DNA from: a virus
Reading direction: 5' to 3' (one strand)
Length of the DNA: 62,498 nucleotides
IMG/VR virus record: IMGVR_UViG_3300037840_000097
Location: 1-62,498 of that record
Below, piece after piece: positions 1-62,498 of this stretch; the first letter of the stretch is position 1, and each line of letters starts with the position of its first letter. The position numbers were made by a program, and so were the translations under genes. Below the pieces are notes generated by a model, which saw nothing but the letters and a program-made list of their open reading frames with translations, made no database searches and was not told where the DNA came from.

Positions 1-535
1 TACCACTGTAGGCAGATTGAAATGTTGAAGTGACCCCTGCAGGTTGTAACGGATCGTCTACCACAGACGGCATTGCTGTAATACCATTATTTAAAAATGT
101 TTGAGTGCTAACATCAAAATTAGGGTTGATATCAGTAGCAGAGATAGGGGTATTAGAATTAGCAGTGTCAATAACAATCAACGAAATCGTATACTCGATC
201 TCTAGTTGATGTTTAACTTTAGCTTCAACTTTTTGTACTAGCACATCATACTGGAGTGGTCCGTACTGAAACTTAACAGGTTGAGTCTTTGTCCCTAACC
301 GTTCAATTTGCTGATATCTAGTAAGAGCATTACCACCAAATAAAATACCAGTCCATTCCGTAGCAGTTGGGAACACACCCAAAACGTGAGGTACAACTTG
401 TGACTTCCCAGATTGACTAAGAAGTTTATGTGTAACTACTTGTTTCTCAAAACCCACCGAAAATTCTGCTGGAACTTCAAATTTAGTGAGTTCCACATCA
501 CCTATCTGAAAAGTGTATGTTAGAGGAATTGCCAC
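1..535 (-). CDS. tail/baseplate assembly protein, partial (3' end beyond window)
   Basis: An open frame starts at a GTG at 535, directly abutting the stop of the tape measure gene, and runs off the left edge without a stop, so about 178 N-terminal residues are visible. The text includes ATEWTGILFGGNALTRYQ and a run of beta-type segments, reminiscent of baseplate hub or gpU-like tail proteins that follow the tape measure gene in contractile-tail phages. The role is inferred from position and general character; no diagnostic motif is present. The C-terminal part, and any LysM domain there, cannot be seen. Confidence 0.7.
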   Translation of the reverse strand, partial: MAIPLTYTFQIGDVELTKFEVPAEFSVGFEKQVVTHKLLSQSGKSQVVPHVLGVFPTATEWTGILFGGNALTRYQQIERLGTKTQPVKFQYGPLQYDVLVQKVEAKVKHQLEIEYTISLIVIDTANSNTPISATDINPNFDVSTQTFLNNGITAMPSVVDDPLQPAGVTSTFQSAYSG

Positions 536-3160
536 TTAAGCTGTTCCTGCTAACGCATGGGGACGACCAGGAACTCCAGTCCCACCTGGAGATATCAACA
601 AGGCAGTCTTCAGTGCCTTGATAGTGCCTTTGTGGGCAGCTTCAAGAATTTTCTTGTGATCAGCCGTAGTTCCACCTGTTACATTTATCTCATTGTGAAT
701 GGTAATAGGGTGTACCAGTGCTTCAGCACGTGAGCGAGCCATCATATCTTGACGAGTGAGAGGAATTGTAGTTACTTGATGAGTGACAACCGGGGGTTGT
801 GGATGATGTTTATTCCACATGAACTGGCGATACTCTAATGACGACATGAGATGAGGTGCCGGTTGTACTGAATGAGGCGAAGTTCCGCCTTCAAAGAGAG
901 GCTTCTTCCCTAAGTCTTTACGCACTTCATCGATGAATGTTTTAGTCCAATCAATAACTTCCCAGGGATGAGTAAATAACTCCCAGAGAAGTTTTACTAA
1001 CTTCACGAATTCATCAAGTAACCACTTAAACAGATCCACTACAAGGTCCTTAATCACTACTATAATGACTCCAGTAACCTTGATGATGTCTGCAACGATA
1101 TCAGCCACGCTCTTAGGGTGCTTACTGAACCAGTCTACAGCGTCAATAGCTAAAGTAACCCACCCAACAAGCCCAAGAAACCTAGGGGCAAGAGTTTCTA
1201 GTAACCTGCCAAAGACTTCAAAATAACCTAGAAAGGGTTTGAACCAAACCATCGCGTCCACAGCTATGTTACTACCTGCACGGCCCCACATTGCAGTTTG
1301 AGCTCCCTGAGTCACTCTACCAGCAGCGTCTCTAGTAACTCCACGTCCAAACAGTCCTTCTCTCAACCAGGTAATGTCATCACCCATAGCTCCAAGCAAC
1401 CCTTGCTTTGCTGCTCCACCCACTACAAATCGTCCAGTTGCACTTCTAACCTGAGGTCTACCGAATAACCCAAGCAATAGACCATCAAATACCCCACCAA
1501 AATTTGCCACGCTACCAACTGATTTAGCTAGGTTAGGCACCGCAGCCGCGATAACAGCTTCGCCCCCCGCGCCAAGGCCCGCGCGAGCGAGTCCGATCGC
1601 TCCGGCACCCGCTAAAACCGCGCCGCTAACGGTTGCTAAAAGACCGAGCGCGCCGATCGCGGTTCCGATTTGAGCGGCGGCTTGAGGATGGGCCATGTTG
1701 AAGTCAATTATCTTTTGCAAGAATCCATTCAACATAGTTAGAATCTTCAAAACGGTGTCTAAAGGTCCGCCTTTAATAGCTGTACCTGTTGCAATATCTA
1801 CACCACCAAACTGAAGGAGAAGGTTCTGTAGAGCTGCATCCATTTTATGCTGCTGACCGACTAGAGTGGATCGAATCTGAGACACTAGTTGCGCTAAGTC
1901 CTGTTGAGTATGAACTTGTTCTTGGAAATTTAACAGTGAGCTGGTGAAACCAAATGCTTTTTGCTGTTCGGGTGACAAATCACGAGCAGACAAAATATAA
2001 GCACCACGTGCTCCTCGAAGGTTTAGTAGTGTAGCAAAGTCCGCTGCATACATATCAGCGCCTTTCTGCTTCCCAAACTCTTTTTCATACTTAATAATGT
2101 TATCTGTTAAAAAGTTAGAAATACCTTCAAGCCCGTGCTGCCTATAAGCATCCAGAAATTTATTAGGAGCAGTTTGAAGAATAGCTGAAGAAGCAAGTCT
2201 TTCCTGTTGAGCCTTCGTCATGGTATCAAGGTCATAAGGTAATCCAAGTTTTTTCAGTTGATCAGCTTCTTGAATTACCATGGCTCTTGCCTTAGCAGGA
2301 TCCACATGACCTAACACACCTAGCCGAGATGCAGCTAATAATTTCTGCGAAATATTGTCAGACGTCATACCCTTGGCTATGTTAAGCATAGGTAAAAACA
2401 AATTATTGAGTGAAGTACCTGCCGATGCAGGTCCCATACCCATTCTAGACATGAACGCAGACAGAACTACAAAATCATCCGGCTTAATCCCGATAGTTCG
2501 AGCTAAGTTTCCAAAGTACTGCTCAGAATACCTTAAATCTGTGGAAGAGAAATGCCCTGTGGTATGTTCTGCCTTAGATACGGTATTCAAGAAGTCGTAT
2601 GCTGCTTCTCCATAGAGTCCATATGCCTTCATTACCGAAGCAAGATTTGCAGCAGTACCTTGAGGTGTCCCAGGTCCCACTTTACGCATTTTCTCAGCTT
2701 CAGCTAGAAAGGTAACAGCATCCCCCAGCGCATATCCACTTTTACCCTTGCGTGTCGCCTCATCAGAAAGAAACCCAGCGCCCAACAATTGACGTTGAAT
2801 CTGTGTGATGTCTTCCATACTAAAAATTGTAGATTTAGTGCCACTTGTTAATTCAAATCGTTGAGTAGCTAAAGCTTGAAGATTTTGGGGAGTAACCTTA
2901 TTACCCATGGACTGAGTAAGCATCACCATCTGCTGCTGATAACTACCCGCAGCTTCCGCCATCTGAGCAAACAAATTAAGAGATGTCTTCCCAAAATCCA
3001 TCAAAGCAACACCACCTGCTACTTTAAGGGTATTCAGAGCAGTGTTTAACTTTTGAGTGCTCATATGAGCTTGGTTAACAGCATTAGTAAGCGACATGAA
3101 GCCGCTACCCGTTAAATTAACAGCAGAAAACTGAAGGAGTACCCGCCAGGTACTAGCCAC
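536..3160 (-). CDS. tail tape measure protein
   Basis: 874 residues, the largest gene of the tail block. The first 450 residues have the helical TP901-type tape-measure look, with an N-terminal MTQSMG/SGTKSTIF region and an FVVLSAFMSRMGMG segment. Hydrophobic segments follow at about 490-545 and 640-720, usual for proteins that enter the host membrane during DNA ejection. It sets tail length and is wrapped by the chaperones encoded just upstream. The start overlaps the tail completion gene by 8 bases. Residues about 490-537 (bases 1550-1690) are coded by a patch far richer in G+C than the rest of the gene, suggesting a recombined segment. Confidence 0.9.
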   Translation of the reverse strand: MASTWRVLLQFSAVNLTGSGFMSLTNAVNQAHMSTQKLNTALNTLKVAGGVALMDFGKTSLNLFAQMAEAAGSYQQQMVMLTQSMGNKVTPQNLQALATQRFELTSGTKSTIFSMEDITQIQRQLLGAGFLSDEATRKGKSGYALGDAVTFLAEAEKMRKVGPGTPQGTAANLASVMKAYGLYGEAAYDFLNTVSKAEHTTGHFSSTDLRYSEQYFGNLARTIGIKPDDFVVLSAFMSRMGMGPASAGTSLNNLFLPMLNIAKGMTSDNISQKLLAASRLGVLGHVDPAKARAMVIQEADQLKKLGLPYDLDTMTKAQQERLASSAILQTAPNKFLDAYRQHGLEGISNFLTDNIIKYEKEFGKQKGADMYAADFATLLNLRGARGAYILSARDLSPEQQKAFGFTSSLLNFQEQVHTQQDLAQLVSQIRSTLVGQQHKMDAALQNLLLQFGGVDIATGTAIKGGPLDTVLKILTMLNGFLQKIIDFNMAHPQAAAQIGTAIGALGLLATVSGAVLAGAGAIGLARAGLGAGGEAVIAAAVPNLAKSVGSVANFGGVFDGLLLGLFGRPQVRSATGRFVVGGAAKQGLLGAMGDDITWLREGLFGRGVTRDAAGRVTQGAQTAMWGRAGSNIAVDAMVWFKPFLGYFEVFGRLLETLAPRFLGLVGWVTLAIDAVDWFSKHPKSVADIVADIIKVTGVIIVVIKDLVVDLFKWLLDEFVKLVKLLWELFTHPWEVIDWTKTFIDEVRKDLGKKPLFEGGTSPHSVQPAPHLMSSLEYRQFMWNKHHPQPPVVTHQVTTIPLTRQDMMARSRAEALVHPITIHNEINVTGGTTADHKKILEAAHKGTIKALKTALLISPGGTGVPGRPHALAGTA

Positions 3161-3704
3161 CAGTTACTTCTTCCTGTTCATCAACAGTCTGACTTATACG
3201 AAGACGCCGACCATTCAGCATCCACTCTATCCAGACATCCCCGGCGATACTCCGAGCCTTATCTTGAGCTAATATTAGTGCAGGACCAATGACGGCCCGC
3301 TGAGGAACATGTTCAGTACCCTCTTCATGTGCTTGAGCTTCAGGTAAATCAGAACCAAGCTCAACTGAGAAACTTTCAGTTACTTGAAGTTTATAACTAT
3401 CACGCAAGTCTCCACGCTCAAGCAAGGGATCGTCCTCCGGGTTGATACCTCGCCGCTCACGTCTTGATAGGGTTTCGTCAGAGAGTTCTTCCCATGCTGG
3501 AAACTCTCCAATTTCTGGTTGATAGTTTCCTGGTAAAGAGCGTGCAGTTTCCAAAACCGCATTACCTGCTCCAACTAGAGCATAGTTAATAGCTTCCTCA
3601 CTTCGACCCATACAATCGTTGAGAAAGATACCTAACTCAGCAAAAGAAGTAAACTCATGGTCCACTAGGCAATACCCGACCAGAATTTTTCTTCTTACGC
3701 TCAT
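3153..3704 (-). CDS. virion morphogenesis / tail completion protein
   Basis: 183 residues resembling the Mu gpG / P2 gpS tail completion (phage virion morphogenesis) family. Features are a helical N-terminal half ending in a run of AI..AL..AG residues, the motif DPLLERGDLRDSY, and later a short HEEGTEHVPQRAVIGPA stretch typical of that family. Members act at the head-tail joint or tail terminus. The start at 3704 overlaps the upstream frame (3655-3876) by 50 bases; a later Met at about 3611 is an alternative. Family assignment is by motif only. Confidence 0.7.
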   Translation of the reverse strand: MSVRRKILVGYCLVDHEFTSFAELGIFLNDCMGRSEEAINYALVGAGNAVLETARSLPGNYQPEIGEFPAWEELSDETLSRRERRGINPEDDPLLERGDLRDSYKLQVTESFSVELGSDLPEAQAHEEGTEHVPQRAVIGPALILAQDKARSIAGDVWIEWMLNGRRLRISQTVDEQEEVTGG

Positions 3705-3876
3705 CCAGGGTGGACTGCCAAATCCCTAGTGTAACTGACCCAGACTCATCTTCCTCTTCGTAGTCCCACACAAACTTATCTCCCTGCATCTCACCTTTTA
3801 TGATGCCTATAGCGCTGAGAGTTGCTTCATCCATGAGTTGTGTTTCAGACCAAGTAGGATTAGCAATGGCAGCCAT
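3655..3876 (-). CDS. tail assembly chaperone C-terminal frame (probably made by -1 frameshift)
   Basis: A 73-residue frame, ATG at 3876, lies between the main chaperone gene (ending at 3900) and the tail completion gene. It has no good ribosome site. The same frame stays open upstream of the ATG (TTDPGFVA...) into the end of the 3900-4352 gene, and the region is acidic and tryptophan-containing like gpGT tails. Position between tail tube and tape measure is where lambda-like G/GT frameshift pairs lie. I infer it is the extension of the upstream chaperone, reached by a -1 shift near 3921; independent initiation is the alternative. Confidence 0.55.
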   Translation of the reverse strand: MAAIANPTWSETQLMDEATLSAIGIIKGEMQGDKFVWDYEEEDESGSVTLGIWQSTLDERKKKNSGRVLPSGP

Positions 3877-3899
3877 TGCTACGAAACCTGGATCAGTGG

Positions 3900-4352
3900 T
3901 CAGTCCCTGAGTCTCTCCAACTTTTCACGTGCTAGAGGTAGCGTAGCTTGTCTAATATGCTCCCGAGTTGCATCCTCAGACATACCAGCTTCCATGGCTT
4001 CAAGGACCGCAGTAGCTGCAATACGAGTAGCTTCTGGCATGGTAAGCTTTTGCCACTTCTCCATAAATTCATCCAAGTCGTCTTCAGACTTGAATCTAGC
4101 AAGCATACCTAAAAATTGCCCTTTGCTTCCTAAGGGTGACGGAGGCCCTCCATCCCACCGCCGAATACTTAAAAAAGCCCGGCCAATCTCTGTGAATTCT
4201 GTGTCTTTGATATAATCATCTAGTAAAGCTCGTAACTTCACTCGAATGATACCAACCGGCTTGCCAACTGTGATCGTAACCCCATCAATTAACTTGTGTG
4301 TAAACGTAGGGTCATTGATATCAACTTCTGGTACTATTTCCGTTGTGGACAT
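3900..4352 (-). CDS. tail assembly chaperone
   Basis: 150 residues beginning MSTTEIVPEVDIND, with an AAGGAG ribosome site eight bases before the ATG. Placed between tail tube and tape measure genes, it fits the role of the gpG-like chaperone that coats the tape measure protein during tail assembly. The protein is mostly helical after residue 40 and ends in a charged REKLERLRD tail. The final codons contain GAA AAG TTG in a short window where the -1 frame is open, consistent with programmed frameshifting into the next frame. No enzymatic motif is seen. Confidence 0.75.
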   Translation of the reverse strand: MSTTEIVPEVDINDPTFTHKLIDGVTITVGKPVGIIRVKLRALLDDYIKDTEFTEIGRAFLSIRRWDGGPPSPLGSKGQFLGMLARFKSEDDLDEFMEKWQKLTMPEATRIAATAVLEAMEAGMSEDATREHIRQATLPLAREKLERLRD

Positions 4353-4367
4353 GCTTCTCCTTCTAGG

Positions 4368-4844
4368 TTATGCTAGTGCTGATCCCCCAAACCCAGGCGT
4401 CGCACTCGTCATGGCTTGACGCAAGGGGAAGAATAATTTGAACGTACCCGTAACATCTTCGTTACCCTTAAACGAGCCACTGTCAGTAGGATACACAATT
4501 CCATTGATATACTGATATATATCAACAGACCCATCGTCGTTACGGACAGTTTGCTGCATAGACACATCAATGTCAGGATTACCAGCCACATAGTTGTCCT
4601 GAACGAACTGAGCAACCGCATCAGGAATCCCATCTTGCCGGTAGTATTGGATCGTAACATCCCAGCCGTTGAACACGGGCCGTGCAACTGTAATTCCACC
4701 ATTATTAGTAGGAACCACCTTTCGCTCGGTGTACTGCGGTTGGATATGGGTATCATAGTGCAGGTCAAACTGTTGAATTACTTGACCGTTCAGAGTAATA
4801 CTTACAGTGAGATCCCGCCCTAGATTTTGTTTGTGCTGACTCAT
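4368..4844 (-). CDS. tail tube protein
   Basis: 158 residues, predominantly beta with few charged helices, lying directly after the sheath gene as in P2, Mu and XkdM-type myoviruses. It begins MSQHKQNLGRDLTVS and contains DVTIQYYRQDG and a C-terminal GTFKLFFPLRQA segment. It would form the inner tube through which DNA passes. Ribosome site AAGGAAAGG precedes the ATG. The 13-base gap to the sheath and 15-base gap to the chaperone suggest one transcript. Assignment rests on position, size and fold character. Confidence 0.85.
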   Translation of the reverse strand: MSQHKQNLGRDLTVSITLNGQVIQQFDLHYDTHIQPQYTERKVVPTNNGGITVARPVFNGWDVTIQYYRQDGIPDAVAQFVQDNYVAGNPDIDVSMQQTVRNDDGSVDIYQYINGIVYPTDSGSFKGNEDVTGTFKLFFPLRQAMTSATPGFGGSALA

Positions 4845-4857
4845 TGTTTACCTTTCC

Positions 4858-6405
4858 TTAGAGGGAACCGGAATGAGCTGTAGTAGTCTGAACAGTTACC
4901 GTTTGACCAGCTGTCAGGTTAATGAGGAACTTGTTCACGATAGCCAAGTATTGAACAGTCACGTCAGCCTGTAGAATACCAATTTTGATATTTGCTACCG
5001 GGTTATTGCTTAAATCACACTGAGCATAGAACGCATTAATTGCAACGCCTACAAGTGGTCCCAAGTAGGAATTAAATGCATTCCGAACTGCCTCACGCAG
5101 GGGATCGTTAGGTAATATAGACTGAGGCTGGTCTACAAACTGACCCATCACAGTGCTTGAGAAAGCACGCGACAAGCTGTTCGTCATTCGAGTGTAAGCA
5201 ATTTCACCAGTCGCAAAGCTGCTGGAATTACCTGAATTCTTTCCATGACGGATACCTAGCGCGTTCGCCCCAGGAATCGGTAGAGCAACAAAATCAATTC
5301 CAATCGTTTCAAGAGCAGCTTCATCGGCATTACTATGAGGTTGAGCAGAAGGCCCATAGGTTTTATCCGTACCCAGAATTCCATACACTGGAGTATTACC
5401 AGGCGACTCCCAGGGTGCATTACTGCAGCAAATACCGGCCAAGATACACGCAGGAGCCAAATACACGTTGGAATTTAGATACGAATCAAAGTAGACCAAA
5501 TGATCCACCATGATAGACAACCAAGGACTTGACACACCTGCCGAATTAACAGCCGTGACAGCTGCCCCTGCTTGGGTATTAATTGGCAGTGACCCAATTG
5601 CCATGCACGTTTCTGACAGGGCAAAAGTCAACATAGTTGACCATGAAGTAGTATCTGTACATCCAGCAAGCCAGAAGACATCCATACCCATTTTACGCAG
5701 GGCATACATGCCTGTACGTGAACCACCACTACCATCTACGCCCAGAAGGTTAGCAGTTGTGATGCTCGCAACACCATCAAGACCACCCGTGAGAGTAGCA
5801 GTTGTAGCTGCTGTAAGCTCCACAGACGAAGGACCCTTTGCTGCAACAATATACTTACTAGCTGGAACGTTTGCAGTGCCAGTGTTTATTGCAGCCACCG
5901 CCGCAAGAGCAGATCCAGTGGTTGGTATATTGTCAAAAATTTCGTTCGTGTATGTACCTGGCTGAACAATGATCTTTAATGTACTTGGTTTACTACCAGC
6001 AACAATTGACACAATGATATTGTTACCGAAAGAACCAGTCCATAAAGCTGTCAAGCTCAAAATGACAGTAGGAACAGTGTCCTTAAAAGAACCTGTAGCA
6101 GCAGCTTGAGTTCCATCTCCAACCCGAGTAGCCACCAAACCACCCTGGGGCTGTTGGGCAAGGAAAATAGCTCCCTCATTCACCAAGGGTGAGGGGTTAC
6201 TAGCAAGAGGAAATCCAAACGTAGACAAAAGTTGAGTGACTGAGTTAATGTTCTGTGCAACATTCAGTGGTCCCCAAGAACCCCCACCCACAACTCCACC
6301 TGTGAGTGTGGCACCTCCAGCTGCAATGACAGGTTGGGGAGGTTTGACAACCACCCAAACATTATCTGCCCCTACTAGCCCAGCTGCTCCATATGCTATA
6401 GGCAT
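4858..6405 (-). CDS. contractile tail sheath protein
   Basis: 515 residues with the layout of phage tail sheath proteins: an N-terminal MPIAYGAAGLVGADN beta region, a glycine-rich GGVVGGGSWGPLN loop close to the usual sheath signature, and a C-terminal half with DPLREAVRNAFNSYLGPL and a final beta strand segment for the interlocking handshake. It proves the tail is contractile. The ATG overlaps the stop of the 51-residue gene upstream (TAATG), implying translational coupling. Confidence 0.92.
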   Translation of the reverse strand: MPIAYGAAGLVGADNVWVVVKPPQPVIAAGGATLTGGVVGGGSWGPLNVAQNINSVTQLLSTFGFPLASNPSPLVNEGAIFLAQQPQGGLVATRVGDGTQAAATGSFKDTVPTVILSLTALWTGSFGNNIIVSIVAGSKPSTLKIIVQPGTYTNEIFDNIPTTGSALAAVAAINTGTANVPASKYIVAAKGPSSVELTAATTATLTGGLDGVASITTANLLGVDGSGGSRTGMYALRKMGMDVFWLAGCTDTTSWSTMLTFALSETCMAIGSLPINTQAGAAVTAVNSAGVSSPWLSIMVDHLVYFDSYLNSNVYLAPACILAGICCSNAPWESPGNTPVYGILGTDKTYGPSAQPHSNADEAALETIGIDFVALPIPGANALGIRHGKNSGNSSSFATGEIAYTRMTNSLSRAFSSTVMGQFVDQPQSILPNDPLREAVRNAFNSYLGPLVGVAINAFYAQCDLSNNPVANIKIGILQADVTVQYLAIVNKFLINLTAGQTVTVQTTTAHSGSL

Positions 6406-6560
6406 TACTTACCTTCCTTCATCTCTTTGAAAGTGAGTTGTTTTGTAGGTTCAGAAACGTTTGTAGGTACGAAGAAACGCATAACGTTTTCGGGAACCTC
6501 AGTTAATTCTTGCCCCTTGTAATAAGGAGGAACACTTTGAGTACAAACATACACAATCAT
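6405..6560 (-). CDS. small protein between tail terminator and sheath
   Basis: A 51-residue frame starting MIVYVCTQSVPPYYKGQEL and ending MKEGK. Its ATG overlaps the upstream stop (ATGA) and its stop overlaps the sheath ATG (TAATG), a double coupling that makes chance unlikely. One Cys and an acidic middle are the only visible features. Function unknown; a structural or translational-coupling role in the tail operon is the natural guess. Confidence 0.7.
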   Translation of the reverse strand: MIVYVCTQSVPPYYKGQELTEVPENVMRFFVPTNVSEPTKQLTFKEMKEGK

Positions 6561-7186
6561 AGCTGATTCACCAACGTAGTTTTCACTACTCCTCCTGAAG
6601 GGTTAATATTTGTAATAGTTTCAACCACTGTTGTTACAGGTACTCCAAGAACCTCGGTAAAGTCTGCATCGAAAGTGAATGTACGTACATACACAGAGTC
6701 CGACTGCTCATAATCCTCGCTCTCTTGTTTTACATACTTGAAGAGAGTAAGAGTTCCATCAGCATGTCGTAAACGGTAATTGTCTCCTAGATTGAGTCGC
6801 AAAAGTTGAGCTATAGATTGACGACTGTCTTTGCTATAAGCCCATACTTGGACGGCTATGCGTTTCTTCTCCCGGCCTATTTCGACATATTCGGTTCCGG
6901 AAGCAGGAGTACCTGTACCTAACGTAATTTGTTCAGGCCCTCGATTAATGAAAGGAAACACGGTGCCTTGCTTCAAATCAAACACTGACACTTGAGTAAG
7001 TTTATTCTCAAGTCTCTTCATGACATGCTGCTGAATCGGGTACCCAGCAGCTATGAGAGTAGCAGGAATTACACCAGCAGTCTGCGCTGTGTTAGGAAAC
7101 AAGAAAGGTATATTAGGCTGGTAAGGTGCAAGCCAAGTATTTATTTGAGCCGCAGTGTCATCCATCACTTGGTCAAGGTCGGCCAT
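6557..7186 (-). CDS. tail terminator / head-tail joining protein (putative)
   Basis: 209 residues from the ATG at 7186, which follows a GGGGG run; a TTG start at 7198 is also possible. The protein has a helical N terminus followed by beta-rich sequence including KRIAVQVWAYSKDSRQSIAQ and FTFDADFTEVLGVPV. Its place between connector genes and the sheath is where tail terminators lie. The start overlaps the receiver gene by 14 bases. Function is inferred from context only. Confidence 0.6.
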   Translation of the reverse strand: MADLDQVMDDTAAQINTWLAPYQPNIPFLFPNTAQTAGVIPATLIAAGYPIQQHVMKRLENKLTQVSVFDLKQGTVFPFINRGPEQITLGTGTPASGTEYVEIGREKKRIAVQVWAYSKDSRQSIAQLLRLNLGDNYRLRHADGTLTLFKYVKQESEDYEQSDSVYVRTFTFDADFTEVLGVPVTTVVETITNINPSGGVVKTTLVNQL

Positions 7187-7550
7187 CGTCGCCCCCAACC
7201 AATTGCTTTTGATTTATCAAACTTAGCATAGCGGCTAAGAACCACTCATCTGGGAATGGTTTTACTAGGAGATAGTCAGCTCCTACCAAATAAGGATCTG
7301 ATACAGCTTTTTGCCCCATAGATGTGATAAGAACAATCTTCACGGAGGAACTCAATGCTCTAATAGCACGAGCAGCATCAACTCCGGTCATGTTCTTCAT
7401 GACAATATCCAAAATTACTACTTGAGGTGTGAGCAAGGGATAATATTTTACAGCGTCTACCCCACTGTCATAATTCCCAAGTATAATCATTCCAAATTTA
7501 ATAGCAACAGCAGCATTACGATCTCGCTGTTGAGGCGAATCGTCTGCCAT
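7173..7550 (-). CDS. CheY-like response regulator receiver protein
   Basis: 125 residues (from the ATG at 7550) matching a stand-alone receiver domain. Visible are the acidic pair D3-D4 (MADDSP), the phosphoacceptor D48 in VVILDIVMKNMTG, T76-S77 in VLITSMG and K97 in LLVKPF, so every phosphotransfer residue is present. No output domain follows. In-frame codons just before the ATG spell LKGVTVI, exactly the first beta strand a receiver needs, but no ATG, GTG or TTG lies there before an in-frame TAA at 7605-7607. The gene sits inside the virion operon, between a 115-residue gene and the tail terminator candidate. A structural role of a receiver-like fold or phosphorelay interference with the host are both open. 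Confidence 0.85.
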   Translation of the reverse strand: MADDSPQQRDRNAAVAIKFGMIILGNYDSGVDAVKYYPLLTPQVVILDIVMKNMTGVDAARAIRALSSSVKIVLITSMGQKAVSDPYLVGADYLLVKPFPDEWFLAAMLSLINQKQLVGGDDGRP

Positions 7551-7567
7551 GATGACAGTTACACCTT

Positions 7568-7915
7568 TTAAATACTGCTGTTGGATACTAGTCTCTCCGC
7601 AATTTTAAATTCATGTTCGTCAAGTAATGGTTGGATTAGCTCCGCATAGTCACGTTCTATTTGTGTGACTTCTTTAATTAGTTGATCCTCTGCATCTTGA
7701 TCTCGCCATTTATACAGATATCCACGTAACATCTCTCCGTTACGTCCCATTTTAGAAACTTTATCAAGATATTTTGGAGGAGTGTTAATAGCTTCTGCAA
7801 AACGAACTTCAGCTTCAAGGATTGCATTGCGCATCCATTCTCCATGAGGTGCACATTTTTCTGCAAATTCTTTTGTAAGATCTTCAATAAGATCCAAGTA
7901 TTCTTGACCATTCAT
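7568..7915 (-). CDS. hypothetical protein, connector region
   Basis: 115 residues, acidic and almost entirely helical (MNGQEYLDLIEDLTKEF ... LLDEHEFKIAERL). The ATG overlaps the upstream stop (ATGA at 7912-7915). It lies in the head-to-tail connector stretch of the operon, so a neck or assembly role is likely, but no family is recognised. Its 3' end overlaps the coding extension upstream of the receiver gene. Confidence 0.7.
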   Translation of the reverse strand: MNGQEYLDLIEDLTKEFAEKCAPHGEWMRNAILEAEVRFAEAINTPPKYLDKVSKMGRNGEMLRGYLYKWRDQDAEDQLIKEVTQIERDYAELIQPLLDEHEFKIAERLVSNSSI

Positions 7916-8682
7916 ACGAAGAGACTCTCAGCAATTAACATGTAACCCTGTAACCCTACACTATATGTGGAAATCGTTTGTATCATATACCGATTACCGT
8001 TCTGATCTGATATAGTGTCTCCTGGCTCAATATATAAACCAGGTAACAAAGGCACATACGAAAACATTTCAACACGATGTGTTGTAGTAGGTTGCTGAAT
8101 TTTTGGAGAAGGTCCTAATCTCTTGTATGGTTGTAACCCAAGTGGAATAACAGCAGGGCTCAAAAATCCGTTGGGTGTACCAATGTAATAGTACCCATCG
8201 TTAAGAATATACGGGCGCTCAGTAGTTTTACCGGCTCCTTGGTAATCAACTAAACCTAGAAGTTGTTCAGAGTCTCCCTTACCCCAAGGTCTAGAAATAT
8301 TACCTTCAACTTCCGTACGAATGAAAGTATTATATGACAACGGACGTAATTGAGCTAAAGTGAACATCTCATTCGTTTTACGATGACGTCCTACCCTAAC
8401 AGCTACATCACCTACTTTGAGATCTGTAGCATCACACATGCCTGTGTAAATCATGTCATAGATGTTAGTTTGCTCAATGGCTATTGCGGCATTTGTCTTT
8501 ACCATACGTATAGGGAAGGAGCACAAAATCTTATTAGGTTCGTTAAGCATAGAACCCTGCGTAGGTTCGCGCCCATCTAAACCATCGGATAGTCGATAGA
8601 TATCATAAGGCTCGCCAATAATTTCAGCAGCCCTACCTCTGCCATACTGGACAACGTCATCCAGTGCAGCGTAGTCTATCAT
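7912..8682 (-). CDS. virion structural protein (head-tail connector region)
   Basis: 256 residues from the ATG at 8682, chosen because it forms an ATGA overlap with the preceding stop; an upstream start at 8694 would add four residues. The sequence is beta-rich with a long aromatic C-terminal half (GYYYIGTPNGFLSP; FSYVPLLPGLYIEPGD). No known motif. Position among connector genes suggests a head-closure or neck component. Confidence 0.65.
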   Translation of the reverse strand: MIDYAALDDVVQYGRGRAAEIIGEPYDIYRLSDGLDGREPTQGSMLNEPNKILCSFPIRMVKTNAAIAIEQTNIYDMIYTGMCDATDLKVGDVAVRVGRHRKTNEMFTLAQLRPLSYNTFIRTEVEGNISRPWGKGDSEQLLGLVDYQGAGKTTERPYILNDGYYYIGTPNGFLSPAVIPLGLQPYKRLGPSPKIQQPTTTHRVEMFSYVPLLPGLYIEPGDTISDQNGNRYMIQTISTYSVGLQGYMLIAESLFV

Positions 8683-8981
8683 ACCGAGAAGCAAACCTCC
8701 ACAGAACTACCAGCTGTAGAAAACAGTGTAACGTGATCAGCAGAACGAACAAGCTGCAGACGCTCACCAGGCATTACTACTCGATCGATTGATGTAGCCG
8801 TAGCTCCATCCATTCGAAAATTCACAAGTCCGCTACCATAATTCGTAATAATGATTTCCGTAGCAAATGTAGGACTACCACTTCCACCTCCACTTTGAAA
8901 TACAGCTGTAGCTGCCCCAGCTGCTCCGATAGAGAAGTGGTACACTTGGTCTTGGGTTGTCTTATTAAACGTTACACTCAT
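8679..8981 (-). CDS. small beta-rich virion protein
   Basis: 100 residues, beta-rich with Gly/Ala/Ser loops (IGAAGAATAVFQSGGGSG), no charged helices, and an ATGA overlap on both sides. The composition is that of head-decoration or tail-spike-like capsid accessories rather than enzymes. No family recognised. Confidence 0.65.
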   Translation of the reverse strand: MSVTFNKTTQDQVYHFSIGAAGAATAVFQSGGGSGSPTFATEIIITNYGSGLVNFRMDGATATSIDRVVMPGERLQLVRSADHVTLFSTAGSSVEVCFSV

Positions 8982-9787
8982 ACTTTAATCCTTCCAGATT
9001 GAGAAAGACCAAGGCGTCCTGATGGATCTGGGCCAGCATATAAGGCGTCGCCGAGCATTCTGGTATACGATCGAAATAACATGACTCGCTGGGCAAGTTC
9101 GTCTGGGCGGAATTGTGCTCCACCTTGATCCCCTTTTGCACCAGCTGAGGACAGGGATAAGTTGTTTCTTGCGTTTAAAATGTCATCCCTTAACTGTAAA
9201 CATACATTGATATACCCATACACCATAGTAGTTTGTCGAGTTACGGGATCTTTTACAGCCATAGCTGGTCGAGGATATGTATCACCATTCATAGACACAA
9301 AGAAACGCATGTTTGCGCCAGTGCTTGAGGTAGTCAAATCAAATGTGCATTTATTTGTGATTACAATCTGCCCAAATGGAGGTGCAGTTAAAGGCTGTGC
9401 ACCAGCCTGAGCATCTCCAGAGTTAGATGATCCAGCCCAAAATCCAATATTTGCAAGATTAATTGCATTGATAGTATTAAGCAGTACAGATTGACGAGGG
9501 TACTGATTAGACATGTCAGTGGAAGTTACGGTATATGGGATGGGTACGCCGTTGGTATTAATCACAAACGTCTGACCAAGTGAAGGGTCGCCTGAAGCTA
9601 TGATCACTCCTATTGGGCGACCTGTAATTACTGATTCTTCCTCCACTCCAAGATTATTCATGTAAAATTCTAGTTGCCCTACACGTCCAAGAAAACGATA
9701 CCCAGCAGTATGTCCTCCAGAGGGAACACCTGCCATAGGGACCCCTAGTAAATCTCGAATTGAAGCTTTCTCAATGAGTGTTAACAT
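8978..9787 (-). CDS. virion structural protein
   Basis: 269 residues from the ATG at 9787, which has GAGGG just upstream; a longer frame to 9814 has no ribosome site. It begins MLTLIEKASIRDLLG, has a beta-rich middle (FVSMNGDTYPRPAM) and a helical C terminus. It sits downstream of an 11-bp hairpin, so its expression may be set by processing or partial termination there. A connector or head protein role is inferred from position. Confidence 0.65.
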   Translation of the reverse strand: MLTLIEKASIRDLLGVPMAGVPSGGHTAGYRFLGRVGQLEFYMNNLGVEEESVITGRPIGVIIASGDPSLGQTFVINTNGVPIPYTVTSTDMSNQYPRQSVLLNTINAINLANIGFWAGSSNSGDAQAGAQPLTAPPFGQIVITNKCTFDLTTSSTGANMRFFVSMNGDTYPRPAMAVKDPVTRQTTMVYGYINVCLQLRDDILNARNNLSLSSAGAKGDQGGAQFRPDELAQRVMLFRSYTRMLGDALYAGPDPSGRLGLSQSGRIKV

Positions 9788-9804
9788 AAACCCTCTTAAA
9801 CACA

Positions 9805-9839
9805 ACAACCACATCCAGGAGAAGCAAAGATGTGGTTGT
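9805..9839. other. intercistronic hairpin in capsid operon
   Basis: Perfect inverted repeat ACAACCACATC / GATGTGGTTGT (11 bp, 13-base loop). It stands between the 83-residue gene and the 269-residue gene. There is no long T-run after it on the minus strand, so partial termination or RNA processing is more likely than a full terminator. Confidence 0.6.
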
Positions 9840-9883
9840 GTATGTTGTGGTGCGGTGCATCCCTGCGCTCCACAGCTATCTGA

Positions 9884-10135
9884 CTAGGCAACAGCTTGGA
9901 GAGGCACGCCTGCCTCTCGTAACAAGTTGGCCTCTATCAATGTATCAACGATATAACCACGCGCAAGTCTAGTATAAGACCCATTAGTAGTTACAGCACT
10001 GTCTTCCAACACCACCCACTGTTTAGGTTTCTTGATGTTCCTAGGCGGGGGAATGACCACAGGGAACAAGCGTTGAGCATGCTGAGCATGAATAGCATTG
10101 AGATGAATCCGTCGAGCTGTTTCTTTGCTAATCAT
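9884..10135 (-). CDS. hypothetical head-region protein
   Basis: 83 residues, basic N-terminal half (MISKETARRIHLNAIHAQHA) with a PPPRNIKKPKQWVVLED segment. ATGA overlap with the preceding gene. In many phages short proteins in this place downstream of the capsid gene are head fibre or connector accessories; nothing more specific can be seen. Confidence 0.6.
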   Translation of the reverse strand: MISKETARRIHLNAIHAQHAQRLFPVVIPPPRNIKKPKQWVVLEDSAVTTNGSYTRLARGYIVDTLIEANLLREAGVPLQAVA

Positions 10136-10710
10136 GATTCTATGTACCCCTGTGCAATCATATCATTCACAACTGTAGTCGGAAGAATGAGACGTTGTCC
10201 ACGATACATCGTGAACACTCCATTAGATCCAGCCCAAGTGAATGTTACTGCCGCCGTAGCTTCAGTATAATTTCCTTGAACTGTAGTAGCCTCAACTATC
10301 TTAGGAATGTACAAGGTGGAACCTGTTTGTACTCTAACCTTCAACATAACGTTGTTCGGATTTTGTGAGCCTTGAAGGACAAGATGAACACTAGCAGAGG
10401 TTACAGTGCAAGCAGAAAAATATGTGTCCCAAGGATGGGTAGGAGTTGAAATAGCAGAAGCAATTGCTGTTTGGAGTAACGTTGCAATCGCTGCTGGGGT
10501 TAAAGTGCTGCCAGCATTTATTACAATAGAAGTGAGTGGTTGAGTCCCTACAACTGAGTCATACAATTCCACAGTAACTGGTTCACCAGGAGTAGGAATT
10601 CCACTTACGTCTATGTAATAAGTAGCTGTACCAGTCAGCTCAGCTGGCTGATTAGTTAAAAATTCTGTTTTTGTAGGAGATCCTGGTACCATTACTCTTG
10701 AACTACCCAT
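10132..10710 (-). CDS. beta-rich capsid-associated protein
   Basis: 192 residues, beta-rich with many Thr and Val and no enzymatic motif (GTATYYIDVSGIPTPGEPVTVELYD; TFTWAGSNGVFTMYRGQRL). It follows the major capsid gene, separated by an 11-bp hairpin, and probably decorates or completes the head. No family is recognised. Confidence 0.6.
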   Translation of the reverse strand: MGSSRVMVPGSPTKTEFLTNQPAELTGTATYYIDVSGIPTPGEPVTVELYDSVVGTQPLTSIVINAGSTLTPAAIATLLQTAIASAISTPTHPWDTYFSACTVTSASVHLVLQGSQNPNNVMLKVRVQTGSTLYIPKIVEATTVQGNYTEATAAVTFTWAGSNGVFTMYRGQRLILPTTVVNDMIAQGYIES

Positions 10711-10727
10711 ATTTCACTTCCTAGAAG

Positions 10728-10757
10728 GAAGAGGCGAGCTATTACCCTCGCCTCTTC
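10728..10757. other. hairpin after major capsid gene
   Basis: Perfect inverted repeat GAAGAGGCGAG / CTCGCCTCTTC (11 bp, 8-base loop) immediately after the capsid stop. No T-run follows on the minus strand, so it may stabilise the capsid mRNA 3' end or attenuate downstream transcription. Confidence 0.65.
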
Positions 10758-10760
10758 TCC

Positions 10761-12218
10761 TTAGTAGGACGAAGCGATCTCGATGATAGCTGCGCGTTTG
10801 TAACGTGCTGCCGTAGCAGACGGGAGAACGGCAGGAGTAATCGTAGCATCAGTAGGAACCGTGAACCCACCAATGTAGAACCAGCCCTGTGACATGATCT
10901 GACCCATACGATCGATCGGGAGACGATGCACCATTGCAATGTCTTCGATCATACGAATGTCAGAAATACCTCTGCCTGTCAACTCACCGGCCACGGTAGC
11001 CGTTGCCGCAAATGGACCTTCTTGCACAAAACGCTCTGCGCAGATAACAGCACGCCGAGCTACAAGAGCTTTACCAGCATTATTTGTAAAATTGAACACC
11101 GGCAAATTAGTGGTAGGAACAAAGGTCAATCCAAAGTTCTTAGCCACTCGCGCATTCTTGAACGAGCTCGACTGTTCATCGCCCTGCGTCAAGATTTGAA
11201 ACGCTGGGTCACTGAAAAGTTGAGCTTCAAGAATCGGATCGATGTAGCAGGGATACGTTCCATCAGGTAGAGGAGATTTTACGTTATTCAAACGAAAGCC
11301 AGCCACAGCGTTGATGAAGATTTGAATGGTAGTCGTACTAGCTGCCGAGAGTTCCACACGCGAACGTGCAGTACCTGGACGGTAGTATGCCGGAGCATCC
11401 AACGAAACCAGAATGTCATTCTGAGCTGCTGTGATAGCTGTTCCTGACACGGTAATAACACCAGACCGGCCTACTGCTCCCGTACCAGTCAACGCTGGGG
11501 TGAGCATACTAGAAATATTGGTACCATCAAAAGTTACACCAATGACACTGAGAGCAGTCACTACTCCAGTGGAAGCATTGATATAATTAATCGCAAGAGG
11601 ATTGGAGGGTGACACCGTGTTAGGCAGTCCGTACGGGAACGTATTACCCGAAATCGTAACCATTGAAAAAGCAGTATCGAAGCCATACACATTATCCAAG
11701 TGAATAAGTGTATTACCACCCGACGTGGTGGAAGCTGCCAATGCGAAAGTGCGCCCACCCTCGTATGCGCGAAGCGCAACACCAATGCACTTCAAGTCAA
11801 GGGAGAGAGCGGCTTGCTCACCGAGATTGATGATATTCTGCTTGAAACCATCTGCAATTAGCTCTTTCTCTTGGTAGAGATTAAGATCAAGAGCATATGG
11901 AACCATACCGATGATCAGTTTATACTGTTCAATCGGGTAGGTGGGATTTGCAGAACCAACACCACCAACACCAGTTAGACCGTTGTCAATATTGACGTTG
12001 AGAGTGGGGTCAGCATCATCAACCACAGGAACCAGGCGACCAGCCCGGCTGTAAATGGTTGTTTCACCAGAGCGAATAGGTTGGGGCTTGCGGTAGGCTG
12101 CACGCCGAACTACGCAGAGAGCCTCCAATTGATCTTGAAACGCGCGATCCAGCATGTTCTGCTGGAAAGCGGGTTGCAGTATGAGAGGAAAATTCTCATA
12201 GCCTGCGCCGGTCAGCAT
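10761..12218 (-). CDS. major capsid protein
   Basis: 485 residues placed after the scaffold gene and before connector genes. It opens with MLTGAGYENFPLILQPAF and contains a long beta-rich insertion region between residues 130 and 290 with an Ig-like TSGGNTLIHLD / GRSGVITVSGT pattern, and a C-terminal helical and beta region ending in YKRAAIIEIASSY. Size and order fit an HK97-fold coat protein of the P22-like class with an inserted domain. The ribosome site TTGGAG precedes the ATG. A predicted promoter and two operator-like repeats lie 42-104 bases upstream. Confidence 0.85.
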   Translation of the reverse strand: MLTGAGYENFPLILQPAFQQNMLDRAFQDQLEALCVVRRAAYRKPQPIRSGETTIYSRAGRLVPVVDDADPTLNVNIDNGLTGVGGVGSANPTYPIEQYKLIIGMVPYALDLNLYQEKELIADGFKQNIINLGEQAALSLDLKCIGVALRAYEGGRTFALAASTTSGGNTLIHLDNVYGFDTAFSMVTISGNTFPYGLPNTVSPSNPLAINYINASTGVVTALSVIGVTFDGTNISSMLTPALTGTGAVGRSGVITVSGTAITAAQNDILVSLDAPAYYRPGTARSRVELSAASTTTIQIFINAVAGFRLNNVKSPLPDGTYPCYIDPILEAQLFSDPAFQILTQGDEQSSSFKNARVAKNFGLTFVPTTNLPVFNFTNNAGKALVARRAVICAERFVQEGPFAATATVAGELTGRGISDIRMIEDIAMVHRLPIDRMGQIMSQGWFYIGGFTVPTDATITPAVLPSATAARYKRAAIIEIASSY

Positions 12219-12259
12219 AAAGCTATTACTCCAAAATGATAAGTTCGGAGATTCAGCTT

Positions 12260-12311
12260 CAACGGCTTAACCGTGGTATCAGCTCTTACTACACTCAACG
12301 GCTTAACCGTA
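12260..12311. repeat. tandem 16-bp repeat in capsid leader
   Basis: The 16-base sequence TCAACGGCTTAACCGT occurs at 12260-12275 and again at 12296-12311, with 20 bases between. Each copy carries ACGG/CCGT arms around CTTAA. They lie between a predicted promoter and the capsid gene, the upstream copy covering the expected transcription start. This arrangement suggests paired binding sites for a regulator, or paired RNA elements. Confidence 0.6.
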
Positions 12312-12314
12312 GTA

Positions 12315-12345
12315 TTGTATAGTGTATGCAGTGCCCCGTTCACTG
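12315..12345 (-). promoter_or_regulatory. predicted promoter for the capsid gene
   Basis: On the minus strand a TATACAAT -10 box (12315-12322) lies about 16 bases after a GTGAAC -35-like box. The -10 is convincing, the -35 weak. Transcription would start in the first operator-like repeat. The high demand for coat protein makes an extra promoter here sensible. Confidence 0.4.
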
Positions 12346-12401
12346 CTCCGCATATTCGCGGGGGTATGTGTTAACCTTCGTTATGGGATCTTGGTTCCCT
12401 C

Positions 12402-12563
12402 TTACCCAGGCCACCCTAATACTTTATATCCTAAGATGACCAAATCAATCACGACAAGTAACCACTGTGCTGGTCCAATCCATGGATGCGATGCTGACCA
12501 CCACGATGAACCAATTGCACCTAGTCCAAGTAGAATAGTGCAAATCCAAAACAGTAAAACCAT
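12402..12563 (-). CDS. small membrane protein, two transmembrane segments
   Basis: A 53-residue frame starting MVLLFWICTILLGLGAIG. Two hydrophobic segments (residues 2-18 and 33-48) are separated by a Trp/Ser/Pro-rich loop (WWSASHPWIGP). ACAGG stands before the ATG, which begins two bases after the scaffold stop. A holin-like or membrane-anchored accessory role is possible; no family is assigned. Confidence 0.7.
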   Translation of the reverse strand: MVLLFWICTILLGLGAIGSSWWSASHPWIGPAQWLLVVIDLVILGYKVLGWPG

Positions 12564-12564
12564 A

Positions 12565-13248
12565 TTAACCTGTCTTTCCTAAACCATCCCAAGCACTTTT
12601 AAATTGCGGATCAGCCACCGCAGTGCGATCACGCATATCTACTTTAGCTCCACCTGCCCCAGCACGTGCAGGAGCAGCCCCACCAAGACGACCATCACCT
12701 GCGCCTGGTTTTGCAAGGGTCGTTGTCGATTCGCCTTTAAGGAAAGGCATTTCCGCAATCAAAGCTTCAATTGCTTCCTTAACCCCTGTCACATTACCAT
12801 CTTCAGCAATTGCAAACTTAGATGAATCAACTAGAGCATCCAACTTAGCAATAGCCTCATCACGTAATCCAGCAGTTTTAGCTTGACTAATGACCTCAGC
12901 AGCAATAGTCTTCTTTTGTTGCTCCTTTACCATGTTTTCGTTCTTAGCTTTTTCCTTAGCTAATTCACGCTGCGTCTCTTCATGAAGCTTCTTAAAATTG
13001 CCCTGCTCAGCAAGTGCGTCTGCTTCAAGTTTCTTGCGGGCAGTTTCAATTTCATCAAGTTTGGCTTGAGCTTCTTTGGCCCTCTGTACCGTCGCAGCAT
13101 TTTCACTGCGCAACCGATCTACATATGCCTGATCATACACTTTTGGTGTACCAGCTCCACCTTCGCCACCACCAGCGCCCCCGGCACCGGCACCGGCTCC
13201 CGCTCCACCCTCTCCTTCAATACTTGGATACCGATTCTTAATTAACAT
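12565..13248 (-). CDS. capsid scaffolding protein
   Basis: 227 residues with a Gly/Ala-rich N terminus, a long charged coiled coil at residues 40-115 (RKKLEADALAEQGNFKKL) and a basic, glycine-rich C terminus. Size, acidic helix content and position directly upstream of the capsid gene match phage scaffold (GP20-type) proteins, which fill the prohead and leave before packaging. Ribosome site AGGGAGAAGCAC precedes the ATG. Confidence 0.85.
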   Translation of the reverse strand: MLIKNRYPSIEGEGGAGAGAGAGGAGGGEGGAGTPKVYDQAYVDRLRSENAATVQRAKEAQAKLDEIETARKKLEADALAEQGNFKKLHEETQRELAKEKAKNENMVKEQQKKTIAAEVISQAKTAGLRDEAIAKLDALVDSSKFAIAEDGNVTGVKEAIEALIAEMPFLKGESTTTLAKPGAGDGRLGGAAPARAGAGGAKVDMRDRTAVADPQFKSAWDGLGKTG

Positions 13249-13315
13249 GTGCTTCTCCCTCTAAGATATGCTAAGCAGTTCGGTGAAGATACGTATATTC
13301 CTGTTGAACACAAAT

Positions 13316-13352
13316 AAAGAAAGCCAGGCACCAAGGAATGCCTGACTTCTTT
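13316..13352 (-). terminator. hairpin / probable terminator before scaffold gene
   Basis: Long inverted repeat AAAGAAGTCAGGCA / TGCCTGGCTTTCTTT as read on the minus strand, with one G-U pair and an eight-base loop, followed by a T-containing tail. It probably ends or attenuates the packaging transcript and separates it from the scaffold-capsid unit. Confidence 0.6.
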
Positions 13353-13373
13353 ACCTATGTCTCGCTCGTCGCT

Positions 13374-13661
13374 CTACTTCCCTTGGCTAATCCTTGTCAG
13401 AGCACCTTCCAAAGTTTCCATAAGTGCTTCTTCATCAGCTTGAAGAGTAGCTTCGAGATGAGGTTCTGCTGCGATGAGTTGTGATTTAATAGAACCCTCA
13501 ACTAATCCAGCAATACCTCCACCAGTCATTGAGGAGTTAATCAAATTAACTAACCCCTGAACAACTTCAGGATTAACCTTAGCTTCTGCTGAAGTAATCC
13601 ATGTCTTCTCGTAGTCGAGCAACTCAACTCCGAGACCAGCCAAAGTCTCTACGAGAGTCAT
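13374..13661 (-). CDS. hypothetical protein, helical
   Basis: 95 residues, acidic and helical (MTLVETLAGLGVELLDYEKTW; EATLQADEEALMETLEGAL), with a central Gly-rich MTGGGIAGL segment. Its ATG overlaps the preceding stop. It lies between portal and scaffold; it may be a small structural or assembly protein. No family recognised. Confidence 0.6.
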   Translation of the reverse strand: MTLVETLAGLGVELLDYEKTWITSAEAKVNPEVVQGLVNLINSSMTGGGIAGLVEGSIKSQLIAAEPHLEATLQADEEALMETLEGALTRISQGK

Positions 13662-13879
13662 TAGCCAGCAGGTGCGGGAGCAGGAGCGGCTGCAACTGGA
13701 GGTACAACTGGTTTAATAGTGAGATCCAAAAGGTACTTTTTACCCTGAAAGCTGATCGGAACATCCGGAGAAGTCACCGGAGTACCTGCTGCAAGTTCCT
13801 GCTCATCAGCAATGAGTTGTGCTCCAATTTCTTCAGCAATCATAAGTTCCTGGAAAAAGGTTGCGAGGCTAAATGCCAT
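13661..13879 (-). CDS. hypothetical protein with Ala/Pro-rich tail
   Basis: 72 residues. The N-terminal 20 are amphipathic helix (MAFSLATFFQELMIAEEIG), the middle is beta (FQGKKYLLDLTIKPV) and the end is an Ala-Pro linker-like tail (AAAPAPAPAG). The start codon has an AAAAGAGAAA stretch upstream. Function unknown. Confidence 0.6.
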   Translation of the reverse strand: MAFSLATFFQELMIAEEIGAQLIADEQELAAGTPVTSPDVPISFQGKKYLLDLTIKPVVPPVAAAPAPAPAG

Positions 13880-13908
13880 AGGATTTCTCTTTTCTTAAAA
13901 ATAGGTAG

Positions 13909-14250
13909 CTACGTGAGGTTTTTAGTTGTTGGAATGACAGGAACTCCCTGTTGAGTTTCTAAACCAGTGTAAGTAGGAGCAGGTGCAGGAATATCAGAGG
14001 GAGGCTTTACCGTCTTCATCTCTACTACAGAACCAGTATTTCGATCAAAAACCTGAACAGTATTAGTAGCTGTAGGAGTAGATTTAAGGCGCACTAGTAG
14101 GCCAGAAATACCAATTAAGATAGCTGAAATGTTAAGAATCTGTACCGTGTACTTTGGAGCAAAAGAACTAATAGCCACTGCAGTAGCTGCCAATCCTCCC
14201 CCAGAAATATAGGCTAATCCAGCATATAAATCCACACTAGGTAATTTCAT
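13909..14250 (-). CDS. membrane protein, two transmembrane segments
   Basis: 113 residues: hydrophobic segments at about 9-29 and 36-54, then a Pro/Thr-rich soluble tail. TAATG overlap with the portal stop. Such two-TM proteins next to packaging genes may be holin-like or head-membrane proteins; the sequence does not decide. Confidence 0.65.
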   Translation of the reverse strand: MKLPSVDLYAGLAYISGGGLAATAVAISSFAPKYTVQILNISAILIGISGLLVRLKSTPTATNTVQVFDRNTGSVVEMKTVKPPSDIPAPAPTYTGLETQQGVPVIPTTKNLT

Positions 14251-15890
14251 TAGCTAGCTCCTCCTGGTGCAGCGGGCTTCGGTAGTAATACTTGCATTTG
14301 TTCCTTACGATATTTTTCAAACTCAGCCTCAGCCATATCAGCAGCCTGAACTGGATCAGGAATACCCATAGCTGCAGCAAATGCCTCAAAAATCATACGC
14401 ATAGGCATCATTTGCTTGCCTTCACGTGCAGTTCCGCCTGCTGCAGTTAATAGGGCTTGAGCAGTTTGGTTAAAATCAGCACCGAGAGGACGCCACCATA
14501 CAGGCCACACGAGTTTGAGAGGATACTCTTCCTCAGGTACATCTTCAGGAGCAAGAAGCCAAAGCTTTACTATACCTTTCTTCACTCCACGAATAAGCAA
14601 GAGAATGAGTGGCACCATCATACCATCACCATAGTCAGTATGCATACGCCCAACAAGCATAACCAAAGCCTGGTAGAGTAGTTCCAAGGCTCTACCCGAT
14701 TGTGCGCCTCCTGCATGCTCCTGGTCACTCTTCATAGCTGACACTACTTCAAGGGAATACTCACGAAGCATCTTCACCCATTCACGAGCACTAGACAATC
14801 CTTGACCAGTGATTTCTAGAAGCTTGGCATCGCCCCCCGGAGGAACATCTAACGTACGTGCGGGGGTACGTACCCCTCCAGAAGCACCGGGTTCATCTCC
14901 TTTGTATAGGCCTCCCGGTATCCGAGTATCCAAGTCTCCCTGTTTAACTGCTGTGATGGGATCCATGGTGTATTTATAACCACGTCCCACTTGGGACATG
15001 ATGTAATCAATTTCTATACCATTATCGATGAGATCGGAATAAGTACTCGGACCATCTACTTCTTCACGTTCATGAAGATTACGCCCCCAGAGAGCAGGTA
15101 CTTCACCCCAGGTGTGGGGATAGGTGCGCGCTGCATCTGGAACCCATTCATAGACTTTACCAGGCTCCCCATCCTTTGGCTTACCTAAGCGTTCAATCTC
15201 GCTTCGCTTGAGTGGGACCATCCGCTGCTCTTTTTGTTTGTCTAATTGGATATTCATCCAGTATTCAGCGGTTGGTTCTATCCATTGAGTAGGATCCTGT
15301 CCAAGTTCCGCTGGATTATATCCATGTTTGATTAGTTCACTGTATGTAGTCTTGTATATTTCTTCAAGTAAGATAAGTTCATTCGGATCGTTCTCACTGA
15401 ACGTGGGAGTAAGGAACTGACCACTGACTACGCGAATCCAAGGCTTACCCTTGTCTGTAATCTTTATGATTGCACAAACCGATCCAGATGAGCCCTTCTG
15501 GATACATTCAAACATCACCGCATCCATCGACGTCACATGACGAATGAACTCTATGATCTGTGCAAGCTTCTTAGCCTTCGGGTCAGATTTTACCGCATCA
15601 GGATCGAATGGATTATATATACGTACGTACGGAGCATGCCCCTCACCAAATGTGAGAGTAGCAGTCTCGTCAACCACAATTTTGGCTAGAGCATACTTAA
15701 CGGAGGGACGACGTTGAACCATCTCAACGTATTCTTCTTGTCCATCGAACTCAGTAGTGAATGGGTATGGAAGGAGATCATAGATTGACCCATCCCGCAC
15801 ACGATCCAATGCAGCAAGGTACTTCACACGCTCCGGTGTGGTCTTAGGCCAGGTTGAGTTCCACATTGCTAGGAGCTCGCGAAAAGCCAT
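14250..15890 (-). CDS. portal protein
   Basis: 546 residues following the large terminase, as portals do. The N-terminal region contains LPYPFTTEFDGQEEYVEMVQ, RRPSVKYALAKIVVDETAT and later an ALELLYQALVMLVGRM crown-side helix and an acidic or Gln-rich end. It would form the dodecameric ring for DNA entry and exit. The overall length and order (terminase, portal, scaffold, capsid) support the call more than any single motif. Confidence 0.88.
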   Translation of the reverse strand: MAFRELLAMWNSTWPKTTPERVKYLAALDRVRDGSIYDLLPYPFTTEFDGQEEYVEMVQRRPSVKYALAKIVVDETATLTFGEGHAPYVRIYNPFDPDAVKSDPKAKKLAQIIEFIRHVTSMDAVMFECIQKGSSGSVCAIIKITDKGKPWIRVVSGQFLTPTFSENDPNELILLEEIYKTTYSELIKHGYNPAELGQDPTQWIEPTAEYWMNIQLDKQKEQRMVPLKRSEIERLGKPKDGEPGKVYEWVPDAARTYPHTWGEVPALWGRNLHEREEVDGPSTYSDLIDNGIEIDYIMSQVGRGYKYTMDPITAVKQGDLDTRIPGGLYKGDEPGASGGVRTPARTLDVPPGGDAKLLEITGQGLSSAREWVKMLREYSLEVVSAMKSDQEHAGGAQSGRALELLYQALVMLVGRMHTDYGDGMMVPLILLLIRGVKKGIVKLWLLAPEDVPEEEYPLKLVWPVWWRPLGADFNQTAQALLTAAGGTAREGKQMMPMRMIFEAFAAAMGIPDPVQAADMAEAEFEKYRKEQMQVLLPKPAAPGGAS

Positions 15891-15911
15891 GCTTAATCCC
15901 CTCTATTCATA

Positions 15912-17381
15912 TTATATCGTTCGCTCACTCCTATAAACTACCTGCTGTCCCTCATGACGTTGCCGTTCAATCCATATAGCATAACCTAAAGCATCAGATA
16001 AGTGAGTTAATGTAGGATTCTCCTTTTCAATCTCGTTCAATCCAGGTTTATATTTTACAGCCATGTAATCTTGAAGTAAGTATGGACACTTCTCAGTGTC
16101 GATAAACATACCCACTCCGTCAATACTATTGAACTGCAACTTCGTACTATTAATACGGTCCATAACAGACGGATTTTCCCGAGGCACCCGAAAGTCATAT
16201 GGTATTCCATAGTCCCGCAGCGTCTGCAAGATTATCGCCCAATTAGACCGAGCAGCCGATTGTGCCGATATGGTTTGCGACCGCGCCCCGCCGGAAGCGT
16301 CACCGTAAATAATTACCCCATGTTGCTTGGCTCGTTCACCCCAATGTCGAAGGAAATGCACCATGACGTCAGGAGTACCCGCATCAGGCAACCGTATCTC
16401 GTCCAACACATACATCATACGGAACTGATGCCCTGGTGTAGATAGCAAACGCTTGCGTTCCATACGAGCTAAAGGTTTGAATAATTCCGGTACATCATTC
16501 TCAACAAACTGGAATTTTTGCATGTGAAATTGAAAGATCACACTACACATATACCCAACGTTAAAGTCCAACGCCCATTCTATAGGAGCATTAGGGTCAT
16601 ACCTAAACGGTGGTAACGTTGAAGGGATTGCAACTTCTCGCTCGTACACTGAATGAATCTTGTGGTTAAACCCTTTATACACCGCACCAAGAGTAGCATT
16701 ACCCCACTGCCCTCCCAAGATAATTGGCCACATGTCTTCACTAAACGCCCGTTTAATGTTTATAATATACTTATCTTGATCTTTCATCAGGTAGTTATCA
16801 TACGTAGACATATGCCAGTACTTGCAAAAATTTTTACGAACTAACAGGTCATATAACCAGTGTGCTGTATCAGTAGGTGGGTTGGTAGTAAAGCGCAACT
16901 GCGCCTCAATAGGTATGCCCCTGTCCCTATATCTATTTCCTTCAGGAGACAGGCGAGAACGAGGAAGCAAATACTCCTTAAACGCAATTTCAGACGAAGG
17001 TCCCCAAGAGGAAACCTCGTCTGCCCAAATAGTGTCAGCTTCAAGAGCACGCCAACCAAGGTAATTCTCAGCTGATAATGGTTCAATTTTAGCTCCGTTC
17101 TTACGAAGCCTCAAGAACCCATCCGACTGGTTATAAGAAAATGGAACTTGCCGGTCATTGAGTACATCCATCAACGATCGGATAGTTCCACGCTTATACT
17201 GTGGTAAGTCTTTATTCGCAATGGCATGTGTCCCTTTCGGGTACATTTGCATACGATCGACAAACCACTTGGCAGCTATATTAGTCTTCCCTGCCCCGAA
17301 GCCTCCAATCAACCCAGCCATCTGTTCATGGTACGCCATGAACTCTGCCTGAGTTGGGAGTACCTCCTCACGAATTACCAC
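15912..17381 (-). CDS. terminase large subunit
   Basis: 489 residues. Walker A is GGFGAGKT at residues 26-33; Walker B is TIWADE at about 117-122; the nuclease domain has acidic clusters in ALDFNVGY (about 283), IYGDASGG (about 380) and HLSDALGYAIW (about 463). It is the ATPase and nuclease that packages DNA into proheads through the portal encoded next. The GTG start overlaps the preceding TAG by one base. Confidence 0.95.
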   Translation of the reverse strand: MVIREEVLPTQAEFMAYHEQMAGLIGGFGAGKTNIAAKWFVDRMQMYPKGTHAIANKDLPQYKRGTIRSLMDVLNDRQVPFSYNQSDGFLRLRKNGAKIEPLSAENYLGWRALEADTIWADEVSSWGPSSEIAFKEYLLPRSRLSPEGNRYRDRGIPIEAQLRFTTNPPTDTAHWLYDLLVRKNFCKYWHMSTYDNYLMKDQDKYIINIKRAFSEDMWPIILGGQWGNATLGAVYKGFNHKIHSVYEREVAIPSTLPPFRYDPNAPIEWALDFNVGYMCSVIFQFHMQKFQFVENDVPELFKPLARMERKRLLSTPGHQFRMMYVLDEIRLPDAGTPDVMVHFLRHWGERAKQHGVIIYGDASGGARSQTISAQSAARSNWAIILQTLRDYGIPYDFRVPRENPSVMDRINSTKLQFNSIDGVGMFIDTEKCPYLLQDYMAVKYKPGLNEIEKENPTLTHLSDALGYAIWIERQRHEGQQVVYRSERTI

Positions 17382-17659
17382 TAGTTCAGGAGTGGATCGT
17401 TGGGTACTTCAGCCTTCTCCACCTTCGTAAAGCTCTTTTTACGAGCCTTTGGAGACGTTCCAGACTCTCCGCTCGAAGTCTTTGGCTTCGATGACTTCTC
17501 AGTTCCTTTCTGACCTCCGGGATTTATTGCTTCGCGACGTGCTTGAAGCTCCCGATAGAACTCAGGACCATGCTTTTCCGCGCACTTTTTACCCCCTAAG
17601 CGGCCCATCTCCTCAAAGTACTCGCGAGTATACTCACGCGTTTCCTTCTGCTGACTCAA
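17381..17659 (-). CDS. small basic protein with GG-repeat-like motif
   Basis: 92 residues. The N-terminal half carries GRLGGKKCAEKHGPEFYRE, similar to the short Gly-Gly repeats of stress-type (KGG-like) proteins; the rest is Lys/Ser-rich and disordered. Basic composition and position just before the large terminase suggest DNA binding or packaging help. It overlaps the upstream gene by 26 bases. Confidence 0.65.
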   Translation of the reverse strand: MSQQKETREYTREYFEEMGRLGGKKCAEKHGPEFYRELQARREAINPGGQKGTEKSSKPKTSSGESGTSPKARKKSFTKVEKAEVPNDPLLN

Positions 17660-18134
17660 CTATTTCTTCCTCTCCTGTGCTACCATTACGTACAGTAGTG
17701 AAGTACTCAATAGTGGTTCCACTATCGGTGCTCTGAGGACGTGAAGGCTGACCAAGACGCAAGCCTCTACTGTCACGTGCAAGTCTCACTGCTCGATCCA
17801 AAGCTTCAACAGTCGTCCTAAATGCTTCAGCCTTGGCTCGGATGCCACTTAACTTAGATTTCTCTTCTGGCTTGGTTTCATGTAACTCTTTCGAGATTGA
17901 ACGGCCAAGCGCAACCAATTCATCAGCTGCAATGTCATGACCTTCGGTACCTAGTTTATTGGTAATTGTGTCAACAGACTTAACAATGAAGTCTTCGCGC
18001 AATTGACGCCAATTTTCAGAAGCCATACGCCGACCAAGTTCAAGGCGAGTGCAACCATGATTGCTGCACACTGTGAGTGTGTCATGGCCTTTTTCTACAA
18101 AGTCAGCTTTAGCTTCTGTCCAATTAACTACCAT
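17634..18134 (-). CDS. putative terminase small subunit
   Basis: 166 residues, helical. The first 50 residues could fold as a helix-turn-helix (DTLTVCSNHGCTRLELGRRM), followed by a long charged coiled region and a disordered acidic tail. Small terminase subunits, which recognise the packaging site, lie two genes or fewer upstream of the large subunit. No signature motif, so the call is by position and layout. Confidence 0.55.
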   Translation of the reverse strand: MVVNWTEAKADFVEKGHDTLTVCSNHGCTRLELGRRMASENWRQLREDFIVKSVDTITNKLGTEGHDIAADELVALGRSISKELHETKPEEKSKLSGIRAKAEAFRTTVEALDRAVRLARDSRGLRLGQPSRPQSTDSGTTIEYFTTVRNGSTGEEEIVESAEGNA

Positions 18135-18283
18135 ATCACCGTTAATTGTTCTGGGTGTATTTATGAGTCCCTTGTTTAGAGGTGTTCCTGGCTGTCTTAC
18201 TCATCTATAGTTTGCAAGACACTTCGCGTAAGTAGCCGCTTCGTCACTTGAGTTTCCCCTGATGGGTGAACCAGGATACAGTG

Positions 18284-18406
18284 CTACAGGTATTCTTCTG
18301 TGCAATCACATTCTGAGCAACCGCCTGTAGCATGATCGTCTATTTCATGCTGACAGCATTCCGCTTCCTCTTCTTCAATTTCATCGTCTTCTTGATCAAA
18401 AGCCAT
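18284..18406 (-). CDS. very small acidic Cys-rich protein
   Basis: 40 residues, with AGGAG six bases before the ATG and AACACA spacer, the strong ribosome site pattern of this genome. The first half is acidic (DDEIEEEEAE), the second holds CCQHEIDDHATGGCSECDC, a possible zinc site. Function unknown. One of many small Cys-rich genes in this phage. Confidence 0.7.
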   Translation of the reverse strand: MAFDQEDDEIEEEEAECCQHEIDDHATGGCSECDCTEEYL

Positions 18407-18415
18407 TGTGTTCTC

Positions 18416-18550
18416 CTAATGCCCATTCGGGCAAGCATACTCAGTAATTGGTCTATAGTCACTTGACTTGAACACCGGCAAACACACTTCTCCACACTTC
18501 AAGCAGTGCCAGTGGTTCTCTGTATCGTCGCACGCATCACACTCAAACAT
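18416..18550 (-). CDS. Zn-ribbon-like small protein
   Basis: 44 residues from the ATG at 18550, which overlaps the upstream stop by eight bases. Cysteine pairs CDAC and CLKC and a late C form a plausible zinc ribbon (MFECDACDDTENHWHCLKCG). No enzymatic motif. Confidence 0.65.
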   Translation of the reverse strand: MFECDACDDTENHWHCLKCGEVCLPVFKSSDYRPITEYACPNGH

Positions 18551-18845
18551 CGATACCACAAATATGCTCCGGTCGCCCACACACGATACAGAAGTGATCA
18601 TCGTTATAAGGACCACATCCCTTTGCGTTGTGATCCTCATTAGCTGTAGTTGCTGCCTTCACCCCATCAGCAAACCCTTCCTGGTATTTGCCTGGTTGGA
18701 TTCTTCCTTCATTAAACCCTTCTTGAAAGGCCATAGCAACATGACGTGCAGATAACTGATAAAAATCATCAGCAAGCATCTTGGTCAAACGTGTTAGGTG
18801 TCCTTTCTTGCGGGTCTCATTCAAATAACCCTCAAACATCTTCAC
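18543..18845 (-). CDS. hypothetical protein with C-terminal CxxC
   Basis: 100 residues, helical N-terminal two-thirds (MKMFEGYLNETRKKGHLTRL; FQEGFNEGRIQPGKYQEGF) and a C-terminal cysteine cluster (GCGPY ... CIVCGRPEHICG) resembling a zinc knuckle. It overlaps its neighbours on both sides. Function unknown. Confidence 0.65.
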   Translation of the reverse strand: MKMFEGYLNETRKKGHLTRLTKMLADDFYQLSARHVAMAFQEGFNEGRIQPGKYQEGFADGVKAATTANEDHNAKGCGPYNDDHFCIVCGRPEHICGIDV

Positions 18846-19104
18846 TCTCTTCTTCCGAAGGAACTATTTGCATCTTACGATACCGCTGCACCTGTTCCAT
18901 ACTGACAATACGATTCTGCAGAGACAAGCGAGCCTGGACTAGTAACGCTGAATCATTCAGCAGTGACTTATAGCACCGATGAAACACTTCACTCAGATCA
19001 TCTTCAGACTTACCCAAGTCTGTTAGGATATACACAAGCATTTCAGCTTCTGGTACTGACAAGCCATGTGTCTCTTTGCAATCAGCGCAAAATACGTGTA
19101 TCAT
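18832..19104 (-). CDS. hypothetical helical protein with N-terminal CxxC
   Basis: 90 residues from the ATG at 19104, chosen because it makes an ATGA overlap with the DHH gene stop. It begins MIHVFCADCKETHGLSV and continues as charged helix, ending in an acidic tail. A single CxxC could bind metal only as a dimer. Function unknown. Confidence 0.65.
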   Translation of the reverse strand: MIHVFCADCKETHGLSVPEAEMLVYILTDLGKSEDDLSEVFHRCYKSLLNDSALLVQARLSLQNRIVSMEQVQRYRKMQIVPSEEESEDV

Positions 19105-19937
19105 GCTTCGTCCCAAAAATCAAAATGCTCAGCTGGTATCTGAAACCCGGCTGCATGTTTATGCCCACCACCTCCATACAGAGTAGCTATTTCTGACACA
19201 TCAATTCCTCCTTCAAGAGATCTCAGCGAATATACCCGTGCATCTGGTGTATCCCAATAGCAAGCAGCGAACAGCGTAGGATGCTCTTTGCACATCTCAT
19301 TCCCTGCATCACTCGTCATCGTAAATGGTACATTAGCGCATAGTATCCTGTACCCACCGAGATTTATATAACGCTTAGTAACTTTAAGTATTTGACGAAG
19401 ATCTTGCCAATGCTTCCTTTCAATGGCATTACCTTCGATAGACAAAGCGTTAATAGCGTTGTCTCCTTGGCTAATCAACCTATCCCACACCTCAAAATCA
19501 AAGGGATACGAAGACAACCCAGCTTGCACTGTTTTAGTTTTCGGATATTCAAATCTCCACAAGTCTCTATCTTCGATGTGCCGCAACAACCAAGGCATAG
19601 CCTTGTCTGGGAATAACTCGTCCCATGTAATTCCCACTCCTGACCGCCCCATGTCAAAGACTACTCTAGCCTCTAACTCAAGCCCACGTAAAGCCTCTTC
19701 AGCCGTTTTGTGGTGATCAAACACGTACAGTGTACCACACTCCTTGACAATCTGATCCATTTGCACTCTCGGATACGAGAAATCTACCATGTACACATCT
19801 CGCCCGGTACAATCAGGAGGTGGCTGCCCATACACTCCTTCAAACATTTCTACTTCCCCATGGAAGTATTTACGCACCACCCACGCCGCACCAAACCCAT
19901 CGAAGCAATTCCCGTGGTAAATACATAACGGCCTCAT
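19101..19937 (-). CDS. DHH/DHHA1 phosphoesterase (NrnB-like)
   Basis: 278 residues. The N-terminal YHGNCFDGFGAAW replaces the DxD metal motif in the way typical of NrnB-type proteins; the DHH motif is FDHHKTA at about 73-79; the DHHA1 end has GGGGHKHAAGF. Family members cleave short oligoribonucleotides, pApA or cyclic nucleotides using Mn. In a phage it could recycle nucleotides from degraded RNA or remove cyclic (oligo)nucleotide alarm signals of host defence; the second is inference. The gene is coupled to its neighbours by ATGA overlaps. Confidence 0.85.
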   Translation of the reverse strand: MRPLCIYHGNCFDGFGAAWVVRKYFHGEVEMFEGVYGQPPPDCTGRDVYMVDFSYPRVQMDQIVKECGTLYVFDHHKTAEEALRGLELEARVVFDMGRSGVGITWDELFPDKAMPWLLRHIEDRDLWRFEYPKTKTVQAGLSSYPFDFEVWDRLISQGDNAINALSIEGNAIERKHWQDLRQILKVTKRYINLGGYRILCANVPFTMTSDAGNEMCKEHPTLFAACYWDTPDARVYSLRSLEGGIDVSEIATLYGGGGHKHAAGFQIPAEHFDFWDEA

Positions 19938-20269
19938 GATTTACTCACCGTCATCGGCCGCAACCCAATCAAGTAGTGCTGCAATTCATGGATACTATCC
20001 AGCAGCCCACTGCGAGTATATCCAAACCCATCCGCCAAGTACTCGGCTGGCCCGATCCCCTTTTCCAAGTTCAGTACAAACATCTCCAAGGCTACTAGGA
20101 TAGGGATAAGTTGCCCCGCCGACACTTCTAGCAACTGTGAGGCTTGCGCATCTACAGGTATCCACTGCCTACATTCAGGACAGCACGAGGATTCCAAGGA
20201 TGTAGGTGCTGCGTCGATTACGTTATGTTTGCATCGACTGCAAAAGTATATTTCTGGCAATGTGCTCAA
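19934..20269 (-). CDS. Zn-ribbon protein with helical C terminus
   Basis: 111 residues. FCSRCKH and CCPECRQW make a standard N-terminal zinc ribbon (residues 9-33), followed by a helical bundle of about 75 residues with no motif. Probably a nucleic-acid or protein adaptor. ATGA overlap downstream with the DHH gene. Confidence 0.65.
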   Translation of the reverse strand: MSTLPEIYFCSRCKHNVIDAAPTSLESSCCPECRQWIPVDAQASQLLEVSAGQLIPILVALEMFVLNLEKGIGPAEYLADGFGYTRSGLLDSIHELQHYLIGLRPMTVSKS

Positions 20270-20541
20270 CTTTCTTTCAACGGTGAAGTGCTACTTCTTC
20301 GTACGGTTAACTTACGCCCATCCTCAAGCAAGACTATAAGCAAAGGAGCAACGCCAATGCTATCTTCAGGGCGAGTGGGAATCTCGAGGATAGTGGCTCT
20401 AATGGTGACCCAGAAGCTGGCTGCGATTTTTGTGGTATATTGTGGAATGCGGACTTCCACCATGTCCCCAATTTGGTAGTCATAGGGGGACCTACAAGCC
20501 GTACTTGGACCAGAGTTCGGCAATTCGTGATGCTTTTTCAT
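20266..20541 (-). CDS. hypothetical beta-rich protein
   Basis: 91 residues from the ATG at 20541, which has GGGGAGG nine bases upstream. Beta-strand-rich with YQIGDMVEVRIPQY near the start and LLIVLLEDGRKLTVRR near the end, a small-barrel appearance. Overlaps the preceding gene by 50 bases. No function assigned. Confidence 0.6.
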   Translation of the reverse strand: MKKHHELPNSGPSTACRSPYDYQIGDMVEVRIPQYTTKIAASFWVTIRATILEIPTRPEDSIGVAPLLIVLLEDGRKLTVRRSSTSPLKES

Positions 20542-20782
20542 CCGATATGTCCTCCCCGAACATTTTCTTACACACACGTTTTACCGTACCTATTTTATCC
20601 AAATCCCCACAAGCCGGGCAGATTTTCTCTCCGTTAGGACCGTAAGGACGAACCTCATCCATTTTGTGACACAGTTCGCATTGCTCATCAGCTGTTGCTC
20701 CTAGTACAACAACTTTCATACTTGGAGGTACGTGCTCACTGAGGTGTGCTTGTAAATTGTCTAGCTCTTTGCGGGTGTTCAT
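20492..20782 (-). CDS. Zn-ribbon-containing small protein
   Basis: 96 residues from the ATG at 20782 (ATGA overlap with the gene upstream). CELCHKM and CPACGDL flank a short loop, a plausible zinc ribbon; the C terminus is charged helix. Function unknown. Confidence 0.65.
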   Translation of the reverse strand: MNTRKELDNLQAHLSEHVPPSMKVVVLGATADEQCELCHKMDEVRPYGPNGEKICPACGDLDKIGTVKRVCKKMFGEDISDEKASRIAELWSKYGL

Positions 20783-21477
20783 ATGTGACAGTCCACAATG
20801 GTAATGGTGCAATCCAATGGTAATCCTTTTACCTTGGTTAGAAAAATTTCGTCCCAATTCTCAGTCTCTTCCCCTACGCTAATGCCCCACCACCCCATCT
20901 TGTTTTGAGCGACCCAGCCATCTTTATCCAGATAGGCATACGCGATTAATACTTTCGCCTTAGCAACATACTCTTCTTTCGTTGCTGGTAACACTTCGCC
21001 CCACAAATGAAACTTACGTCTATCTTCACTCATAGTTTGCAATTCGTCCCAATATTCAGATAACGCTATTTGTCTCATCACCAACATGCGATCCCAATCT
21101 AGATCTCTCAACCGTGATGTGTTTACTGGTTCAGGTTCACCCTTCTGCAGTAATCTTCCTGCGTAGCATCCACCCTCCGCATACCAATCCCACTTCGATT
21201 GTGGATTATACGTAGACCAAGTATAATACCCTTTCTCATCGTGGAAAAGTGCTCCATCCCCATCTTCTTCAGCCCACTTCTTTGTGTACGCCTCACAAAA
21301 GGAAACAGGATCAGTAATATCTGCCCCCTCTTTAGTAGTTGCAGTAATGAGGTAATGATCTGCAGCAAGGTAATCCTTATATGCTGTAACTTGTAACTCT
21401 TCCGCGTATGGTGCAAGTAACTGTTTGACATTTGGTCCGCCTGGATGCGTTACGACGCATACTGAGAAATGTGACAA
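20779..21477 (-). CDS. conserved phage/plasmid hypothetical (MSHFSV family)
   Basis: 232 residues beginning MSHFSVCVVTHPGG, with LLAPYAEEL and the characteristic YNPQSKWDWYAEGGCYAGRL segment seen in a family of hypothetical proteins widespread in phages and plasmids. The middle has many Trp and Asp. Its biochemical role is unknown to me; presence in an early accessory block suggests takeover of host metabolism. Confidence 0.75.
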   Translation of the reverse strand: MSHFSVCVVTHPGGPNVKQLLAPYAEELQVTAYKDYLAADHYLITATTKEGADITDPVSFCEAYTKKWAEEDGDGALFHDEKGYYTWSTYNPQSKWDWYAEGGCYAGRLLQKGEPEPVNTSRLRDLDWDRMLVMRQIALSEYWDELQTMSEDRRKFHLWGEVLPATKEEYVAKAKVLIAYAYLDKDGWVAQNKMGWWGISVGEETENWDEIFLTKVKGLPLDCTITIVDCHI

Positions 21478-21486
21478 TTGTATTCC

Positions 21487-21738
21487 TTAATGCTTATCAT
21501 GCAACGTACAGTGTTCTTTGTGTTCTTTGTGTTCGGCGATTACGTCGTTTGCTTGTTTGACAGCTTTCTGTGCCAGTAATGTCCAAGTTTCGTATACACT
21601 CTTAGCGTTCCTATACCACCTCTCCCGTTCCCGCGCAGAAGCGTGAAGTTGCTTCCATTCCCACCATAGTTGTAGGTTATGTAAACTCGTAGCTACAAAG
21701 AAAAGAGCTCCAAGCGCCCAGGCCCACTGAGCTATCAT
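21487..21738 (-). CDS. single-pass membrane protein
   Basis: 83 residues. One N-terminal hydrophobic segment (residues 3-22, WAWALGALFFVATSLHNLQL) is followed by a long charged helix and a His/Glu-rich tail. Topology with the coiled tail in the cytoplasm is likely. No family recognised. Confidence 0.65.
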   Translation of the reverse strand: MIAQWAWALGALFFVATSLHNLQLWWEWKQLHASARERERWYRNAKSVYETWTLLAQKAVKQANDVIAEHKEHKEHCTLHDKH

Positions 21739-22466
21739 TTAACGTGTGTCTGCAACTGCACACTCTCTCCAGCCTGCTTACCCATAGCACGACCCACGGG
21801 GTGTTGTGTATCTGTAGTCATCCGTTTCGAAAGACAGCTAGGAAACATCTTATCGAACGCATCCTTCACTTCCTTTTCTACCTGCACGACGAGCGCCGTG
21901 CTCTTCACAGTTTCCACTTTCTGAGCATCGAAGATTTCCACGAGCCGTTTCTCGATAGTCAAAGCAGCCTGCTCCAAGAAGGAGCGATAGAATTTCAGGT
22001 AATTACCCTTTGACTCCAAGGCAAACGGGTTGGAAGTGGTGTACGCGGTCCATGCAGCCTTTTTGGCGGTGAGGAGTTCCTCGACAAGCCAGTTAAACAT
22101 GCGGTGAACAACTTCGACATTCTCGGCAGAACCTACTACGAAGCAGTAATTCTCATTCTGCACGGCGATGTCACGGCAGAAATTGGTTTTACAGAGTCCA
22201 ATGAGCAAGATTCTCCGCCACAAGGTGTTGATGGTTCCGTTCTTTGCTCCCATGTCAAACTTAAACTGGTCGTATTTCGGGGCTTCACCCTTAGTATTGA
22301 GGCGTACCTCGTACATGGTGAGGTTATAGGTGAACAAGAGGCGTTGTATGGCGGCTGCGGCGGCTGATGCCTCATGGATGGTGGCTGCGGGGTCGGTGGA
22401 AAGCCGCTCTAAGGAATTGATCTTCTGTATGATTTCGTCGATGGAGGGGCCTGCTGTTGTGTTCAT
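21735..22466 (-). CDS. DUF2786-containing protein
   Basis: 243 residues. Residues 9-55 carry the DUF2786 pattern: IIQKINSLERLS, then an EAS/A-rich helix and LLFTYNLTMYEV. The rest is helical with a WRRILLIGLCKTNF stretch. The domain is common in phages and actinobacteria and its function is unknown. The ATG/stop junction with the membrane-protein gene is an ATGA overlap. Confidence 0.8.
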   Translation of the reverse strand: MNTTAGPSIDEIIQKINSLERLSTDPAATIHEASAAAAAIQRLLFTYNLTMYEVRLNTKGEAPKYDQFKFDMGAKNGTINTLWRRILLIGLCKTNFCRDIAVQNENYCFVVGSAENVEVVHRMFNWLVEELLTAKKAAWTAYTTSNPFALESKGNYLKFYRSFLEQAALTIEKRLVEIFDAQKVETVKSTALVVQVEKEVKDAFDKMFPSCLSKRMTTDTQHPVGRAMGKQAGESVQLQTHVK

Positions 22467-22490
22467 GATGATTTCTTCTCCGGGCGGGGT

Positions 22491-22856
22491 TCAGAAACCT
22501 GGAACTATGTGTTTCTCATGTAACTGCGTGAGAAGTTGCGTGTTTTCAAGGACGTATTGGATCCCGAAGCCTTTCTGCATGTGGCTGTCGTACCATTCCC
22601 ACTCGTCGTAACGCAAGGTGAGAGAGCCTGCGTTGGCTCCGTTTATGAATACTGTGAAGTGGACGTGGCTGTCTACTTGGTCGAGGCGAATTCTCATGAT
22701 CTCTTTCTGTTCTATGTGTCCGATAAACGTGATGGGTCCCCAAGATGTGTCCGTGAATGCTTGACACTTGTTGGGGTGGTTCTCTGGTAATTCGCAAAAC
22801 AAACGGGAATTCTTGTACGTGGTGCGGTGATCGCTGCGCTTGGGGCAGGTCTTCAA
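22491..22856 (-). CDS. hypothetical protein, TTG start
   Basis: 121 residues from a TTG with GAGGAG eight bases upstream. Beta-rich middle (HVHFTVFINGANAGSLTLRY) suggests a small globular domain; four or fewer Cys. A competing longer frame on the same strand lacks a protein-like composition. Function unknown. Confidence 0.65.
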   Translation of the reverse strand: MKTCPKRSDHRTTYKNSRLFCELPENHPNKCQAFTDTSWGPITFIGHIEQKEIMRIRLDQVDSHVHFTVFINGANAGSLTLRYDEWEWYDSHMQKGFGIQYVLENTQLLTQLHEKHIVPGF

Positions 22857-22969
22857 ATGTAAATCTCCTCTTCATTGAATGGAACTAGATTTTATTAAAA
22901 TTGTGCGTGGAGGCCGCCTCGCCTAATCGTACCTAGTCTTTCCAAGGCACCCCCGTCTAAGGGTAGGTA

Positions 22970-23008
22970 GTGCGAGGCCCTCGTACGTACTACTAAGGGC
23001 CTCGCACG
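22970..23008. other. perfect 12-bp hairpin
   Basis: GTGCGAGGCCCT and AGGGCCTCGCAC flank a 14-base loop between two minus-strand genes in a GC-rich stretch. No T-run. Partial forms of the arm (GTGCGAGGCCC) recur at about 23673 and 24132, so it may belong to a repeat family of this block. Confidence 0.6.
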
Positions 23009-23014
23009 TCGTGC

Positions 23015-23182
23015 CTACGGTACGTCTGTTATGTCAACGTGAACGTACCACACCCCTGGCTCTACTTCCGTCGCCTGAGCAAACGTCCCGTTTGCGTCGC
23101 ACGGATACTCGCGTCCCTCCGCCTCCACGTCAAACATACCCTGGAGACGTAGTGCGAGGGCCGTAGCCTGTTCCTTAGTCAT
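23015..23182 (-). CDS. small acidic protein, GC-rich block
   Basis: 55 residues starting MTKEQATALALRLQG, then an acidic beta-type part with GVWYVHVDITDVP at the end. Overlaps the previous gene by eight bases and has AGG eight bases before the ATG. No family recognised; the protein is well formed and ends beside the hairpin at 22970. Confidence 0.65.
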   Translation of the reverse strand: MTKEQATALALRLQGMFDVEAEGREYPCDANGTFAQATEVEPGVWYVHVDITDVP

Positions 23183-23351
23183 ACGTCATACCTACAGAGG
23201 TGCTAGTGATTAGTCCCTCCTCGTTTACACTTAGCGTTGACCCGTCGTCGAACGTGAGACTGGTTACGCCCATATCGCTCAACCATTCGTCGATAGGCAT
23301 AGTAGGCAGGTCACACCGGAGGCGACTATGCAGGGATTCCGCGAGTGTCAT
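23175..23351 (-). CDS. small hypothetical protein
   Basis: 58 residues from the ATG at 23351 (AAGGGG eight bases upstream, ATGA overlap with the preceding frame). It begins MTLAESLHSRLRCDLP and has a short beta hairpin (SLTFDDGSTLSVNEEGL). A longer frame reaching 23495 is less likely because its extra part is Arg-rich shadow sequence. Confidence 0.6.
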   Translation of the reverse strand: MTLAESLHSRLRCDLPTMPIDEWLSDMGVTSLTFDDGSTLSVNEEGLITSTSVGMTYD

Positions 23352-23479
23352 ACTAGGTGCCCCTTGCTGCAGTAGCAGTATCGCGCACGGTGCGCGACGG
23401 AGAGCGTGCGACCCTTCCGCCGCACGCGGATGGTCACGCTGGGCCAGGAGGGTAGAATCACGAAGGCAACGGTTTTCAC
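23348..23479 (-). CDS. small basic protein
   Basis: 43 residues from a GTG at 23479 preceded by GGGGG, overlapping the upstream stop as GTGA and the downstream ATG as ATGA. Strongly basic (VRRKGRTLSVAHRARYC). Function unknown. Couplings on both sides support it despite its size. Confidence 0.5.
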   Translation of the reverse strand: MKTVAFVILPSWPSVTIRVRRKGRTLSVAHRARYCYCSKGHLV

Positions 23480-23583
23480 GGTGCGACCCCCGCAAGGGCC
23501 TTGACGAAGTGTACGATCAGCGTGGCGAGCCCTACGAAGGGTACCCACGCGACGATAGCGAGAGCGAGTCCTAATAGCTTCAC
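23476..23583 (-). CDS. single-TM micropeptide
   Basis: 35 residues from a GTG at 23583 with GGAGAACACC just upstream, the same ribosome-site pattern as other genes here. Nearly the whole peptide is one hydrophobic helix (LLGLALAIVAWVPFVGLATL). GTGA overlap with the next gene. Possibly a membrane effector or holin-like peptide; function unknown. Confidence 0.55.
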   Translation of the reverse strand: MKLLGLALAIVAWVPFVGLATLIVHFVKALAGVAP

Positions 23584-23688
23584 GGTGTTCTCCACGTTCT
23601 GCTCGCGTTCCACAGCGAGCGGTGAGTAAACGGAAAGAGGGAGGAGGTGCTACGTGCGACCCCCTCCCTAGTGGTTCGTGCGAGGCCC

Positions 23689-24021
23689 CTAGGCCACCTG
23701 CGACTTGCGGACCTGAGTCGCAAGCGCGAGAGTGATATGGTTTGCCGCGTGCTTGCGGCAATCGTTGACGACGTGCGGGCCGTCCTTGCCCTTGTACGCT
23801 GGGCGACCCGCGAAGTCCGCGACGCGCGCTGCGACGTAGCCTTGCCCAATGTCCGCAGTGCTGATGCCGCTCTTGAGGAGGCCGATCAGGGTAGCGACGT
23901 AGCCGCCCTTCTTGGTGCCTGCGAGGGCCGTCTTGGCTTTGAGGGCGTTACCGGTCACGGTTTGCGCCTGCGCGATGACCTCGGCGCGCGTGAGGGGCTT
24001 GTCCGATGTTGCTTCAGCCAT
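23689..24021 (-). CDS. hypothetical protein, first gene of leftward operon
   Basis: 110 residues with AAGGAGAACACA before the ATG, an excellent site. Ala/Lys/Gly-rich helical protein with GTKKGGYVATLIGLLKSGIS; it may be nucleic-acid binding, but no motif is decisive. It is the first leftward gene after the divergent region at 24.0-25.0 kb. Confidence 0.7.
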   Translation of the reverse strand: MAEATSDKPLTRAEVIAQAQTVTGNALKAKTALAGTKKGGYVATLIGLLKSGISTADIGQGYVAARVADFAGRPAYKGKDGPHVVNDCRKHAANHITLALATQVRKSQVA

Positions 24022-24257
24022 TGTGTTCTCCTTCAGTTTTCAAGTGTGGTAGGTCGCCCGTTCCGGGTGCGACCCCCTGGCACTAGTATGCTCCTATGGG
24101 GTATATGTGTCTACGACCTAAGTAGCACCCTGCGAGGCCCGGGCACGGGTTCGTTGGTAGTGCGAAGTGCGTAGTGGCTACGTAATTGCCGGGATGTGCG
24201 GACAGCGCAGCTGAATGGGGCGGCATATGCGGGATATCGGTATATGCTTTGTATTTG

Positions 24258-24290
24258 TTGTAAATATGATGCATATCGCTTATATAAGCG
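24258..24290 (+). promoter_or_regulatory. predicted promoter with palindromic operator over the -10
   Basis: TTGTAA (24258-24263) is followed after exactly 17 bases by TATATA (24281-24286). The -10 sits inside the perfect 14-bp palindrome CGCTTATATAAGCG (24277-24290). A repressor bound there would block RNA polymerase directly. It points right, towards the 25.0-27.0 kb genes. Confidence 0.5.
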
Positions 24291-24611
24291 CGCTATGCGG
24301 GCGTCGCATATCAAGAATAGTTGAAGCATATGAAGGACATGGCGCGCCGCTACGTCGTTCTTTGATATCCTTGATGTCTTAGCGCTATATAATATACGTT
24401 GTACATTGTGCGACTTGATATTAAGATAGGATATCCGGGACATGTGCAATGTGCGTCGTGTGATGTATGTGGGGGATATGTGTAATCTAATTAAACAAGG
24501 ATAGGATGTGAGATGGTGTAGATTGGAAAATGTGTCTTGGTTGATGTGTGGCGTGGAAGGGTATGAGATATGGCGTGCGATGTGCAACGCTAGATGTGAA
24601 GCGTTATGGGC

Positions 24612-24655
24612 GAAATGTGCCCGGCGCGGTGATATGGGTGAAATGTGCCCGGCGC
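24612..24655 (+). repeat. 16-bp direct repeat, 28-bp period
   Basis: GAAATGTGCCCGGCGC occurs at 24612-24627 and 24640-24655, with GGTGATATGGGT between. The rest of the region does not repeat at this period. It may be a pair of protein-binding sites. Confidence 0.65.
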
Positions 24656-25039
24656 AACAATCTTACGAATTTTCGAATTCTACCGTGAAATCAAAATCGC
24701 ATCAGGCCGAAATCCTTTGGAAAATTTCGATCGGGTCGATTCTTCCGACACATTATTTCGTACTGTTTGGAAAAACTTTATGTAATTGAGGGGAGTCGAG
24801 TATTGCTTAAAATAACGGACGATTGGAAACTCCTATCAAGCTTAAGTTTCTTATCTTTCTATCTGACAACGTTATTCTTATGGTATTCAGACTTTCACCC
24901 CGTGCTTTGGAAAAAGTTCCAGAAGCTATTTTGTTCTCACGCCAGAATTCGAAAAGTCGTGATTTTTTTGTCTCACAAGGTACGAGATCCCGAATACGGA
25001 ATTTCCGAACGATCGCACATCGCACGAAGGACAATCTTC

Positions 25040-25894
25040 TTGAAAGTATACTTTTGCAACTGTGGTGAATCATGGCTCGGTAAAGGTGCACCATTAAAAG
25101 CAAAAACTCACCACGCACATTATAAATCGATCCACCGTATTCTCCCCGATCAAGAAATTATCCCAGAACCTCAAGAAATTCACGAAGCAATGTTTCACCA
25201 CATACATATCTTCAATTACACAGAACAGAAAAGATTCATTCCAAAAGATTTATCCAAGTGGCAACGAGAAAAAGACATTGTACTAAGTCTATACAACATT
25301 GATTTAACAAATGTAGCTGCGACAATACACGCTAAACTACAGCTTACAGCTTTGAACACAACTCCAGCCGCTGTCACACGTTCATACTGGATGACTTGCT
25401 TAGATTGTGGATACACTGCAATTGGGGTAGGAGCAGCATATGAGTCAAATTGGCATGCTTGCAGTACTAGACATCGCGTTGCAACGTACGACCCTATTCA
25501 TAGGGTTATTAATCTTATACCCCTTCCTGTAAAGAAATCCGCTCAACCTCGCTTCACAGAATTCAAGGTACAGCAACGCTATCCATTCACTTACTTACCC
25601 TACCAGCATCCACATTGCAAGTACGATAATTGGAGAAAATGCCAAACCACGTGCCACGTACTATATAAAACATACGTTTCACAACACACAACAACTTCTG
25701 GCCTTGTAGATCCCCCCTACGAAGACCCATATCGGGATTTTGTAGAGAAAGACATTATAGCTAAGATGAAAGTTATTCCACAGGCAGATTTACTTGCAAT
25801 TTGCAGCTCAGACTTCGACCCTGTAAAACAAAGAGAAGAAATAATTACAAGGGCAGCTCAAGCTATTTCGAAAGAAGTTGCATCCAATGAATGA
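25040..25894 (+). CDS. hypothetical Zn-ribbon protein
   Basis: 284 residues from a TTG at 25040 that has GAAGGA eight bases upstream. The frame stays open back to 24767, but that part has no ribosome site and looks non-coding. The protein opens with a cysteine pair (KVYFCNCGESW), has a second ribbon (MTCLDCGYTAIG) and a third Cys/His cluster near HPHCKYDNWRKCQTTC. It may be a multi-ribbon nucleic-acid-binding protein. It is the first rightward gene after the control region. Confidence 0.6.
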   Translation: MKVYFCNCGESWLGKGAPLKAKTHHAHYKSIHRILPDQEIIPEPQEIHEAMFHHIHIFNYTEQKRFIPKDLSKWQREKDIVLSLYNIDLTNVAATIHAKLQLTALNTTPAAVTRSYWMTCLDCGYTAIGVGAAYESNWHACSTRHRVATYDPIHRVINLIPLPVKKSAQPRFTEFKVQQRYPFTYLPYQHPHCKYDNWRKCQTTCHVLYKTYVSQHTTTSGLVDPPYEDPYRDFVEKDIIAKMKVIPQADLLAICSSDFDPVKQREEIITRAAQAISKEVASNE

Positions 25895-26192
25895 ATTAGA
25901 TATGTTCGAATTTATCAAAGATCCCGATAACATACACACCTTCAAAAAGATCAAATCCAGAAGTAAGATTACAATGGTAACTTATTCTGAAATTATGAAT
26001 AAAAATGAACTAGAACAATTTCTAGAACATCTAGGCTCCTTCTTGAAGGCATACAAAGATATGTCCATCTTTGTAGAAATTCGATACATTTCACATCGTA
26101 CAGGGGAAGTCCCTAAAAAGTCACACATCTACAAAATAGGTAATGGAAGCGTACACGATCTAAACGAACCTACTCCTGGTAAAGACTACTAA
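25887..26192 (+). CDS. hypothetical protein
   Basis: 101 residues from the ATG at 25887, overlapping the previous stop by eight bases. Mixed helical and beta, Lys/Ile/Ser-rich, with no Cys; includes VEIRYISHRTGEVPKK. No family recognised. Part of the rightward small-gene run. Confidence 0.65.
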   Translation: MNELDMFEFIKDPDNIHTFKKIKSRSKITMVTYSEIMNKNELEQFLEHLGSFLKAYKDMSIFVEIRYISHRTGEVPKKSHIYKIGNGSVHDLNEPTPGKDY

Positions 26193-26193
26193 A

Positions 26194-26328
26194 ATGCTCA
26201 GGTGCCATTCTGGATGCGACTTACCGATATTTGGGATCGTCTTCCATAAGGAGCAGGCATATTTACTGTGTATGGAGTGTATGGAAGAATGGGCCAAGAA
26301 AGTATTAGAGGGAGATGATGAGTACTAG
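26194..26328 (+). CDS. very small Zn-ribbon protein
   Basis: 44 residues beginning MLRCHSGCDLPIFGIVF and continuing LLCMECMEEW. The CxxxC and CxxC pairs match a pattern also seen in the 26489 and 26805 products (C..C, about 20 hydrophobic residues, CxxC), suggesting paralogues. Overlaps the next gene by 11 bases. Confidence 0.65.
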   Translation: MLRCHSGCDLPIFGIVFHKEQAYLLCMECMEEWAKKVLEGDDEY

Positions 26329-26488
26329 CTTTACATGCTACGTGTGTCACGGGACGTTTGAGAAGGCGTGGACAGACGAAGAAGCGCGTGCCGAAGCCGC
26401 TGCCTTGTGGACTCCAGAGGAGCTCGCGGTGGAAGGGACGGCCGAAACGTGTGAGGAGTGTTTTCAGGCGTTCTTAGGGTGGGAATAA
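26318..26488 (+). CDS. very small Zn-ribbon protein
   Basis: 56 residues: FTCYVCHGTFEKAW, an acidic helix, then CEECFQAF. The pair of CxxC motifs flanking a helix is a common small phage zinc protein. G+C of this gene is clearly higher than its neighbours. Its TAA overlaps nothing but abuts the next ATG (TAAATG). Confidence 0.7.
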   Translation: MSTSFTCYVCHGTFEKAWTDEEARAEAAALWTPEELAVEGTAETCEECFQAFLGWE

Positions 26489-26794
26489 ATGAGCCTACGT
26501 GAACTTTTCCCCAAGCTCGTTTGTAATTTCCCTTGTAACCCAGAGCGCATGGGTAAGAAATTTCCAATCATAGCTATAGTCCTGTCAGGACCTGTTGGTT
26601 ATTTTCTATGTGCATCGTGCATATTAAAAAACCTAGATTTCTTGAAAGAGAAACCTAGGTGTCACTTACAACATAAAACGCCTAAATCAGCAATAGGTAT
26701 AGTGTTAGATATGAATGCTCCATCACGCCCAGCTTTGGGATTCTGTGCTGAGTGTATGATCAACCGAATAGACATGGTTCGCCGAGGATACTAA
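26489..26794 (+). CDS. double Zn-ribbon-like protein
   Basis: 101 residues made of two similar halves: VCNFPCN ... FLCASCIL and RCHLQHKT ... FCAECMIN, each a C-C/H-x-C-x2-C pattern about 20-25 residues apart. The halves look like an internal duplication of the 44-residue protein at 26194. Function unknown. Confidence 0.65.
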   Translation: MSLRELFPKLVCNFPCNPERMGKKFPIIAIVLSGPVGYFLCASCILKNLDFLKEKPRCHLQHKTPKSAIGIVLDMNAPSRPALGFCAECMINRIDMVRRGY

Positions 26795-26804
26795 GGAGAT
26801 TAAA

Positions 26805-26954
26805 GTGAGTAAAATTGTTTGTGAATTTCGGTGTTTCAGAAATGCGAAACTTAAGAATGTTGCAGTGGATCGTGTCCTATCTCAAAAGAAGATGCGTTTC
26901 ATATGCGCTAAGTGCTTGGCAAAGCGCAATAAGCGGATGGGAATTCCAGACTAG
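26805..26954 (+). CDS. very small basic Zn-ribbon protein
   Basis: 49 residues from a GTG with AAGGAG seven bases upstream. VCEFRCFRN and FICAKCLAKRNKR form the same spaced ribbon as the 26194 and 26489 products, in a strongly basic protein suggestive of nucleic-acid binding. Last gene of this rightward run; it converges with the leftward gene ending at 26959. Confidence 0.65.
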   Translation: MSKIVCEFRCFRNAKLKNVAVDRVLSQKKMRFICAKCLAKRNKRMGIPD

Positions 26955-26958
26955 CGTT

Positions 26959-27378
26959 TCATCTCCCTCTCACCAACAGCTTCGCCTCCAGCACAAATAC
27001 TTCCTCACACATGCCCTTGTCAATCATATCTTGAGCTACTCTCTCAGCATGTTTAATATCGTCGAACCTCACAGTGGGTGGGCGATCAGACTCTGGATTC
27101 CACATGATGTAGAATTGCTCTGATGGTTCAGAAACAGTAAGAGTCTCGTCATGTTTAGAGAACTGACCATTTATTTCCTTGGGAAACATGATTTCTTCTT
27201 GTTTAGCTCTTACAAAGTCAGCCAGACCTATCAGAGCCTGCATTTGTGAGGGGAAATTATTGATGGGAACGGGAATAGGCTTGTCTCCAATATTTCCTTT
27301 ACACACTTCTTCTAATTCAGAAGCCAATTCCTCCATCGCAGCCATACTCTCAGGGTCCCTATCAGCGTGGAACCCCAT
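26959..27378 (-). CDS. hypothetical protein
   Basis: 139 residues, acidic, with a helical N-terminal half (AAMEELASELEEVCKG) and a beta-rich QFYIMWNPESDRPPTVRFDD segment followed by a helix containing KHAERVAQDM, a layout like small hypothetical WYL-free phage domains. No family recognised. Confidence 0.65.
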   Translation of the reverse strand: MGFHADRDPESMAAMEELASELEEVCKGNIGDKPIPVPINNFPSQMQALIGLADFVRAKQEEIMFPKEINGQFSKHDETLTVSEPSEQFYIMWNPESDRPPTVRFDDIKHAERVAQDMIDKGMCEEVFVLEAKLLVRGR

Positions 27379-27387
27379 ACATGCTCC

Positions 27388-27576
27388 TCATTTGGGTATC
27401 GGTCCTAGCGTCCGTGGGCGGAAGAAGGCTGTTGGGCAGAGCATGAGTTTAATGACGGGTTGAGGAATGTCGGCGCTATCAGTCACGGAAAAGCCATGGA
27501 TGGTTTGTATGAGTACATGATCTTCTGCCTTGTACCCGCACACGCATCGCTGCTTGCTATTCTTGGGTTGTAACAC
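27388..27576 (-). CDS. small hypothetical protein with CxC
   Basis: 62 residues, starting MLQPKNSKQRCVCGYKAEDH. One CxC and one later Cys. The 3' half is hydrophobic and Pro-rich. Overlaps the preceding gene by 20 bases. Function unknown. Confidence 0.55.
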   Translation of the reverse strand: MLQPKNSKQRCVCGYKAEDHVLIQTIHGFSVTDSADIPQPVIKLMLCPTAFFRPRTLGPIPK

Positions 27577-27811
27577 TTTTTATCCAATCCGGGTTACTTT
27601 GGAATATTCCTTCTCCCTCAGCATACTTACAATTCGCGTTGTCACAGGCCACCCACCAATCCCATTTAAGACCTTCAGGGCGTTGTAGACATAAATCTTC
27701 ATTACAGTTGTATGTACTAACATGTGAGCCACACTCTGTACATCGCTGATCGGTACAACAGTCTAAGTGAATGTCCTCAGATGCCTGAGTTATAAGTGGA
27801 TTATTCTCCAC
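27557..27811 (-). CDS. Cys-rich small protein
   Basis: 84 residues with eight cysteines (DCCTDQRCTECG, NCNEDLC, ACDNANC), enough for two zinc sites. Central WDWWVA is aromatic. No recognised family. Overlaps both neighbouring genes slightly. Confidence 0.6.
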   Translation of the reverse strand: MENNPLITQASEDIHLDCCTDQRCTECGSHVSTYNCNEDLCLQRPEGLKWDWWVACDNANCKYAEGEGIFQSNPDWIKSVTTQE

Positions 27812-28202
27812 GTCGCACAGCCTCCGTCAGACACTCCTCATCACCACACGTAGGCGACAAGCTATGCGCAAGCTCATCGAGCCGACACAACGCACATTGC
27901 CCATCTTCATCACAATGGCAGCGCCATTTATCTCTGTTAGAGTTAGAATCTGCAATTATATCATGAAGCGAGTCACCGAGACACACCACACAACCCTTCA
28001 GTATCTTGTGTGGCCTGCCGGAATCTATTTCGTGGGTGTCAGCCTCTATAGGTTTAGGTGGGTTATCCCGAGTGTATATAATGAGTTCTCGGAGAACTTG
28101 AGAAGCTTCTGGAGAAATGTAAGCTTCCATTTGCTGGACAAGCTTGACACCTTGAGTTACTAGATGTGTATATTGGTCTTTATTCAAGCACTTTCTCCTC
28201 AT
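27801..28202 (-). CDS. hypothetical protein with C-terminal Cys cluster
   Basis: 133 residues from the ATG at 28202, just after the upstream stop. The N-terminal half is helical (LVTQGVKLVQQMEAYI), the C-terminal half holds CVVC, CHCDEDGQCALC and CGDEEC, consistent with two zinc-binding groups. A longer frame to 28349 overlaps the previous gene and is unlikely. Confidence 0.6.
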   Translation of the reverse strand: MRRKCLNKDQYTHLVTQGVKLVQQMEAYISPEASQVLRELIIYTRDNPPKPIEADTHEIDSGRPHKILKGCVVCLGDSLHDIIADSNSNRDKWRCHCDEDGQCALCRLDELAHSLSPTCGDEECLTEAVRRGE

Positions 28203-28206
28203 TATA

Positions 28207-28584
28207 TCACACCGCCGCCCCAAACCGTTGAGCAATAGTGAGGTACACATCGAGCGCCACATAATCAAAAGATCCAGTGTTGCCCAGACGGTCATCTTTA
28301 CCCTCAATTGGCGCATCGTCCCAACATACAGTTCCCTTGGTGAATCCATTTACTAAACCAGGTGCCATGAACGGATCTACCATAGGTCCTTGTATACTGA
28401 GGATACACAGCGTGTCCCATGGTATCACCGTCAAGTCAACCACACAGTGTGCTTGTTGTGCTTCTTCGCATGTGAGCCCCGTTCCACGTGTATGTTTGCA
28501 ATAGTAAATGGTGTTACCACCGTAGCCAAGCACAGCAAGCGGCGGTTGGGATACTTTGCAGCGTTGCCAGCATTTATCACTCAT
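28207..28584 (-). CDS. hypothetical protein with Cys cluster
   Basis: 125 residues from the ATG at 28584, which gives an ATGA overlap. The N terminus has CWQRCKV and CKHTRGTGLTC, the rest is beta-rich and hydrophobic. No family recognised. Late part (GSFDYVALDVYLTIAQRF) is helical. Confidence 0.6.
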   Translation of the reverse strand: MSDKCWQRCKVSQPPLAVLGYGGNTIYYCKHTRGTGLTCEEAQQAHCVVDLTVIPWDTLCILSIQGPMVDPFMAPGLVNGFTKGTVCWDDAPIEGKDDRLGNTGSFDYVALDVYLTIAQRFGAAV

Positions 28585-28781
28585 GAGAAAATTATCCACT
28601 TTCCTAGTTTTGTAATGATCCACAGCACAACGTACATGCCCCAGAATGGAACCCACCTAGCAGCTACGCTTTCTGGATCTGGTCCTAGTAACGCACGCTC
28701 ATGCTTGTAAACATAGCGAGCAATACCACACCCTATTAAGAGATAGACCAAGACAACAACAAGACTGCAGATAAATCTCAT
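28581..28781 (-). CDS. membrane protein, two transmembrane segments
   Basis: 66 residues from the ATG at 28781. Hydrophobic segments at about 2-22 (ICSLVVVLVYLLIGCGIA) and 45-62 (GMYVVLWIITKLGKWIIF) flank a short charged loop. TGATG overlap with the upstream gene. Function unknown. Confidence 0.65.
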   Translation of the reverse strand: MRFICSLVVVLVYLLIGCGIARYVYKHERALLGPDPESVAARWVPFWGMYVVLWIITKLGKWIIFS

Positions 28782-28909
28782 CACAGATACGCCGCATAGC
28801 ACACAAAGCCACCACGCGCTTTGATAGCTATAGGATGCGAAACACCACGTTGCACAGCCAGCCGCAAAGCCTTATCCTTGCTGCGAGTCGCAATAAATAC
28901 AGAGGGCAT
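28781..28909 (-). CDS. very small hypothetical protein
   Basis: 42 residues (MPSVFIATRSKDKALRLAV...). Both ends are one-base TGATG overlaps with neighbours, which makes it credible in spite of its size. A possible short winged or helix-turn-helix-like piece (LRLAVQRGVSHPIAI) cannot be confirmed. Confidence 0.55.
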   Translation of the reverse strand: MPSVFIATRSKDKALRLAVQRGVSHPIAIKARGGFVCYAAYL

Positions 28910-28995
28910 CACTTACCCATATCCTTCCGACAAGCAGCACAGAGGATGAGTTTGGGGTTGATTTCTTTACCACACCCCATACATGGAACAGTCAT
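28909..28995 (-). CDS. 28-residue Zn-ribbon micropeptide
   Basis: MTVPCMGCGKEINPKLILCA is followed by ACRKDMGK, giving CxxC at both ends: a complete minimal zinc ribbon. Start and stop overlap neighbours (TAATG and TGATG). One of the smallest likely genes in the window. Confidence 0.6.
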   Translation of the reverse strand: MTVPCMGCGKEINPKLILCAACRKDMGK

Positions 28996-29213
28996 TAGTA
29001 CCCACCTCTCTCAGCATGATCAGCACAGCTGTCACACTGGTAGCCACGTTGCACATCGAGCCGCGTCAAGACATTACGTCGTTTACACGTTGGACACGAC
29101 CGATTCCGTGGGTTGGACTTGGTAGCAGCACGGAGGGCCGAGCCAGGATTTGCGAAACCCACTCCATCGATAGGCTCGTAGTCGTCCTCGTAGTCGTCAC
29201 GGTAGTAGCTCAT
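28995..29213 (-). CDS. Zn-ribbon protein with acidic N terminus
   Basis: 72 residues. An acidic, Tyr-rich start (MSYYRDDYEDDYEP) leads to a ribbon formed by SCPTCKRRN and YQCDSCADH. Overlaps neighbours at both ends. Probably an adaptor or nucleic-acid-binding protein. Confidence 0.65.
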   Translation of the reverse strand: MSYYRDDYEDDYEPIDGVGFANPGSALRAATKSNPRNRSCPTCKRRNVLTRLDVQRGYQCDSCADHAERGGY

Positions 29214-29416
29214 TTGTGTTCCTCATGGATAGATTTTGCGTATTTGACCGTTTTTCCGAAGAAAGCTGCAAATAGTAGCTGTTCTTTGGAGCATGTGTCA
29301 CAGTATTCTGATCGTTTACCTCCTACAAAGATAACTTCGAGTGTCGCTTCATTCTCACAGCGGTTTAATATTTCGAAATTATTCGAGGGAAGTAATGCAA
29401 TGCACGTTGTTCCCAT
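29210..29416 (-). CDS. small hypothetical protein with CxxC
   Basis: 68 residues from the ATG at 29416 (a GTG at 29419 is equally coupled). It has a single YCDTCSKE plus two earlier Cys, beta-rich first half and a basic helical end. Function unknown. Confidence 0.6.
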   Translation of the reverse strand: MGTTCIALLPSNNFEILNRCENEATLEVIFVGGKRSEYCDTCSKEQLLFAAFFGKTVKYAKSIHEEHK

Positions 29417-29739
29417 CACGCATTACCATCCGACCCGCACACCCCACATCGTAAGTAATACGAGTCGGTGTCGTCGGTCTGGTGGTTGCAGCGGTGTTCG
29501 ACGATCTCGTCGATCTGTGTTTTGATGCGGTCGAGACTGTTCTTGAGGTCTTGGGCTTGCTCTTCGAGCGTGGAATATCGATACACGAAGTCGTCATCTT
29601 CGTAGGTTTCGTTACATTCGCAGTCGAAACCCATGACATGAGCAGCTTTATGGTCCCTAAGAATTTTGATGGCTGTTTGAATATCACTGGAATCCCAATA
29701 TGATTCGTGACGAGGTATAACTGGTAGTGTATCTTTCAC
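29416..29739 (-). CDS. acidic helical protein with C-terminal CxxC
   Basis: 107 residues from a GTG with GGAGG seven bases upstream. A central coiled coil (LEEQAQDLKNSLDRIKTQID) and C-terminal RCGVCGSDGNA. DCECNE near residue 39 adds more Cys. First gene of the leftward run that starts at the 29.74-29.98 kb divergent region. Confidence 0.65.
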   Translation of the reverse strand: MKDTLPVIPRHESYWDSSDIQTAIKILRDHKAAHVMGFDCECNETYEDDDFVYRYSTLEEQAQDLKNSLDRIKTQIDEIVEHRCNHQTDDTDSYYLRCGVCGSDGNA

Positions 29740-29854
29740 TTGTGTTCCTCCGTTTCGTTCCTCTTAAGGTTTTCTCCACCCGCAGCAACCAACCTTCTGT
29801 GCGCAGGCGAGCGAACTCGGGTCGGAGAAAGACTTAGGTCAGGCGCGTAATTGG

Positions 29855-29871
29855 CCTAGAGTGAATCTAGG
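29855..29871. promoter_or_regulatory. inverted repeat (possible operator)
   Basis: CCTAGA and TCTAGG flank GTGAA in the 245-base divergent gap between the 29416 and 29985 genes. It lies about 42 bases upstream of a predicted rightward -10, where an activator or repressor could bind. Confidence 0.35.
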
Positions 29872-29912
29872 TGCATCACGACTCTTACGACTGTACAGCT
29901 ACCTCACTTATC

Positions 29913-29921
29913 TGCTATACT
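29913..29921 (+). promoter_or_regulatory. extended -10 promoter, rightward
   Basis: TGCTATACT is an extended -10 (TG-N-TATACT) 64 bases before the ATG of the 29985 gene. The -35 position has only a weak CTGTAC-like match, normal for extended -10 promoters. It would drive the rightward 30.0-32.1 kb genes. Confidence 0.45.
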
Positions 29922-29984
29922 TATCGTGTATGAGTCACCTCTGACAGTGAGAAGCAGGGGCCGTCTGTAAGTTTTGAAGGAATC

Positions 29985-30272
29985 ATGCAGCAGAATAATC
30001 TAGAACCTTGCAGACTGTGTGGTGTAGTGTATAAAGAACACCATACAATTTACGTAGATTTAGGACACCCCTTTGAAGCTTCTTGGTTCTATACATGTGT
30101 TAATTGTGAACATTCAGGTGCAGTGTATTCTGTAGCTACTACAATGTACCATAAATATGACGATTATGGACATGCTTTTAAGCCTGGAGAACTCTTCATT
30201 GTAACTTCTGTAGTTAAATACGACATAGTTGATGATAGACTGAAAGCAGAGTTAGAATATACCCGTGGTTGA
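29985..30272 (+). CDS. Zn-ribbon protein
   Basis: 95 residues, GAAGGA before the ATG. CRLCGVVYKEHH and TCVNCEHSG, 26 residues apart, make a ribbon; the rest is Tyr-rich beta and charged. First gene after the extended -10 promoter. No further family assignment. Confidence 0.65.
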   Translation: MQQNNLEPCRLCGVVYKEHHTIYVDLGHPFEASWFYTCVNCEHSGAVYSVATTMYHKYDDYGHAFKPGELFIVTSVVKYDIVDDRLKAELEYTRG

Positions 30273-30382
30273 AAAGAGTTAAGGATACTAACCAATCACA
30301 CGTAAGAGACAAATTGGCTGCAAATATTAAAGCAAGATTAAAAGCTGAAGGACGTTTAGTGATTGAAGAAATAGATGCCTAG
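30269..30382 (+). CDS. small basic protein, TTG start
   Basis: 37 residues from a TTG that overlaps the previous stop as TTGA. Lys/Arg-rich helix (RDKLAANIKARLKAEGRLV) ending EEIDA. Its last bases overlap a 12-codon frame (ATGCCTAG) in the same manner as the 30636 gene overlaps the 31042 gene, so the 3' end may be a partial copy of that junction. Confidence 0.45.
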   Translation: MKRVKDTNQSHVRDKLAANIKARLKAEGRLVIEEIDA

Positions 30383-30412
30383 ACACCAGACCTATTATCA
30401 TGTAGCAAAATA

Positions 30413-30643
30413 ATGGAGTACCTTATCCTTAGTTCAGGAACACAGAAAGCTAAGAAGAAGCATAGATGTAGTTGCTGTCAGAAAATCATCAAACCAGGTG
30501 ACACGTATTCTAGATGGGTTGGGATATCTGACGGAGAGTTCTCGGTATACAAGTGTCACAACAAGACTGGACATTGTGGAGATAACATAGTGCAAGACGA
30601 TGAGTATGGGTCATACTGTGATATGTGCGACATCTATGTCTAA
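30413..30643 (+). CDS. Cys-rich small protein
   Basis: 76 residues. HRCSCCQKII and CHNKTGHCG and YCDMCDIYV provide seven Cys, likely two zinc sites, with a beta hairpin (DTYSRWVGISDGEFSVYKC) between. The pattern is like small phage proteins of unknown function. ATG overlaps the stop of a 12-codon frame (TAATG). Confidence 0.65.
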   Translation: MEYLILSSGTQKAKKKHRCSCCQKIIKPGDTYSRWVGISDGEFSVYKCHNKTGHCGDNIVQDDEYGSYCDMCDIYV

Positions 30644-31049
30644 CTTACCCGTCTCTCAACCTGCAAAGATACCTCATAACTGGCGTTTTTCATTCCAGCC
30701 TCATGGTAATGGTTATCTTCTTACACTCGAAGCCCCGATTATAACTAATTTTCCCTTGGAAATGGGTACAACAGAGCTACATAGTTTAGAAGTGAACGGT
30801 ATGTTGTTTACTGATTGCGTGGTCATTCCAGATTCTTTTTCCTATAAGCGTAATCACTTAGTTGAGTGTGTTATAAAGATATATGCTCAAAGCATGAGAT
30901 ACATTGGAAAAAGAATTCCTGTGTCTATTGGAGGAGAGTGGGTAGGCGGACCTGGTATGTATACCTTTGAGCGAAATGGTAAACCAGCATCTTGCACCCT
31001 GGCTGATGTTGAAGAATTAAAAGCTTATCAAGAAGCATTAGATGCCTAG
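30636..31049 (+). CDS. hypothetical beta-rich protein
   Basis: 137 residues from the ATG at 30636, overlapping the previous stop by eight bases. Beta-rich throughout (WRFSFQPHGNGYLLTLEAPI; GEWVGGPGMYTFERNG). No catalytic motif. Ends EALDA, overlapping the next ATG. Confidence 0.6.
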   Translation: MSNLPVSQPAKIPHNWRFSFQPHGNGYLLTLEAPIITNFPLEMGTTELHSLEVNGMLFTDCVVIPDSFSYKRNHLVECVIKIYAQSMRYIGKRIPVSIGGEWVGGPGMYTFERNGKPASCTLADVEELKAYQEALDA

Positions 31050-31224
31050 ATACCCAGAAGACCCAGAAGCTGCTCAGGTCTTGCGGAGGCGTATCTGTGA
31101 GGTTATTAACGAATGCCACCGCATCGAGAACGATCCTAGATACTCTGCGTCAGCTATCCTTGCACGACATATACGGTTGATTGCGATGGGACAAATACCA
31201 ATTAAGAAAGGAACACATGAATAA
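31042..31224 (+). CDS. small helical protein
   Basis: 60 residues, basic, helical (MPRYPEDPEAAQVLRRRICE). Overlap of eight bases on each side with neighbouring genes. Function unknown. Confidence 0.6.
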   Translation: MPRYPEDPEAAQVLRRRICEVINECHRIENDPRYSASAILARHIRLIAMGQIPIKKGTHE

Positions 31225-31348
31225 ACTTCGTCACCAAGTGGATAAGCACTGCGAATGTCCAGGGTGTGCGGGAGCACGTCAAGAAAGAGCACGGAACAAC
31301 GAGAAGCCTCGTGCAATTACGGTAGGGGTGAGAATCAAGAAGAAATGA
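31217..31348 (+). CDS. very small basic protein with CxCxxC
   Basis: 43 residues, AAAGGA before the ATG. HCECPGCAGARQERARNNEK shows a compact Cys cluster in a strongly basic peptide, suggestive of RNA or DNA binding with zinc. Ends IKKK. ATGA overlap with the next gene. Confidence 0.6.
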   Translation: MNKLRHQVDKHCECPGCAGARQERARNNEKPRAITVGVRIKKK

Positions 31349-31494
31349 CACGAGAAGTATGTGCTCGTCATTGTCTTCGAACGACAGCAGAAATACCTCC
31401 CTGTACTAACTTCAAGAGATGTACCTGTCACGACAACGCTCGTCACTGTGTACATTGCTTGCATTCGGAGGAGTGCCATGGCGAAAGGAGCTGA
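31345..31494 (+). CDS. very small Cys-rich protein
   Basis: 49 residues with nine cysteines and five histidines (VCARHCLRT, CTNFKRCTCHDNARHC, CVHCLHSEECH counted over the same stretch), probably two zinc ions. Start chosen at the ATGA overlap (31345); an in-frame longer reading to 31255 belongs to the shadow of the previous gene. Confidence 0.6.
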   Translation: MTREVCARHCLRTTAEIPPCTNFKRCTCHDNARHCVHCLHSEECHGERS

Positions 31495-31984
31495 ATACTG
31501 GAATCAACCAGATTATAGTTATAGAAAGAAAGGCATGTTACCCGCTGTTCACACTATGCAAATATGCATCCAAGATTACTTGACAGATGCTGGTTTAAAA
31601 CCTACAGTAGCTGAACATAGCGCAATTGCTCAATTATTAACGACCATGAGAGAAAGAGCTTGGATGACCGAAGCACGCTACGAGCGGTACACCCGTGCTG
31701 TTCTTGCACGTATCCAAGAACACATGCAAATGCCGCACACCGATCTAAATGTCCTTCACGCACCACTGAAGTGTATGTTGTGCTCGGAATTCAAAGATTT
31801 GCAAGATGTACGTATTCGAGAGAACATTGCTTTTACTGGTGAACCTTGGAGAGACGATTGTCCTAAGACTATGGTAGTAAAATACCAGGATGTCTTGCAG
31901 TGCCCGGCGGAACGCATCAGGGATATACGTTTAATTGAGACGTCGCCGAGTAATCGGGCTAGAGGACATGGACCAACTGCATGA
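31478..31984 (+). CDS. hypothetical protein with C-terminal Cys pair
   Basis: 168 residues from the ATG at 31478, preceded by GGAGGAG. Helical N-terminal two-thirds (TVAEHSAIAQLLTTMRERAW), then CMLCSEF and later Cys. Similar proteins with a helical start and CxxC occur in many phages without known function. Next gene starts in its stop (ATGA). Confidence 0.65.
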   Translation: MAKGAEYWNQPDYSYRKKGMLPAVHTMQICIQDYLTDAGLKPTVAEHSAIAQLLTTMRERAWMTEARYERYTRAVLARIQEHMQMPHTDLNVLHAPLKCMLCSEFKDLQDVRIRENIAFTGEPWRDDCPKTMVVKYQDVLQCPAERIRDIRLIETSPSNRARGHGPTA

Positions 31985-32151
31985 CTAAGTTAGAAGAGCA
32001 ATTATCTGGAATTGTTCAAGAGGACCTGTTCGCTAAGTATCTTAGTGCAATTGCAATGTATAGAGCACGTAAAATAGTAGCAGAAACTTTGTTACAGATA
32101 AAACGGGATAGAGTGATGAAGTATAACATGCTGGAAGATGGTGATTTATGA
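31981..32151 (+). CDS. small helical protein
   Basis: 56 residues, fully helical and charged (MTKLEEQLSGIVQEDLFAKY; QIKRDRVMKYNMLE). ATGA overlaps on both sides. It is the last AT-rich gene before the GC-rich insert that begins at the very next codon. Confidence 0.65.
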   Translation: MTKLEEQLSGIVQEDLFAKYLSAIAMYRARKIVAETLLQIKRDRVMKYNMLEDGDL

Positions 32152-32408
32152 GCACCCCAGACCCCCAGGCCCTCGCGGATGAGATCGAACAATGCTGGGG
32201 TTATTCAATCAAGATTCCGACGCGGATTCCGAAAGAGACCGTGCCGACCATCATCGCCGCTCTCCGTCACGAGTGCCCGAAGCCTGATCCCCGCGCTGAG
32301 GTAGCCCTACGACTGCTGGAGATTTGCGAGGACGTTACTGGGCAGAATCGTGCTTACGTTGCGGGCCTCCTCCGCGAAGCACAGAAAGCCGACGACAATG
32401 TTCGATAA
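32148..32408 (+). CDS. hypothetical protein, GC-rich insert
   Basis: 86 residues (MSTPDPQALADEIEQCWGY ...). Helical, with IPKETVPTIIAALRHE and LLEICEDVTGQNRAYVAGLL. From its first codon the G+C rises abruptly, marking the left end of an inserted block. Function unknown. Confidence 0.65.
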   Translation: MSTPDPQALADEIEQCWGYSIKIPTRIPKETVPTIIAALRHECPKPDPRAEVALRLLEICEDVTGQNRAYVAGLLREAQKADDNVR

Positions 32409-32577
32409 CCCTGAGTCGGATTATCGCGCCCTGCAAGAACACTACAACGCCAATAAGCCGCACGAGTACGTCGGTGCGGAGGTTGATATTGGCGTTGGTT
32501 CAGTGTTCGAACCGTGCCATCTTTGCGGCCGTGAAAATTACGAGAGCATCCACCAAGCACAGAAAGGCAGTGAGTGA
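32398..32577 (+). CDS. small protein with CxxC
   Basis: 59 residues from the ATG at 32398. A short CHLCGREN near residue 41 follows an acidic part (FDNPESDYRALQEHYN). Overlaps the previous gene by 11 bases. A 17-codon frame (32577-32630) links it to the HAD gene by TGATG and ATGA overlaps. Confidence 0.55.
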   Translation: MFDNPESDYRALQEHYNANKPHEYVGAEVDIGVGSVFEPCHLCGRENYESIHQAQKGSE

Positions 32578-32626
32578 TGCGAGAGTACGTGGTGATATTG
32601 AGGCTTCGTGCCGAGTCGGAGGGGCA

Positions 32627-33373
32627 ATGAGCGGTTGGATCGGCGTTGACTTGGACGGCACGCTTGCCGAGCACTACTGGCCGCACAAAGGGCCTTTCGA
32701 TCCCACGCGCATCGGAGAACCGATAGCTCCGATGGTGAGCCGTGTACGTTATTGGATCGGCCAGGGCATCGAAGTACGAATCTTCACTGCGCGCGTCGGG
32801 CCTATGCAGCCCGGGACCTTCGAGGAGACGATGGAGGACAACATCGGGCCGGTTATGATCGCCATTTGGGCCTGGACGTTGGAGCACATCGGGGTGAAAA
32901 TAAATGCAACGTGCATGAAAGACTACGCGATGATCGAGTTGTGGGATCGGCCTCGCACGAACGAACAAGGTTGCGAACCGTACGCGACCATTGCCGACCC
33001 GGATGGTGTTTCCGGTTCGCTAACGGCTGACGCACCGCGCGCGTTTAGCGGGGAATCCGTCAAGCGCGTCGGTATCGTGGTCAGAAGTGGAGATGCTGCC
33101 CCCAACGATTCCAGAATGCTTGATGATGATGATGTGCTGCCGTCGATGACCGCCTTTCACGGAAACGAAGCATCCAAACTAGAGGGGTGTCGTAATCCAT
33201 CGCTGCTGGAGATGCAGCGCGCGCACTCGATTTCCGATACGTGGGATTGGGGCAAGACGACGAAGACCGATCGCGGTAAGATGATTGCCAACTCGTGGCC
33301 TATCGGGATGGGTGCCGCAGTCTTGCGCGCCATGCTCATTGCGATGGGCGCAGCGAAAGAGAACGTAGCATGA
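32627..33373 (+). CDS. HAD-superfamily hydrolase with C-terminal extension
   Basis: 248 residues from the ATG at 32627. HAD motif I is VDLDGTLAEH at residues 6-15, motif II is IFTARV near 58, and KDYAMIELWDRP near 103-114 supplies the late acidic part. This type usually is a small phosphatase of phage origin (polynucleotide or nucleotide 3'/5'-phosphatase-like). Residues about 125-248 form an unrecognised acidic and then basic extension. Lies in the GC-rich insert. Confidence 0.75.
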   Translation: MSGWIGVDLDGTLAEHYWPHKGPFDPTRIGEPIAPMVSRVRYWIGQGIEVRIFTARVGPMQPGTFEETMEDNIGPVMIAIWAWTLEHIGVKINATCMKDYAMIELWDRPRTNEQGCEPYATIADPDGVSGSLTADAPRAFSGESVKRVGIVVRSGDAAPNDSRMLDDDDVLPSMTAFHGNEASKLEGCRNPSLLEMQRAHSISDTWDWGKTTKTDRGKMIANSWPIGMGAAVLRAMLIAMGAAKENVA

Positions 33374-34107
33374 CCTCTCCCAATCAGCCCAAGTCGAAGG
33401 CCAACGAGCTAAGTGAGTTGGTGGCGGACGAAGAGCGCAAGCAAGAGTCCGTGCTATCGGCGTGGAGCGGCATCGGCGATGAGAATCCAGACGGACTAAA
33501 GCGCGCAAAAGAAGCGGCGAATGGTGCTGGCCTAGCCGTGGCTTCATGGGCCACGAATCGCTCCAACCTCCGCGCCCTCTTAGCCGAGATCGAGGAGAAG
33601 GACACGTTCTTTCGTGATCACGCTAAGCACGTCGATGCTGTCGTGAGCGAACTATATGCGATCATGGTTGATCCGCTCGAAGATGGTGCGTTAAAGAGGG
33701 AGGATGTTCTCTCTGCAATCTTTGAGGCCGCTAAGAAGGGGCGCGACGATGCTGACGAGATCGAGGAGCTACAGATAACCGTACAGGTCGTGCAAGAATC
33801 ACGCGCCGAATGGCGGGCTACAGCTTTGAAAAAGGCTGCCGAGATCGCCGAGCTACGAGCGGTGATACGGCGCGTGCGGGAGATCACGCCTTGGGATGAA
33901 CATTTCGCGCAAGAGTCGCCCGCAACGTACTCGCGAGACGGGTACAATATGTGCCTCAAAGAAGTTCTCGCCGCCCTCACTCCCAAGCCGCTCGACTACA
34001 TTGAGAGCACCACGGTCGGCGTAGACACGGCCGGAACTACGCGATACGCCCAAGACTCAACCGGCGAAACCAAGCCGCTCGACGACAAGAAAGAAGGCCC
34101 GCAGTGA
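33370..34107 (+). CDS. coiled-coil accessory protein (Ead-like)
   Basis: 245 residues, strongly charged coiled coil (LRALLAEIEEKDTFFRD; EEKDTFF... VVQESRAEWRATALKKAAEI), with AITPWDEHF-like helix and a disordered Thr/Lys tail. It resembles Ea22/Ead-type accessory proteins of temperate phages in layout only. ATGA overlap upstream, GTGA downstream. Function unknown. Confidence 0.55.
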   Translation: MTSPNQPKSKANELSELVADEERKQESVLSAWSGIGDENPDGLKRAKEAANGAGLAVASWATNRSNLRALLAEIEEKDTFFRDHAKHVDAVVSELYAIMVDPLEDGALKREDVLSAIFEAAKKGRDDADEIEELQITVQVVQESRAEWRATALKKAAEIAELRAVIRRVREITPWDEHFAQESPATYSRDGYNMCLKEVLAALTPKPLDYIESTTVGVDTAGTTRYAQDSTGETKPLDDKKEGPQ

Positions 34108-34379
34108 TAAACCCGATACCGATGCCAGTTACAACGCCTGTAGCGTGCACGCTCTCGAAGGTCACCGTAACGACTGTGTGCTCAGGGGGATGGACGGGGT
34201 CAGCGCCAGTAGGAGGGATCAATGGCGTGATCGGCGAGTGCGAGAGCATTGTCAGCGACGCTTACTCGGTGACCGTGGTGCGCGTGTCTCTCATCGGCGT
34301 ACGCTACTTGTTGACCTGCTCCGATAAAGGCGACGGTTGGCACATCACGATTGAGCCGCTGGAAACAGGTAAGGAATAA
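34104..34379 (+). CDS. small beta-rich protein, end of GC-rich insert
   Basis: 91 residues from a GTG (GTGA overlap). Beta-rich (CTLSKVTVTTVCSGGWTGSA; VTVVRVSLIGVRYLLTCSD), possibly a small barrel. Sequence becomes AT-rich directly after its TAA, so the insert ends here. Function unknown. Confidence 0.6.
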   Translation: MINPIPMPVTTPVACTLSKVTVTTVCSGGWTGSAPVGGINGVIGECESIVSDAYSVTVVRVSLIGVRYLLTCSDKGDGWHITIEPLETGKE

Positions 34380-34385
34380 ATATAC

Positions 34386-34769
34386 TTATTTAATCTCCAC
34401 CCGTACGTAGGTTTCCATATTTCTTAACCGACGCACATTGTCCATCGCTAAGAATCCCTCCCCACATATCCCAAGTATAATCGCTATTCTATTACCCCGT
34501 AGCACAAACCGATCATACAGCGGGATGGTTAAGACTTGGGTTAATAAGCAGATAGGAAGGGAACGATCCGCCCCGGTCCAACGCCACATCGGGTTACGCT
34601 CGCTGGTATCTGTGTGATAGCCAGCTGGAGCGGTCCAACGCTGTAGATTGTTAGTAGTTACACAGTCCGCAGCTACTGCAGCCATGTGAATGAGCGAAAG
34701 TTTTGCTATTTCATCAGCACGTACTTGGGTTGGAATTAACAGCAAGCAGAAGGTAAGAATGTACTTCAT
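34386..34769 (-). CDS. secreted or membrane protein with signal peptide
   Basis: 127 residues. An N-terminal Sec signal (MKYILTFCLLLIPTQVRA) is followed by a His/Trp-containing region (TNNLQRWTAPAGYHTD) and two hydrophobic stretches near residues 74-90 and 98-110. It would sit in the envelope of the host. Superinfection exclusion or a lysis accessory are possible roles; nothing specific is visible. Confidence 0.65.
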   Translation of the reverse strand: MKYILTFCLLLIPTQVRADEIAKLSLIHMAAVAADCVTTNNLQRWTAPAGYHTDTSERNPMWRWTGADRSLPICLLTQVLTIPLYDRFVLRGNRIAIILGICGEGFLAMDNVRRLRNMETYVRVEIK

Positions 34770-34954
34770 GCTGCATCTTTCAATTCTAACACATCGTCGA
34801 TGTTAGTACTAACTATTACCCTTGCAAATACACCACGTTTCAGCCACACGCTGTGAATAGCAGCATCTGGCTGGTTCGCTACAACTACAAACGTCGTAGG
34901 GTCATATATGTGACGTATTGGGGAGTACTCCTCAAGCACAAATATGTACTTCAT
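34766..34954 (-). CDS. small hypothetical protein
   Basis: 62 residues from the ATG at 34954 (ATGA overlap). Beta-rich (MKYIFVLEEYSPIRHIYD; WLKRGVFARVIVSTNIDD). Possibly a small ferredoxin-like fold. Function unknown. Confidence 0.6.
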   Translation of the reverse strand: MKYIFVLEEYSPIRHIYDPTTFVVVANQPDAAIHSVWLKRGVFARVIVSTNIDDVLELKDAA

Positions 34955-35139
34955 GGTGCTGGTACACATTGTACAAGTTGCACTCCACCATTTGCTAAGG
35001 GATGCAAGCATGTATGTACGGAGTCAGGAGCAGAGTACGGTGCATAGGGTGATGATAGGTTGTCTGCTTGGATGGACACCACAACGAAGATGCTGACAAT
35101 GAGACCTACTAGGAATAGAGTGATGCCGAATGTTTTCAT
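34951..35139 (-). CDS. membrane-anchored or secreted small protein
   Basis: 62 residues. A hydrophobic N terminus (FGITLFLVGLIVSIFVVVSI) serves as signal anchor; the rest is a short periplasmic part with two Cys that could form a disulfide (HTCLHPL ... VQCVPAP). Overlaps both neighbours by ATGA junctions. Confidence 0.6.
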   Translation of the reverse strand: MKTFGITLFLVGLIVSIFVVVSIQADNLSSPYAPYSAPDSVHTCLHPLANGGVQLVQCVPAP

Positions 35140-35345
35140 GGCTTCACGTATCCATGCTCGTCAATCTTGGAAACAGGGGTACACTGCTTATCAGCAGCGA
35201 TCCACAGTTTGTCAGTCGAGCATATACGGACGCAATCTCGAACTACGTGCTCCCCCTTGTCGTCGAAATACTCGACGCGGATGATCATGTCATCTGGGAG
35301 GCCCTTGATGACCTGTTTCATGTCGCCAACGGTGAGTATTCTCAT
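35136..35345 (-). CDS. small hypothetical protein
   Basis: 69 residues from the ATG at 35345 (ATGA). Begins MRILTVGDMKQVIKGLPDD, like many short phage proteins of this style (a helix followed by a beta meander, DDMIIRVEYFDDKGEHVV). No biochemical clue. Confidence 0.65.
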   Translation of the reverse strand: MRILTVGDMKQVIKGLPDDMIIRVEYFDDKGEHVVRDCVRICSTDKLWIAADKQCTPVSKIDEHGYVKP

Positions 35346-35635
35346 TCGTAGTTCCCCTTGATCAGCGCGAGGCAAGCATCAAATGTTCCTTCTGTTCTAA
35401 CAGCTTCTTGAAACATAAGGAGCATCGTCAAGGCCTTCTGCTCTCGAGCCAATGATTGCTGCTTGGCTGATACCACTTCTTCTTGCTGTTGGATACTTCT
35501 TCCAAGCTCTGTCATACTTGTGATTTCAGCAGCGTGGGCAGACGCGGCACCTTCAGTGAATCCGCAGTCTATGAGAGCTACCGTTAAATGTGCTCTTGAT
35601 TTGAATTTTCCAAGAATGAGAGGTTTGTCACTCAT
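35342..35635 (-). CDS. coiled-coil small protein
   Basis: 97 residues. Central coiled coil with Gln-rich heptads (SIQQQEEVVSAKQQSLAREQ). Overlaps neighbours by ATGA on both sides. Function unknown. Confidence 0.65.
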   Translation of the reverse strand: MSDKPLILGKFKSRAHLTVALIDCGFTEGAASAHAAEITSMTELGRSIQQQEEVVSAKQQSLAREQKALTMLLMFQEAVRTEGTFDACLALIKGNYE

Positions 35636-35853
35636 TTGTTCAAGTCCTTAGCTAGAATGGTGATGCGGATATCACCCTTCTTGGTACGTGTGCAACGCAC
35701 TGTAGCCTTGCTCCCGCCATACAGGAGTACGTGGAACTGACTCACATCCAGCGGGCGGGTCGGATTGTCCAGTTCGTCTGAACATTCCTCCACAGCTAAC
35801 CGAACTATGGCTTGCGGTGATTGCATCGCGATGAGAGAGGTAGGTGGTAGCAT
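35632..35853 (-). CDS. small hypothetical protein
   Basis: 73 residues with an SQFHVLLYGGSKATVRCTRT beta segment and a charged helix before it. First gene of this leftward run; upstream lies the gene-free structured region. No family recognised. Confidence 0.6.
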   Translation of the reverse strand: MLPPTSLIAMQSPQAIVRLAVEECSDELDNPTRPLDVSQFHVLLYGGSKATVRCTRTKKGDIRITILAKDLNK

Positions 35854-36292
35854 GTTGTGTTCCTTTCAGAGGCTCCTCCTTAATGAATTCGTGCTGACCA
35901 CTTCAGAACCTTTTGTGCTGACCGGCGCGCGGCCCTCTAAACACCTTTTCCAACGCTCCAACGCCGTTGAAAGACGTGCGTTCAGAGCCTAAAAAGACAC
36001 CTCCCAGACGATCGGCCTCGACTCACCGCTGTCATGCGAGTCTCGGTTATCTTCTGGGAGGTGTTTCGCGGCGGAATTCAAACGCCTTATTGAGTCATCA
36101 GGCCAAGACTCGACGTATCCTTGGTGCCTTGCCAGTCCTCGGTTTCTCTTTATGCACAAGTGGGTTAAGGCTTGTACAAGTGTGAGCTTACCTCGTGGCT
36201 ACCTGCAGGGTGGCACTGTACCTAGCGGTGAGCTTAACCGCAAGAATCACTCGTCGCATCAAGGTTTCGCTCGGCGAGTCAGTTGGTCCCTC
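35854..36292. ncRNA. gene-free, highly self-complementary region (possible structured RNA)
   Basis: No credible coding frame occurs in about 440 bases between two leftward gene runs. ACACCTCCCAGA (35997-36008) pairs with TCTGGGAGGTGT (36053-36064), enclosing GACTC/GAGTC arms. Further stems are GCGGT/ACCGC around a seven-base loop (36226-36242), ACTCG/CGAGT (36248-36278), GAGT/ACTC near 36091-36110 and CTTGTACAAG (36171-36180). So much pairing suggests a folded RNA, probably leftward, possibly of the large ornate phage RNA kind. I saw no tRNA. Confidence 0.4.
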
Positions 36293-36793
36293 TTACTCTA
36301 GGAGCCCAAACTTCCTTGCACAATCATCTGGCGTAACTGAGCGATAATCAAGAGTAGTGTCTCCGGTGACTGCCCACCAGATGTCCCCAATTAAAGAAGA
36401 ACAGGTATAGGGACCATTCATAAGAACACCACCACGTACACCAAACAAGGCTAAGACCCAAGCAAAGTAATCATACCCTATGTATAGTCTCTTTATTGCG
36501 TTAGCTAATAACCCTGGACCATTAAGCAACATCGGAACCACAATTGCTCCAGCATCACCAGCTTCTTCATAAATAACGCCACCATTCGCCCGTAGCCCTT
36601 GGTTAACTGGAGTCTTCCAACCTCCTTGTCCATTAGCTGCAATTTCCCACCCATTCCCCGCATACACTCCGACATGTCCGAAATGTGGAGACTTGGGATA
36701 CATGAGCATCTCAAGTGGGTTACCCCAGGTAAATGGATGAAATACTAAGTCGCCGGGCTTGGCTTGGCTGTATGGAACGGTTGTCACATGCAC
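36293..36793 (-). CDS. permuted NlpC/P60-type hydrolase
   Basis: 166 residues with the circularly permuted papain-like order: an N-terminal AKPGDLVFHPF, catalytic His in FGHVGVYAGNGWEIAA near residue 38, and the catalytic Cys late in GPYTCSSLIGDIW near 130. Such proteins are amidases or acyl hydrolases acting on peptidoglycan or lipid substrates. It could help virion entry or lysis; position beside tail-fibre genes suggests a virion or envelope role. Confidence 0.75.
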   Translation of the reverse strand: MHVTTVPYSQAKPGDLVFHPFTWGNPLEMLMYPKSPHFGHVGVYAGNGWEIAANGQGGWKTPVNQGLRANGGVIYEEAGDAGAIVVPMLLNGPGLLANAIKRLYIGYDYFAWVLALFGVRGGVLMNGPYTCSSLIGDIWWAVTGDTTLDYRSVTPDDCARKFGLLE

Positions 36794-36796
36794 TCC

Positions 36797-37339
36797 TTAA
36801 TGGTGAGTAACAAAATAACCAATAATGCTTCCACCAACTACAAGAATGATAGAACTAAGAATTGCAGCCGCAGATATAATAGTTGTTATTACCCATTGAC
36901 CACTATCTTTGTTCTCCGTTTTTGCTGCTTGTTGACCCTGTTGAGCATATTGCACTGCGCGGAGATCATCGATCGCCTTTTGCATAGGGGCTAATGCTGC
37001 TGTTAAATTCCCCTGCGCTGCTTGAGCCACTGTTGCTACATTTGCTCGGAGAGCGTCAGCTAATGTAGTTGTTTGGGATGCAAGAGTAGCTGCTACTTGT
37101 GATTGCACATTTGAAGCCAAAGCAGCAGCTTGTACATCCACATCCCTAATAGCGTTAATACGTGCTGATTCAGCTACGCGAAGCTTATCTTCATATGATA
37201 TTCTAACAACCATTAATTCTGTAGCATGTTTAGCAGCTAGGTCTCGAAGATCATCCTGACGTTTCAACCCAGCTTCAACCAGGGCTATAACGTTAGCAGT
37301 AGGGTCTATTACTGGTGTCTTATTTCTATCCCACCCCAT
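36797..37339 (-). CDS. coiled-coil protein with C-terminal transmembrane segment
   Basis: 180 residues. It begins MGWDRNKTPVIDPTANVIAL, has a long Ala-rich coiled coil (residues 25-125) and one C-terminal membrane segment (AAAILSSIILVVGGSIIG). Tail-anchored coiled-coil proteins of this kind often lie near lysis or tail-fibre genes and may be holin- or spanin-like. Stop and ATG of the neighbouring gene are 3 bases apart. Confidence 0.65.
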   Translation of the reverse strand: MGWDRNKTPVIDPTANVIALVEAGLKRQDDLRDLAAKHATELMVVRISYEDKLRVAESARINAIRDVDVQAAALASNVQSQVAATLASQTTTLADALRANVATVAQAAQGNLTAALAPMQKAIDDLRAVQYAQQGQQAAKTENKDSGQWVITTIISAAAILSSIILVVGGSIIGYFVTHH

Positions 37340-37690
37340 TTATTCACCTACTTCAAATTTGATAGGGTCGCTTCTTCGAAACGTTCCATCACTGTACGTG
37401 GTATCCATTTCGAGAGTATAACATCCACCCATTGGAAAGTCAACAGCTTGGGTTAAGAAGTACGCCCACATACCCACAGGGTACAACGAGCCATCAGGAG
37501 TGTTCACAGGAGTAGTTCCAACTGTCAGTGCTTCGACAACCTGATTCTTGGTAGGTGACGTTATGGTCACATTGCAAGTAGCTGGCGACATATCAGAATT
37601 AAGTAGCAACATGTTAGAAGTGAAGACCAACTTGACCTTTACTTCTCGAGCATTTAAGCTATGTTGTGGAACTGACTTGACAAATAACAT
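37340..37690 (-). CDS. beta-sandwich virion protein
   Basis: 116 residues, beta-rich, beginning MLFVKSVPQHSLNAREVKV, with TYSDGTFRRSDPIKFEV at the end. It resembles Ig/FN3-type domains of phage fibre or baseplate accessories, and the product of the 45491 gene has the same style (NNLRYIVPAV, PGVYNIQLEI). Overlaps the fibre gene by 37 bases. Confidence 0.6.
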   Translation of the reverse strand: MLFVKSVPQHSLNAREVKVKLVFTSNMLLLNSDMSPATCNVTITSPTKNQVVEALTVGTTPVNTPDGSLYPVGMWAYFLTQAVDFPMGGCYTLEMDTTYSDGTFRRSDPIKFEVGE

Positions 37691-39771
37691 GTTGCATCTC
37701 CGAAGTGAGCCGGTGGAGCGAAGGTCGTGGGGTGTGTTAGAATGTTAGCCGAGGCATTCGTTGTTTTAATCCCGTGTAGTCCTATGAATGCACTAGCATT
37801 TGCTACCAACATGTGATTAATCGAAATCGAAGCTACAGCATTCGAAGTAAGAGTGTGAGTGGTCTTCAGATTGGCTTGTGCAGTACTTGTCTTCAAGCTC
37901 AGTGCACGCACTGCACCAAAGGCATTGGTAGTTGTGAATGTAACAATTTGCAATCGTGCTACAGCATTTGTTGACATACTTACAATTTTCCGTAAGTCTG
38001 CACTAGCTATACTAGTTTTAGTTCCACCAGTACTAAGATCAGCACTAGCACTAGCCACCACAGTAGTGGTCTTTTGCAGCACACTCGAAGCATTTATACT
38101 ACGAGAAACTCCAACGATAATACAAGCAAGAACGTTTACGGTCGCCGACGCGACTTTTAAGAGATCGGCCAGCGCGTTTGCAGCCTTCGTGCCGACGGTT
38201 CGCAGGTCTGCTACAGCATTCGAAGGAAGCGTCGTAGTCGTCTTGAGGTCGGCAGAAGCTACAATTGTTTGTGAATTGGTAGCTTTCACCACCCCAAAAG
38301 CATTTGTAGTACTGTTTTGAGTAGTTTTTAGGTTAGCAGATGCTGAGCTTGTTGCTGAAACCGTCTTCAGTAAATCAGCACTAGCATTTGTAGTTGAAGA
38401 ACCGGGGTTTGAAGCAGCAGTGAGTTTAGCAGCCGCACCTGTGGTTAAAGAGCTTGTGGCTTTAATATCAGCACTACCAGCACTTGTTATTGCAAGGGTG
38501 ACTTTAATGTCTGCTGCAGCGTTAATAGGTGTGACGGCAGTGGCTTTAATATCAGCAGAAGCTACATTTGTTAGATTAGAAATCTTAGCAATGTCAGCAA
38601 CTGCATTAGTAGTCTTAGATGTGGTTGCTTTAAGATCAGCAGAACCTGCTACAGTAGCTCCAACAGTTGCTTGAATCACTGCAGTGCTACTTGTAGTTTT
38701 GTTAGCCCCAGCTTGGATGTTTGCAACAGCGTTAGCCATCTTAGCTGAAACTATGTACGCCGCTGCAGTAACTGTGTTACTGATAACTTTTTGAATGTCA
38801 GCAACAGCATTAGACAGTTTTGTAAGGGTAACCTTAATATCAGCAACGGCGTTTGATGTTTTTGTGGTAGTAGCTAAAATATCAGCTACGCCAGCTGTAG
38901 TTTTAGTCGTTGTGGCTTGAAGATCGGCTGAACCTGTCGTTGTGTTCGATGTAGTTTTTGAAATGACTGCTGAAGCATTAGTAGTCTTAGATGTGGTTGC
39001 TTTAAGATCAGCTACAGCATTTGATGTAGCAGAAGTGGTAACAGTCAACGACGCTAGGTATAAATTATTTATTTGGGTGGAAGTTAAGGCATAATTAAAT
39101 ATGAGAAATTCGTCAATTACGCTATTTAAGTAGTCGTCATCGGGATTGGTGACAGGGTCTATCCCAATTGCCAAACCACCCGTAGAGGCTACTGTACTGT
39201 AATCGATGTTCCCTGAAGTAGTTGCAACTGTGGTTCCAGAATTGTTAACATACCCAATGAGAGAAATGCCATCGTATGTTCCTGCAAGAAGGATAATAGC
39301 TCCAGCAGTTTGGGAGCCTCCAAAATTACCAGAGACTGCTGATCCGCCTACTTCGCACGCCCAATTAAATCCAGATGTACTAGGATCAGTGCGTAGCCGA
39401 TAATTATAATCTCCAAGCGTAACACCATCTCCACCATAGTGTATAATACGCTTGAGATTAGTGGTATCTATAGAGGCTTGCTTTAACAAGCACACCACTG
39501 TAACATTATTAGGTTCTAAGGCACTATTATGAGCAGCAATAATGCCATTGGCAGTAGACCATGAGGTTCCACCAGATGGGAGTGACATAGCTCCATCTGT
39601 ATCCCCGGCTAAAAGACTAGAGGCACCGCGAGTAACACTGCTACCCACCGTACCTGTAATACTTCCACCTGAATTAGACCCGCTCGCGTTGTTGGACTCC
39701 GTTCCACTTGTAGAGTCCATACGCCACCACAAGACTGGATTTAATCCATTAACCGTGGATACCCAGCTCAT
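37654..39771 (-). CDS. LamG-like tail fibre with 14-residue tandem repeats
   Basis: 705 residues. Residues 1-240 read as a concanavalin/LamG-like lectin domain (LWWRMDSTSGTE ... AIGIDPVTNPDDDYLNSVID). Residues about 245-690 consist of about 31 copies of a 14-residue unit with consensus N-A-x-A-D-L-K-x-T-x-x-x-T-x, nearly without change of phase. A shaft made of a beta solenoid or stacked hairpins, carrying a sugar-binding head, is likely. One stretch of the repeat DNA (38130-38230) is GC-rich unlike its neighbours. Confidence 0.7.
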   Translation of the reverse strand: MSWVSTVNGLNPVLWWRMDSTSGTESNNASGSNSGGSITGTVGSSVTRGASSLLAGDTDGAMSLPSGGTSWSTANGIIAAHNSALEPNNVTVVCLLKQASIDTTNLKRIIHYGGDGVTLGDYNYRLRTDPSTSGFNWACEVGGSAVSGNFGGSQTAGAIILLAGTYDGISLIGYVNNSGTTVATTSGNIDYSTVASTGGLAIGIDPVTNPDDDYLNSVIDEFLIFNYALTSTQINNLYLASLTVTTSATSNAVADLKATTSKTTNASAVISKTTSNTTTGSADLQATTTKTTAGVADILATTTKTSNAVADIKVTLTKLSNAVADIQKVISNTVTAAAYIVSAKMANAVANIQAGANKTTSSTAVIQATVGATVAGSADLKATTSKTTNAVADIAKISNLTNVASADIKATAVTPINAAADIKVTLAITSAGSADIKATSSLTTGAAAKLTAASNPGSSTTNASADLLKTVSATSSASANLKTTQNSTTNAFGVVKATNSQTIVASADLKTTTTLPSNAVADLRTVGTKAANALADLLKVASATVNVLACIIVGVSRSINASSVLQKTTTVVASASADLSTGGTKTSIASADLRKIVSMSTNAVARLQIVTFTTTNAFGAVRALSLKTSTAQANLKTTHTLTSNAVASISINHMLVANASAFIGLHGIKTTNASANILTHPTTFAPPAHFGDATCYLSSQFHNIA

Positions 39772-39781
39772 GGGATTCCTC

Positions 39782-40252
39782 TCAGTACTGGAGGGCTTTC
39801 ATTAGTGAGTCGAAGGGACCTACAAACTGCCCACTAGGATATATGAGGATTACTTCCTCTTTGAGGAGAAACAGATGACGCCTACCGAGCAGCACACAAT
39901 CCTCAGTAATAGGAGGCACATAAGCAGGATTATCTTGTCCTACCATGCACACACTGGTGCGTACCCGGTGGTGCCAAATAAACTCCCAGCCTGGTTCTAT
40001 ATGAACATAGCGGGATGGAACGCCAGTACGTTCAGACTTTGCACAAAATAAATAAGGTGGTTGCACCTTAATTTCGTTGAAGCGATGAAGGATACCAGCA
40101 TTGTCATACTCAGCTATGATGATTTCGGAGTCTACTTGAGCTCCATCAACCATGTGTTCAGGAACGCGGCGCACTTCCCACAAAAAAGCAGCAATATCTG
40201 CTCGATCTGCTTCTAATTTACGTCGAAGATTTTCCTGGTTGATGTCGAACAT
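39782..40252 (-). CDS. hypothetical tail-module protein
   Basis: 156 residues. It starts MFDINQENLRRKLEADRADIA and is a helical and then beta protein with many aromatic and Pro residues (YVHIEPGWEFIWHHRVRTS), typical of baseplate or fibre-attachment proteins. No motif decides. Confidence 0.6.
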   Translation of the reverse strand: MFDINQENLRRKLEADRADIAAFLWEVRRVPEHMVDGAQVDSEIIIAEYDNAGILHRFNEIKVQPPYLFCAKSERTGVPSRYVHIEPGWEFIWHHRVRTSVCMVGQDNPAYVPPITEDCVLLGRRHLFLLKEEVILIYPSGQFVGPFDSLMKALQY

Positions 40253-40762
40253 CTAATTATATGTGTATTGAAAGGTTGCCCACGGACTTGGGAAGTTCAC
40301 ATTTCCACCAGTTGCACTCGCCCCTGTTTGCATTTGTTGGGTTACATATCCAGAGTACGAATTAGCCGTGTTAGCTGGAGCAGTGAACGCTGTTCCAGGT
40401 GAAGCTGTGTGTGCTGAACATAGTGTCGTAGCCACAGTAGACACTGTAGCCACAGGGGTTGCAAAAGTAGCGTTGGTTGCAAAGTACATAGTAATGTACG
40501 TTGAAACACTCGCCTGGTCCGTAGGGGCAGTTGCCGAAAAGTACACACCAAAAGCAGACACCGAATTCGATGCAACAGTGGTGATTTGCATCCGCCACCA
40601 TTTCTCGTATGAGTTATTACCTGCCGTGATAGGGCTAGTAGTTGCAAGCCCAGCTGAATTAGATTGAGTATCAGCTGAAGCAAATACGATGGACGTGATG
40701 TTGTTGGTGAGTGTCGGGGTAGCACCGTTTGATTCGGTGAAATTAAATACTGGTGCGGGCAT
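40253..40762 (-). CDS. beta-rich fibre-module protein
   Basis: 169 residues, Thr/Ser/Ala-rich and nearly free of charged residues (ITSIVFASADTQSNSAGL; TYITMYFATNATFATPVAT). This composition is characteristic of phage or prophage structural proteins with beta-helix or sandwich folds. Function unknown. Confidence 0.6.
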   Translation of the reverse strand: MPAPVFNFTESNGATPTLTNNITSIVFASADTQSNSAGLATTSPITAGNNSYEKWWRMQITTVASNSVSAFGVYFSATAPTDQASVSTYITMYFATNATFATPVATVSTVATTLCSAHTASPGTAFTAPANTANSYSGYVTQQMQTGASATGGNVNFPSPWATFQYTYN

Positions 40763-40770
40763 GTGTACTC

Positions 40771-41160
40771 CTAGCGTCCGGAAGGGAGTGTGGGAACTGG
40801 AACCGTGTAAGGTCCAAGAGCAATAAATGGAACCAAGAGAATCATGAAATTATCACTTAGTGCTCCTGATAGAGTGTATGTAATCCCATAGATAATGGGG
40901 ATTCCAATAATGGGAGGAGCTGTGATTACTTGATCAGGACCAAGAACCAATCCACCCTTCTTGTTGGCTTGTGATCCTACACCGTTTGCAGGTTCGTCGT
41001 AAATATTTAGCGTAACGGATTCGGTGATTGAAGCCACACTCCAAAAGCCAGCAATCTTGAATTGGCGTCCACCTGTTGTGAATGCTGACGTGATGGTGGT
41101 AGGGTCAGCAGGTGTAAACAATAGACCTACGGATCCGTCAGACATGGTGTCAATTCTCAT
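40771..41160 (-). CDS. beta-rich fibre-module protein
   Basis: 129 residues, beta-rich with little charge (MRIDTMSDGSVGLLFTPA ... FMILLVPFIALGPY). Separated from the preceding gene by a short gap with no clear signal. Structural role inferred from context. Confidence 0.6.
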   Translation of the reverse strand: MRIDTMSDGSVGLLFTPADPTTITSAFTTGGRQFKIAGFWSVASITESVTLNIYDEPANGVGSQANKKGGLVLGPDQVITAPPIIGIPIIYGITYTLSGALSDNFMILLVPFIALGPYTVPVPTLPSGR

Positions 41161-41224
41161 TTATTGTTGACCACTTCCTAGCTTGCTGCATTTTGTTGAA
41201 TACTCCACAAACGCCTTGTCGGTA

Positions 41225-42760
41225 TCAATACAAGAAATAGTACCCTCCAACTGCTCCGATGTGATTGAGAAAAGCAAGCGCCCATTGGGACCCTAGCGTC
41301 CAACTTCCCATGGTTGTTGGGTGTACACCCGCCAGTGTATTTGACGAACTGTACATCCAGTAGGTTGAATCGGCCCCCGAGAACGCGGTGAAGGGGTTAG
41401 CTCCCATGAAGACCTGCGATGGTTGCGCTGCAACAACGTTAGGGGCTACAGCGGCGTATTGAACAAGAAAACTCGGTATTTGACAACCAAATACCCCTAG
41501 CGTTACAACGCAGTTGGCATAGGGAGACAGGTTGAGCATAACCTGCAACCCAGGGATTCCACCTGTATAACTAGCGTTCGTCGCGATTGCGTTCGCTTGC
41601 CATGTAGCAGCGCTGGTGCTTACGTTAGCTTCGTTTGTGCCCAGAGCCTCACTCAGGTAGTCTTGTTCGTTAGGTAGTCCAGGCATAGCAGCTTGGAAAA
41701 GGGCTAAGGACGCCGCATTGTAAGAGCCGCCTGGCTTAAAATTCGAGTAGGCCGCGCCGTTGACTCCGTAGTTTATACAGTACACGTTTTGCGGATAGAT
41801 TGTTGCTTGTATGATATTGCATTCGTCTATCGGAGGAGAGTACTGATCTGACCCCCCGCCGATGTCATTCGCTCCGTTTGAGATTGAATCGCCTATGAAG
41901 GCGATATCGTAGTACGGCGGGTCGGCGGCGGCTGTCACGTCGCTGTAATCCACGAAGTTCGTGAAGAACTCGGGATTTCGTTGTGTGCCGCTTCCATTTG
42001 CGCTCTCCAGTCCAACAAGACCAGGCGACGTTGAAGACTGAAACTCGGCCGTCGAGTCGGTTCCTGAGATCGTGGAGACCACCGTTGAAGTCGATACGTC
42101 GGTCAATACTCCCGTTATGGTAGTTGGGCTAGAGCCAGTAGCGGACAGGTCTATGGAATAGCTGTCGCCGCTGTTTACCGTAACAGTCGCGGCTGCTTTC
42201 GAGGTGTAGGTGTACCCCACCGATGTTCCACAACTAAAATTGTTTGTGCTCGCGGTCGCAAAGAAGCACACGTAATCGTCGCCGACAAGTTGCACACGGA
42301 CCACCGCTCCGTAGCGCGTTGCCGGGTTCGCATCTGCAATGGCCTCAGTGGTCACAACGACGCGTTGATTTAAGTCGGGAGACTCTTGCTGCGGCCGAGT
42401 TAGTTGCGTGTTGAACATTTGAGTCGAGCTTGGGTTAGGAATGTTCTCCTTAAGCTTGTTCCCCGAAATCGTGTAAAGCGTTGGTTGTGGGGTTTGAATG
42501 TTGGAGGGAGTTCCACCGTACGCCCATTGTGGACTCTGCGCTCTGTTCGCCCAATTATTCATCGGAGAATACGTGTTTGCCCGCGTGAAATTGTCCGAGA
42601 AGTTCTGAATCCACGTTACGGCAAGCGCGGGGCTTGAAGCGCGAGAAAACACCAGTGCGATGACGAGCAGTGCCGCGATAACGCGGCTTCGCGTTACAAG
42701 CTCAGGGCGCGCTAGCAGGGTGAGCAAGAGACGGGGCAGTGCAAAAAGAACGCGGCCCAT
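41225..42760 (-). CDS. secreted SGNH/GDSL-type hydrolase
   Basis: 511 residues. The N terminus has a Sec signal (RVIAALLVIALVFSRASSPALA). A lectin-like beta domain covers about 50-270; the SGNH domain starts at about 285 with block I IAFIGDSISNGAND (Ser nucleophile), block III near LGTNEANV, and block V with the His in AGVHPTTMGS. The enzyme should be an esterase or depolymerase acting on cell-surface glycans or lipids. The gene is much more GC-rich than its AT-rich neighbours and includes host-type codons, indicating recent acquisition. Confidence 0.8.
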   Translation of the reverse strand: MGRVLFALPRLLLTLLARPELVTRSRVIAALLVIALVFSRASSPALAVTWIQNFSDNFTRANTYSPMNNWANRAQSPQWAYGGTPSNIQTPQPTLYTISGNKLKENIPNPSSTQMFNTQLTRPQQESPDLNQRVVVTTEAIADANPATRYGAVVRVQLVGDDYVCFFATASTNNFSCGTSVGYTYTSKAAATVTVNSGDSYSIDLSATGSSPTTITGVLTDVSTSTVVSTISGTDSTAEFQSSTSPGLVGLESANGSGTQRNPEFFTNFVDYSDVTAAADPPYYDIAFIGDSISNGANDIGGGSDQYSPPIDECNIIQATIYPQNVYCINYGVNGAAYSNFKPGGSYNAASLALFQAAMPGLPNEQDYLSEALGTNEANVSTSAATWQANAIATNASYTGGIPGLQVMLNLSPYANCVVTLGVFGCQIPSFLVQYAAVAPNVVAAQPSQVFMGANPFTAFSGADSTYWMYSSSNTLAGVHPTTMGSWTLGSQWALAFLNHIGAVGGYYFLY

Positions 42761-43945
42761 CTAGTTGTACCCCACGGTAATAGCGGCGCTTCCCGTTCCT
42801 CCGCAAGCCGTGATCCCATTCACCGCAATCATATCCCACTTGATCGGGGGAGCACCCGCCACCATAGTTGCGAGTGCCGTTGTGCCAGCAACCTCGCCGA
42901 TGATGGTTCCCGAACACGCACTAGCGTTGTCGTAAAGTATAACTGTACCTGTTGTTCCGGCGGTGGTGATAAGTCCTGAGACTAAGACGCCTGCAGATGC
43001 TTTGATAACTGTCGGTCCAGCGAGTCCGGCCGTGATCGCTCCAGAAGTCGTTTTCCCGCCTGTGTTGACGCGTCCAAGCCAATCGCTAGCCGGAACCACT
43101 GGAATTGAGGCGGACGACAAGGCTTGTCCAAGAGGCGAGGGCGTGGGGAAGTTAGAAATTGCAACGGTACCACTAACTGTAGAATTAGTTTTAAGATTTC
43201 CATTAACATCTAGCTGCAACGGAACAACTTGTCCATTTGTAAGAGTAGGAGAGGACGTGTTATAAACACCAAACACGCCTACTCCATTTGCTGTACCTGC
43301 AGTTTGTGGTCCACCGTTCATATTATAAGGTAATGTTACACCAAATACCGTATTGGTAATAGCACCTGATATAACAACTGCTACCCCACCATTTGTGAGG
43401 GGAATAGGGTTATATTGTGGCGTTGCATCACTAGACTCACCGCCTACAACAACTAACTTCCCTGGTGCTGTTGTGCTGTCTATTCCTGTGAGAAAACTTT
43501 GAAGAGAAGCGTCTAGTGCTATACCTCCCGTTGTTCCAATATTAAATGTAGGAGTTGACGCAAATGCAGGTAAGGTTCCAGTTATTCCAAACGCTATGTT
43601 AGATATGGAACCAATGACTTGTGAACCAGTTCCTAGACTAACGGTACTACCAGATGCAAAATTAACTGTGGATCTACCACTAGAATCTATACTTGCACAA
43701 AACCCACTGACAGTGTCACAAAACCGAACTGGCCAGGCATTGGAAATAGTGTTAGCAGTTCCTTGATTCCCACTGCCTCCCCCTCCTCCAGAACATCCTA
43801 CCTGGCAATCAACGTTAGCATAGCCGTTACTGTCAGTTGAGCTAGCAGGTCCATTACCAACGGCAGGAGCACTACTAGATGCAATAGGAGTAAAACAACA
43901 CAGTCCAATGAACAGTAAAGCTGGATAAAGCCAACGTTTCATCAT
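42761..43945 (-). CDS. secreted or lipoprotein-like fibre-module protein
   Basis: 394 residues. A Sec signal is visible (WLYPALLFIGLCCFTPIASS), with LCC as a possible lipobox. The rest is Gly/Ser/Thr-rich beta sequence typical of phage fibres (QLDVNGNLKTN). The first half of the gene is AT-rich and the last (42761-43140) is GC-rich like the next gene, so a recombination joint lies within it. A short hairpin covers the start codon region (43944-43958) and no ribosome site is visible. Confidence 0.6.
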   Translation of the reverse strand: MMKRWLYPALLFIGLCCFTPIASSSAPAVGNGPASSTDSNGYANVDCQVGCSGGGGGSGNQGTANTISNAWPVRFCDTVSGFCASIDSSGRSTVNFASGSTVSLGTGSQVIGSISNIAFGITGTLPAFASTPTFNIGTTGGIALDASLQSFLTGIDSTTAPGKLVVVGGESSDATPQYNPIPLTNGGVAVVISGAITNTVFGVTLPYNMNGGPQTAGTANGVGVFGVYNTSSPTLTNGQVVPLQLDVNGNLKTNSTVSGTVAISNFPTPSPLGQALSSASIPVVPASDWLGRVNTGGKTTSGAITAGLAGPTVIKASAGVLVSGLITTAGTTGTVILYDNASACSGTIIGEVAGTTALATMVAGAPPIKWDMIAVNGITACGGTGSAAITVGYN

Positions 43946-43994
43946 ATTCGATGAATATTGGCTCAGTTACAATTAATCCCTCTTGCATTTGGGC

Positions 43995-44030
43995 ATAAAA
44001 ATACCCTCGAACGCCACGAGGGTATTTGTC
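43995..44030 (-). terminator. rho-independent terminator (leftward)
   Basis: On the minus strand AAATACCCTCG pairs with CGAGGGTATTT across a seven-base loop and is followed by TTTTAT. It ends the transcript of the 44.0-46.1 kb small genes just before the fibre gene at 43945. Confidence 0.8.
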
Positions 44031-44031
44031 A

Positions 44032-44199
44032 TTAGCTAGGATGGACTATTTGTAATTCTTTAGATGGTAGTGTTACCCATTCACCAGTACTCAGCTGAAC
44101 AAGAAATGCTTCTTCGTGTATGTCCTTCCAAGCACTAATTACCGTACCAGTAAGACCACCAGAATAAAGACGTACTGTGTCTGCTATTTTAATTGTCAT
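44032..44199 (-). CDS. small hypothetical protein
   Basis: 55 residues beginning MTIKIADTVRLYSGGLTGTV, a small beta-barrel-like sequence (KOW-like appearance, WVTLPSKELQIVHPS). ATGA overlap with the upstream gene. Ends just before the terminator at 43995. Confidence 0.65.
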   Translation of the reverse strand: MTIKIADTVRLYSGGLTGTVISAWKDIHEEAFLVQLSTGEWVTLPSKELQIVHPS

Positions 44200-44384
44200 G
44201 AAATCTTGGACAACTGAGCAGGTGAAACTCGACGCTGACTACGATTCACAGTTTGCTCTTGACGGTGATTAGCCGGTTTCTTGCATTCTCCCACATGCTC
44301 CAAGATAGGTGGGAATTCGATCCCTCCATCTGCTTTACGACGATATGATTTAGGCTTCCCACAGGCACACTTAATTTCGTGCAT
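44196..44384 (-). CDS. small protein with CxC and late Cys
   Basis: 62 residues, KCACGKPKSYRRK then VGECKKP, basic and partly disordered. A possible small zinc site. Function unknown. Confidence 0.6.
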   Translation of the reverse strand: MHEIKCACGKPKSYRRKADGGIEFPPILEHVGECKKPANHRQEQTVNRSQRRVSPAQLSKIS

Positions 44385-44392
44385 GGCTTCTC

Positions 44393-44683
44393 CTAACGGA
44401 TTTTGTGTGTTCGTTTTTGTTCGAGTAGGTCTTTAATGTGACGACGCATTCCCATGAGGACTTGGATTTCTTTACTCTCCGTAGCAAAGGTGTGTATTCG
44501 GTCGAAGTTCACTTTGGCGTGGTGATCATATACCCCGTACGTCTCAGTAAGAGGAAACCAGACTAGTGACCAGTTAGTCGGGAAAAACACCATGTAATAG
44601 TGCCCGATGACTCCTTGTACTTCGTACACTCTGAGGGGAACGATGTGCTCAGGTATTTGCATGTTCCAAACGTTCACGTTCAC
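44393..44683 (-). CDS. hypothetical protein
   Basis: 96 residues (or 89 from the ATG at 44662). Aromatic beta-rich half (YYMVFFPTNWSLVWFPL) then a basic helical end. No family recognised. Overlaps the preceding gene. Confidence 0.55.
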   Translation of the reverse strand: MNVNVWNMQIPEHIVPLRVYEVQGVIGHYYMVFFPTNWSLVWFPLTETYGVYDHHAKVNFDRIHTFATESKEIQVLMGMRRHIKDLLEQKRTHKIR

Positions 44684-44852
44684 GTCGAGCTAGAACTTCT
44701 GCAACGTCCCAGCGATGAGGTGATTGAGGAGTCCATTCTCCGTAATACTGCTCATTTGTAAGTCTATGTTGCTGTCTACTCACAACGGGCGGCGGGTCAC
44801 GAAAAAGAAAAACATGTGGCCTTGAGGTAAAGAACCTCTTAATCCTGTTCAA
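44649..44852 (-). CDS. small basic protein
   Basis: 67 residues with a basic, aromatic N terminus (MNRIKRFFTSRPHVFLF) and an Arg/Glu helix at the end (VAEVLARRERERLEHANT). Function unknown; overlaps its neighbours. Confidence 0.55.
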   Translation of the reverse strand: MNRIKRFFTSRPHVFLFRDPPPVVSRQQHRLTNEQYYGEWTPQSPHRWDVAEVLARRERERLEHANT

Positions 44853-45186
44853 TTAAACCCAATTCTTTCAGCATTGCAGGAGATAGCGATTTTATAGAAA
44901 TGAGATCGCCCATCGAGGTATGAAGAACCATCGGTTTACCCTGCATCAATTCAGCCGAGCTAACAGGAACGTCATTCTCATGGAACAAACGGTTACTGTC
45001 GCGCTTATGAACGTGTGATAAACCTTCTAAATTGAAATCGACACAATACTTGCAGTTTGGATATACCCTATTGTGGTTATTCTGTAAAGCACGCGCCGTC
45101 ATCACACTACCATTCTCAGCGTAGAACCTAACCCCGTCGATGAGCATGGCGTGTTTGATTTCGTCGTCACATGGAAGAAAGAACAT
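44839..45186 (-). CDS. hypothetical protein
   Basis: 115 residues from the ATG at 45186 (TGATG overlap). Mixed helix and beta, with YCVDFNLEGLSHVHKRD in the middle and a helical end (MLKELGLIEQD). Function unknown. Confidence 0.6.
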   Translation of the reverse strand: MFFLPCDDEIKHAMLIDGVRFYAENGSVMTARALQNNHNRVYPNCKYCVDFNLEGLSHVHKRDSNRLFHENDVPVSSAELMQGKPMVLHTSMGDLISIKSLSPAMLKELGLIEQD

Positions 45187-45419
45187 CAATCGACGCCCTC
45201 CTGTAAAGCAGCGAGAAGAGCGTGAGAGTTTGCGTAAAGCATAACAGGTGCGGTGGCAAAAGCTGAAATAGGCCAATGATGAGAATGTATTGTCCACTCA
45301 CCGTCTTCAGCAACAGTAATCCACATATCTCGTAGACACGAAATAGCGGTTTGATTCACCACTGGAAGTGCTTCTAGAGCCGCTTTGAATAGAATTTTGT
45401 GTTCTTCTAATTCTGTCAT
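45186..45419 (-). CDS. hypothetical protein
   Basis: 77 residues, GAGGAATCACA before the ATG. Starts MTELEEHKILFKAALEALPV; a helix then WITVAEDGEWTIHSHHW beta. TGATG overlap with the gene downstream. Function unknown. Confidence 0.65.
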   Translation of the reverse strand: MTELEEHKILFKAALEALPVVNQTAISCLRDMWITVAEDGEWTIHSHHWPISAFATAPVMLYANSHALLAALQEGVD

Positions 45420-45490
45420 TTGTGATTCCTCGCAAGTTCCAGTTGCTTCTCCTCTAAGTTTCTCTGAAACTGCAGTTGAGCCCTTTTGTG

Positions 45491-45814
45491 TTATTCGACT
45501 GGCAGCACAGTAATTTGAATTGTAGTAGCCACCGTGAAAGTCGGAGGTGATCCAGCATTAACAATTTCTAACTGAATATTATACACTCCAGGGTAGGGAA
45601 ATGTACTAGAAGTAGTTGTAATGTAAGCATACGTACCGTCGGAACTTGCAACAGCAGGTACGATGTACCTTAGATTGTTAGGAGAAATAACGACAGCTTG
45701 TACCGTGAGCCCGGTTAAGTTGTCATCGGAGAGCATCTTCAGAGTTTCACCAACAGACCCTGCATGAAAGTCTGTTTTGAAGGTTACAGGTACGTCATGT
45801 TCCTCGTTAAACAC
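45491..45814 (-). CDS. Ig-like virion protein (BppU-like style)
   Basis: 107 residues, beta-sandwich in appearance (SVGETLKMLSDDNLTGLTVQ; PYPGVYNIQLEIVNAG). This style is common to baseplate-associated fibre adaptor domains. It resembles the 37340 product in layout. Overlaps the preceding gene by eight bases. Confidence 0.6.
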   Translation of the reverse strand: MFNEEHDVPVTFKTDFHAGSVGETLKMLSDDNLTGLTVQAVVISPNNLRYIVPAVASSDGTYAYITTTSSTFPYPGVYNIQLEIVNAGSPPTFTVATTIQITVLPVE

Positions 45815-46142
45815 TCAGAGTCTCCTCTTCGTAAAATTTCCAGAATTTATTAACATCATCGTCAGTCAATGAGATTTGCTTCCCATTGTTAAAGGCACAT
45901 AGAATGAAAGTTCCAAGGACTCGCATTTTCTTCGTCTGACTTAACATTGCACTACGTACAGTTCCAGTGTACTTCGTTTGTATCACATGCTGATGTAGAC
46001 CATAGTATATACCCAATTGAGGAGTGATAGGATACAGCATTGGTGTATCACCAATCATCTTGCGAATCAGTTTCAAGTCAGGAGTATTACGAATCATCTC
46101 CATGTCCTGAACGTCTTTTGCTTTCATCATCGTTACTAGCAA
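45807..46142 (-). CDS. hypothetical protein
   Basis: 111 residues (105 if it starts at the second Met run). Basic, with IRKMIGDTPMLYPITPQLG and a helical C terminus (DDDVNKFWKFYEEETL). First gene of this leftward run, starting at the structured divergent region. Function unknown. Confidence 0.6.
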   Translation of the reverse strand: MLVTMMKAKDVQDMEMIRNTPDLKLIRKMIGDTPMLYPITPQLGIYYGLHQHVIQTKYTGTVRSAMLSQTKKMRVLGTFILCAFNNGKQISLTDDDVNKFWKFYEEETLSV

Positions 46143-46335
46143 ATTAATACCTCATGTGTTCTAAGTATTAGAGTCGCGAAATAACTCTTATTGGAACGCC
46201 GTTCCCGAGGCGGAACACAATTACACCTCGGCCGGACTAAGAGTTACCTCGCGACTTCACTTAAAGTTCGTGAAACGGTTGAAACCAACCTCCTTCGAGC
46301 AGGGACTAACTTCAGATTTGCAGAAATCCATGTAA
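46143..46335. promoter_or_regulatory. structured divergent region (possible ncRNA, leader or origin)
   Basis: AGTCGCGA (46172-46179) pairs with TCGCGACT (46249-46256), then after a 2x2 internal loop TAACTCTTA (46182-46190) pairs with TAAGAGTTA (46238-46246). Inside are GGAAC/GTTCC (46193-46205) and CGAGG/CCTCG (46206-46230). Downstream follow TTCAC/GTGAA (46256-46274) and GATTT/AAATC near 46315. The region carries the leader of the rightward replication operon and may be an RNA element or a cruciform-forming origin. Confidence 0.45.
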
Positions 46336-46977
46336 ATGAGTAGTGCTGCAGAAGTCCCCTGGTTAATTGCTCAACTTAAATCTTCAGATTTCTCATTTAT
46401 TGACAAGTGGTGGGAGCAGTACTACCCTTTCCAAGCATTTCCTCGAACACCTACCGATGAACAGGTCGAATTACTCTTCCTTCGTCTTTTAAGTGCGCAC
46501 CCCACGCGGTACCCAGGTAAGTACAAACCACTTATGCAAATCATTGCACGCTCCCTTGAAATGACCGTTGAAGGATTAGCTCAAAAACTCGGCAGGGAGT
46601 GGCAGTTTAAGCACGAAGAAGCATCAGTACCGAGTAACTACCAAGGAGAAGCACAAATGTCTCAGAAACCTAATCCCCCAGCACCAACAGCTAAGCCAAC
46701 CGTGGCTCCGGTTGGAGCTAAACCTGCAACCAATGGCACCACCGAAGCCAAGCCAGCGAAGGCAAAAGCACCCTCTGCGCCGCGTGAAGGTAAGGGTCCC
46801 GGAGGATTGCCTTGGGTCAAGTGGTTCCAACAGGAATACGCTAAGGGAGGCGTAACCGGCAAGGAACTGCAGGACAAGTACATCGAACTGCGCAAAGGCG
46901 AGTACGTGGACAAAATGGATGTCCTCAAGCGCCATGCGTACCGTCACCGGAAGCTAGCTCTCCCAAACGTCGAGTAG
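46336..46977 (+). CDS. early protein with Ala/Pro/Lys linker and internal start
   Basis: 213 residues. Residues 1-100 are a helical acidic domain (WLIAQLKSSDFSFIDKWW); 108-150 is an Ala/Pro/Lys linker; 150-213 is a basic helical domain (LPWVKWFQQEYAKGGVTGK). Met108 (46657) is preceded by AAGGAG eight bases upstream and the codons after it are GC-richer and look highly expressed, so a separate 106-residue product is likely. A terminator follows at once. A nucleoid- or DNA-binding role is inferred from charge. Confidence 0.65.
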   Translation: MSSAAEVPWLIAQLKSSDFSFIDKWWEQYYPFQAFPRTPTDEQVELLFLRLLSAHPTRYPGKYKPLMQIIARSLEMTVEGLAQKLGREWQFKHEEASVPSNYQGEAQMSQKPNPPAPTAKPTVAPVGAKPATNGTTEAKPAKAKAPSAPREGKGPGGLPWVKWFQQEYAKGGVTGKELQDKYIELRKGEYVDKMDVLKRHAYRHRKLALPNVE

Positions 46978-47001
46978 CTAGCCTCTTCGAGTGGGAGAAG
47001 T

Positions 47002-47040
47002 AAACCCTCTGGACTCCGGTCTGGAGGGTTTATTATTTCT
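47002..47040 (+). terminator. rho-independent terminator
   Basis: AAACCCTC pairs with GAGGGTTT, and the stem continues inward over GGAC/GTCT to a TCCG tetraloop; TTATTATTTCT follows. It ends the transcript of the 46336 gene. Confidence 0.85.
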
Positions 47041-47080
47041 ACGGAGAAATAGATTGCAGGGTTTGTCAGGGTAAACGAAG

Positions 47081-47100
47081 AAGTAAGTAGAGCTTACTTT
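47081..47100 (+). other. hairpin in leader of the 47115 gene
   Basis: AAGTAAG and CTTACTT pair around a five-base loop, followed by TTTT and then the GAAGGAG ribosome site. It might act as an attenuator. Confidence 0.5.
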
Positions 47101-47114
47101 TGAAGGAGTTCTCT

Positions 47115-47309
47115 ATGGACAATGAACCAGTTGTTAATATCCACATGTTGTCGGATGCTGATTTACTGAGATACGTCGCAGATGGAATGCGACCTACACC
47201 CACAGAACACAGTTTAATTTCGGCTAAGTTGTACACAATAGCAGAGCGTTTAACGCCTACTGTCTATCGTTCCCCTTTGAGGCTGTTACAAGGAGGGAGT
47301 GGAGAATAG
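47115..47309 (+). CDS. small hypothetical protein
   Basis: 64 residues from the ATG at 47115 with GAAGGAG just upstream. Begins MDNEPVVNIHMLSDADLLRY, helical. The stop codon is directly followed by the next ATG. Function unknown. Confidence 0.65.
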   Translation: MDNEPVVNIHMLSDADLLRYVADGMRPTPTEHSLISAKLYTIAERLTPTVYRSPLRLLQGGSGE

Positions 47310-47699
47310 ATGGCAAATATGCTGTCAAGTTCAGATCTTGCAGACCTATCATCAGCTAGACTACGTGAGATTCTCACTATGCTAGGAGATACGGCTGTGA
47401 TTTACACATCTAAGGAGAATAAATTGGCAAAAACTCAACAGGGATCGATGCGAACGCGCATCACTGAGAAACTAGCAGAACTCCAAGCTAAGTACGGCGG
47501 TGCCATTCTGACCCCAAAGGGAAGCTTGGTAGACGGCCCTGCAAAGGAAGAGTTCGTGGCTTGGTATCTCGAGCAGCGCAAGGAAGACGTTCTCAACAAA
47601 CCCGACAAGGACTACAAACAGTGGGCTCTCGTCCATCTGGCTGATACCCTCAAACATCGTAAGGAGTCCGTCAGGGCACTCGAACCCGCGACAGTCTAG
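47310..47699 (+). CDS. helical early protein with internal TTG start
   Basis: 129 residues. The first 38 are helical; at codon 39 (47424) a TTG is preceded by AAGGAG six bases upstream, and the later part (TRITEKLAELQAKYGG ... KQWALVHLADTLKHRK) is richer in G+C and highly expressed in style. So a 91-residue product may be the main one, mirroring the previous gene. Terminator hairpins follow the stop. Function unknown. Confidence 0.6.
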   Translation: MANMLSSSDLADLSSARLREILTMLGDTAVIYTSKENKLAKTQQGSMRTRITEKLAELQAKYGGAILTPKGSLVDGPAKEEFVAWYLEQRKEDVLNKPDKDYKQWALVHLADTLKHRKESVRALEPATV

Positions 47700-47756
47700 A
47701 AGGGGGCCGAACGCCGAGCAAGAATTTCGGCTAGAACCCCTTGTTTGCAACAAATG

Positions 47757-47786
47757 AGCCACCCGAGTTAAATCTGGTGGCTTTTT
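47757..47786 (+). terminator. rho-independent terminator
   Basis: AGCCACC and GGTGGCT flank a 12-base loop and TTTTT follows. A second small hairpin (GCCGA/TCGGC, 47713-47732) stands just before. It ends the 47.1-47.7 kb transcript shortly before the helicase gene. Confidence 0.88.
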
Positions 47787-47819
47787 GCAGCCTTCGTTAG
47801 AAAGTATAAAGTCTAAGTC

Positions 47820-49400
47820 TTGCTTGTTGAGTTATATAAATTTCAGCAAGAAGCTGTGCAGTGGGTGCAAGACCGCTTTCAGCGTGGTTTTCTCTGGACT
47901 CCGTTATTCATGGACACCGGGACTGGTAAGACCCCGGTGTCTTTTGCTGTTATGGAGTGGTGGTACAACCAAGGTAGGCGAAAGTTTATTATAGTCTCTC
48001 AAATGAACATGGTTGGAGGCTGGATAGATGAAGCTGAAAAGTTTAATGTTCCACTAAAATTTGTGCGAGTACACTCGCATCAGACTAAAGAACAAAAGAT
48101 TCGTGTGGTACAGGGTGATTACGACGTTATAGTCATAAACTATGACAGCCTACGACTACTCAAAGATCACCTAGTAGCCGCACGCTTTGGAGGAGGAGTA
48201 TTTGACGAGTGTCAGCGACTCCAAAATAGAAGTGCAAAGTGGACGGAAGCTGCGCGAGAATTAGTTCTATCCATTAAGCAACAGCGCGGCGGTCGCCTTG
48301 CCCTAAGCGGCACACCTGCAACTAAGAATCCTCTAGACCTCTGGTCTATTTTTGATGTTTTAGACCCGTACATTATGCAATACGGAACTAAGCCTGATCC
48401 TACGAGACATCCACTTGGTTATGGGTCCTATCGTAGTTTTGAGCAGGCTGTATGTACGAAAACTCCGCATCCTCACCTTAAGGGTGTGTACAAATATTTC
48501 TTCCCGCCTGAGTTAGTCAAGAAACTTCAAACTAGAGTCACGTATCACGCGTACGAGGCTTTTAAGGAAGACGTTCTACCTTGGTTGCCTAAACAAACAT
48601 TTAGCAACATGTATGTGGATATGACTCCAGGGCAAGAGAAACTATATAATTTAATGCGGGATGAAATGGTTGCTATCCTAACAAAGCAACCTTTTGATAC
48701 ATCTCCTCTCGAAGCACAAAATATTCAACCCTTGAATAGCTGGCTGTCTACTCATCAGCAGGATGCTGGCGTTATGAAGTTGCTCAAAGAGCAAGTAATT
48801 TCTACAAAACTTCAAGCTGTACTAACTATGCGTCTACAACAGATTTGTAGTGGGCACATTAAGTTAGACAATGGCAAGACACATATGTTTGAAGGTGGAA
48901 AGGCGGATCGTCTCCGAACTGAGATTCCAAAATGGGTAAGTTTAGACACACATAATAAACTTATCATCTTTACTCGTTTTCGAGCAGATGTGGTTATTGT
49001 CTCAAAACTTCTAGAGGAATTAGGAGTTGGATTTGTTAGTCTAACTGGAGATAATAGCAGTAACGCACAAGATGCGGTGAAGAGTTTTCAAAATGACGCT
49101 GGTATTCGCGCCTTTGTGAGTAATTTACAGGCAGGCTCTACTGGAATCACGTTAACAGCTGCAAATTTTGTCTGTTACTACTCGATGTCTTACAACTATG
49201 GACATCAACGTCAATCCGAGGACAGAGCACATCGGATTGGACAACTTCGACCCGTGTTCTACTACAACTTCATGTGTCGCGACTCTGTGGAACGCGGAAT
49301 ACTCCAGAACATAAGTAACAAGAAGCGACTTACACAAATGACCTCACGTCGCTTTGCTAATATGCTGCTTGGTAAGCAGATGGGAATGGATTATGACTAA
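47820..49400 (+). CDS. SNF2-type DNA helicase/translocase
   Basis: 526 residues from a TTG at 47820; an in-frame TAA lies two codons upstream and no ATG is near, so the TTG is the only sensible start. Walker A is GTGKT at residues 34-38, motif II is DECQ in GGGVFDECQRL, motif VI is in QSEDRAHRIGQLRPV near 480. Such phage helicases aid replication, recombination or fork repair. A terminator just upstream implies its own promoter, which I cannot place. Confidence 0.88.
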   Translation: MLVELYKFQQEAVQWVQDRFQRGFLWTPLFMDTGTGKTPVSFAVMEWWYNQGRRKFIIVSQMNMVGGWIDEAEKFNVPLKFVRVHSHQTKEQKIRVVQGDYDVIVINYDSLRLLKDHLVAARFGGGVFDECQRLQNRSAKWTEAARELVLSIKQQRGGRLALSGTPATKNPLDLWSIFDVLDPYIMQYGTKPDPTRHPLGYGSYRSFEQAVCTKTPHPHLKGVYKYFFPPELVKKLQTRVTYHAYEAFKEDVLPWLPKQTFSNMYVDMTPGQEKLYNLMRDEMVAILTKQPFDTSPLEAQNIQPLNSWLSTHQQDAGVMKLLKEQVISTKLQAVLTMRLQQICSGHIKLDNGKTHMFEGGKADRLRTEIPKWVSLDTHNKLIIFTRFRADVVIVSKLLEELGVGFVSLTGDNSSNAQDAVKSFQNDAGIRAFVSNLQAGSTGITLTAANFVCYYSMSYNYGHQRQSEDRAHRIGQLRPVFYYNFMCRDSVERGILQNISNKKRLTQMTSRRFANMLLGKQMGMDYD

Positions 49401-49882
49401 TGGCTGAAGATATCCCTGAAACTTCGCTAGACGAGTATGAAGCATTTCTAGCTGAATCTCAGGAGCCACCCGCAGCGCCCCTAGCCACTGATACGGAGCT
49501 TGTCGATACGATGGGCAAGTATGCAGAGTTACGTCAGCGTAAGCAAGATCTCGAACAAGAACTCAAAGACATTAACGCTGTACTAAAGACCCAGAACGAA
49601 GTTATACTTGCAACTTTTGATGCTCGTAGCATCCAGAAGATGCACATTAAGAACGTGGGTCTTTTCTATCGGCAGGAATCACCACATCCTGCTGTGGTTA
49701 ACAAGGAAGAGTTTATTAAGTGGTTGGATGGTCACGGTGAAGGAGAAATCGCTGTGCGTACCGTGAATTTCCAGACACTTCGTAAGTGGTGGAAAGAACA
49801 GATGGAACACGGAGCCCCTCTTCCTCCAGAAGAGTTGGCGAAAGCATTCATTGATCGCAGTATTCGCGTCCGGAAAGGATGA
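49400..49882 (+). CDS. helical replication-module protein
   Basis: 160 residues: an acidic start, a coiled coil (LRQRKQDLEQELKDINAVL) and a C-terminal mixed domain. Its ATG shares a base with the helicase stop (TAATGG), tying it to the replication genes. Similar short proteins accompany phage SSB or recombination genes. No activity can be named. Confidence 0.65.
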   Translation: MAEDIPETSLDEYEAFLAESQEPPAAPLATDTELVDTMGKYAELRQRKQDLEQELKDINAVLKTQNEVILATFDARSIQKMHIKNVGLFYRQESPHPAVVNKEEFIKWLDGHGEGEIAVRTVNFQTLRKWWKEQMEHGAPLPPEELAKAFIDRSIRVRKG

Positions 49883-50745
49883 AGCACGTGGCAATTACTC
49901 ACAAAGAGAAGCCTGAAACAGTAGCAACTCCCCCTGCTGACCTTGCTACTGTTACTGATGAAGAGGAACTTCTTAGTTTTTACAACGAGACAGGTAAGGA
50001 TGGCAAGGAGAATGTTCGTTCAGACGACATTATCATGCCGCGCCTTGCGATTCTACAACCTACGAATCCGCAAGTTACCGATCGTCTCGGGCAAGCCGGT
50101 GACATTTTCAACATTGTCACCAACGTAAACTACTCCAACAAAGGGTTGAAGTTTGTACCGTTGCTATTCTATATGAATCGCATTAAGTGGGAGAGTCCAG
50201 ATCCGGGTGCGAAACTGGAGTGTATTGCCCGAGACGGGGAGCACGGATCGAAGTACGGGGCGTGCATGGCTTGTGTGTTCAAAGAATTTGGTCAAGATGG
50301 ATCACAGCCAAGCTGTACGGAATTCAAGAATATTCTCATGATTCCGTTGCCGGATGGGGAATCTCCATACGATCAGGCTCCAGTCGCGTTTTCTGGGAAG
50401 CGAACGGCTATTGGGATCATGAAGAACTTTGTTACGCAGATGATGAATCTTCGACACAAAGGCACTGAGATGCCGATGTACTCGCACATCTGGCAACTTG
50501 GAGTTGCAAAAGAAACTAATGAGAAAGGGACATGGTATAGTCCTCAGTTCACTAACATGGGACCGATTAAAGATATTCGGTTGCTGAAGTATTTGCAGAG
50601 TGTATATAAGCAAATGCAAGCTTCGCAAGCTAAGTACATGATTCCACAAGAAAATGAGGAGTATGCCGCACGGCCTGCATCTAACACAGTTGAAGATGCA
50701 GAGTACAAACCTGTCCCTGAAACTGAGGACGGCAAAGCGTACTAA
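49879..50745 (+). CDS. putative ssDNA-binding protein with Zn site
   Basis: 288 residues. An OB-like beta region (MPRLAILQPTNPQ ... GLKFVPLLFYMNRIKW) is interrupted by a cysteine group (LECIARD, YGACMACVFKEF, SCTEF), as in phage SSB-like proteins with a structural zinc. The C terminus is acidic (VPETEDGKAY), typical of SSBs that recruit partners. Position between helicase and primase supports the call. ATGA overlap upstream. Confidence 0.65.
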   Translation: MKHVAITHKEKPETVATPPADLATVTDEEELLSFYNETGKDGKENVRSDDIIMPRLAILQPTNPQVTDRLGQAGDIFNIVTNVNYSNKGLKFVPLLFYMNRIKWESPDPGAKLECIARDGEHGSKYGACMACVFKEFGQDGSQPSCTEFKNILMIPLPDGESPYDQAPVAFSGKRTAIGIMKNFVTQMMNLRHKGTEMPMYSHIWQLGVAKETNEKGTWYSPQFTNMGPIKDIRLLKYLQSVYKQMQASQAKYMIPQENEEYAARPASNTVEDAEYKPVPETEDGKAY

Positions 50746-50748
50746 CGC

Positions 50749-53583
50749 TTGACTCAGTGGGAAACGCTGTATAGTAGTTTTCCGCAGTGGGCAGACAAGA
50801 TCCCAACCTCCAAACCAGAGGAATACAAAATCCTCTGTCCCTTTCACAAGGAAAGTACTCCGTCGTGTGCGGTAGACCTCACCACAGGTAACTGGCATTG
50901 CTTTGGAAAGTGTGATAGGGGCGGATCGGTAGAAGAGGTACAGGCTCTCTTAGGACAACTCCCTAATGGGAAGCGTAAAGAGAAATCTGTACTTCCTCCT
51001 ATTCCTCAGACCATTGTAGATGGGTATCATGCCCAGCTCTTGCAGAACAGTGCTGCTAAACAGTTATTATTAGACAAATGTGGAATTACCGAAGCCACAG
51101 TTCTTAAATATTCCCTCGGATGGACTGGTGAGCGTTATGTGTGGCCAGTGTTTGATGAACATGGCTTGGTACGCAATCTACGGATGTATAAGTATGGGGA
51201 CACATCTGGTAGTAAAGTAATCCACTACACCACAACAATAGAAGAAGAAAAAGTCAGTTACGGGTCTCATAATCTTCGACTGTTTCCCATTCAAGCATTG
51301 CAAAACGATCCCCAAGTAGTATTTTTAGTAGAGGGCGAGAAAGACGCTCTCAATATGAACCAGGCAGGATTTGCTGCCGTATCTGCAACTGGAGGTGCTG
51401 GAAGCTGGCAACCCGATACCTGTAATCTACCACTGCGTGGCAAACATGTCATTATTTGCTACGATGTTGATGAGAAAGGGAAACTAAGTGCTAGGAAAAT
51501 TGCGCAACTTTTACGTCCAATCGTCGCCTCAGTTACTGTCTACGATCTTCCTTCTGATGGTTTACCTAGTCACGGCGATGTTACTGATTTTCTTCTACTT
51601 ATACCTACATCATCTGAGCAGCTTCACGCCGTTATCACCAAAGTACTTGCAGGCTCAGACGAAGCCACGGCTCTCTCGTTATATTCATTGGGAGACACTA
51701 AGAATCCGGTCTACAATAACAAACTCCTTAATGTCGATGCACACGTTGTTGGAAAAGAAACAACACCATACACAGCGGACCGGGGCTACAACATTGCATG
51801 CCCACAATCCAGAGGGAATGTTTGCAAGAATTGTGGACTAGGTAGCACAGAAAGTGGTACACTTGATCTTTTTATAGGTTCAGATTCAAAGGACTTATTA
51901 TACACAATTGAGCGTACAGACGTACAAGTGCGAGCGTTTATAGCTGAACAAGCAGGTATAGTACGGTGTCCCCTCTGGACGGCTGAACCAGTCGAAGCGA
52001 TGCGGTCCTCAGTTGAAAAGATTCTACTATCTACAACTATCGACCAACGTAAATATGATGGGTCCTCAGAGTACGTTCAGCAAATGGCTTATGTGGTAGA
52101 CACCCCAATCACATCTAATAGTGTCTACACCATGCTTGGTCGCATGACTACACATCCAAGAGACCAAGCTAATACATTCATCATCACAAAGGCTACAACT
52201 TCAAAACTATCCATCGATACTTTCGAAACCACACCTGAAGTCTTTGAAGCCTTGCAATTCTTTCAACCAAAAAATAAAACAGTGGAGTCTATCATTGATA
52301 GACTGCGTGAAAGATGGGATGATCTCTCAGCCAATGTTACTAAGATCTATAAACGTCGAAATATTCACATCGTCACAGACCTTGTTGCCCACAGTCTCCT
52401 ACGATTTGAAATTTTTGGGTCTGTCCCAGACCGAGGCTGGCTCGAAGGCTATATTGGTGGAGATACACGACAGGGAAAGTCCGAAGTATCCAAACGACTC
52501 CACCAACATTATAAAGCGGGTGAACTCGTTGTTGCAGAAAATGCTAGCCTGTCAGGTATACTCGGGGGCGCTCAAAAATTGGCTAACGGAGAATGGATGG
52601 TCTCATGGGGAAAGTGTCCTCTTAACGATAGGGGATGGGTAACATTCGACGAATGTCAAAACATCTCCCTTATGGTCATGGGAGCTTTATCAGGTATGCG
52701 GTCGTCTGGAGTTGCTGAAATAGACAAAATCAGGGTAGAAAGAGTTCAGGCACGCACGAGACTTCTTTGGCTGTCAAATCCTCGTAGTGAAAATCTAAAT
52801 GTTGATCAACTCGCCCAGGGAGTCCAGTTAGTTCCTGACGTGTTTGGTCGGGCAGAGGATATTGCACGCCTTGACTTGATATCTATAGTTCGTTCCGTAG
52901 ATATGCCGAGCAGCGTACTACGCTCCAATCTCAAGGTAGAACACACTCATACTTCCGAACTCTGCCATCTTTTAATCATGTTTGCTTGGTCCCGCACTTC
53001 TGGTCAAGTGATATTCACTGAAGAAGCCTCGGAAGAGTGTATGTCTTCAGCAGAACGCATGGCAGAGAAGTACCACTCAGACATTAAAGTGGTGGAGCGA
53101 ATGGAGCAGCGAGTAAAGATGGCTCGTATTTCTGCTTCTATTGCAGCACTTTGCTTCTCTTCACCAGATGGTGTAAAGCTTATTGTGGATCGCATTCATG
53201 TATTAGCGGCTGAACAGTTGTGCTATGAACTCTTTGATGATCCTGCTGTGGGTTACAATGAATATGCTCTGAGTTGTCAGAACGCTGAAGATGTGAGAGA
53301 TTCTTCAGGAGTATTAAACTGGTGCAAAGATAAACACGAAGAATTGCTTAGAGCCCTTCTACAGCAACGTGAACTGCGACTCTTTGATTTGCAGAATTAT
53401 GCTAATCTTGACCGCGAACGAGCTCAGTCAGTTATGTCCTATCTCGTAACCCAGCGAGCCATAGTTTTACGCGGAGGGAACTATGTAAAGAGTTCTGGGT
53501 TCGTAAAAATCCTACGTACCGCTTTAGACAAACACATGTTTTCTTCGAACGGAGCACTGAATGGATCGGCCAAAGATTACTGA
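50749..53583 (+). CDS. primase fused to MCM-like AAA+ helicase
   Basis: 944 residues from a TTG. Residues 30-55 form a CHC2 zinc finger (CPFHKES ... CFGKC); a Toprim domain follows with VEGEKDAL near 194 and IICYDVDEKG near 235. Residues 325-405 contain a zinc cluster (C351, C359, C362) and DVQVRAFIAEQAG, like the MCM N-terminal OB fold. The AAA+ core has Walker A GDTRQGKS (571-578), Walker B VTFDEC (631-636), a sensor-1 Asn in LLWLSNPR and an arginine region in GRAEDIARLDL, all in MCM style. It should unwind DNA and prime synthesis. Confidence 0.8.
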   Translation: MTQWETLYSSFPQWADKIPTSKPEEYKILCPFHKESTPSCAVDLTTGNWHCFGKCDRGGSVEEVQALLGQLPNGKRKEKSVLPPIPQTIVDGYHAQLLQNSAAKQLLLDKCGITEATVLKYSLGWTGERYVWPVFDEHGLVRNLRMYKYGDTSGSKVIHYTTTIEEEKVSYGSHNLRLFPIQALQNDPQVVFLVEGEKDALNMNQAGFAAVSATGGAGSWQPDTCNLPLRGKHVIICYDVDEKGKLSARKIAQLLRPIVASVTVYDLPSDGLPSHGDVTDFLLLIPTSSEQLHAVITKVLAGSDEATALSLYSLGDTKNPVYNNKLLNVDAHVVGKETTPYTADRGYNIACPQSRGNVCKNCGLGSTESGTLDLFIGSDSKDLLYTIERTDVQVRAFIAEQAGIVRCPLWTAEPVEAMRSSVEKILLSTTIDQRKYDGSSEYVQQMAYVVDTPITSNSVYTMLGRMTTHPRDQANTFIITKATTSKLSIDTFETTPEVFEALQFFQPKNKTVESIIDRLRERWDDLSANVTKIYKRRNIHIVTDLVAHSLLRFEIFGSVPDRGWLEGYIGGDTRQGKSEVSKRLHQHYKAGELVVAENASLSGILGGAQKLANGEWMVSWGKCPLNDRGWVTFDECQNISLMVMGALSGMRSSGVAEIDKIRVERVQARTRLLWLSNPRSENLNVDQLAQGVQLVPDVFGRAEDIARLDLISIVRSVDMPSSVLRSNLKVEHTHTSELCHLLIMFAWSRTSGQVIFTEEASEECMSSAERMAEKYHSDIKVVERMEQRVKMARISASIAALCFSSPDGVKLIVDRIHVLAAEQLCYELFDDPAVGYNEYALSCQNAEDVRDSSGVLNWCKDKHEELLRALLQQRELRLFDLQNYANLDRERAQSVMSYLVTQRAIVLRGGNYVKSSGFVKILRTALDKHMFSSNGALNGSAKDY

Positions 53584-54001
53584 TGTGGTAGCCACCGGGA
53601 GCTATGCTGAGTGGGTTATGTACGTTAAAGATTTTCATAAAAATAGGTTAAAATACAATCATCCCACACACCCTGTAACCGAAATCAGCTCAGAAATGCT
53701 TGAAGAGCATTTGGGCTACTTACAAGAAGAGATCAATGAAATCGAAGTAGCTGAAACTGTTGAAGATTTAATAGATGGACTAGGTGATTTAATCTATTAT
53801 GCCATAGGGTGTGGGTTACAGCATGGAGTAGACTTAGGACCTATTATTTCTGAAATACATTACAGTAACATGGAAAAAGTGCATAATCCTAATGCAGACC
53901 CTTACACCAAACGAGTGACTAAACCACCAAACTGGAAACCACCACGCATTCTAGAGATTTTAGAAGAAATGCGTCAACCAGGTGAGGAGATACCCTTTTG
54001 A
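53561..54001 (+). CDS. all-alpha NTP pyrophosphatase (MazG/dCTPase-like)
   Basis: 146 residues, helical. The metal-binding pattern is EEHLGYLQEEINEIE followed by EDLIDGLGDLIYYAIG, the ExxE...ExxxD/D arrangement of MazG-type NTP pyrophosphohydrolases. Next to a dNMP kinase and a thymidylate-synthase-family enzyme, hydrolysis of dCTP or dUTP is the likely task, analogous to T4 gp56. It overlaps the primase-helicase end by 23 bases. Confidence 0.75.
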   Translation: MDRPKITDVVATGSYAEWVMYVKDFHKNRLKYNHPTHPVTEISSEMLEEHLGYLQEEINEIEVAETVEDLIDGLGDLIYYAIGCGLQHGVDLGPIISEIHYSNMEKVHNPNADPYTKRVTKPPNWKPPRILEILEEMRQPGEEIPF

Positions 54002-54573
54002 TTATCATCGAAGGCTGCGACCTGGTAGGTAAGACTACCCTCGCCAAGCACATCGAAAAGCGGTTTCAAGCTAGTTATAAACATGTGGGTTTACCAGTTC
54101 CTCCCCGCCGACATTGGGATGACGTTGTTGATCATCTATCAAATGACTTTGGGGCAACGGTGTATGATAGGCTTTGCTTAGGGTCCATTGTCTACGGGAA
54201 ACTGCTCCATGATGAGCCTAATAAATACCCTGTCAACGAACGTGAATTTGGGCAATTTCTCCAAGTAGTCCAAGCAGAAAATATCTTACTCATTATGGCT
54301 TCTGCAAACGAAACTGTAATTCGTACTCGATACAGGCAACGCGGAGACACATATTTAAGCTTGGAAAATATACTACAGGCCAAGGCTGGATATGAACAAC
54401 TTATACAAGTTTTGATGAAAAATCAGAAAATCACCATGCTCCACTACAACAGTGGATTGTTTGATTGTGTAACGTTCAGTATGGTGTACGAGTTTGAAAT
54501 TCGCATGGCTTTAAAAGAAAATCGCCGGTTGAGTCCACCTTTTGTGAAAGCTATTCTCCGAGAGGAATTCTAA
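53998..54573 (+). CDS. deoxynucleoside monophosphate kinase
   Basis: 191 residues from a TTG (TTGA overlap). P-loop is IIIEGCDLVGKTTLAKHI at the N terminus; VYDRLCLGSIVYG and a lid-like TRYRQRGDTYL follow, matching thymidylate-kinase-like enzymes. It would convert a dNMP, perhaps a modified one, to the diphosphate. Adjacent genes for pyrophosphatase and hydroxymethylase-like enzyme suggest a pathway. Confidence 0.8.
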   Translation: MIIIEGCDLVGKTTLAKHIEKRFQASYKHVGLPVPPRRHWDDVVDHLSNDFGATVYDRLCLGSIVYGKLLHDEPNKYPVNEREFGQFLQVVQAENILLIMASANETVIRTRYRQRGDTYLSLENILQAKAGYEQLIQVLMKNQKITMLHYNSGLFDCVTFSMVYEFEIRMALKENRRLSPPFVKAILREEF

Positions 54574-55442
54574 TGTACGTAGGTACAAGTCTTGCTGATG
54601 TTTATCAGATACTTCTAGACGAGATGCTTGGCGCAGAGCCAGTCGAGGGGTATAAAGATACTACAGCAGAGATTCTTAACGCAAGTATAGTTATCACGGA
54701 ACCAAACAACAACCTACTAGCAAACAAGGGTAGACGGTTTAATTACCGTTACCAAGTAGCCGAGATGCTGTGGAATGCGCAGCCCTGCGAGTTTGTGAGT
54801 CTGTTAAGCTATGTGTTTCCTGGGGTTACTAAATATGTTGAAGATCAACCAGAAGATCTTCGTGACATTGCGAACTGGTCATACGGTAGAAGTGTATCTG
54901 CTGGGCTCTGTACTTGTTTTGATGAACTGACGCGTGACCCAGAGTCCCGCCGAGCAGTTATCAGAGTTGAGGTACAGCATCCGTTTGTACCTGGTACCCC
55001 TCCCTGTTTAGTAAGTATACAGTTCATGGCGCGGCAAGGAAAGCTCCACGCATTTGTAAACATGCGATCTAACGATGTGTGGAGAGGATTTCCTCTTGAC
55101 GTGTACCAGTTTTCTATGTGGCAACTCATCATGGCTTCTGCCTTGAGACTCGAAGTAGGTCACTACTACCACACTGCTGCTACTCTTCACTTATACGAGC
55201 GGGATCGTTTGGCTATTGAGAAATTCATAGCTGAAGAAACTAGCAATGTTCGAAGTACTACTCCAGATGTATCAGCTCTTACAGATTTCAGAAGAAATTT
55301 AGTTGGAGAGTCTATGTCTACGCGGAGATTAAATACAGAACTCCAAGGAATTAGACCCTGGTTAGCCTGTTACTTTGGAATCATGGATGAAGCTCCTCCA
55401 GAATTTCAATACTTATTAACAGGAGGTTACGGAGTATGGTAA
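54573..55442 (+). CDS. thymidylate synthase family, probable dCMP hydroxymethylase
   Basis: 289 residues. Family landmarks: AEMLW (catalytic Glu helix), TPPCLVSIQFM (nucleophile Cys), NMRSNDVWRGFPLD (phosphate-binding Arg and Ser, then the specificity site), and TLHLYERD (His and Tyr). In ThyA the specificity residue is Asn in GLPFN; here the equivalent is Asp in GFPLD, as in T4 dCMP hydroxymethylase, implying dCMP rather than dUMP as substrate. The C terminus lacks the ThyA ending. TAATG-type overlap with the kinase gene. Confidence 0.8.
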   Translation: MYVGTSLADVYQILLDEMLGAEPVEGYKDTTAEILNASIVITEPNNNLLANKGRRFNYRYQVAEMLWNAQPCEFVSLLSYVFPGVTKYVEDQPEDLRDIANWSYGRSVSAGLCTCFDELTRDPESRRAVIRVEVQHPFVPGTPPCLVSIQFMARQGKLHAFVNMRSNDVWRGFPLDVYQFSMWQLIMASALRLEVGHYYHTAATLHLYERDRLAIEKFIAEETSNVRSTTPDVSALTDFRRNLVGESMSTRRLNTELQGIRPWLACYFGIMDEAPPEFQYLLTGGYGVW

Positions 55443-57409
55443 GTTGGGACACAGTTGTAGTTGATCAAACCAACTACGAAGGGTGTCTCACTACAATAGA
55501 GGACCAAGAGTACTTGGCCCTGGACACTGAGACAAATGGGCTTCATTGGGCAGTAGGACATCGTCCATTCATGATGACCTTTTGCACAGATTTTGAAACG
55601 GTCTACGCTTGCTACAACAAGAACATAGCTGCTACCATTCTACAAACTTGCTTAGATAAGACCTGGGTCTTTCATAATGCTAAGTTTGACTTACACATGT
55701 TGAGAACATGGACGAAGTGGAGTCCCAAGGACTACACCAAGCTCAACATTGAAGATACGATGCACGCCTTCAGAACACAATATCCTTTAGCTTCAGCTAA
55801 ACTCAAGGTTGCAGCTATGAGATACTTGAAGGATGTCATAGATGTAGATGGTCCTGAGCAACAGGTTAAGCAATGGTTATCAGCCCATGAGACAAAGGCA
55901 AGAATTAATGGAAAGTGGATAAAGACCAATAATCTAACGTATGAGGATGTTCCGAGGGAACTTATGTTGCCGTACGCGGTGCAAGATGTGTGGATGACCT
56001 TGCATTGTATGTACAAGTTAGCAGAAGAACGCTCGGTACGGCAAGATACGAATTATCGGCGTGAACTAACCCTTGTGAAACTTCTCACCCATATGGAGAA
56101 ACATGGGTGGCATGTAGATTACGAAACGCTCATGGCGGAACTTAAAATTTCTGAAGTGGAGTTTGTCAAGGCTCTTGAAGAGTTTCAAGTAATTGCGCCT
56201 GGTTTGAATATTGGTTCGCCACTACAGTTGCGGAAATTCTTGTATGAGACTCTAGGCGAGCAGCCTAAGCATTTTACCATCAAAACTAACCTACCATCTA
56301 CGGATAGTGCAGCCCTTCATGACGTGGAACACAAAACTGAGGCTGAAATTATCACGCGAGCACGCGGGTGGAAAAAGGCCAGAGACAAGTATAAAGAGAT
56401 ATTCACGTTCCTGGGAGGCGACGGCGCGGTTCACACAAATTTGAAGCCCGAACGGGCTAAGACAGGTCGATTCGGATCGTCTGACCCCGCTCTGCAGAAC
56501 GTTGTAAATCCGAAGAAAGGGTTGGATTTCACGCGAGTGCGTGGGGTGTTTCGCCCGCCGCCGGGGCGCGAATGGCTCTTTGCTGACTACTCACAAATTG
56601 AGCTACGCCTCTTTGCCCATTTCACCGGGGACCCTTCGATGATAGATGCGTATCTGAATGATAAAGACATGCATCGATTAACAGGGTCACGCATTTATGG
56701 GCGGTCGTTAGAAGAAACTACAGACGTACAGCGCAGCCACGGAAAAACAGTAAATTTCGCCCGTATCTATGGTGCGGGAGTCAAGAAAATTGCTAATGCT
56801 CTGCAATTTGGGTCTGCTCAAAATGATCCAGTGCCATACGCTGAAGCCCAACAAGCTCTGTTGATATTTATTCCAGAGTCAAGTGCTCAAGCCTTGAGTG
56901 AACCTTACATACCACTAGCACGCTGTATCCATCAAGCGTATAGTAGAGAGTTTCCCAAGGCTAATGAATTTATTGACGGTGTCATACAGACTGTCAAGGA
57001 TCGATATGTACAGTATGGACAGGGATTTGTGCGTACAATCCTAGGTAGAGTCATTCCGACTCCCCTGGATAGAGCGTATGCTGGATGCAATTATATTATT
57101 CAGGGATCGGCGGCTGATCTTCTGAAAGATGCTATGATGCAATCCTGGATCAAGTGCCTGGAGTATGCTAGCATTCATGGTCTCACGCCGTGGGTGGATA
57201 TAGCTGAAGTCATTAGTATTCACGACGAGCTTGTGTATGAAATTCCTGAAGGTCACGCTCGGAGTCTGGCAGAATTTCTGTACCCCACCCTCACAAACTG
57301 GACCCAGCTTAAGGTCCCAATAGACTTAGATTTCAAATGGGTCCCCCAAGGAGAATCCTGGATGACGAAACAATCACTGAAAGTGAACAAGGTCAGACAT
57401 GTTAGTTGA
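55436..57409 (+). CDS. DNA polymerase, family A
   Basis: 657 residues. 3'-5' exonuclease motifs: ALDTETNG (D30, E32), FHNAKFDLHM near 85 and AVQDVWMT near 180. Polymerase motif A is FADYSQIELRLFAHFTGD (about 382-400), motif B is HGKTVNFARIYGAG (about 436-450), motif C is SIHDELVYE (about 596-604). It is the replicative polymerase. Bases 56410-56660, coding the approach to motif A, are notably GC-rich compared with the rest. Confidence 0.95.
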   Translation: MVSWDTVVVDQTNYEGCLTTIEDQEYLALDTETNGLHWAVGHRPFMMTFCTDFETVYACYNKNIAATILQTCLDKTWVFHNAKFDLHMLRTWTKWSPKDYTKLNIEDTMHAFRTQYPLASAKLKVAAMRYLKDVIDVDGPEQQVKQWLSAHETKARINGKWIKTNNLTYEDVPRELMLPYAVQDVWMTLHCMYKLAEERSVRQDTNYRRELTLVKLLTHMEKHGWHVDYETLMAELKISEVEFVKALEEFQVIAPGLNIGSPLQLRKFLYETLGEQPKHFTIKTNLPSTDSAALHDVEHKTEAEIITRARGWKKARDKYKEIFTFLGGDGAVHTNLKPERAKTGRFGSSDPALQNVVNPKKGLDFTRVRGVFRPPPGREWLFADYSQIELRLFAHFTGDPSMIDAYLNDKDMHRLTGSRIYGRSLEETTDVQRSHGKTVNFARIYGAGVKKIANALQFGSAQNDPVPYAEAQQALLIFIPESSAQALSEPYIPLARCIHQAYSREFPKANEFIDGVIQTVKDRYVQYGQGFVRTILGRVIPTPLDRAYAGCNYIIQGSAADLLKDAMMQSWIKCLEYASIHGLTPWVDIAEVISIHDELVYEIPEGHARSLAEFLYPTLTNWTQLKVPIDLDFKWVPQGESWMTKQSLKVNKVRHVS

Positions 57410-57803
57410 GTTACGAAAAGCACTAGCTAAACTGATCTACAAACCTACTTGTGTATTAGATACACAAATCACTGTTAGAAATTTTGTGGCTCCTGAACAT
57501 GAAAATCTAGCTAAGGTAGCTGCTGACTTATTTCAGGCTGAAATGAAAATTCAGCTTCCGGAATACTCAGGATTTTTCTCCTTTCGCAGTCCCATTGACC
57601 GAATGGGACAACTTATTTCTATATCTGGTGCTGCTCACCTTCCAGATGAAATTCCGCCGTTAGCCTCTTGGGATAGCTTTATTGTGTACCATGATATTAG
57701 TTTGTTCCAAGACAAACAAGAAGTAGAGAAGCAAGTCTTATTTCTAACAGCTGACTTAGTAGCTAGGTTAGTTCAGAAAGTTAAAAATGCCAGCAAACAG
57801 TAA
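57399..57803 (+). CDS. hypothetical replication-module protein
   Basis: 134 residues beginning MLVELRKALAKLIYKP, mixed alpha/beta, with EYSGFFSFRSPIDRMGQLI in the middle. Overlaps the polymerase end by 11 bases and the methyltransferase start by 17. No family recognised; position in the nucleotide or DNA modification run. Confidence 0.65.
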   Translation: MLVELRKALAKLIYKPTCVLDTQITVRNFVAPEHENLAKVAADLFQAEMKIQLPEYSGFFSFRSPIDRMGQLISISGAAHLPDEIPPLASWDSFIVYHDISLFQDKQEVEKQVLFLTADLVARLVQKVKNASKQ

Positions 57804-58644
57804 AGCTGGCTATGCTCTCTATAATTTAGACCCACATTTTAACAGAACACTACTCAAAAATCACAGAGATTTGTTTGCACATGAACTTCGCTGGCAATAC
57901 ATATCGTCTCAGCTGCAACCCGAAGATGATGCACCCGAACCTTTTTGGGATTATGAAGATCGAGACGCACGTGAAGACTACGCGCCTTCAATGATAAAGT
58001 ACACACTTTTCGCCAAGCTCATGGTAGGAGTAGCAATGACAAGCACATTTGTGGATCTCGGGTGTGGGCCAGGGGCGTACATGGGTAGATTTCTCTACTC
58101 CAATCGTCGTAAAGTTGAACATTACATTGGAGTAGACTACAGAGAACCCAAACCTGACTACAAGCCACACTTCCCAGCTGACTTCATGAAGGGTGACGTC
58201 ACGGAATGGAAGACGTACGAGACAGTGTTAGCACTGCTCGGAGAACGTAAACCAGACATCATTTCCACCCTTGAAGTCATCGAACACATGAGCAAAGAAA
58301 AAGGAATCATGTTCCTTGACAACATACAAAAACTGGCAGCCCCCTACACAACTATCTTCCTTTCTACACCTTGCCACGACAACGTGCATCTACCCCACGA
58401 CCACGTTTATGAGTGGCAACACGCAGAGCTCAAGGAAGAACTCGAAAAGAGATTCACAATCGAAGCCAATTACGGGACATTCGCTTCGCAGAAAGACATT
58501 AAACATGTCTTAACTCCCGCCGAACACGAAGTCTTTGAGAGCCTTTCTGAATATTACGATGCAAGTATGTTGAGTACTATTTTTGCTCCGATGCACCCAG
58601 CAGAATCACGGAACAGTATCTGGAGGCTCCGTCTTGCTGAATGA
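57787..58644 (+). CDS. class I SAM-dependent methyltransferase
   Basis: 285 residues. SAM motif I is FVDLGCGPGAYMG near 94, an acidic post-I strand is YIGVDYREP, and STLEVIEHMSKEKG is motif IV-like; STPCHDNVHLPHDHVYEW follows. No target-recognition domain or DPPY-type DNA motif is visible, so the substrate (small molecule, nucleotide, RNA or modified DNA) is open. It lies within the base-modification candidates. Confidence 0.75.
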   Translation: MPANSKAGYALYNLDPHFNRTLLKNHRDLFAHELRWQYISSQLQPEDDAPEPFWDYEDRDAREDYAPSMIKYTLFAKLMVGVAMTSTFVDLGCGPGAYMGRFLYSNRRKVEHYIGVDYREPKPDYKPHFPADFMKGDVTEWKTYETVLALLGERKPDIISTLEVIEHMSKEKGIMFLDNIQKLAAPYTTIFLSTPCHDNVHLPHDHVYEWQHAELKEELEKRFTIEANYGTFASQKDIKHVLTPAEHEVFESLSEYYDASMLSTIFAPMHPAESRNSIWRLRLAE

Positions 58645-59041
58645 ATACATAGTGCTAGTACGTACTTGGAATGAAGATGATACCCATTTACCATCAGTAA
58701 AGAAAGCTATCAACAATCTACTAGTGCAATTTGGAATGGTACCAGGAGTTGACTTTGTTGTTGAGATAGCAGGCATTACCGACCCACTCCGTAACGAAGC
58801 TCAAAGCGATTCTGATATCATCTCCAACCCACAACTTAAGCTGCTACGCTGGAAACTTGAAACTTTAGTTAAGCTGACCCCAAGGGCAGTTGATGCTGAT
58901 TACCACCAAAGAGTGCTAGATGTAATCAAGGTAGCTAACATCGAAATAACTGAACACGACCAAGGATTGACGAAGATCACTAAGCAACGCGCGTCGCAAC
59001 TCATTGACAGCGTCATTGAGTTAATTGGAGAAATAGAGTGA
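58634..59041 (+). CDS. hypothetical protein
   Basis: 135 residues from a TTG at 58634 just before the methyltransferase stop; the in-frame extension to 58583 is less likely. Begins MLNEYIVLVRTWNEDDTHLP, helical, with acidic segments. No family recognised. Confidence 0.6.
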   Translation: MLNEYIVLVRTWNEDDTHLPSVKKAINNLLVQFGMVPGVDFVVEIAGITDPLRNEAQSDSDIISNPQLKLLRWKLETLVKLTPRAVDADYHQRVLDVIKVANIEITEHDQGLTKITKQRASQLIDSVIELIGEIE

Positions 59042-59466
59042 AAATATACATAGCCAGTAGCCTATCTAACAAAGATAGAGTTATGGCTCTTTGGTTAAAC
59101 CTATCTACAGCTAACCCTAAACTAGAGTGCACCTACAAGTGGTTCGAAGTGGGAAAAGTAGACTCTTCGCAGTGGGCTGATATTAGTATCAAGGAATACT
59201 ACGGAGTTGTAGCAGCTGATATCTTTCTCCTGCTCCTCCCAGGCAAGAAAGGCTCCTACACCGAGTTTGGCGTGGCGCTTGCGTCGGTGCCGAATGTCTT
59301 TGTTGCTGGAGAACTCAGTGACTTCCAAGAGACACCAGAAGGTGACTACCCGTCCATCTTTTTATTCCTACCAACCGTAAAACGTATTGCGTATGATGGC
59401 ACGTACGACGATTTACTAACTGCTGTCCAGAAGGGAATCGATTCATGCCACGCTTCGTTGCGCTAG
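59038..59466 (+). CDS. nucleoside 2-deoxyribosyltransferase-like protein
   Basis: 142 residues from a GTG (GTGA overlap). KIYIASSLSNKDRV at the N terminus and AADIFLLLLPGKKGSYTEFGVALAS, with the catalytic Glu position, match the NDT/Rcl-like fold. Members cleave or exchange the N-glycosidic bond of deoxynucleosides. In this module it might act on modified or unwanted nucleotides. Substrate unknown. Confidence 0.7.
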   Translation: MKIYIASSLSNKDRVMALWLNLSTANPKLECTYKWFEVGKVDSSQWADISIKEYYGVVAADIFLLLLPGKKGSYTEFGVALASVPNVFVAGELSDFQETPEGDYPSIFLFLPTVKRIAYDGTYDDLLTAVQKGIDSCHASLR

Positions 59467-59699
59467 TCTCGTACGAGTCAGATGTAATACTGACCGATGA
59501 ACATGATGATACTCTGACCAAAGCTTTAGCTGAATTCGGGGCACGAAAAATCAGTGTAGTATTGTCAAAGTATATTGGTGCAGGAGATCATGAATTTGTG
59601 AAGTCACAGACTCCTGGGTTACAGGAGCGTGAAATTTGTGTGAAATGTCTTAAGTCCAAGGCTAAAGCAGCTTCTTCGTGTCCGGGAATTCAAGAGTGA
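59445..59699 (+). CDS. small protein with C-terminal CxxC
   Basis: 84 residues beginning MPRFVALVSYESDVILTDEH. Beta/alpha first part and a short CVKCLKSKAKAASSC end that may bind zinc. The start overlaps the deoxyribosyltransferase-like gene by 22 bases; the stop overlaps the next GTG (GTGA). Confidence 0.6.
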   Translation: MPRFVALVSYESDVILTDEHDDTLTKALAEFGARKISVVLSKYIGAGDHEFVKSQTPGLQEREICVKCLKSKAKAASSCPGIQE

Positions 59700-60610
59700 A
59701 TATACTCGAAAAGTTCCCCACACACACGGAAAGATACTATGCATGGATATACGAACGTCAGTCTATGTGGTATAAACGATACATGCTAAAAATCCCACCT
59801 CCTTGGACTGATGATCCTATCCTTGACAAGTTTAGATTCACAAATAGCTATCGAGAGTTGGATCGTGGAACACTGTACGCCAAGCAGGTAGTACTGTTGG
59901 CAGATAACTTAGAACAGTGCTTTATGCAAGTATTGTGCTACCGATTGTTTAATAGAGTGGAAACGTACGACAAAGTGTTTCGTAAACACTACATGAGTGG
60001 AGCTTTGGATTGGAAGGAAATACACACTGAGCTTATAGAGCTTCATGAAAAGAAACCTATTTTCACCCGTGCTCATGTATTACCTACATTTGGAGCACGA
60101 AAAGCCAATGGTGAAACTAAGCTAGAAAAAGTTATTGAGATGCTGCAAGATGTGGAGTCCCATTTAACTCCAATCATCCATGATGTGTTCGACAATACGA
60201 CCTTCGAAGAAGCCCACCGTGCACTTCAAAAAGTAGATAACCTCGGAGACTTCCTTGCCTACGAGGTTCTTACCGACTTAGCTTACACTAACCTAGTAAG
60301 CTTTAACGAGGATGATTGGGCGAATGCAGGTCCTGGGGCGCGCGACGGGCTACGTCTACTGTATCCAGAGTCTACAAAAACACGCATCGAGTACATGCGA
60401 GAACTCCAAGCCAACCAAAACTTCATGTTTCACAGCTTGGGTCTACCGTTGTGGCACGTTGCTGGGCCTAAGGTTCACTCATCTCGACTCACACTCAGAA
60501 ATATAGAAGGGGGACTTTGTGAGTACTTCAAATACAACCAGTGCGTGGAAGGTCATTTTTCTAATCGACTACCTTATTCGCTTGGTGAAGCTTATGTTTG
60601 GCAACAATAA
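59696..60610 (+). CDS. 5-hmdU DNA kinase / aGPT-PPlase-like helical protein
   Basis: 304 residues from a GTG overlapping the previous stop; an earlier GTG at 59678 is possible. Key segments are RYYAWIYERQSMWYKR, PPPWTDDPILDKFRFTNSYR and RELDRGT, the pattern I know from the HMUDK_hel family (5-hydroxymethyl-dU DNA kinases and related predicted base pyrophosphorylases) in phages with hypermodified DNA. It also has DNLGDFLAYEVLTDL and GPGARDGLRLL. It should act on a hydroxymethylated base in DNA. Its 3' end overlaps the converging nuclease gene by 50 bases. Confidence 0.75.
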   Translation: MNILEKFPTHTERYYAWIYERQSMWYKRYMLKIPPPWTDDPILDKFRFTNSYRELDRGTLYAKQVVLLADNLEQCFMQVLCYRLFNRVETYDKVFRKHYMSGALDWKEIHTELIELHEKKPIFTRAHVLPTFGARKANGETKLEKVIEMLQDVESHLTPIIHDVFDNTTFEEAHRALQKVDNLGDFLAYEVLTDLAYTNLVSFNEDDWANAGPGARDGLRLLYPESTKTRIEYMRELQANQNFMFHSLGLPLWHVAGPKVHSSRLTLRNIEGGLCEYFKYNQCVEGHFSNRLPYSLGEAYVWQQ

Positions 60611-60944
60611 GATCTTCAAACCATGTATCGTAATTAATTAATTTAGGCCCATTCCATAAAGTAGACACCCAAAAACTTCTCTGAGAAGTTTTTGTGAGAA
60701 TAGCTGCAAATCCGCCAGCATTTTCAATGTTAATCAAGGTCAACTGTTGAATAGCTTCAGCTTTCGTATCCGCTTTCAACTCCAACCCAAAAGGCATTGA
60801 TCTATATATCCCAACCACATCAGGAATACCCGCCACCTGGTCGATAGGTAAGTAAAACCATAAAGGCTCCCCTTGGAGCCTTTTTTCTTCGAGCGTGTCA
60901 GCTATAAACTGCTTGAATTTACCCTCTGGGGTAGAGCGAGCCAT
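60561..60944 (-). CDS. VRR-NUC nuclease
   Basis: 127 residues from the ATG at 60944. VRR-NUC pattern: a basic N-terminal STPEGKFKQFIADTL, then GIPDVVGIYRSMPFGLELKAD with the catalytic Asp and Glu-x-Lys, a downstream Gln in AIQQLTLINIENAGG and a Gly-rich AAILTK strand. Stand-alone VRR nucleases of phages cut branched DNA such as Holliday junctions. The last 50 bases overlap the oppositely directed helical gene. Confidence 0.85.
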   Translation of the reverse strand: MARSTPEGKFKQFIADTLEEKRLQGEPLWFYLPIDQVAGIPDVVGIYRSMPFGLELKADTKAEAIQQLTLINIENAGGFAAILTKTSQRSFWVSTLWNGPKLINYDTWFEDLIVAKHKLHQANKVVD

Positions 60945-61374
60945 CGTACATCCCATGAGGAATCATTTCACGCTGCATAGCTTCGATTGCTGCAACACCG
61001 GGATCTGAAGGTTCGTGCCAGTATACTTGTGCTATGTGTTCTGAACGAAGTAGATTATAACAAGCCATACATGGGGTACAGGTTACTAAAGCTATCAATG
61101 GTCCATACTGAGCAGTATGGTGGTCAGTATTTGTGGTGTGTATTACTGCGTTTATAGCTGAAGTTTCGGCGTGATTACAACCACAATCTCGAGGTATGTT
61201 TTTACAAGAACCACGCTTTGGAGTCCACATATCTCCATTATATCCTCGACCTAAAACATATCCACTTTGGTCAAGAATAACACATCCAACATGTCTTCTC
61301 AAGCAACAACTTAAAGACTCAAGCAGCGGTAGTTGTTTTGCTGCTTGTGTAAATCTCTCTGGAAGTTCAATCAT
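60919..61374 (-). CDS. dCMP deaminase
   Basis: 151 residues from the ATG at 61374 (TAATG overlap); the earlier in-frame part is shadow. Zinc motifs HAETSAINAV and TPCMACYNLL give the deaminase site; HVGCVILDQSGYVLGRGYNG is the usual N-terminal part. It makes dUMP from dCMP. Alongside a dCMP-type hydroxymethylase it would compete for, or balance, the same pool. Confidence 0.9.
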   Translation of the reverse strand: MIELPERFTQAAKQLPLLESLSCCLRRHVGCVILDQSGYVLGRGYNGDMWTPKRGSCKNIPRDCGCNHAETSAINAVIHTTNTDHHTAQYGPLIALVTCTPCMACYNLLRSEHIAQVYWHEPSDPGVAAIEAMQREMIPHGMYDGSLYPRG

Positions 61375-61622
61375 TACCTTAGAGATTTCAACTTTTGCTG
61401 CTTTTTCCCTTCCAGATATAAGATGTACCGAACTGCAGCTTGACACTCTTGGGGAACATTGCAGAATCTGAGTCGTTCTTGTAACACTGATTCAGCCCAC
61501 ATTCGCGCTTCGTACTCTCGATAGTCGGCCTTCCTTGCTGTGTCATCTGGAGGTCCGGTGATTGCTGATTTATAAGCTTCTAAAATTGATTGGTGACGAA
61601 AGGGGAGAACTTGAACATCCAT
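61374..61622 (-). CDS. hypothetical protein
   Basis: 82 residues, helical and basic toward the end (YREYEARMWAESVLQERLRF; LEGKKQQKLKSLR). Coupled to the deaminase by TAATG. Function unknown. Confidence 0.6.
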   Translation of the reverse strand: MDVQVLPFRHQSILEAYKSAITGPPDDTARKADYREYEARMWAESVLQERLRFCNVPQECQAAVRYILYLEGKKQQKLKSLR

Positions 61623-61638
61623 ATAGGCTCCCTAATAA

Positions 61639-62076
61639 TCATGGTGTATTAAATAACACCGTTTCTGCTGCGCGCCTTCTTACTAATCCCTCCATAATTC
61701 CGCCCCCTCCATAAATATACTTATTCAAATGAACCATTGCACCAGTAAAATCTTTTGAGTTCAAGCACTGAAGAATAGGTGCACCAGCCGCTATTGCTCC
61801 AGTGTTATACTCGAATGAGACTAAAGCTGAGAATTGATTCGGGGTCAGAATGACTTCGACTTCGTGTGAAACGATCTGCTCGGCGTTGGAAACGTCCTGT
61901 TTTAAGAACGCTAGAGCCTGTGCCTGAGTGATAGTTTCTCCAGGATACACGTTGGCAGTGTGACCGTAACCAATAGTATAAGGTTCACTTCCGGTTCCAG
62001 GATCTGGATAAGCTTTGAGATTCTCACCCTCAAAACTTTCAATGAGATTCAATCCAGCATTATTGATATGTGGCAT
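61639..62076 (-). CDS. endolysin, T4-type lysozyme (GH24)
   Basis: 145 residues. Catalytic Glu in ESFEGENLKAYPD (E16), then D25 in YPDPGTG and T40 in IGYGHT form the GH24 triad; SFEYNTGAIAAG and LVRRRAAE are further family landmarks. No signal peptide, so it depends on a holin. It degrades host peptidoglycan and supports a Gram-negative host. Confidence 0.92.
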   Translation of the reverse strand: MPHINNAGLNLIESFEGENLKAYPDPGTGSEPYTIGYGHTANVYPGETITQAQALAFLKQDVSNAEQIVSHEVEVILTPNQFSALVSFEYNTGAIAAGAPILQCLNSKDFTGAMVHLNKYIYGGGGIMEGLVRRRAAETVLFNTP

Positions 62077-62084
62077 CTATTCTC

Positions 62085-62357
62085 CTAATGCTTAAAAACA
62101 GCTACAATTATACTGCAAACAGCGGCAGCAAGAGTTAGTAGCTGTATGTAATGTGTCCACTGCGATTCTCGAGATTTAAGTAATTTATTAGCTTGCTCGT
62201 CTAACTTTCGAGATATTAATTCAGGAATGTCATTAACTTTAGGTTCAATCTTATCCATACGCTGAATCAATTGATGCACCTCGTATTCAATTAGCACAAG
62301 TGACAGAGGTCGTCTGCGACGTTCCTCGCCTTGATAATTTTCATCATCTCCGTACAC
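62085..62357 (-). CDS. holin-like protein (tail-anchored coiled coil)
   Basis: 90 residues: a basic RRRR start, a long amphipathic coil and one C-terminal hydrophobic segment (LLTLAAAVCSIIVAVFKH). It lies eight bases upstream of the endolysin, where holins usually stand. Single-TM holin or anti-holin are both possible. Confidence 0.65.
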   Translation of the reverse strand: MYGDDENYQGEERRRRPLSLVLIEYEVHQLIQRMDKIEPKVNDIPELISRKLDEQANKLLKSRESQWTHYIQLLTLAAAVCSIIVAVFKH

Positions 62358-62374
62358 AATAGCCTTTCCATAGT

Positions 62375-62498
62375 CTACAGGGGATTAATAAATGCAAACG
62401 ATTGTGGGTTCACCCATCCAGTATTAAACAAACCAGGTACCCATGCTCCAAGTTCAGCGTTTATTGGGCCGCGAGGTGTATTCCAATGGAATACCAAT
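62375..62498 (-). CDS. partial protein, 5' end beyond window
   Basis: Only the last 40 residues are in the window, ending WVNPQSFAFINPL after TPRGPINAELGAWVPG. Beta-type sequence with many Trp and Pro, as in virion proteins. It indicates the leftward gene run continues past the right edge. Confidence 0.6.
   Translation of the reverse strand, partial: LVFHWNTPRGPINAELGAWVPGLFNTGWVNPQSFAFINPL

Follow-up and report, generated by a model that had tools for sequence, protein, structure and literature searches.

Receiver genes carried by phages are usually classed as auxiliary genes of host-like type. CheY-like genes lying within a virion module have been described for the Alteromonas phages V22 (gp30), A5 (gp11) and P24, in which they travel with tail-fibre genes and have been proposed to represent class II auxiliary genes (PMC7289586, PMC10579305). 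A receiver-like fold with conserved aspartates is also found in the cRec domains of jumbo phages, which are linked to NAD/ADP-ribose enzymes (PMC7824862). A precedent for the involvement of cell-type proteins in neck assembly is provided by T4, which makes transient use of the host protein Hfq (PMC12270204). In the Anabaena phage A-1(L), gp82N fixes the neck fibre to the neck ring protein gp5, while gp82C, gp81 and gp80 form a chain of beads (PMC10966104). In the open-licence literature, we found no report of a receiver serving as a neck or virion protein.

Here we describe a stand-alone receiver encoded in the neck gene block of an uncultured contractile-tailed phage (myovirus), represented by a stretch of 62,498 nucleotides, referred to as the window, and of its relatives. 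Its fixed place in the neck block throughout a phage lineage, its intact active site and, in one member, its fusion to a neck-fibre domain allow a specific question to be put to experiment, namely whether a bacterial phospho-switch can form part of a virus particle or of the process by which the particle is assembled; the receiver, the neighbouring neck protein and the tail terminator form a concrete set of proteins for such tests. A switch from cellular signalling may have turned into a component of the phage particle or its assembly.

The receiver gene and its neighbourhood

All features of the window described in this section are located on the minus strand. Read from right to left, the virion operon consists of genes for the scaffold, the capsid and several head or neck proteins, followed by the genes at 7912-8694 and 7568-7915, the receiver, the gene at 6557-7186, the sheath and the tube. 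The major capsid protein (10761-12218) matches phrog_1357 (E 5.7e-11), and the 515-aa tail sheath (4858-6405) matches PHROG 23 (phrog_23; E 4.7e-32). The product of 7912-8694 is a neck-type virion protein (phrog_14605) which is conserved in the clade described below and in a further contig, L007. The gene at 7568-7915, directly upstream of the receiver, encodes a small helical protein with a counterpart of 37% identity in L005 and helical proteins of similar size in L006, L008 and L009/L010. An HPt role was considered for this protein and rejected, as it has no conserved histidine. On the other side, the receiver gene overlaps by 14 nt with the gene at 6557-7186, for which the open reading frame was listed up to 7198 and where the ATG at 7186 agrees with the relatives. 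The AlphaFold model of its product, which reached a pLDDT of only 60, resembles tail terminators, with T5 p142 at a Z-score of 10.9 and further fold matches to Mu, to pyocin and diffocin collars, to lambda gpU, T4 gp15 and A-1(L) gp8; by this low-confidence fold match, the protein is predicted to be the tail terminator. When the putative terminator and the neck protein were compared with solved structures by sequence profile, nothing useful was obtained. A search with models of defence systems gave no match.

The receiver was reported as an open reading frame at 7173-7550 encoding 125 aa, and residue numbers given here refer to this frame. It matches PF00072 (Response_reg) with an E-value of 1.9e-15 and 57.4 bits (gathering cut-off 30.2). 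The initial sequence-only reading had described an intact set of receiver residues, the lack of an output domain and a position amid connector and tail genes, all of which is borne out: D3, D4, D48, T76, S77 and K97 are present, PF00072 is the sole Pfam family above its cut-off so that no output domain was identified, and the gene is flanked by the neck-type and small helical protein genes on one side and by the terminator-like gene on the other. The same reading had considered a stand-alone receiver in a morphogenesis operon to be unusual. The setting is as described, while its rarity has to be qualified in view of V22, A5 and P24.

The acidic pair D3 and D4 forming the Mg2+ site (7539-7544), the phosphoacceptor D48 (7407-7409) and K97 (7260-7262) are invariant in all ten records that possess the gene. 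The switch residue T76 (7323-7325) is a threonine in nine of them and a serine in L040, so that two acidic residues, a phosphoacceptor aspartate, a Thr/Ser and a lysine occur in every case. T76 is the first residue of a family motif, TSM(G/A)Q, which is common to nine of the ten receivers and whose glutamine is found in all ten. The profile-based AlphaFold model (pLDDT 88) adopts the (beta-alpha)5 receiver fold and superimposes on many CheY structures with Z-scores of about 20-21, Thermotoga maritima CheY being among the best; the latter also ranked first in a sequence search of solved structures (E about 3e-13). Accordingly, the protein shares with T. maritima CheY and related proteins the fold, the DD/D/T-S/K site, the MGQ sequence past the switch residue and the absence of an output domain. 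In contrast to these proteins it is encoded by a phage neck gene, it scores well below the NCBIfam equivalog CheY_Halo (54.4 bits, cut-off 200 bits), and its alpha4 is reduced to a helix of four residues in the model. The stretch bearing alpha4 is shortened in six of the ten records (L006 and L009-L013). Since alpha4 is shortened and the D/D/D/T-S/K residues are retained, the output face used by CheY is likely to be altered while the phosphorylation pocket has been kept.

The receiver also differs from the other phage proteins of this type. Like V22 gp30 and its counterparts in A5 and P24, it is a single-domain receiver within a virion gene module; however, those genes follow a tail-fibre chaperone, whereas the window gene resides in the neck block. 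V22 gp30 fits best to PhoB-type receiver models, the window family is of the CheY/CheB/Spo0A type, and the two align with 21% identity in a profile alignment; they thus share neither subfamily nor neighbourhood. As V22 gp30 is of the PhoB type and the window family is not, the two receivers have probably been acquired separately, as judged from their sequences. Unlike the situation in cRec, no NAD/ADP-ribose enzyme adjoins the window gene.

Distribution and descent

Relatives were collected by searching viral contigs with the capsid, terminase, sheath and receiver. Single-sequence searches of viral contigs with the receiver or the terminator remained empty, and the relatives were obtained by means of the capsid protein and profiles. 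Nine further contigs with the receiver were recovered (L005, L006, L008, L009, L010, L011, L012, L013 and L040; L009 and L010 are nearly identical and are both counted among the ten clade records). In a family search, each of the ten clade records had exactly one PF00072 domain, while 13 more remote records lacked it. Nor was a receiver found among more distant relatives in 74 loci that match both capsid and sheath (capsid identity about 33-36%, some contigs being counted twice). The receivers of the clade share about 30% identity with one another, and this also holds for the comparison with the window receiver, to which that of L005 is 54% identical.

A search for the gene at the same place in related phages had been proposed as a check, and it showed the position to be shared by 10/10 clade records, in which the 7912-type gene precedes the receiver either directly or with a small helical protein in between. 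A gene of the 6557 type is located downstream of the receiver in eight of these. L040 has a different protein at this position, and no counterpart was detected in L005, the 11 kb of which also lack the tail genes. The pattern that would have spoken against the initial reading, absence from close relatives together with signs of decay, was not seen, with the exception of an odd start codon in the window that is treated below. Pairwise identities of the receivers track those of the 7912-type neighbour (rho 0.65, Mantel p 4e-4) and of the capsid (rho 0.57, p 0.004). Because of this co-divergence, the sequences fit a single acquisition of the receiver followed by vertical descent.

No histidine kinase domain (HATPase_c) was found in 18 phage records, several of which are fragments. 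With regard to the host, searching genome contigs with the capsid profile yielded no match, and the prophage genes retrieved with the terminase profile, of Acidobacteria type and others, were all distant (24-32%). Among the loci inspected, the receiver of L182 was rejected as a host gene, since its neighbour on this Bryobacterales contig is a histidine kinase; in L182 (4572-8440), the histidine kinase and a LuxR-type response regulator are located directly beside a prophage terminase in what looks like host flank. The large terminase of L006 (3422-4861) and L012 (2842-4239) is encoded on the strand opposite to the portal-capsid-tail operon, unlike that of the window. The tail terminator homologue of L006 (14680-15615) is interrupted in the middle by about 100 inserted aa. 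The sheaths of L011 (7920-9815) and L012 (15051-16937) reach a length of about 630 aa and contain an inserted stretch of about 100 aa that the window sheath lacks.

Fusion to a neck fibre domain in one relative

In L005 the receiver forms the N-terminal part of a protein of 299 aa. The C-terminal 180 residues of this protein match phrog_4368 (E 5e-13), and the same region matches the neck fibre protein gp82 of Anabaena phage A-1(L) (PDB 8keg, E 6e-6), with 26% identity over 132 residues; the matched part, residues 115-241 of gp82, is its C-terminal domain. The next gene in L005 encodes a protein that aligns along its entire length with the bead subunit of A-1(L), gp81, at 49% identity. The order known from A-1(L) gp82-gp81-gp80 is therefore kept with respect to the gp82C-like domain and the gp81 orthologue, and because these two follow the receiver in L005, the receiver appears to take the place of the neck anchor gp82N. 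Homology to gp82 is restricted to gp82C in L005, and no homologues of gp80-82 were detected in the window or in the other relatives that were fetched. Altogether, L005 7675-11314 represents a cassette of the A-1(L) type, consisting of the gp82C-like domain, gp81 and a long open, repeat-rich protein of 784+ aa, on a contig which otherwise does not resemble a cyanophage. As the fusion occurs on one contig of ten, recombination could have joined the two reading frames by chance.

Possible functions of the receiver

The fixed position in the neck block, the co-divergence with neighbouring virion genes and the fusion in L005 lead us to favour a role of the receiver at the neck or during its assembly, and the preserved phosphoacceptor residues argue for a switch that is still functional. 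The reading we tentatively adopt, at a likelihood somewhat short of even, is that the receiver can be phosphorylated and acts as a component of the neck or of its assembly. It might be hypothesized that a myovirus lineage took up a single receiver domain from a cell once and fixed it in the neck gene block, and that the receiver would be made late, together with the neck and tail-terminator proteins, and would most likely act at the neck of the virion or close to it. The fold of the receiver may then be used for docking or assembly, and in the L005 lineage it would carry a bead-type fibre by substituting for the anchor domain of the neck fibre. As the Mg2+/phospho-aspartate pocket is kept, the conformation would probably be determined by Mg2+ or by phosphodonors that the host supplies, for instance acetyl phosphate or a kinase, and the state of the receiver could gate the joining of neck and tail or the attachment of the fibre. 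The fullest version of this model, in which the receiver is a true part of the virion neck, the fibre anchor in one lineage, and host phosphorylation controls assembly or fibre deployment, is rather doubtful.

Against a role at the neck, vertical inheritance alone can hold a gene in place, and a fully retained active site is more often met with in signalling proteins than in those co-opted for structure. A serious rival is that the receiver is a late-expressed decoy or regulator which takes the phosphoryl group from a host kinase, of the CheA type or another, and drains or reroutes a two-component or chemotaxis pathway, its position in the neck block being due only to late transcription there. 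We regard this as possible, at a likelihood below that of a neck or assembly component. The retained phosphoacceptor residues, conserved in full across receivers so divergent in sequence, keep a signalling role open; the closest solved structures are CheY proteins, and the CheY-like genes of Alteromonas phages have been proposed to act as auxiliary genes of class II (PMC7289586). Since no phage kinase was identified, the phosphodonor would have to be provided by the host, in line with such a role. However, the shortening of alpha4, which belongs to the face normally used by CheY for output, in six records speaks against an ordinary output at the motor switch, and the position before the tail terminator, fixed in nearly all records, and the fusion to a virion fibre domain in L005 likewise count against a decoy. 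The same three features, neck position, fusion and eroded alpha4, would suit a purely structural virion or assembly protein, in which the fold and the Mg2+ pocket would be retained because they stabilize the protein, without any role for phosphorylation. This is improbable, as the Thr/Ser and the lysine, which are relevant to phosphoryl signalling rather than to Mg2+ binding, have been kept as well.

Translational start of the window copy

With ATG 7550 as start, the receiver of the window lacks strand beta1; the codons for this strand lie immediately 5' of the ATG in the same frame. This frame stays open over a further 18 codons upstream of the ATG, reading ...SIQQQYLKGVTVI-MADDSP, and with these codons PF00072 aligns from profile position 1 with 59.4 bits. 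In the AlphaFold model, beta1 corresponds to model residues 5-9 (VTVIM), most of which are located upstream of ATG 7550. All nine relatives have an ATG or GTG ahead of beta1, while in the window the frame contains no ATG, GTG or TTG from the in-frame stop up to beta1. A non-standard ATC (7584-7586, minus strand), preceded at a distance of 8 nt by a Shine-Dalgarno-like GGAG (7595-7598, minus strand), would be the sole plausible start in this stretch. If ATC 7586 is used, the stand-alone CheY-like receiver with the full beta1 extends over 7173-7586 (minus strand) and comprises 137 aa. A programmed frameshift from 7568-7915 into the receiver was rejected, as no slippery heptamer was seen at the junction. 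The start in the window may reflect a rare start codon, an error in the sequence or a decaying gene. That the window copy is decaying, with loss of the standard start codon leaving a product from ATG 7550 devoid of the central strand beta1, is very improbable, since apart from the missing start codon the reading frame is fully open, the active site is intact, GGAG lies 8 nt ahead of the ATC, and a single-base error or variant in the metagenomic contig might account for the difference from the nine relatives.

Elsewhere in the window, a 705-aa protein (37654-39771) without a Pfam or PHROG match contains many degenerate copies of a NAVADIKTT-like motif and is probably fibre-like. The regions 23001-24000 (GC 0.62) and 32001-34000 (GC 0.55-0.58) deviate from the overall GC content of 0.46; both contain overlapping open frames on both strands and are possible acquired segments.
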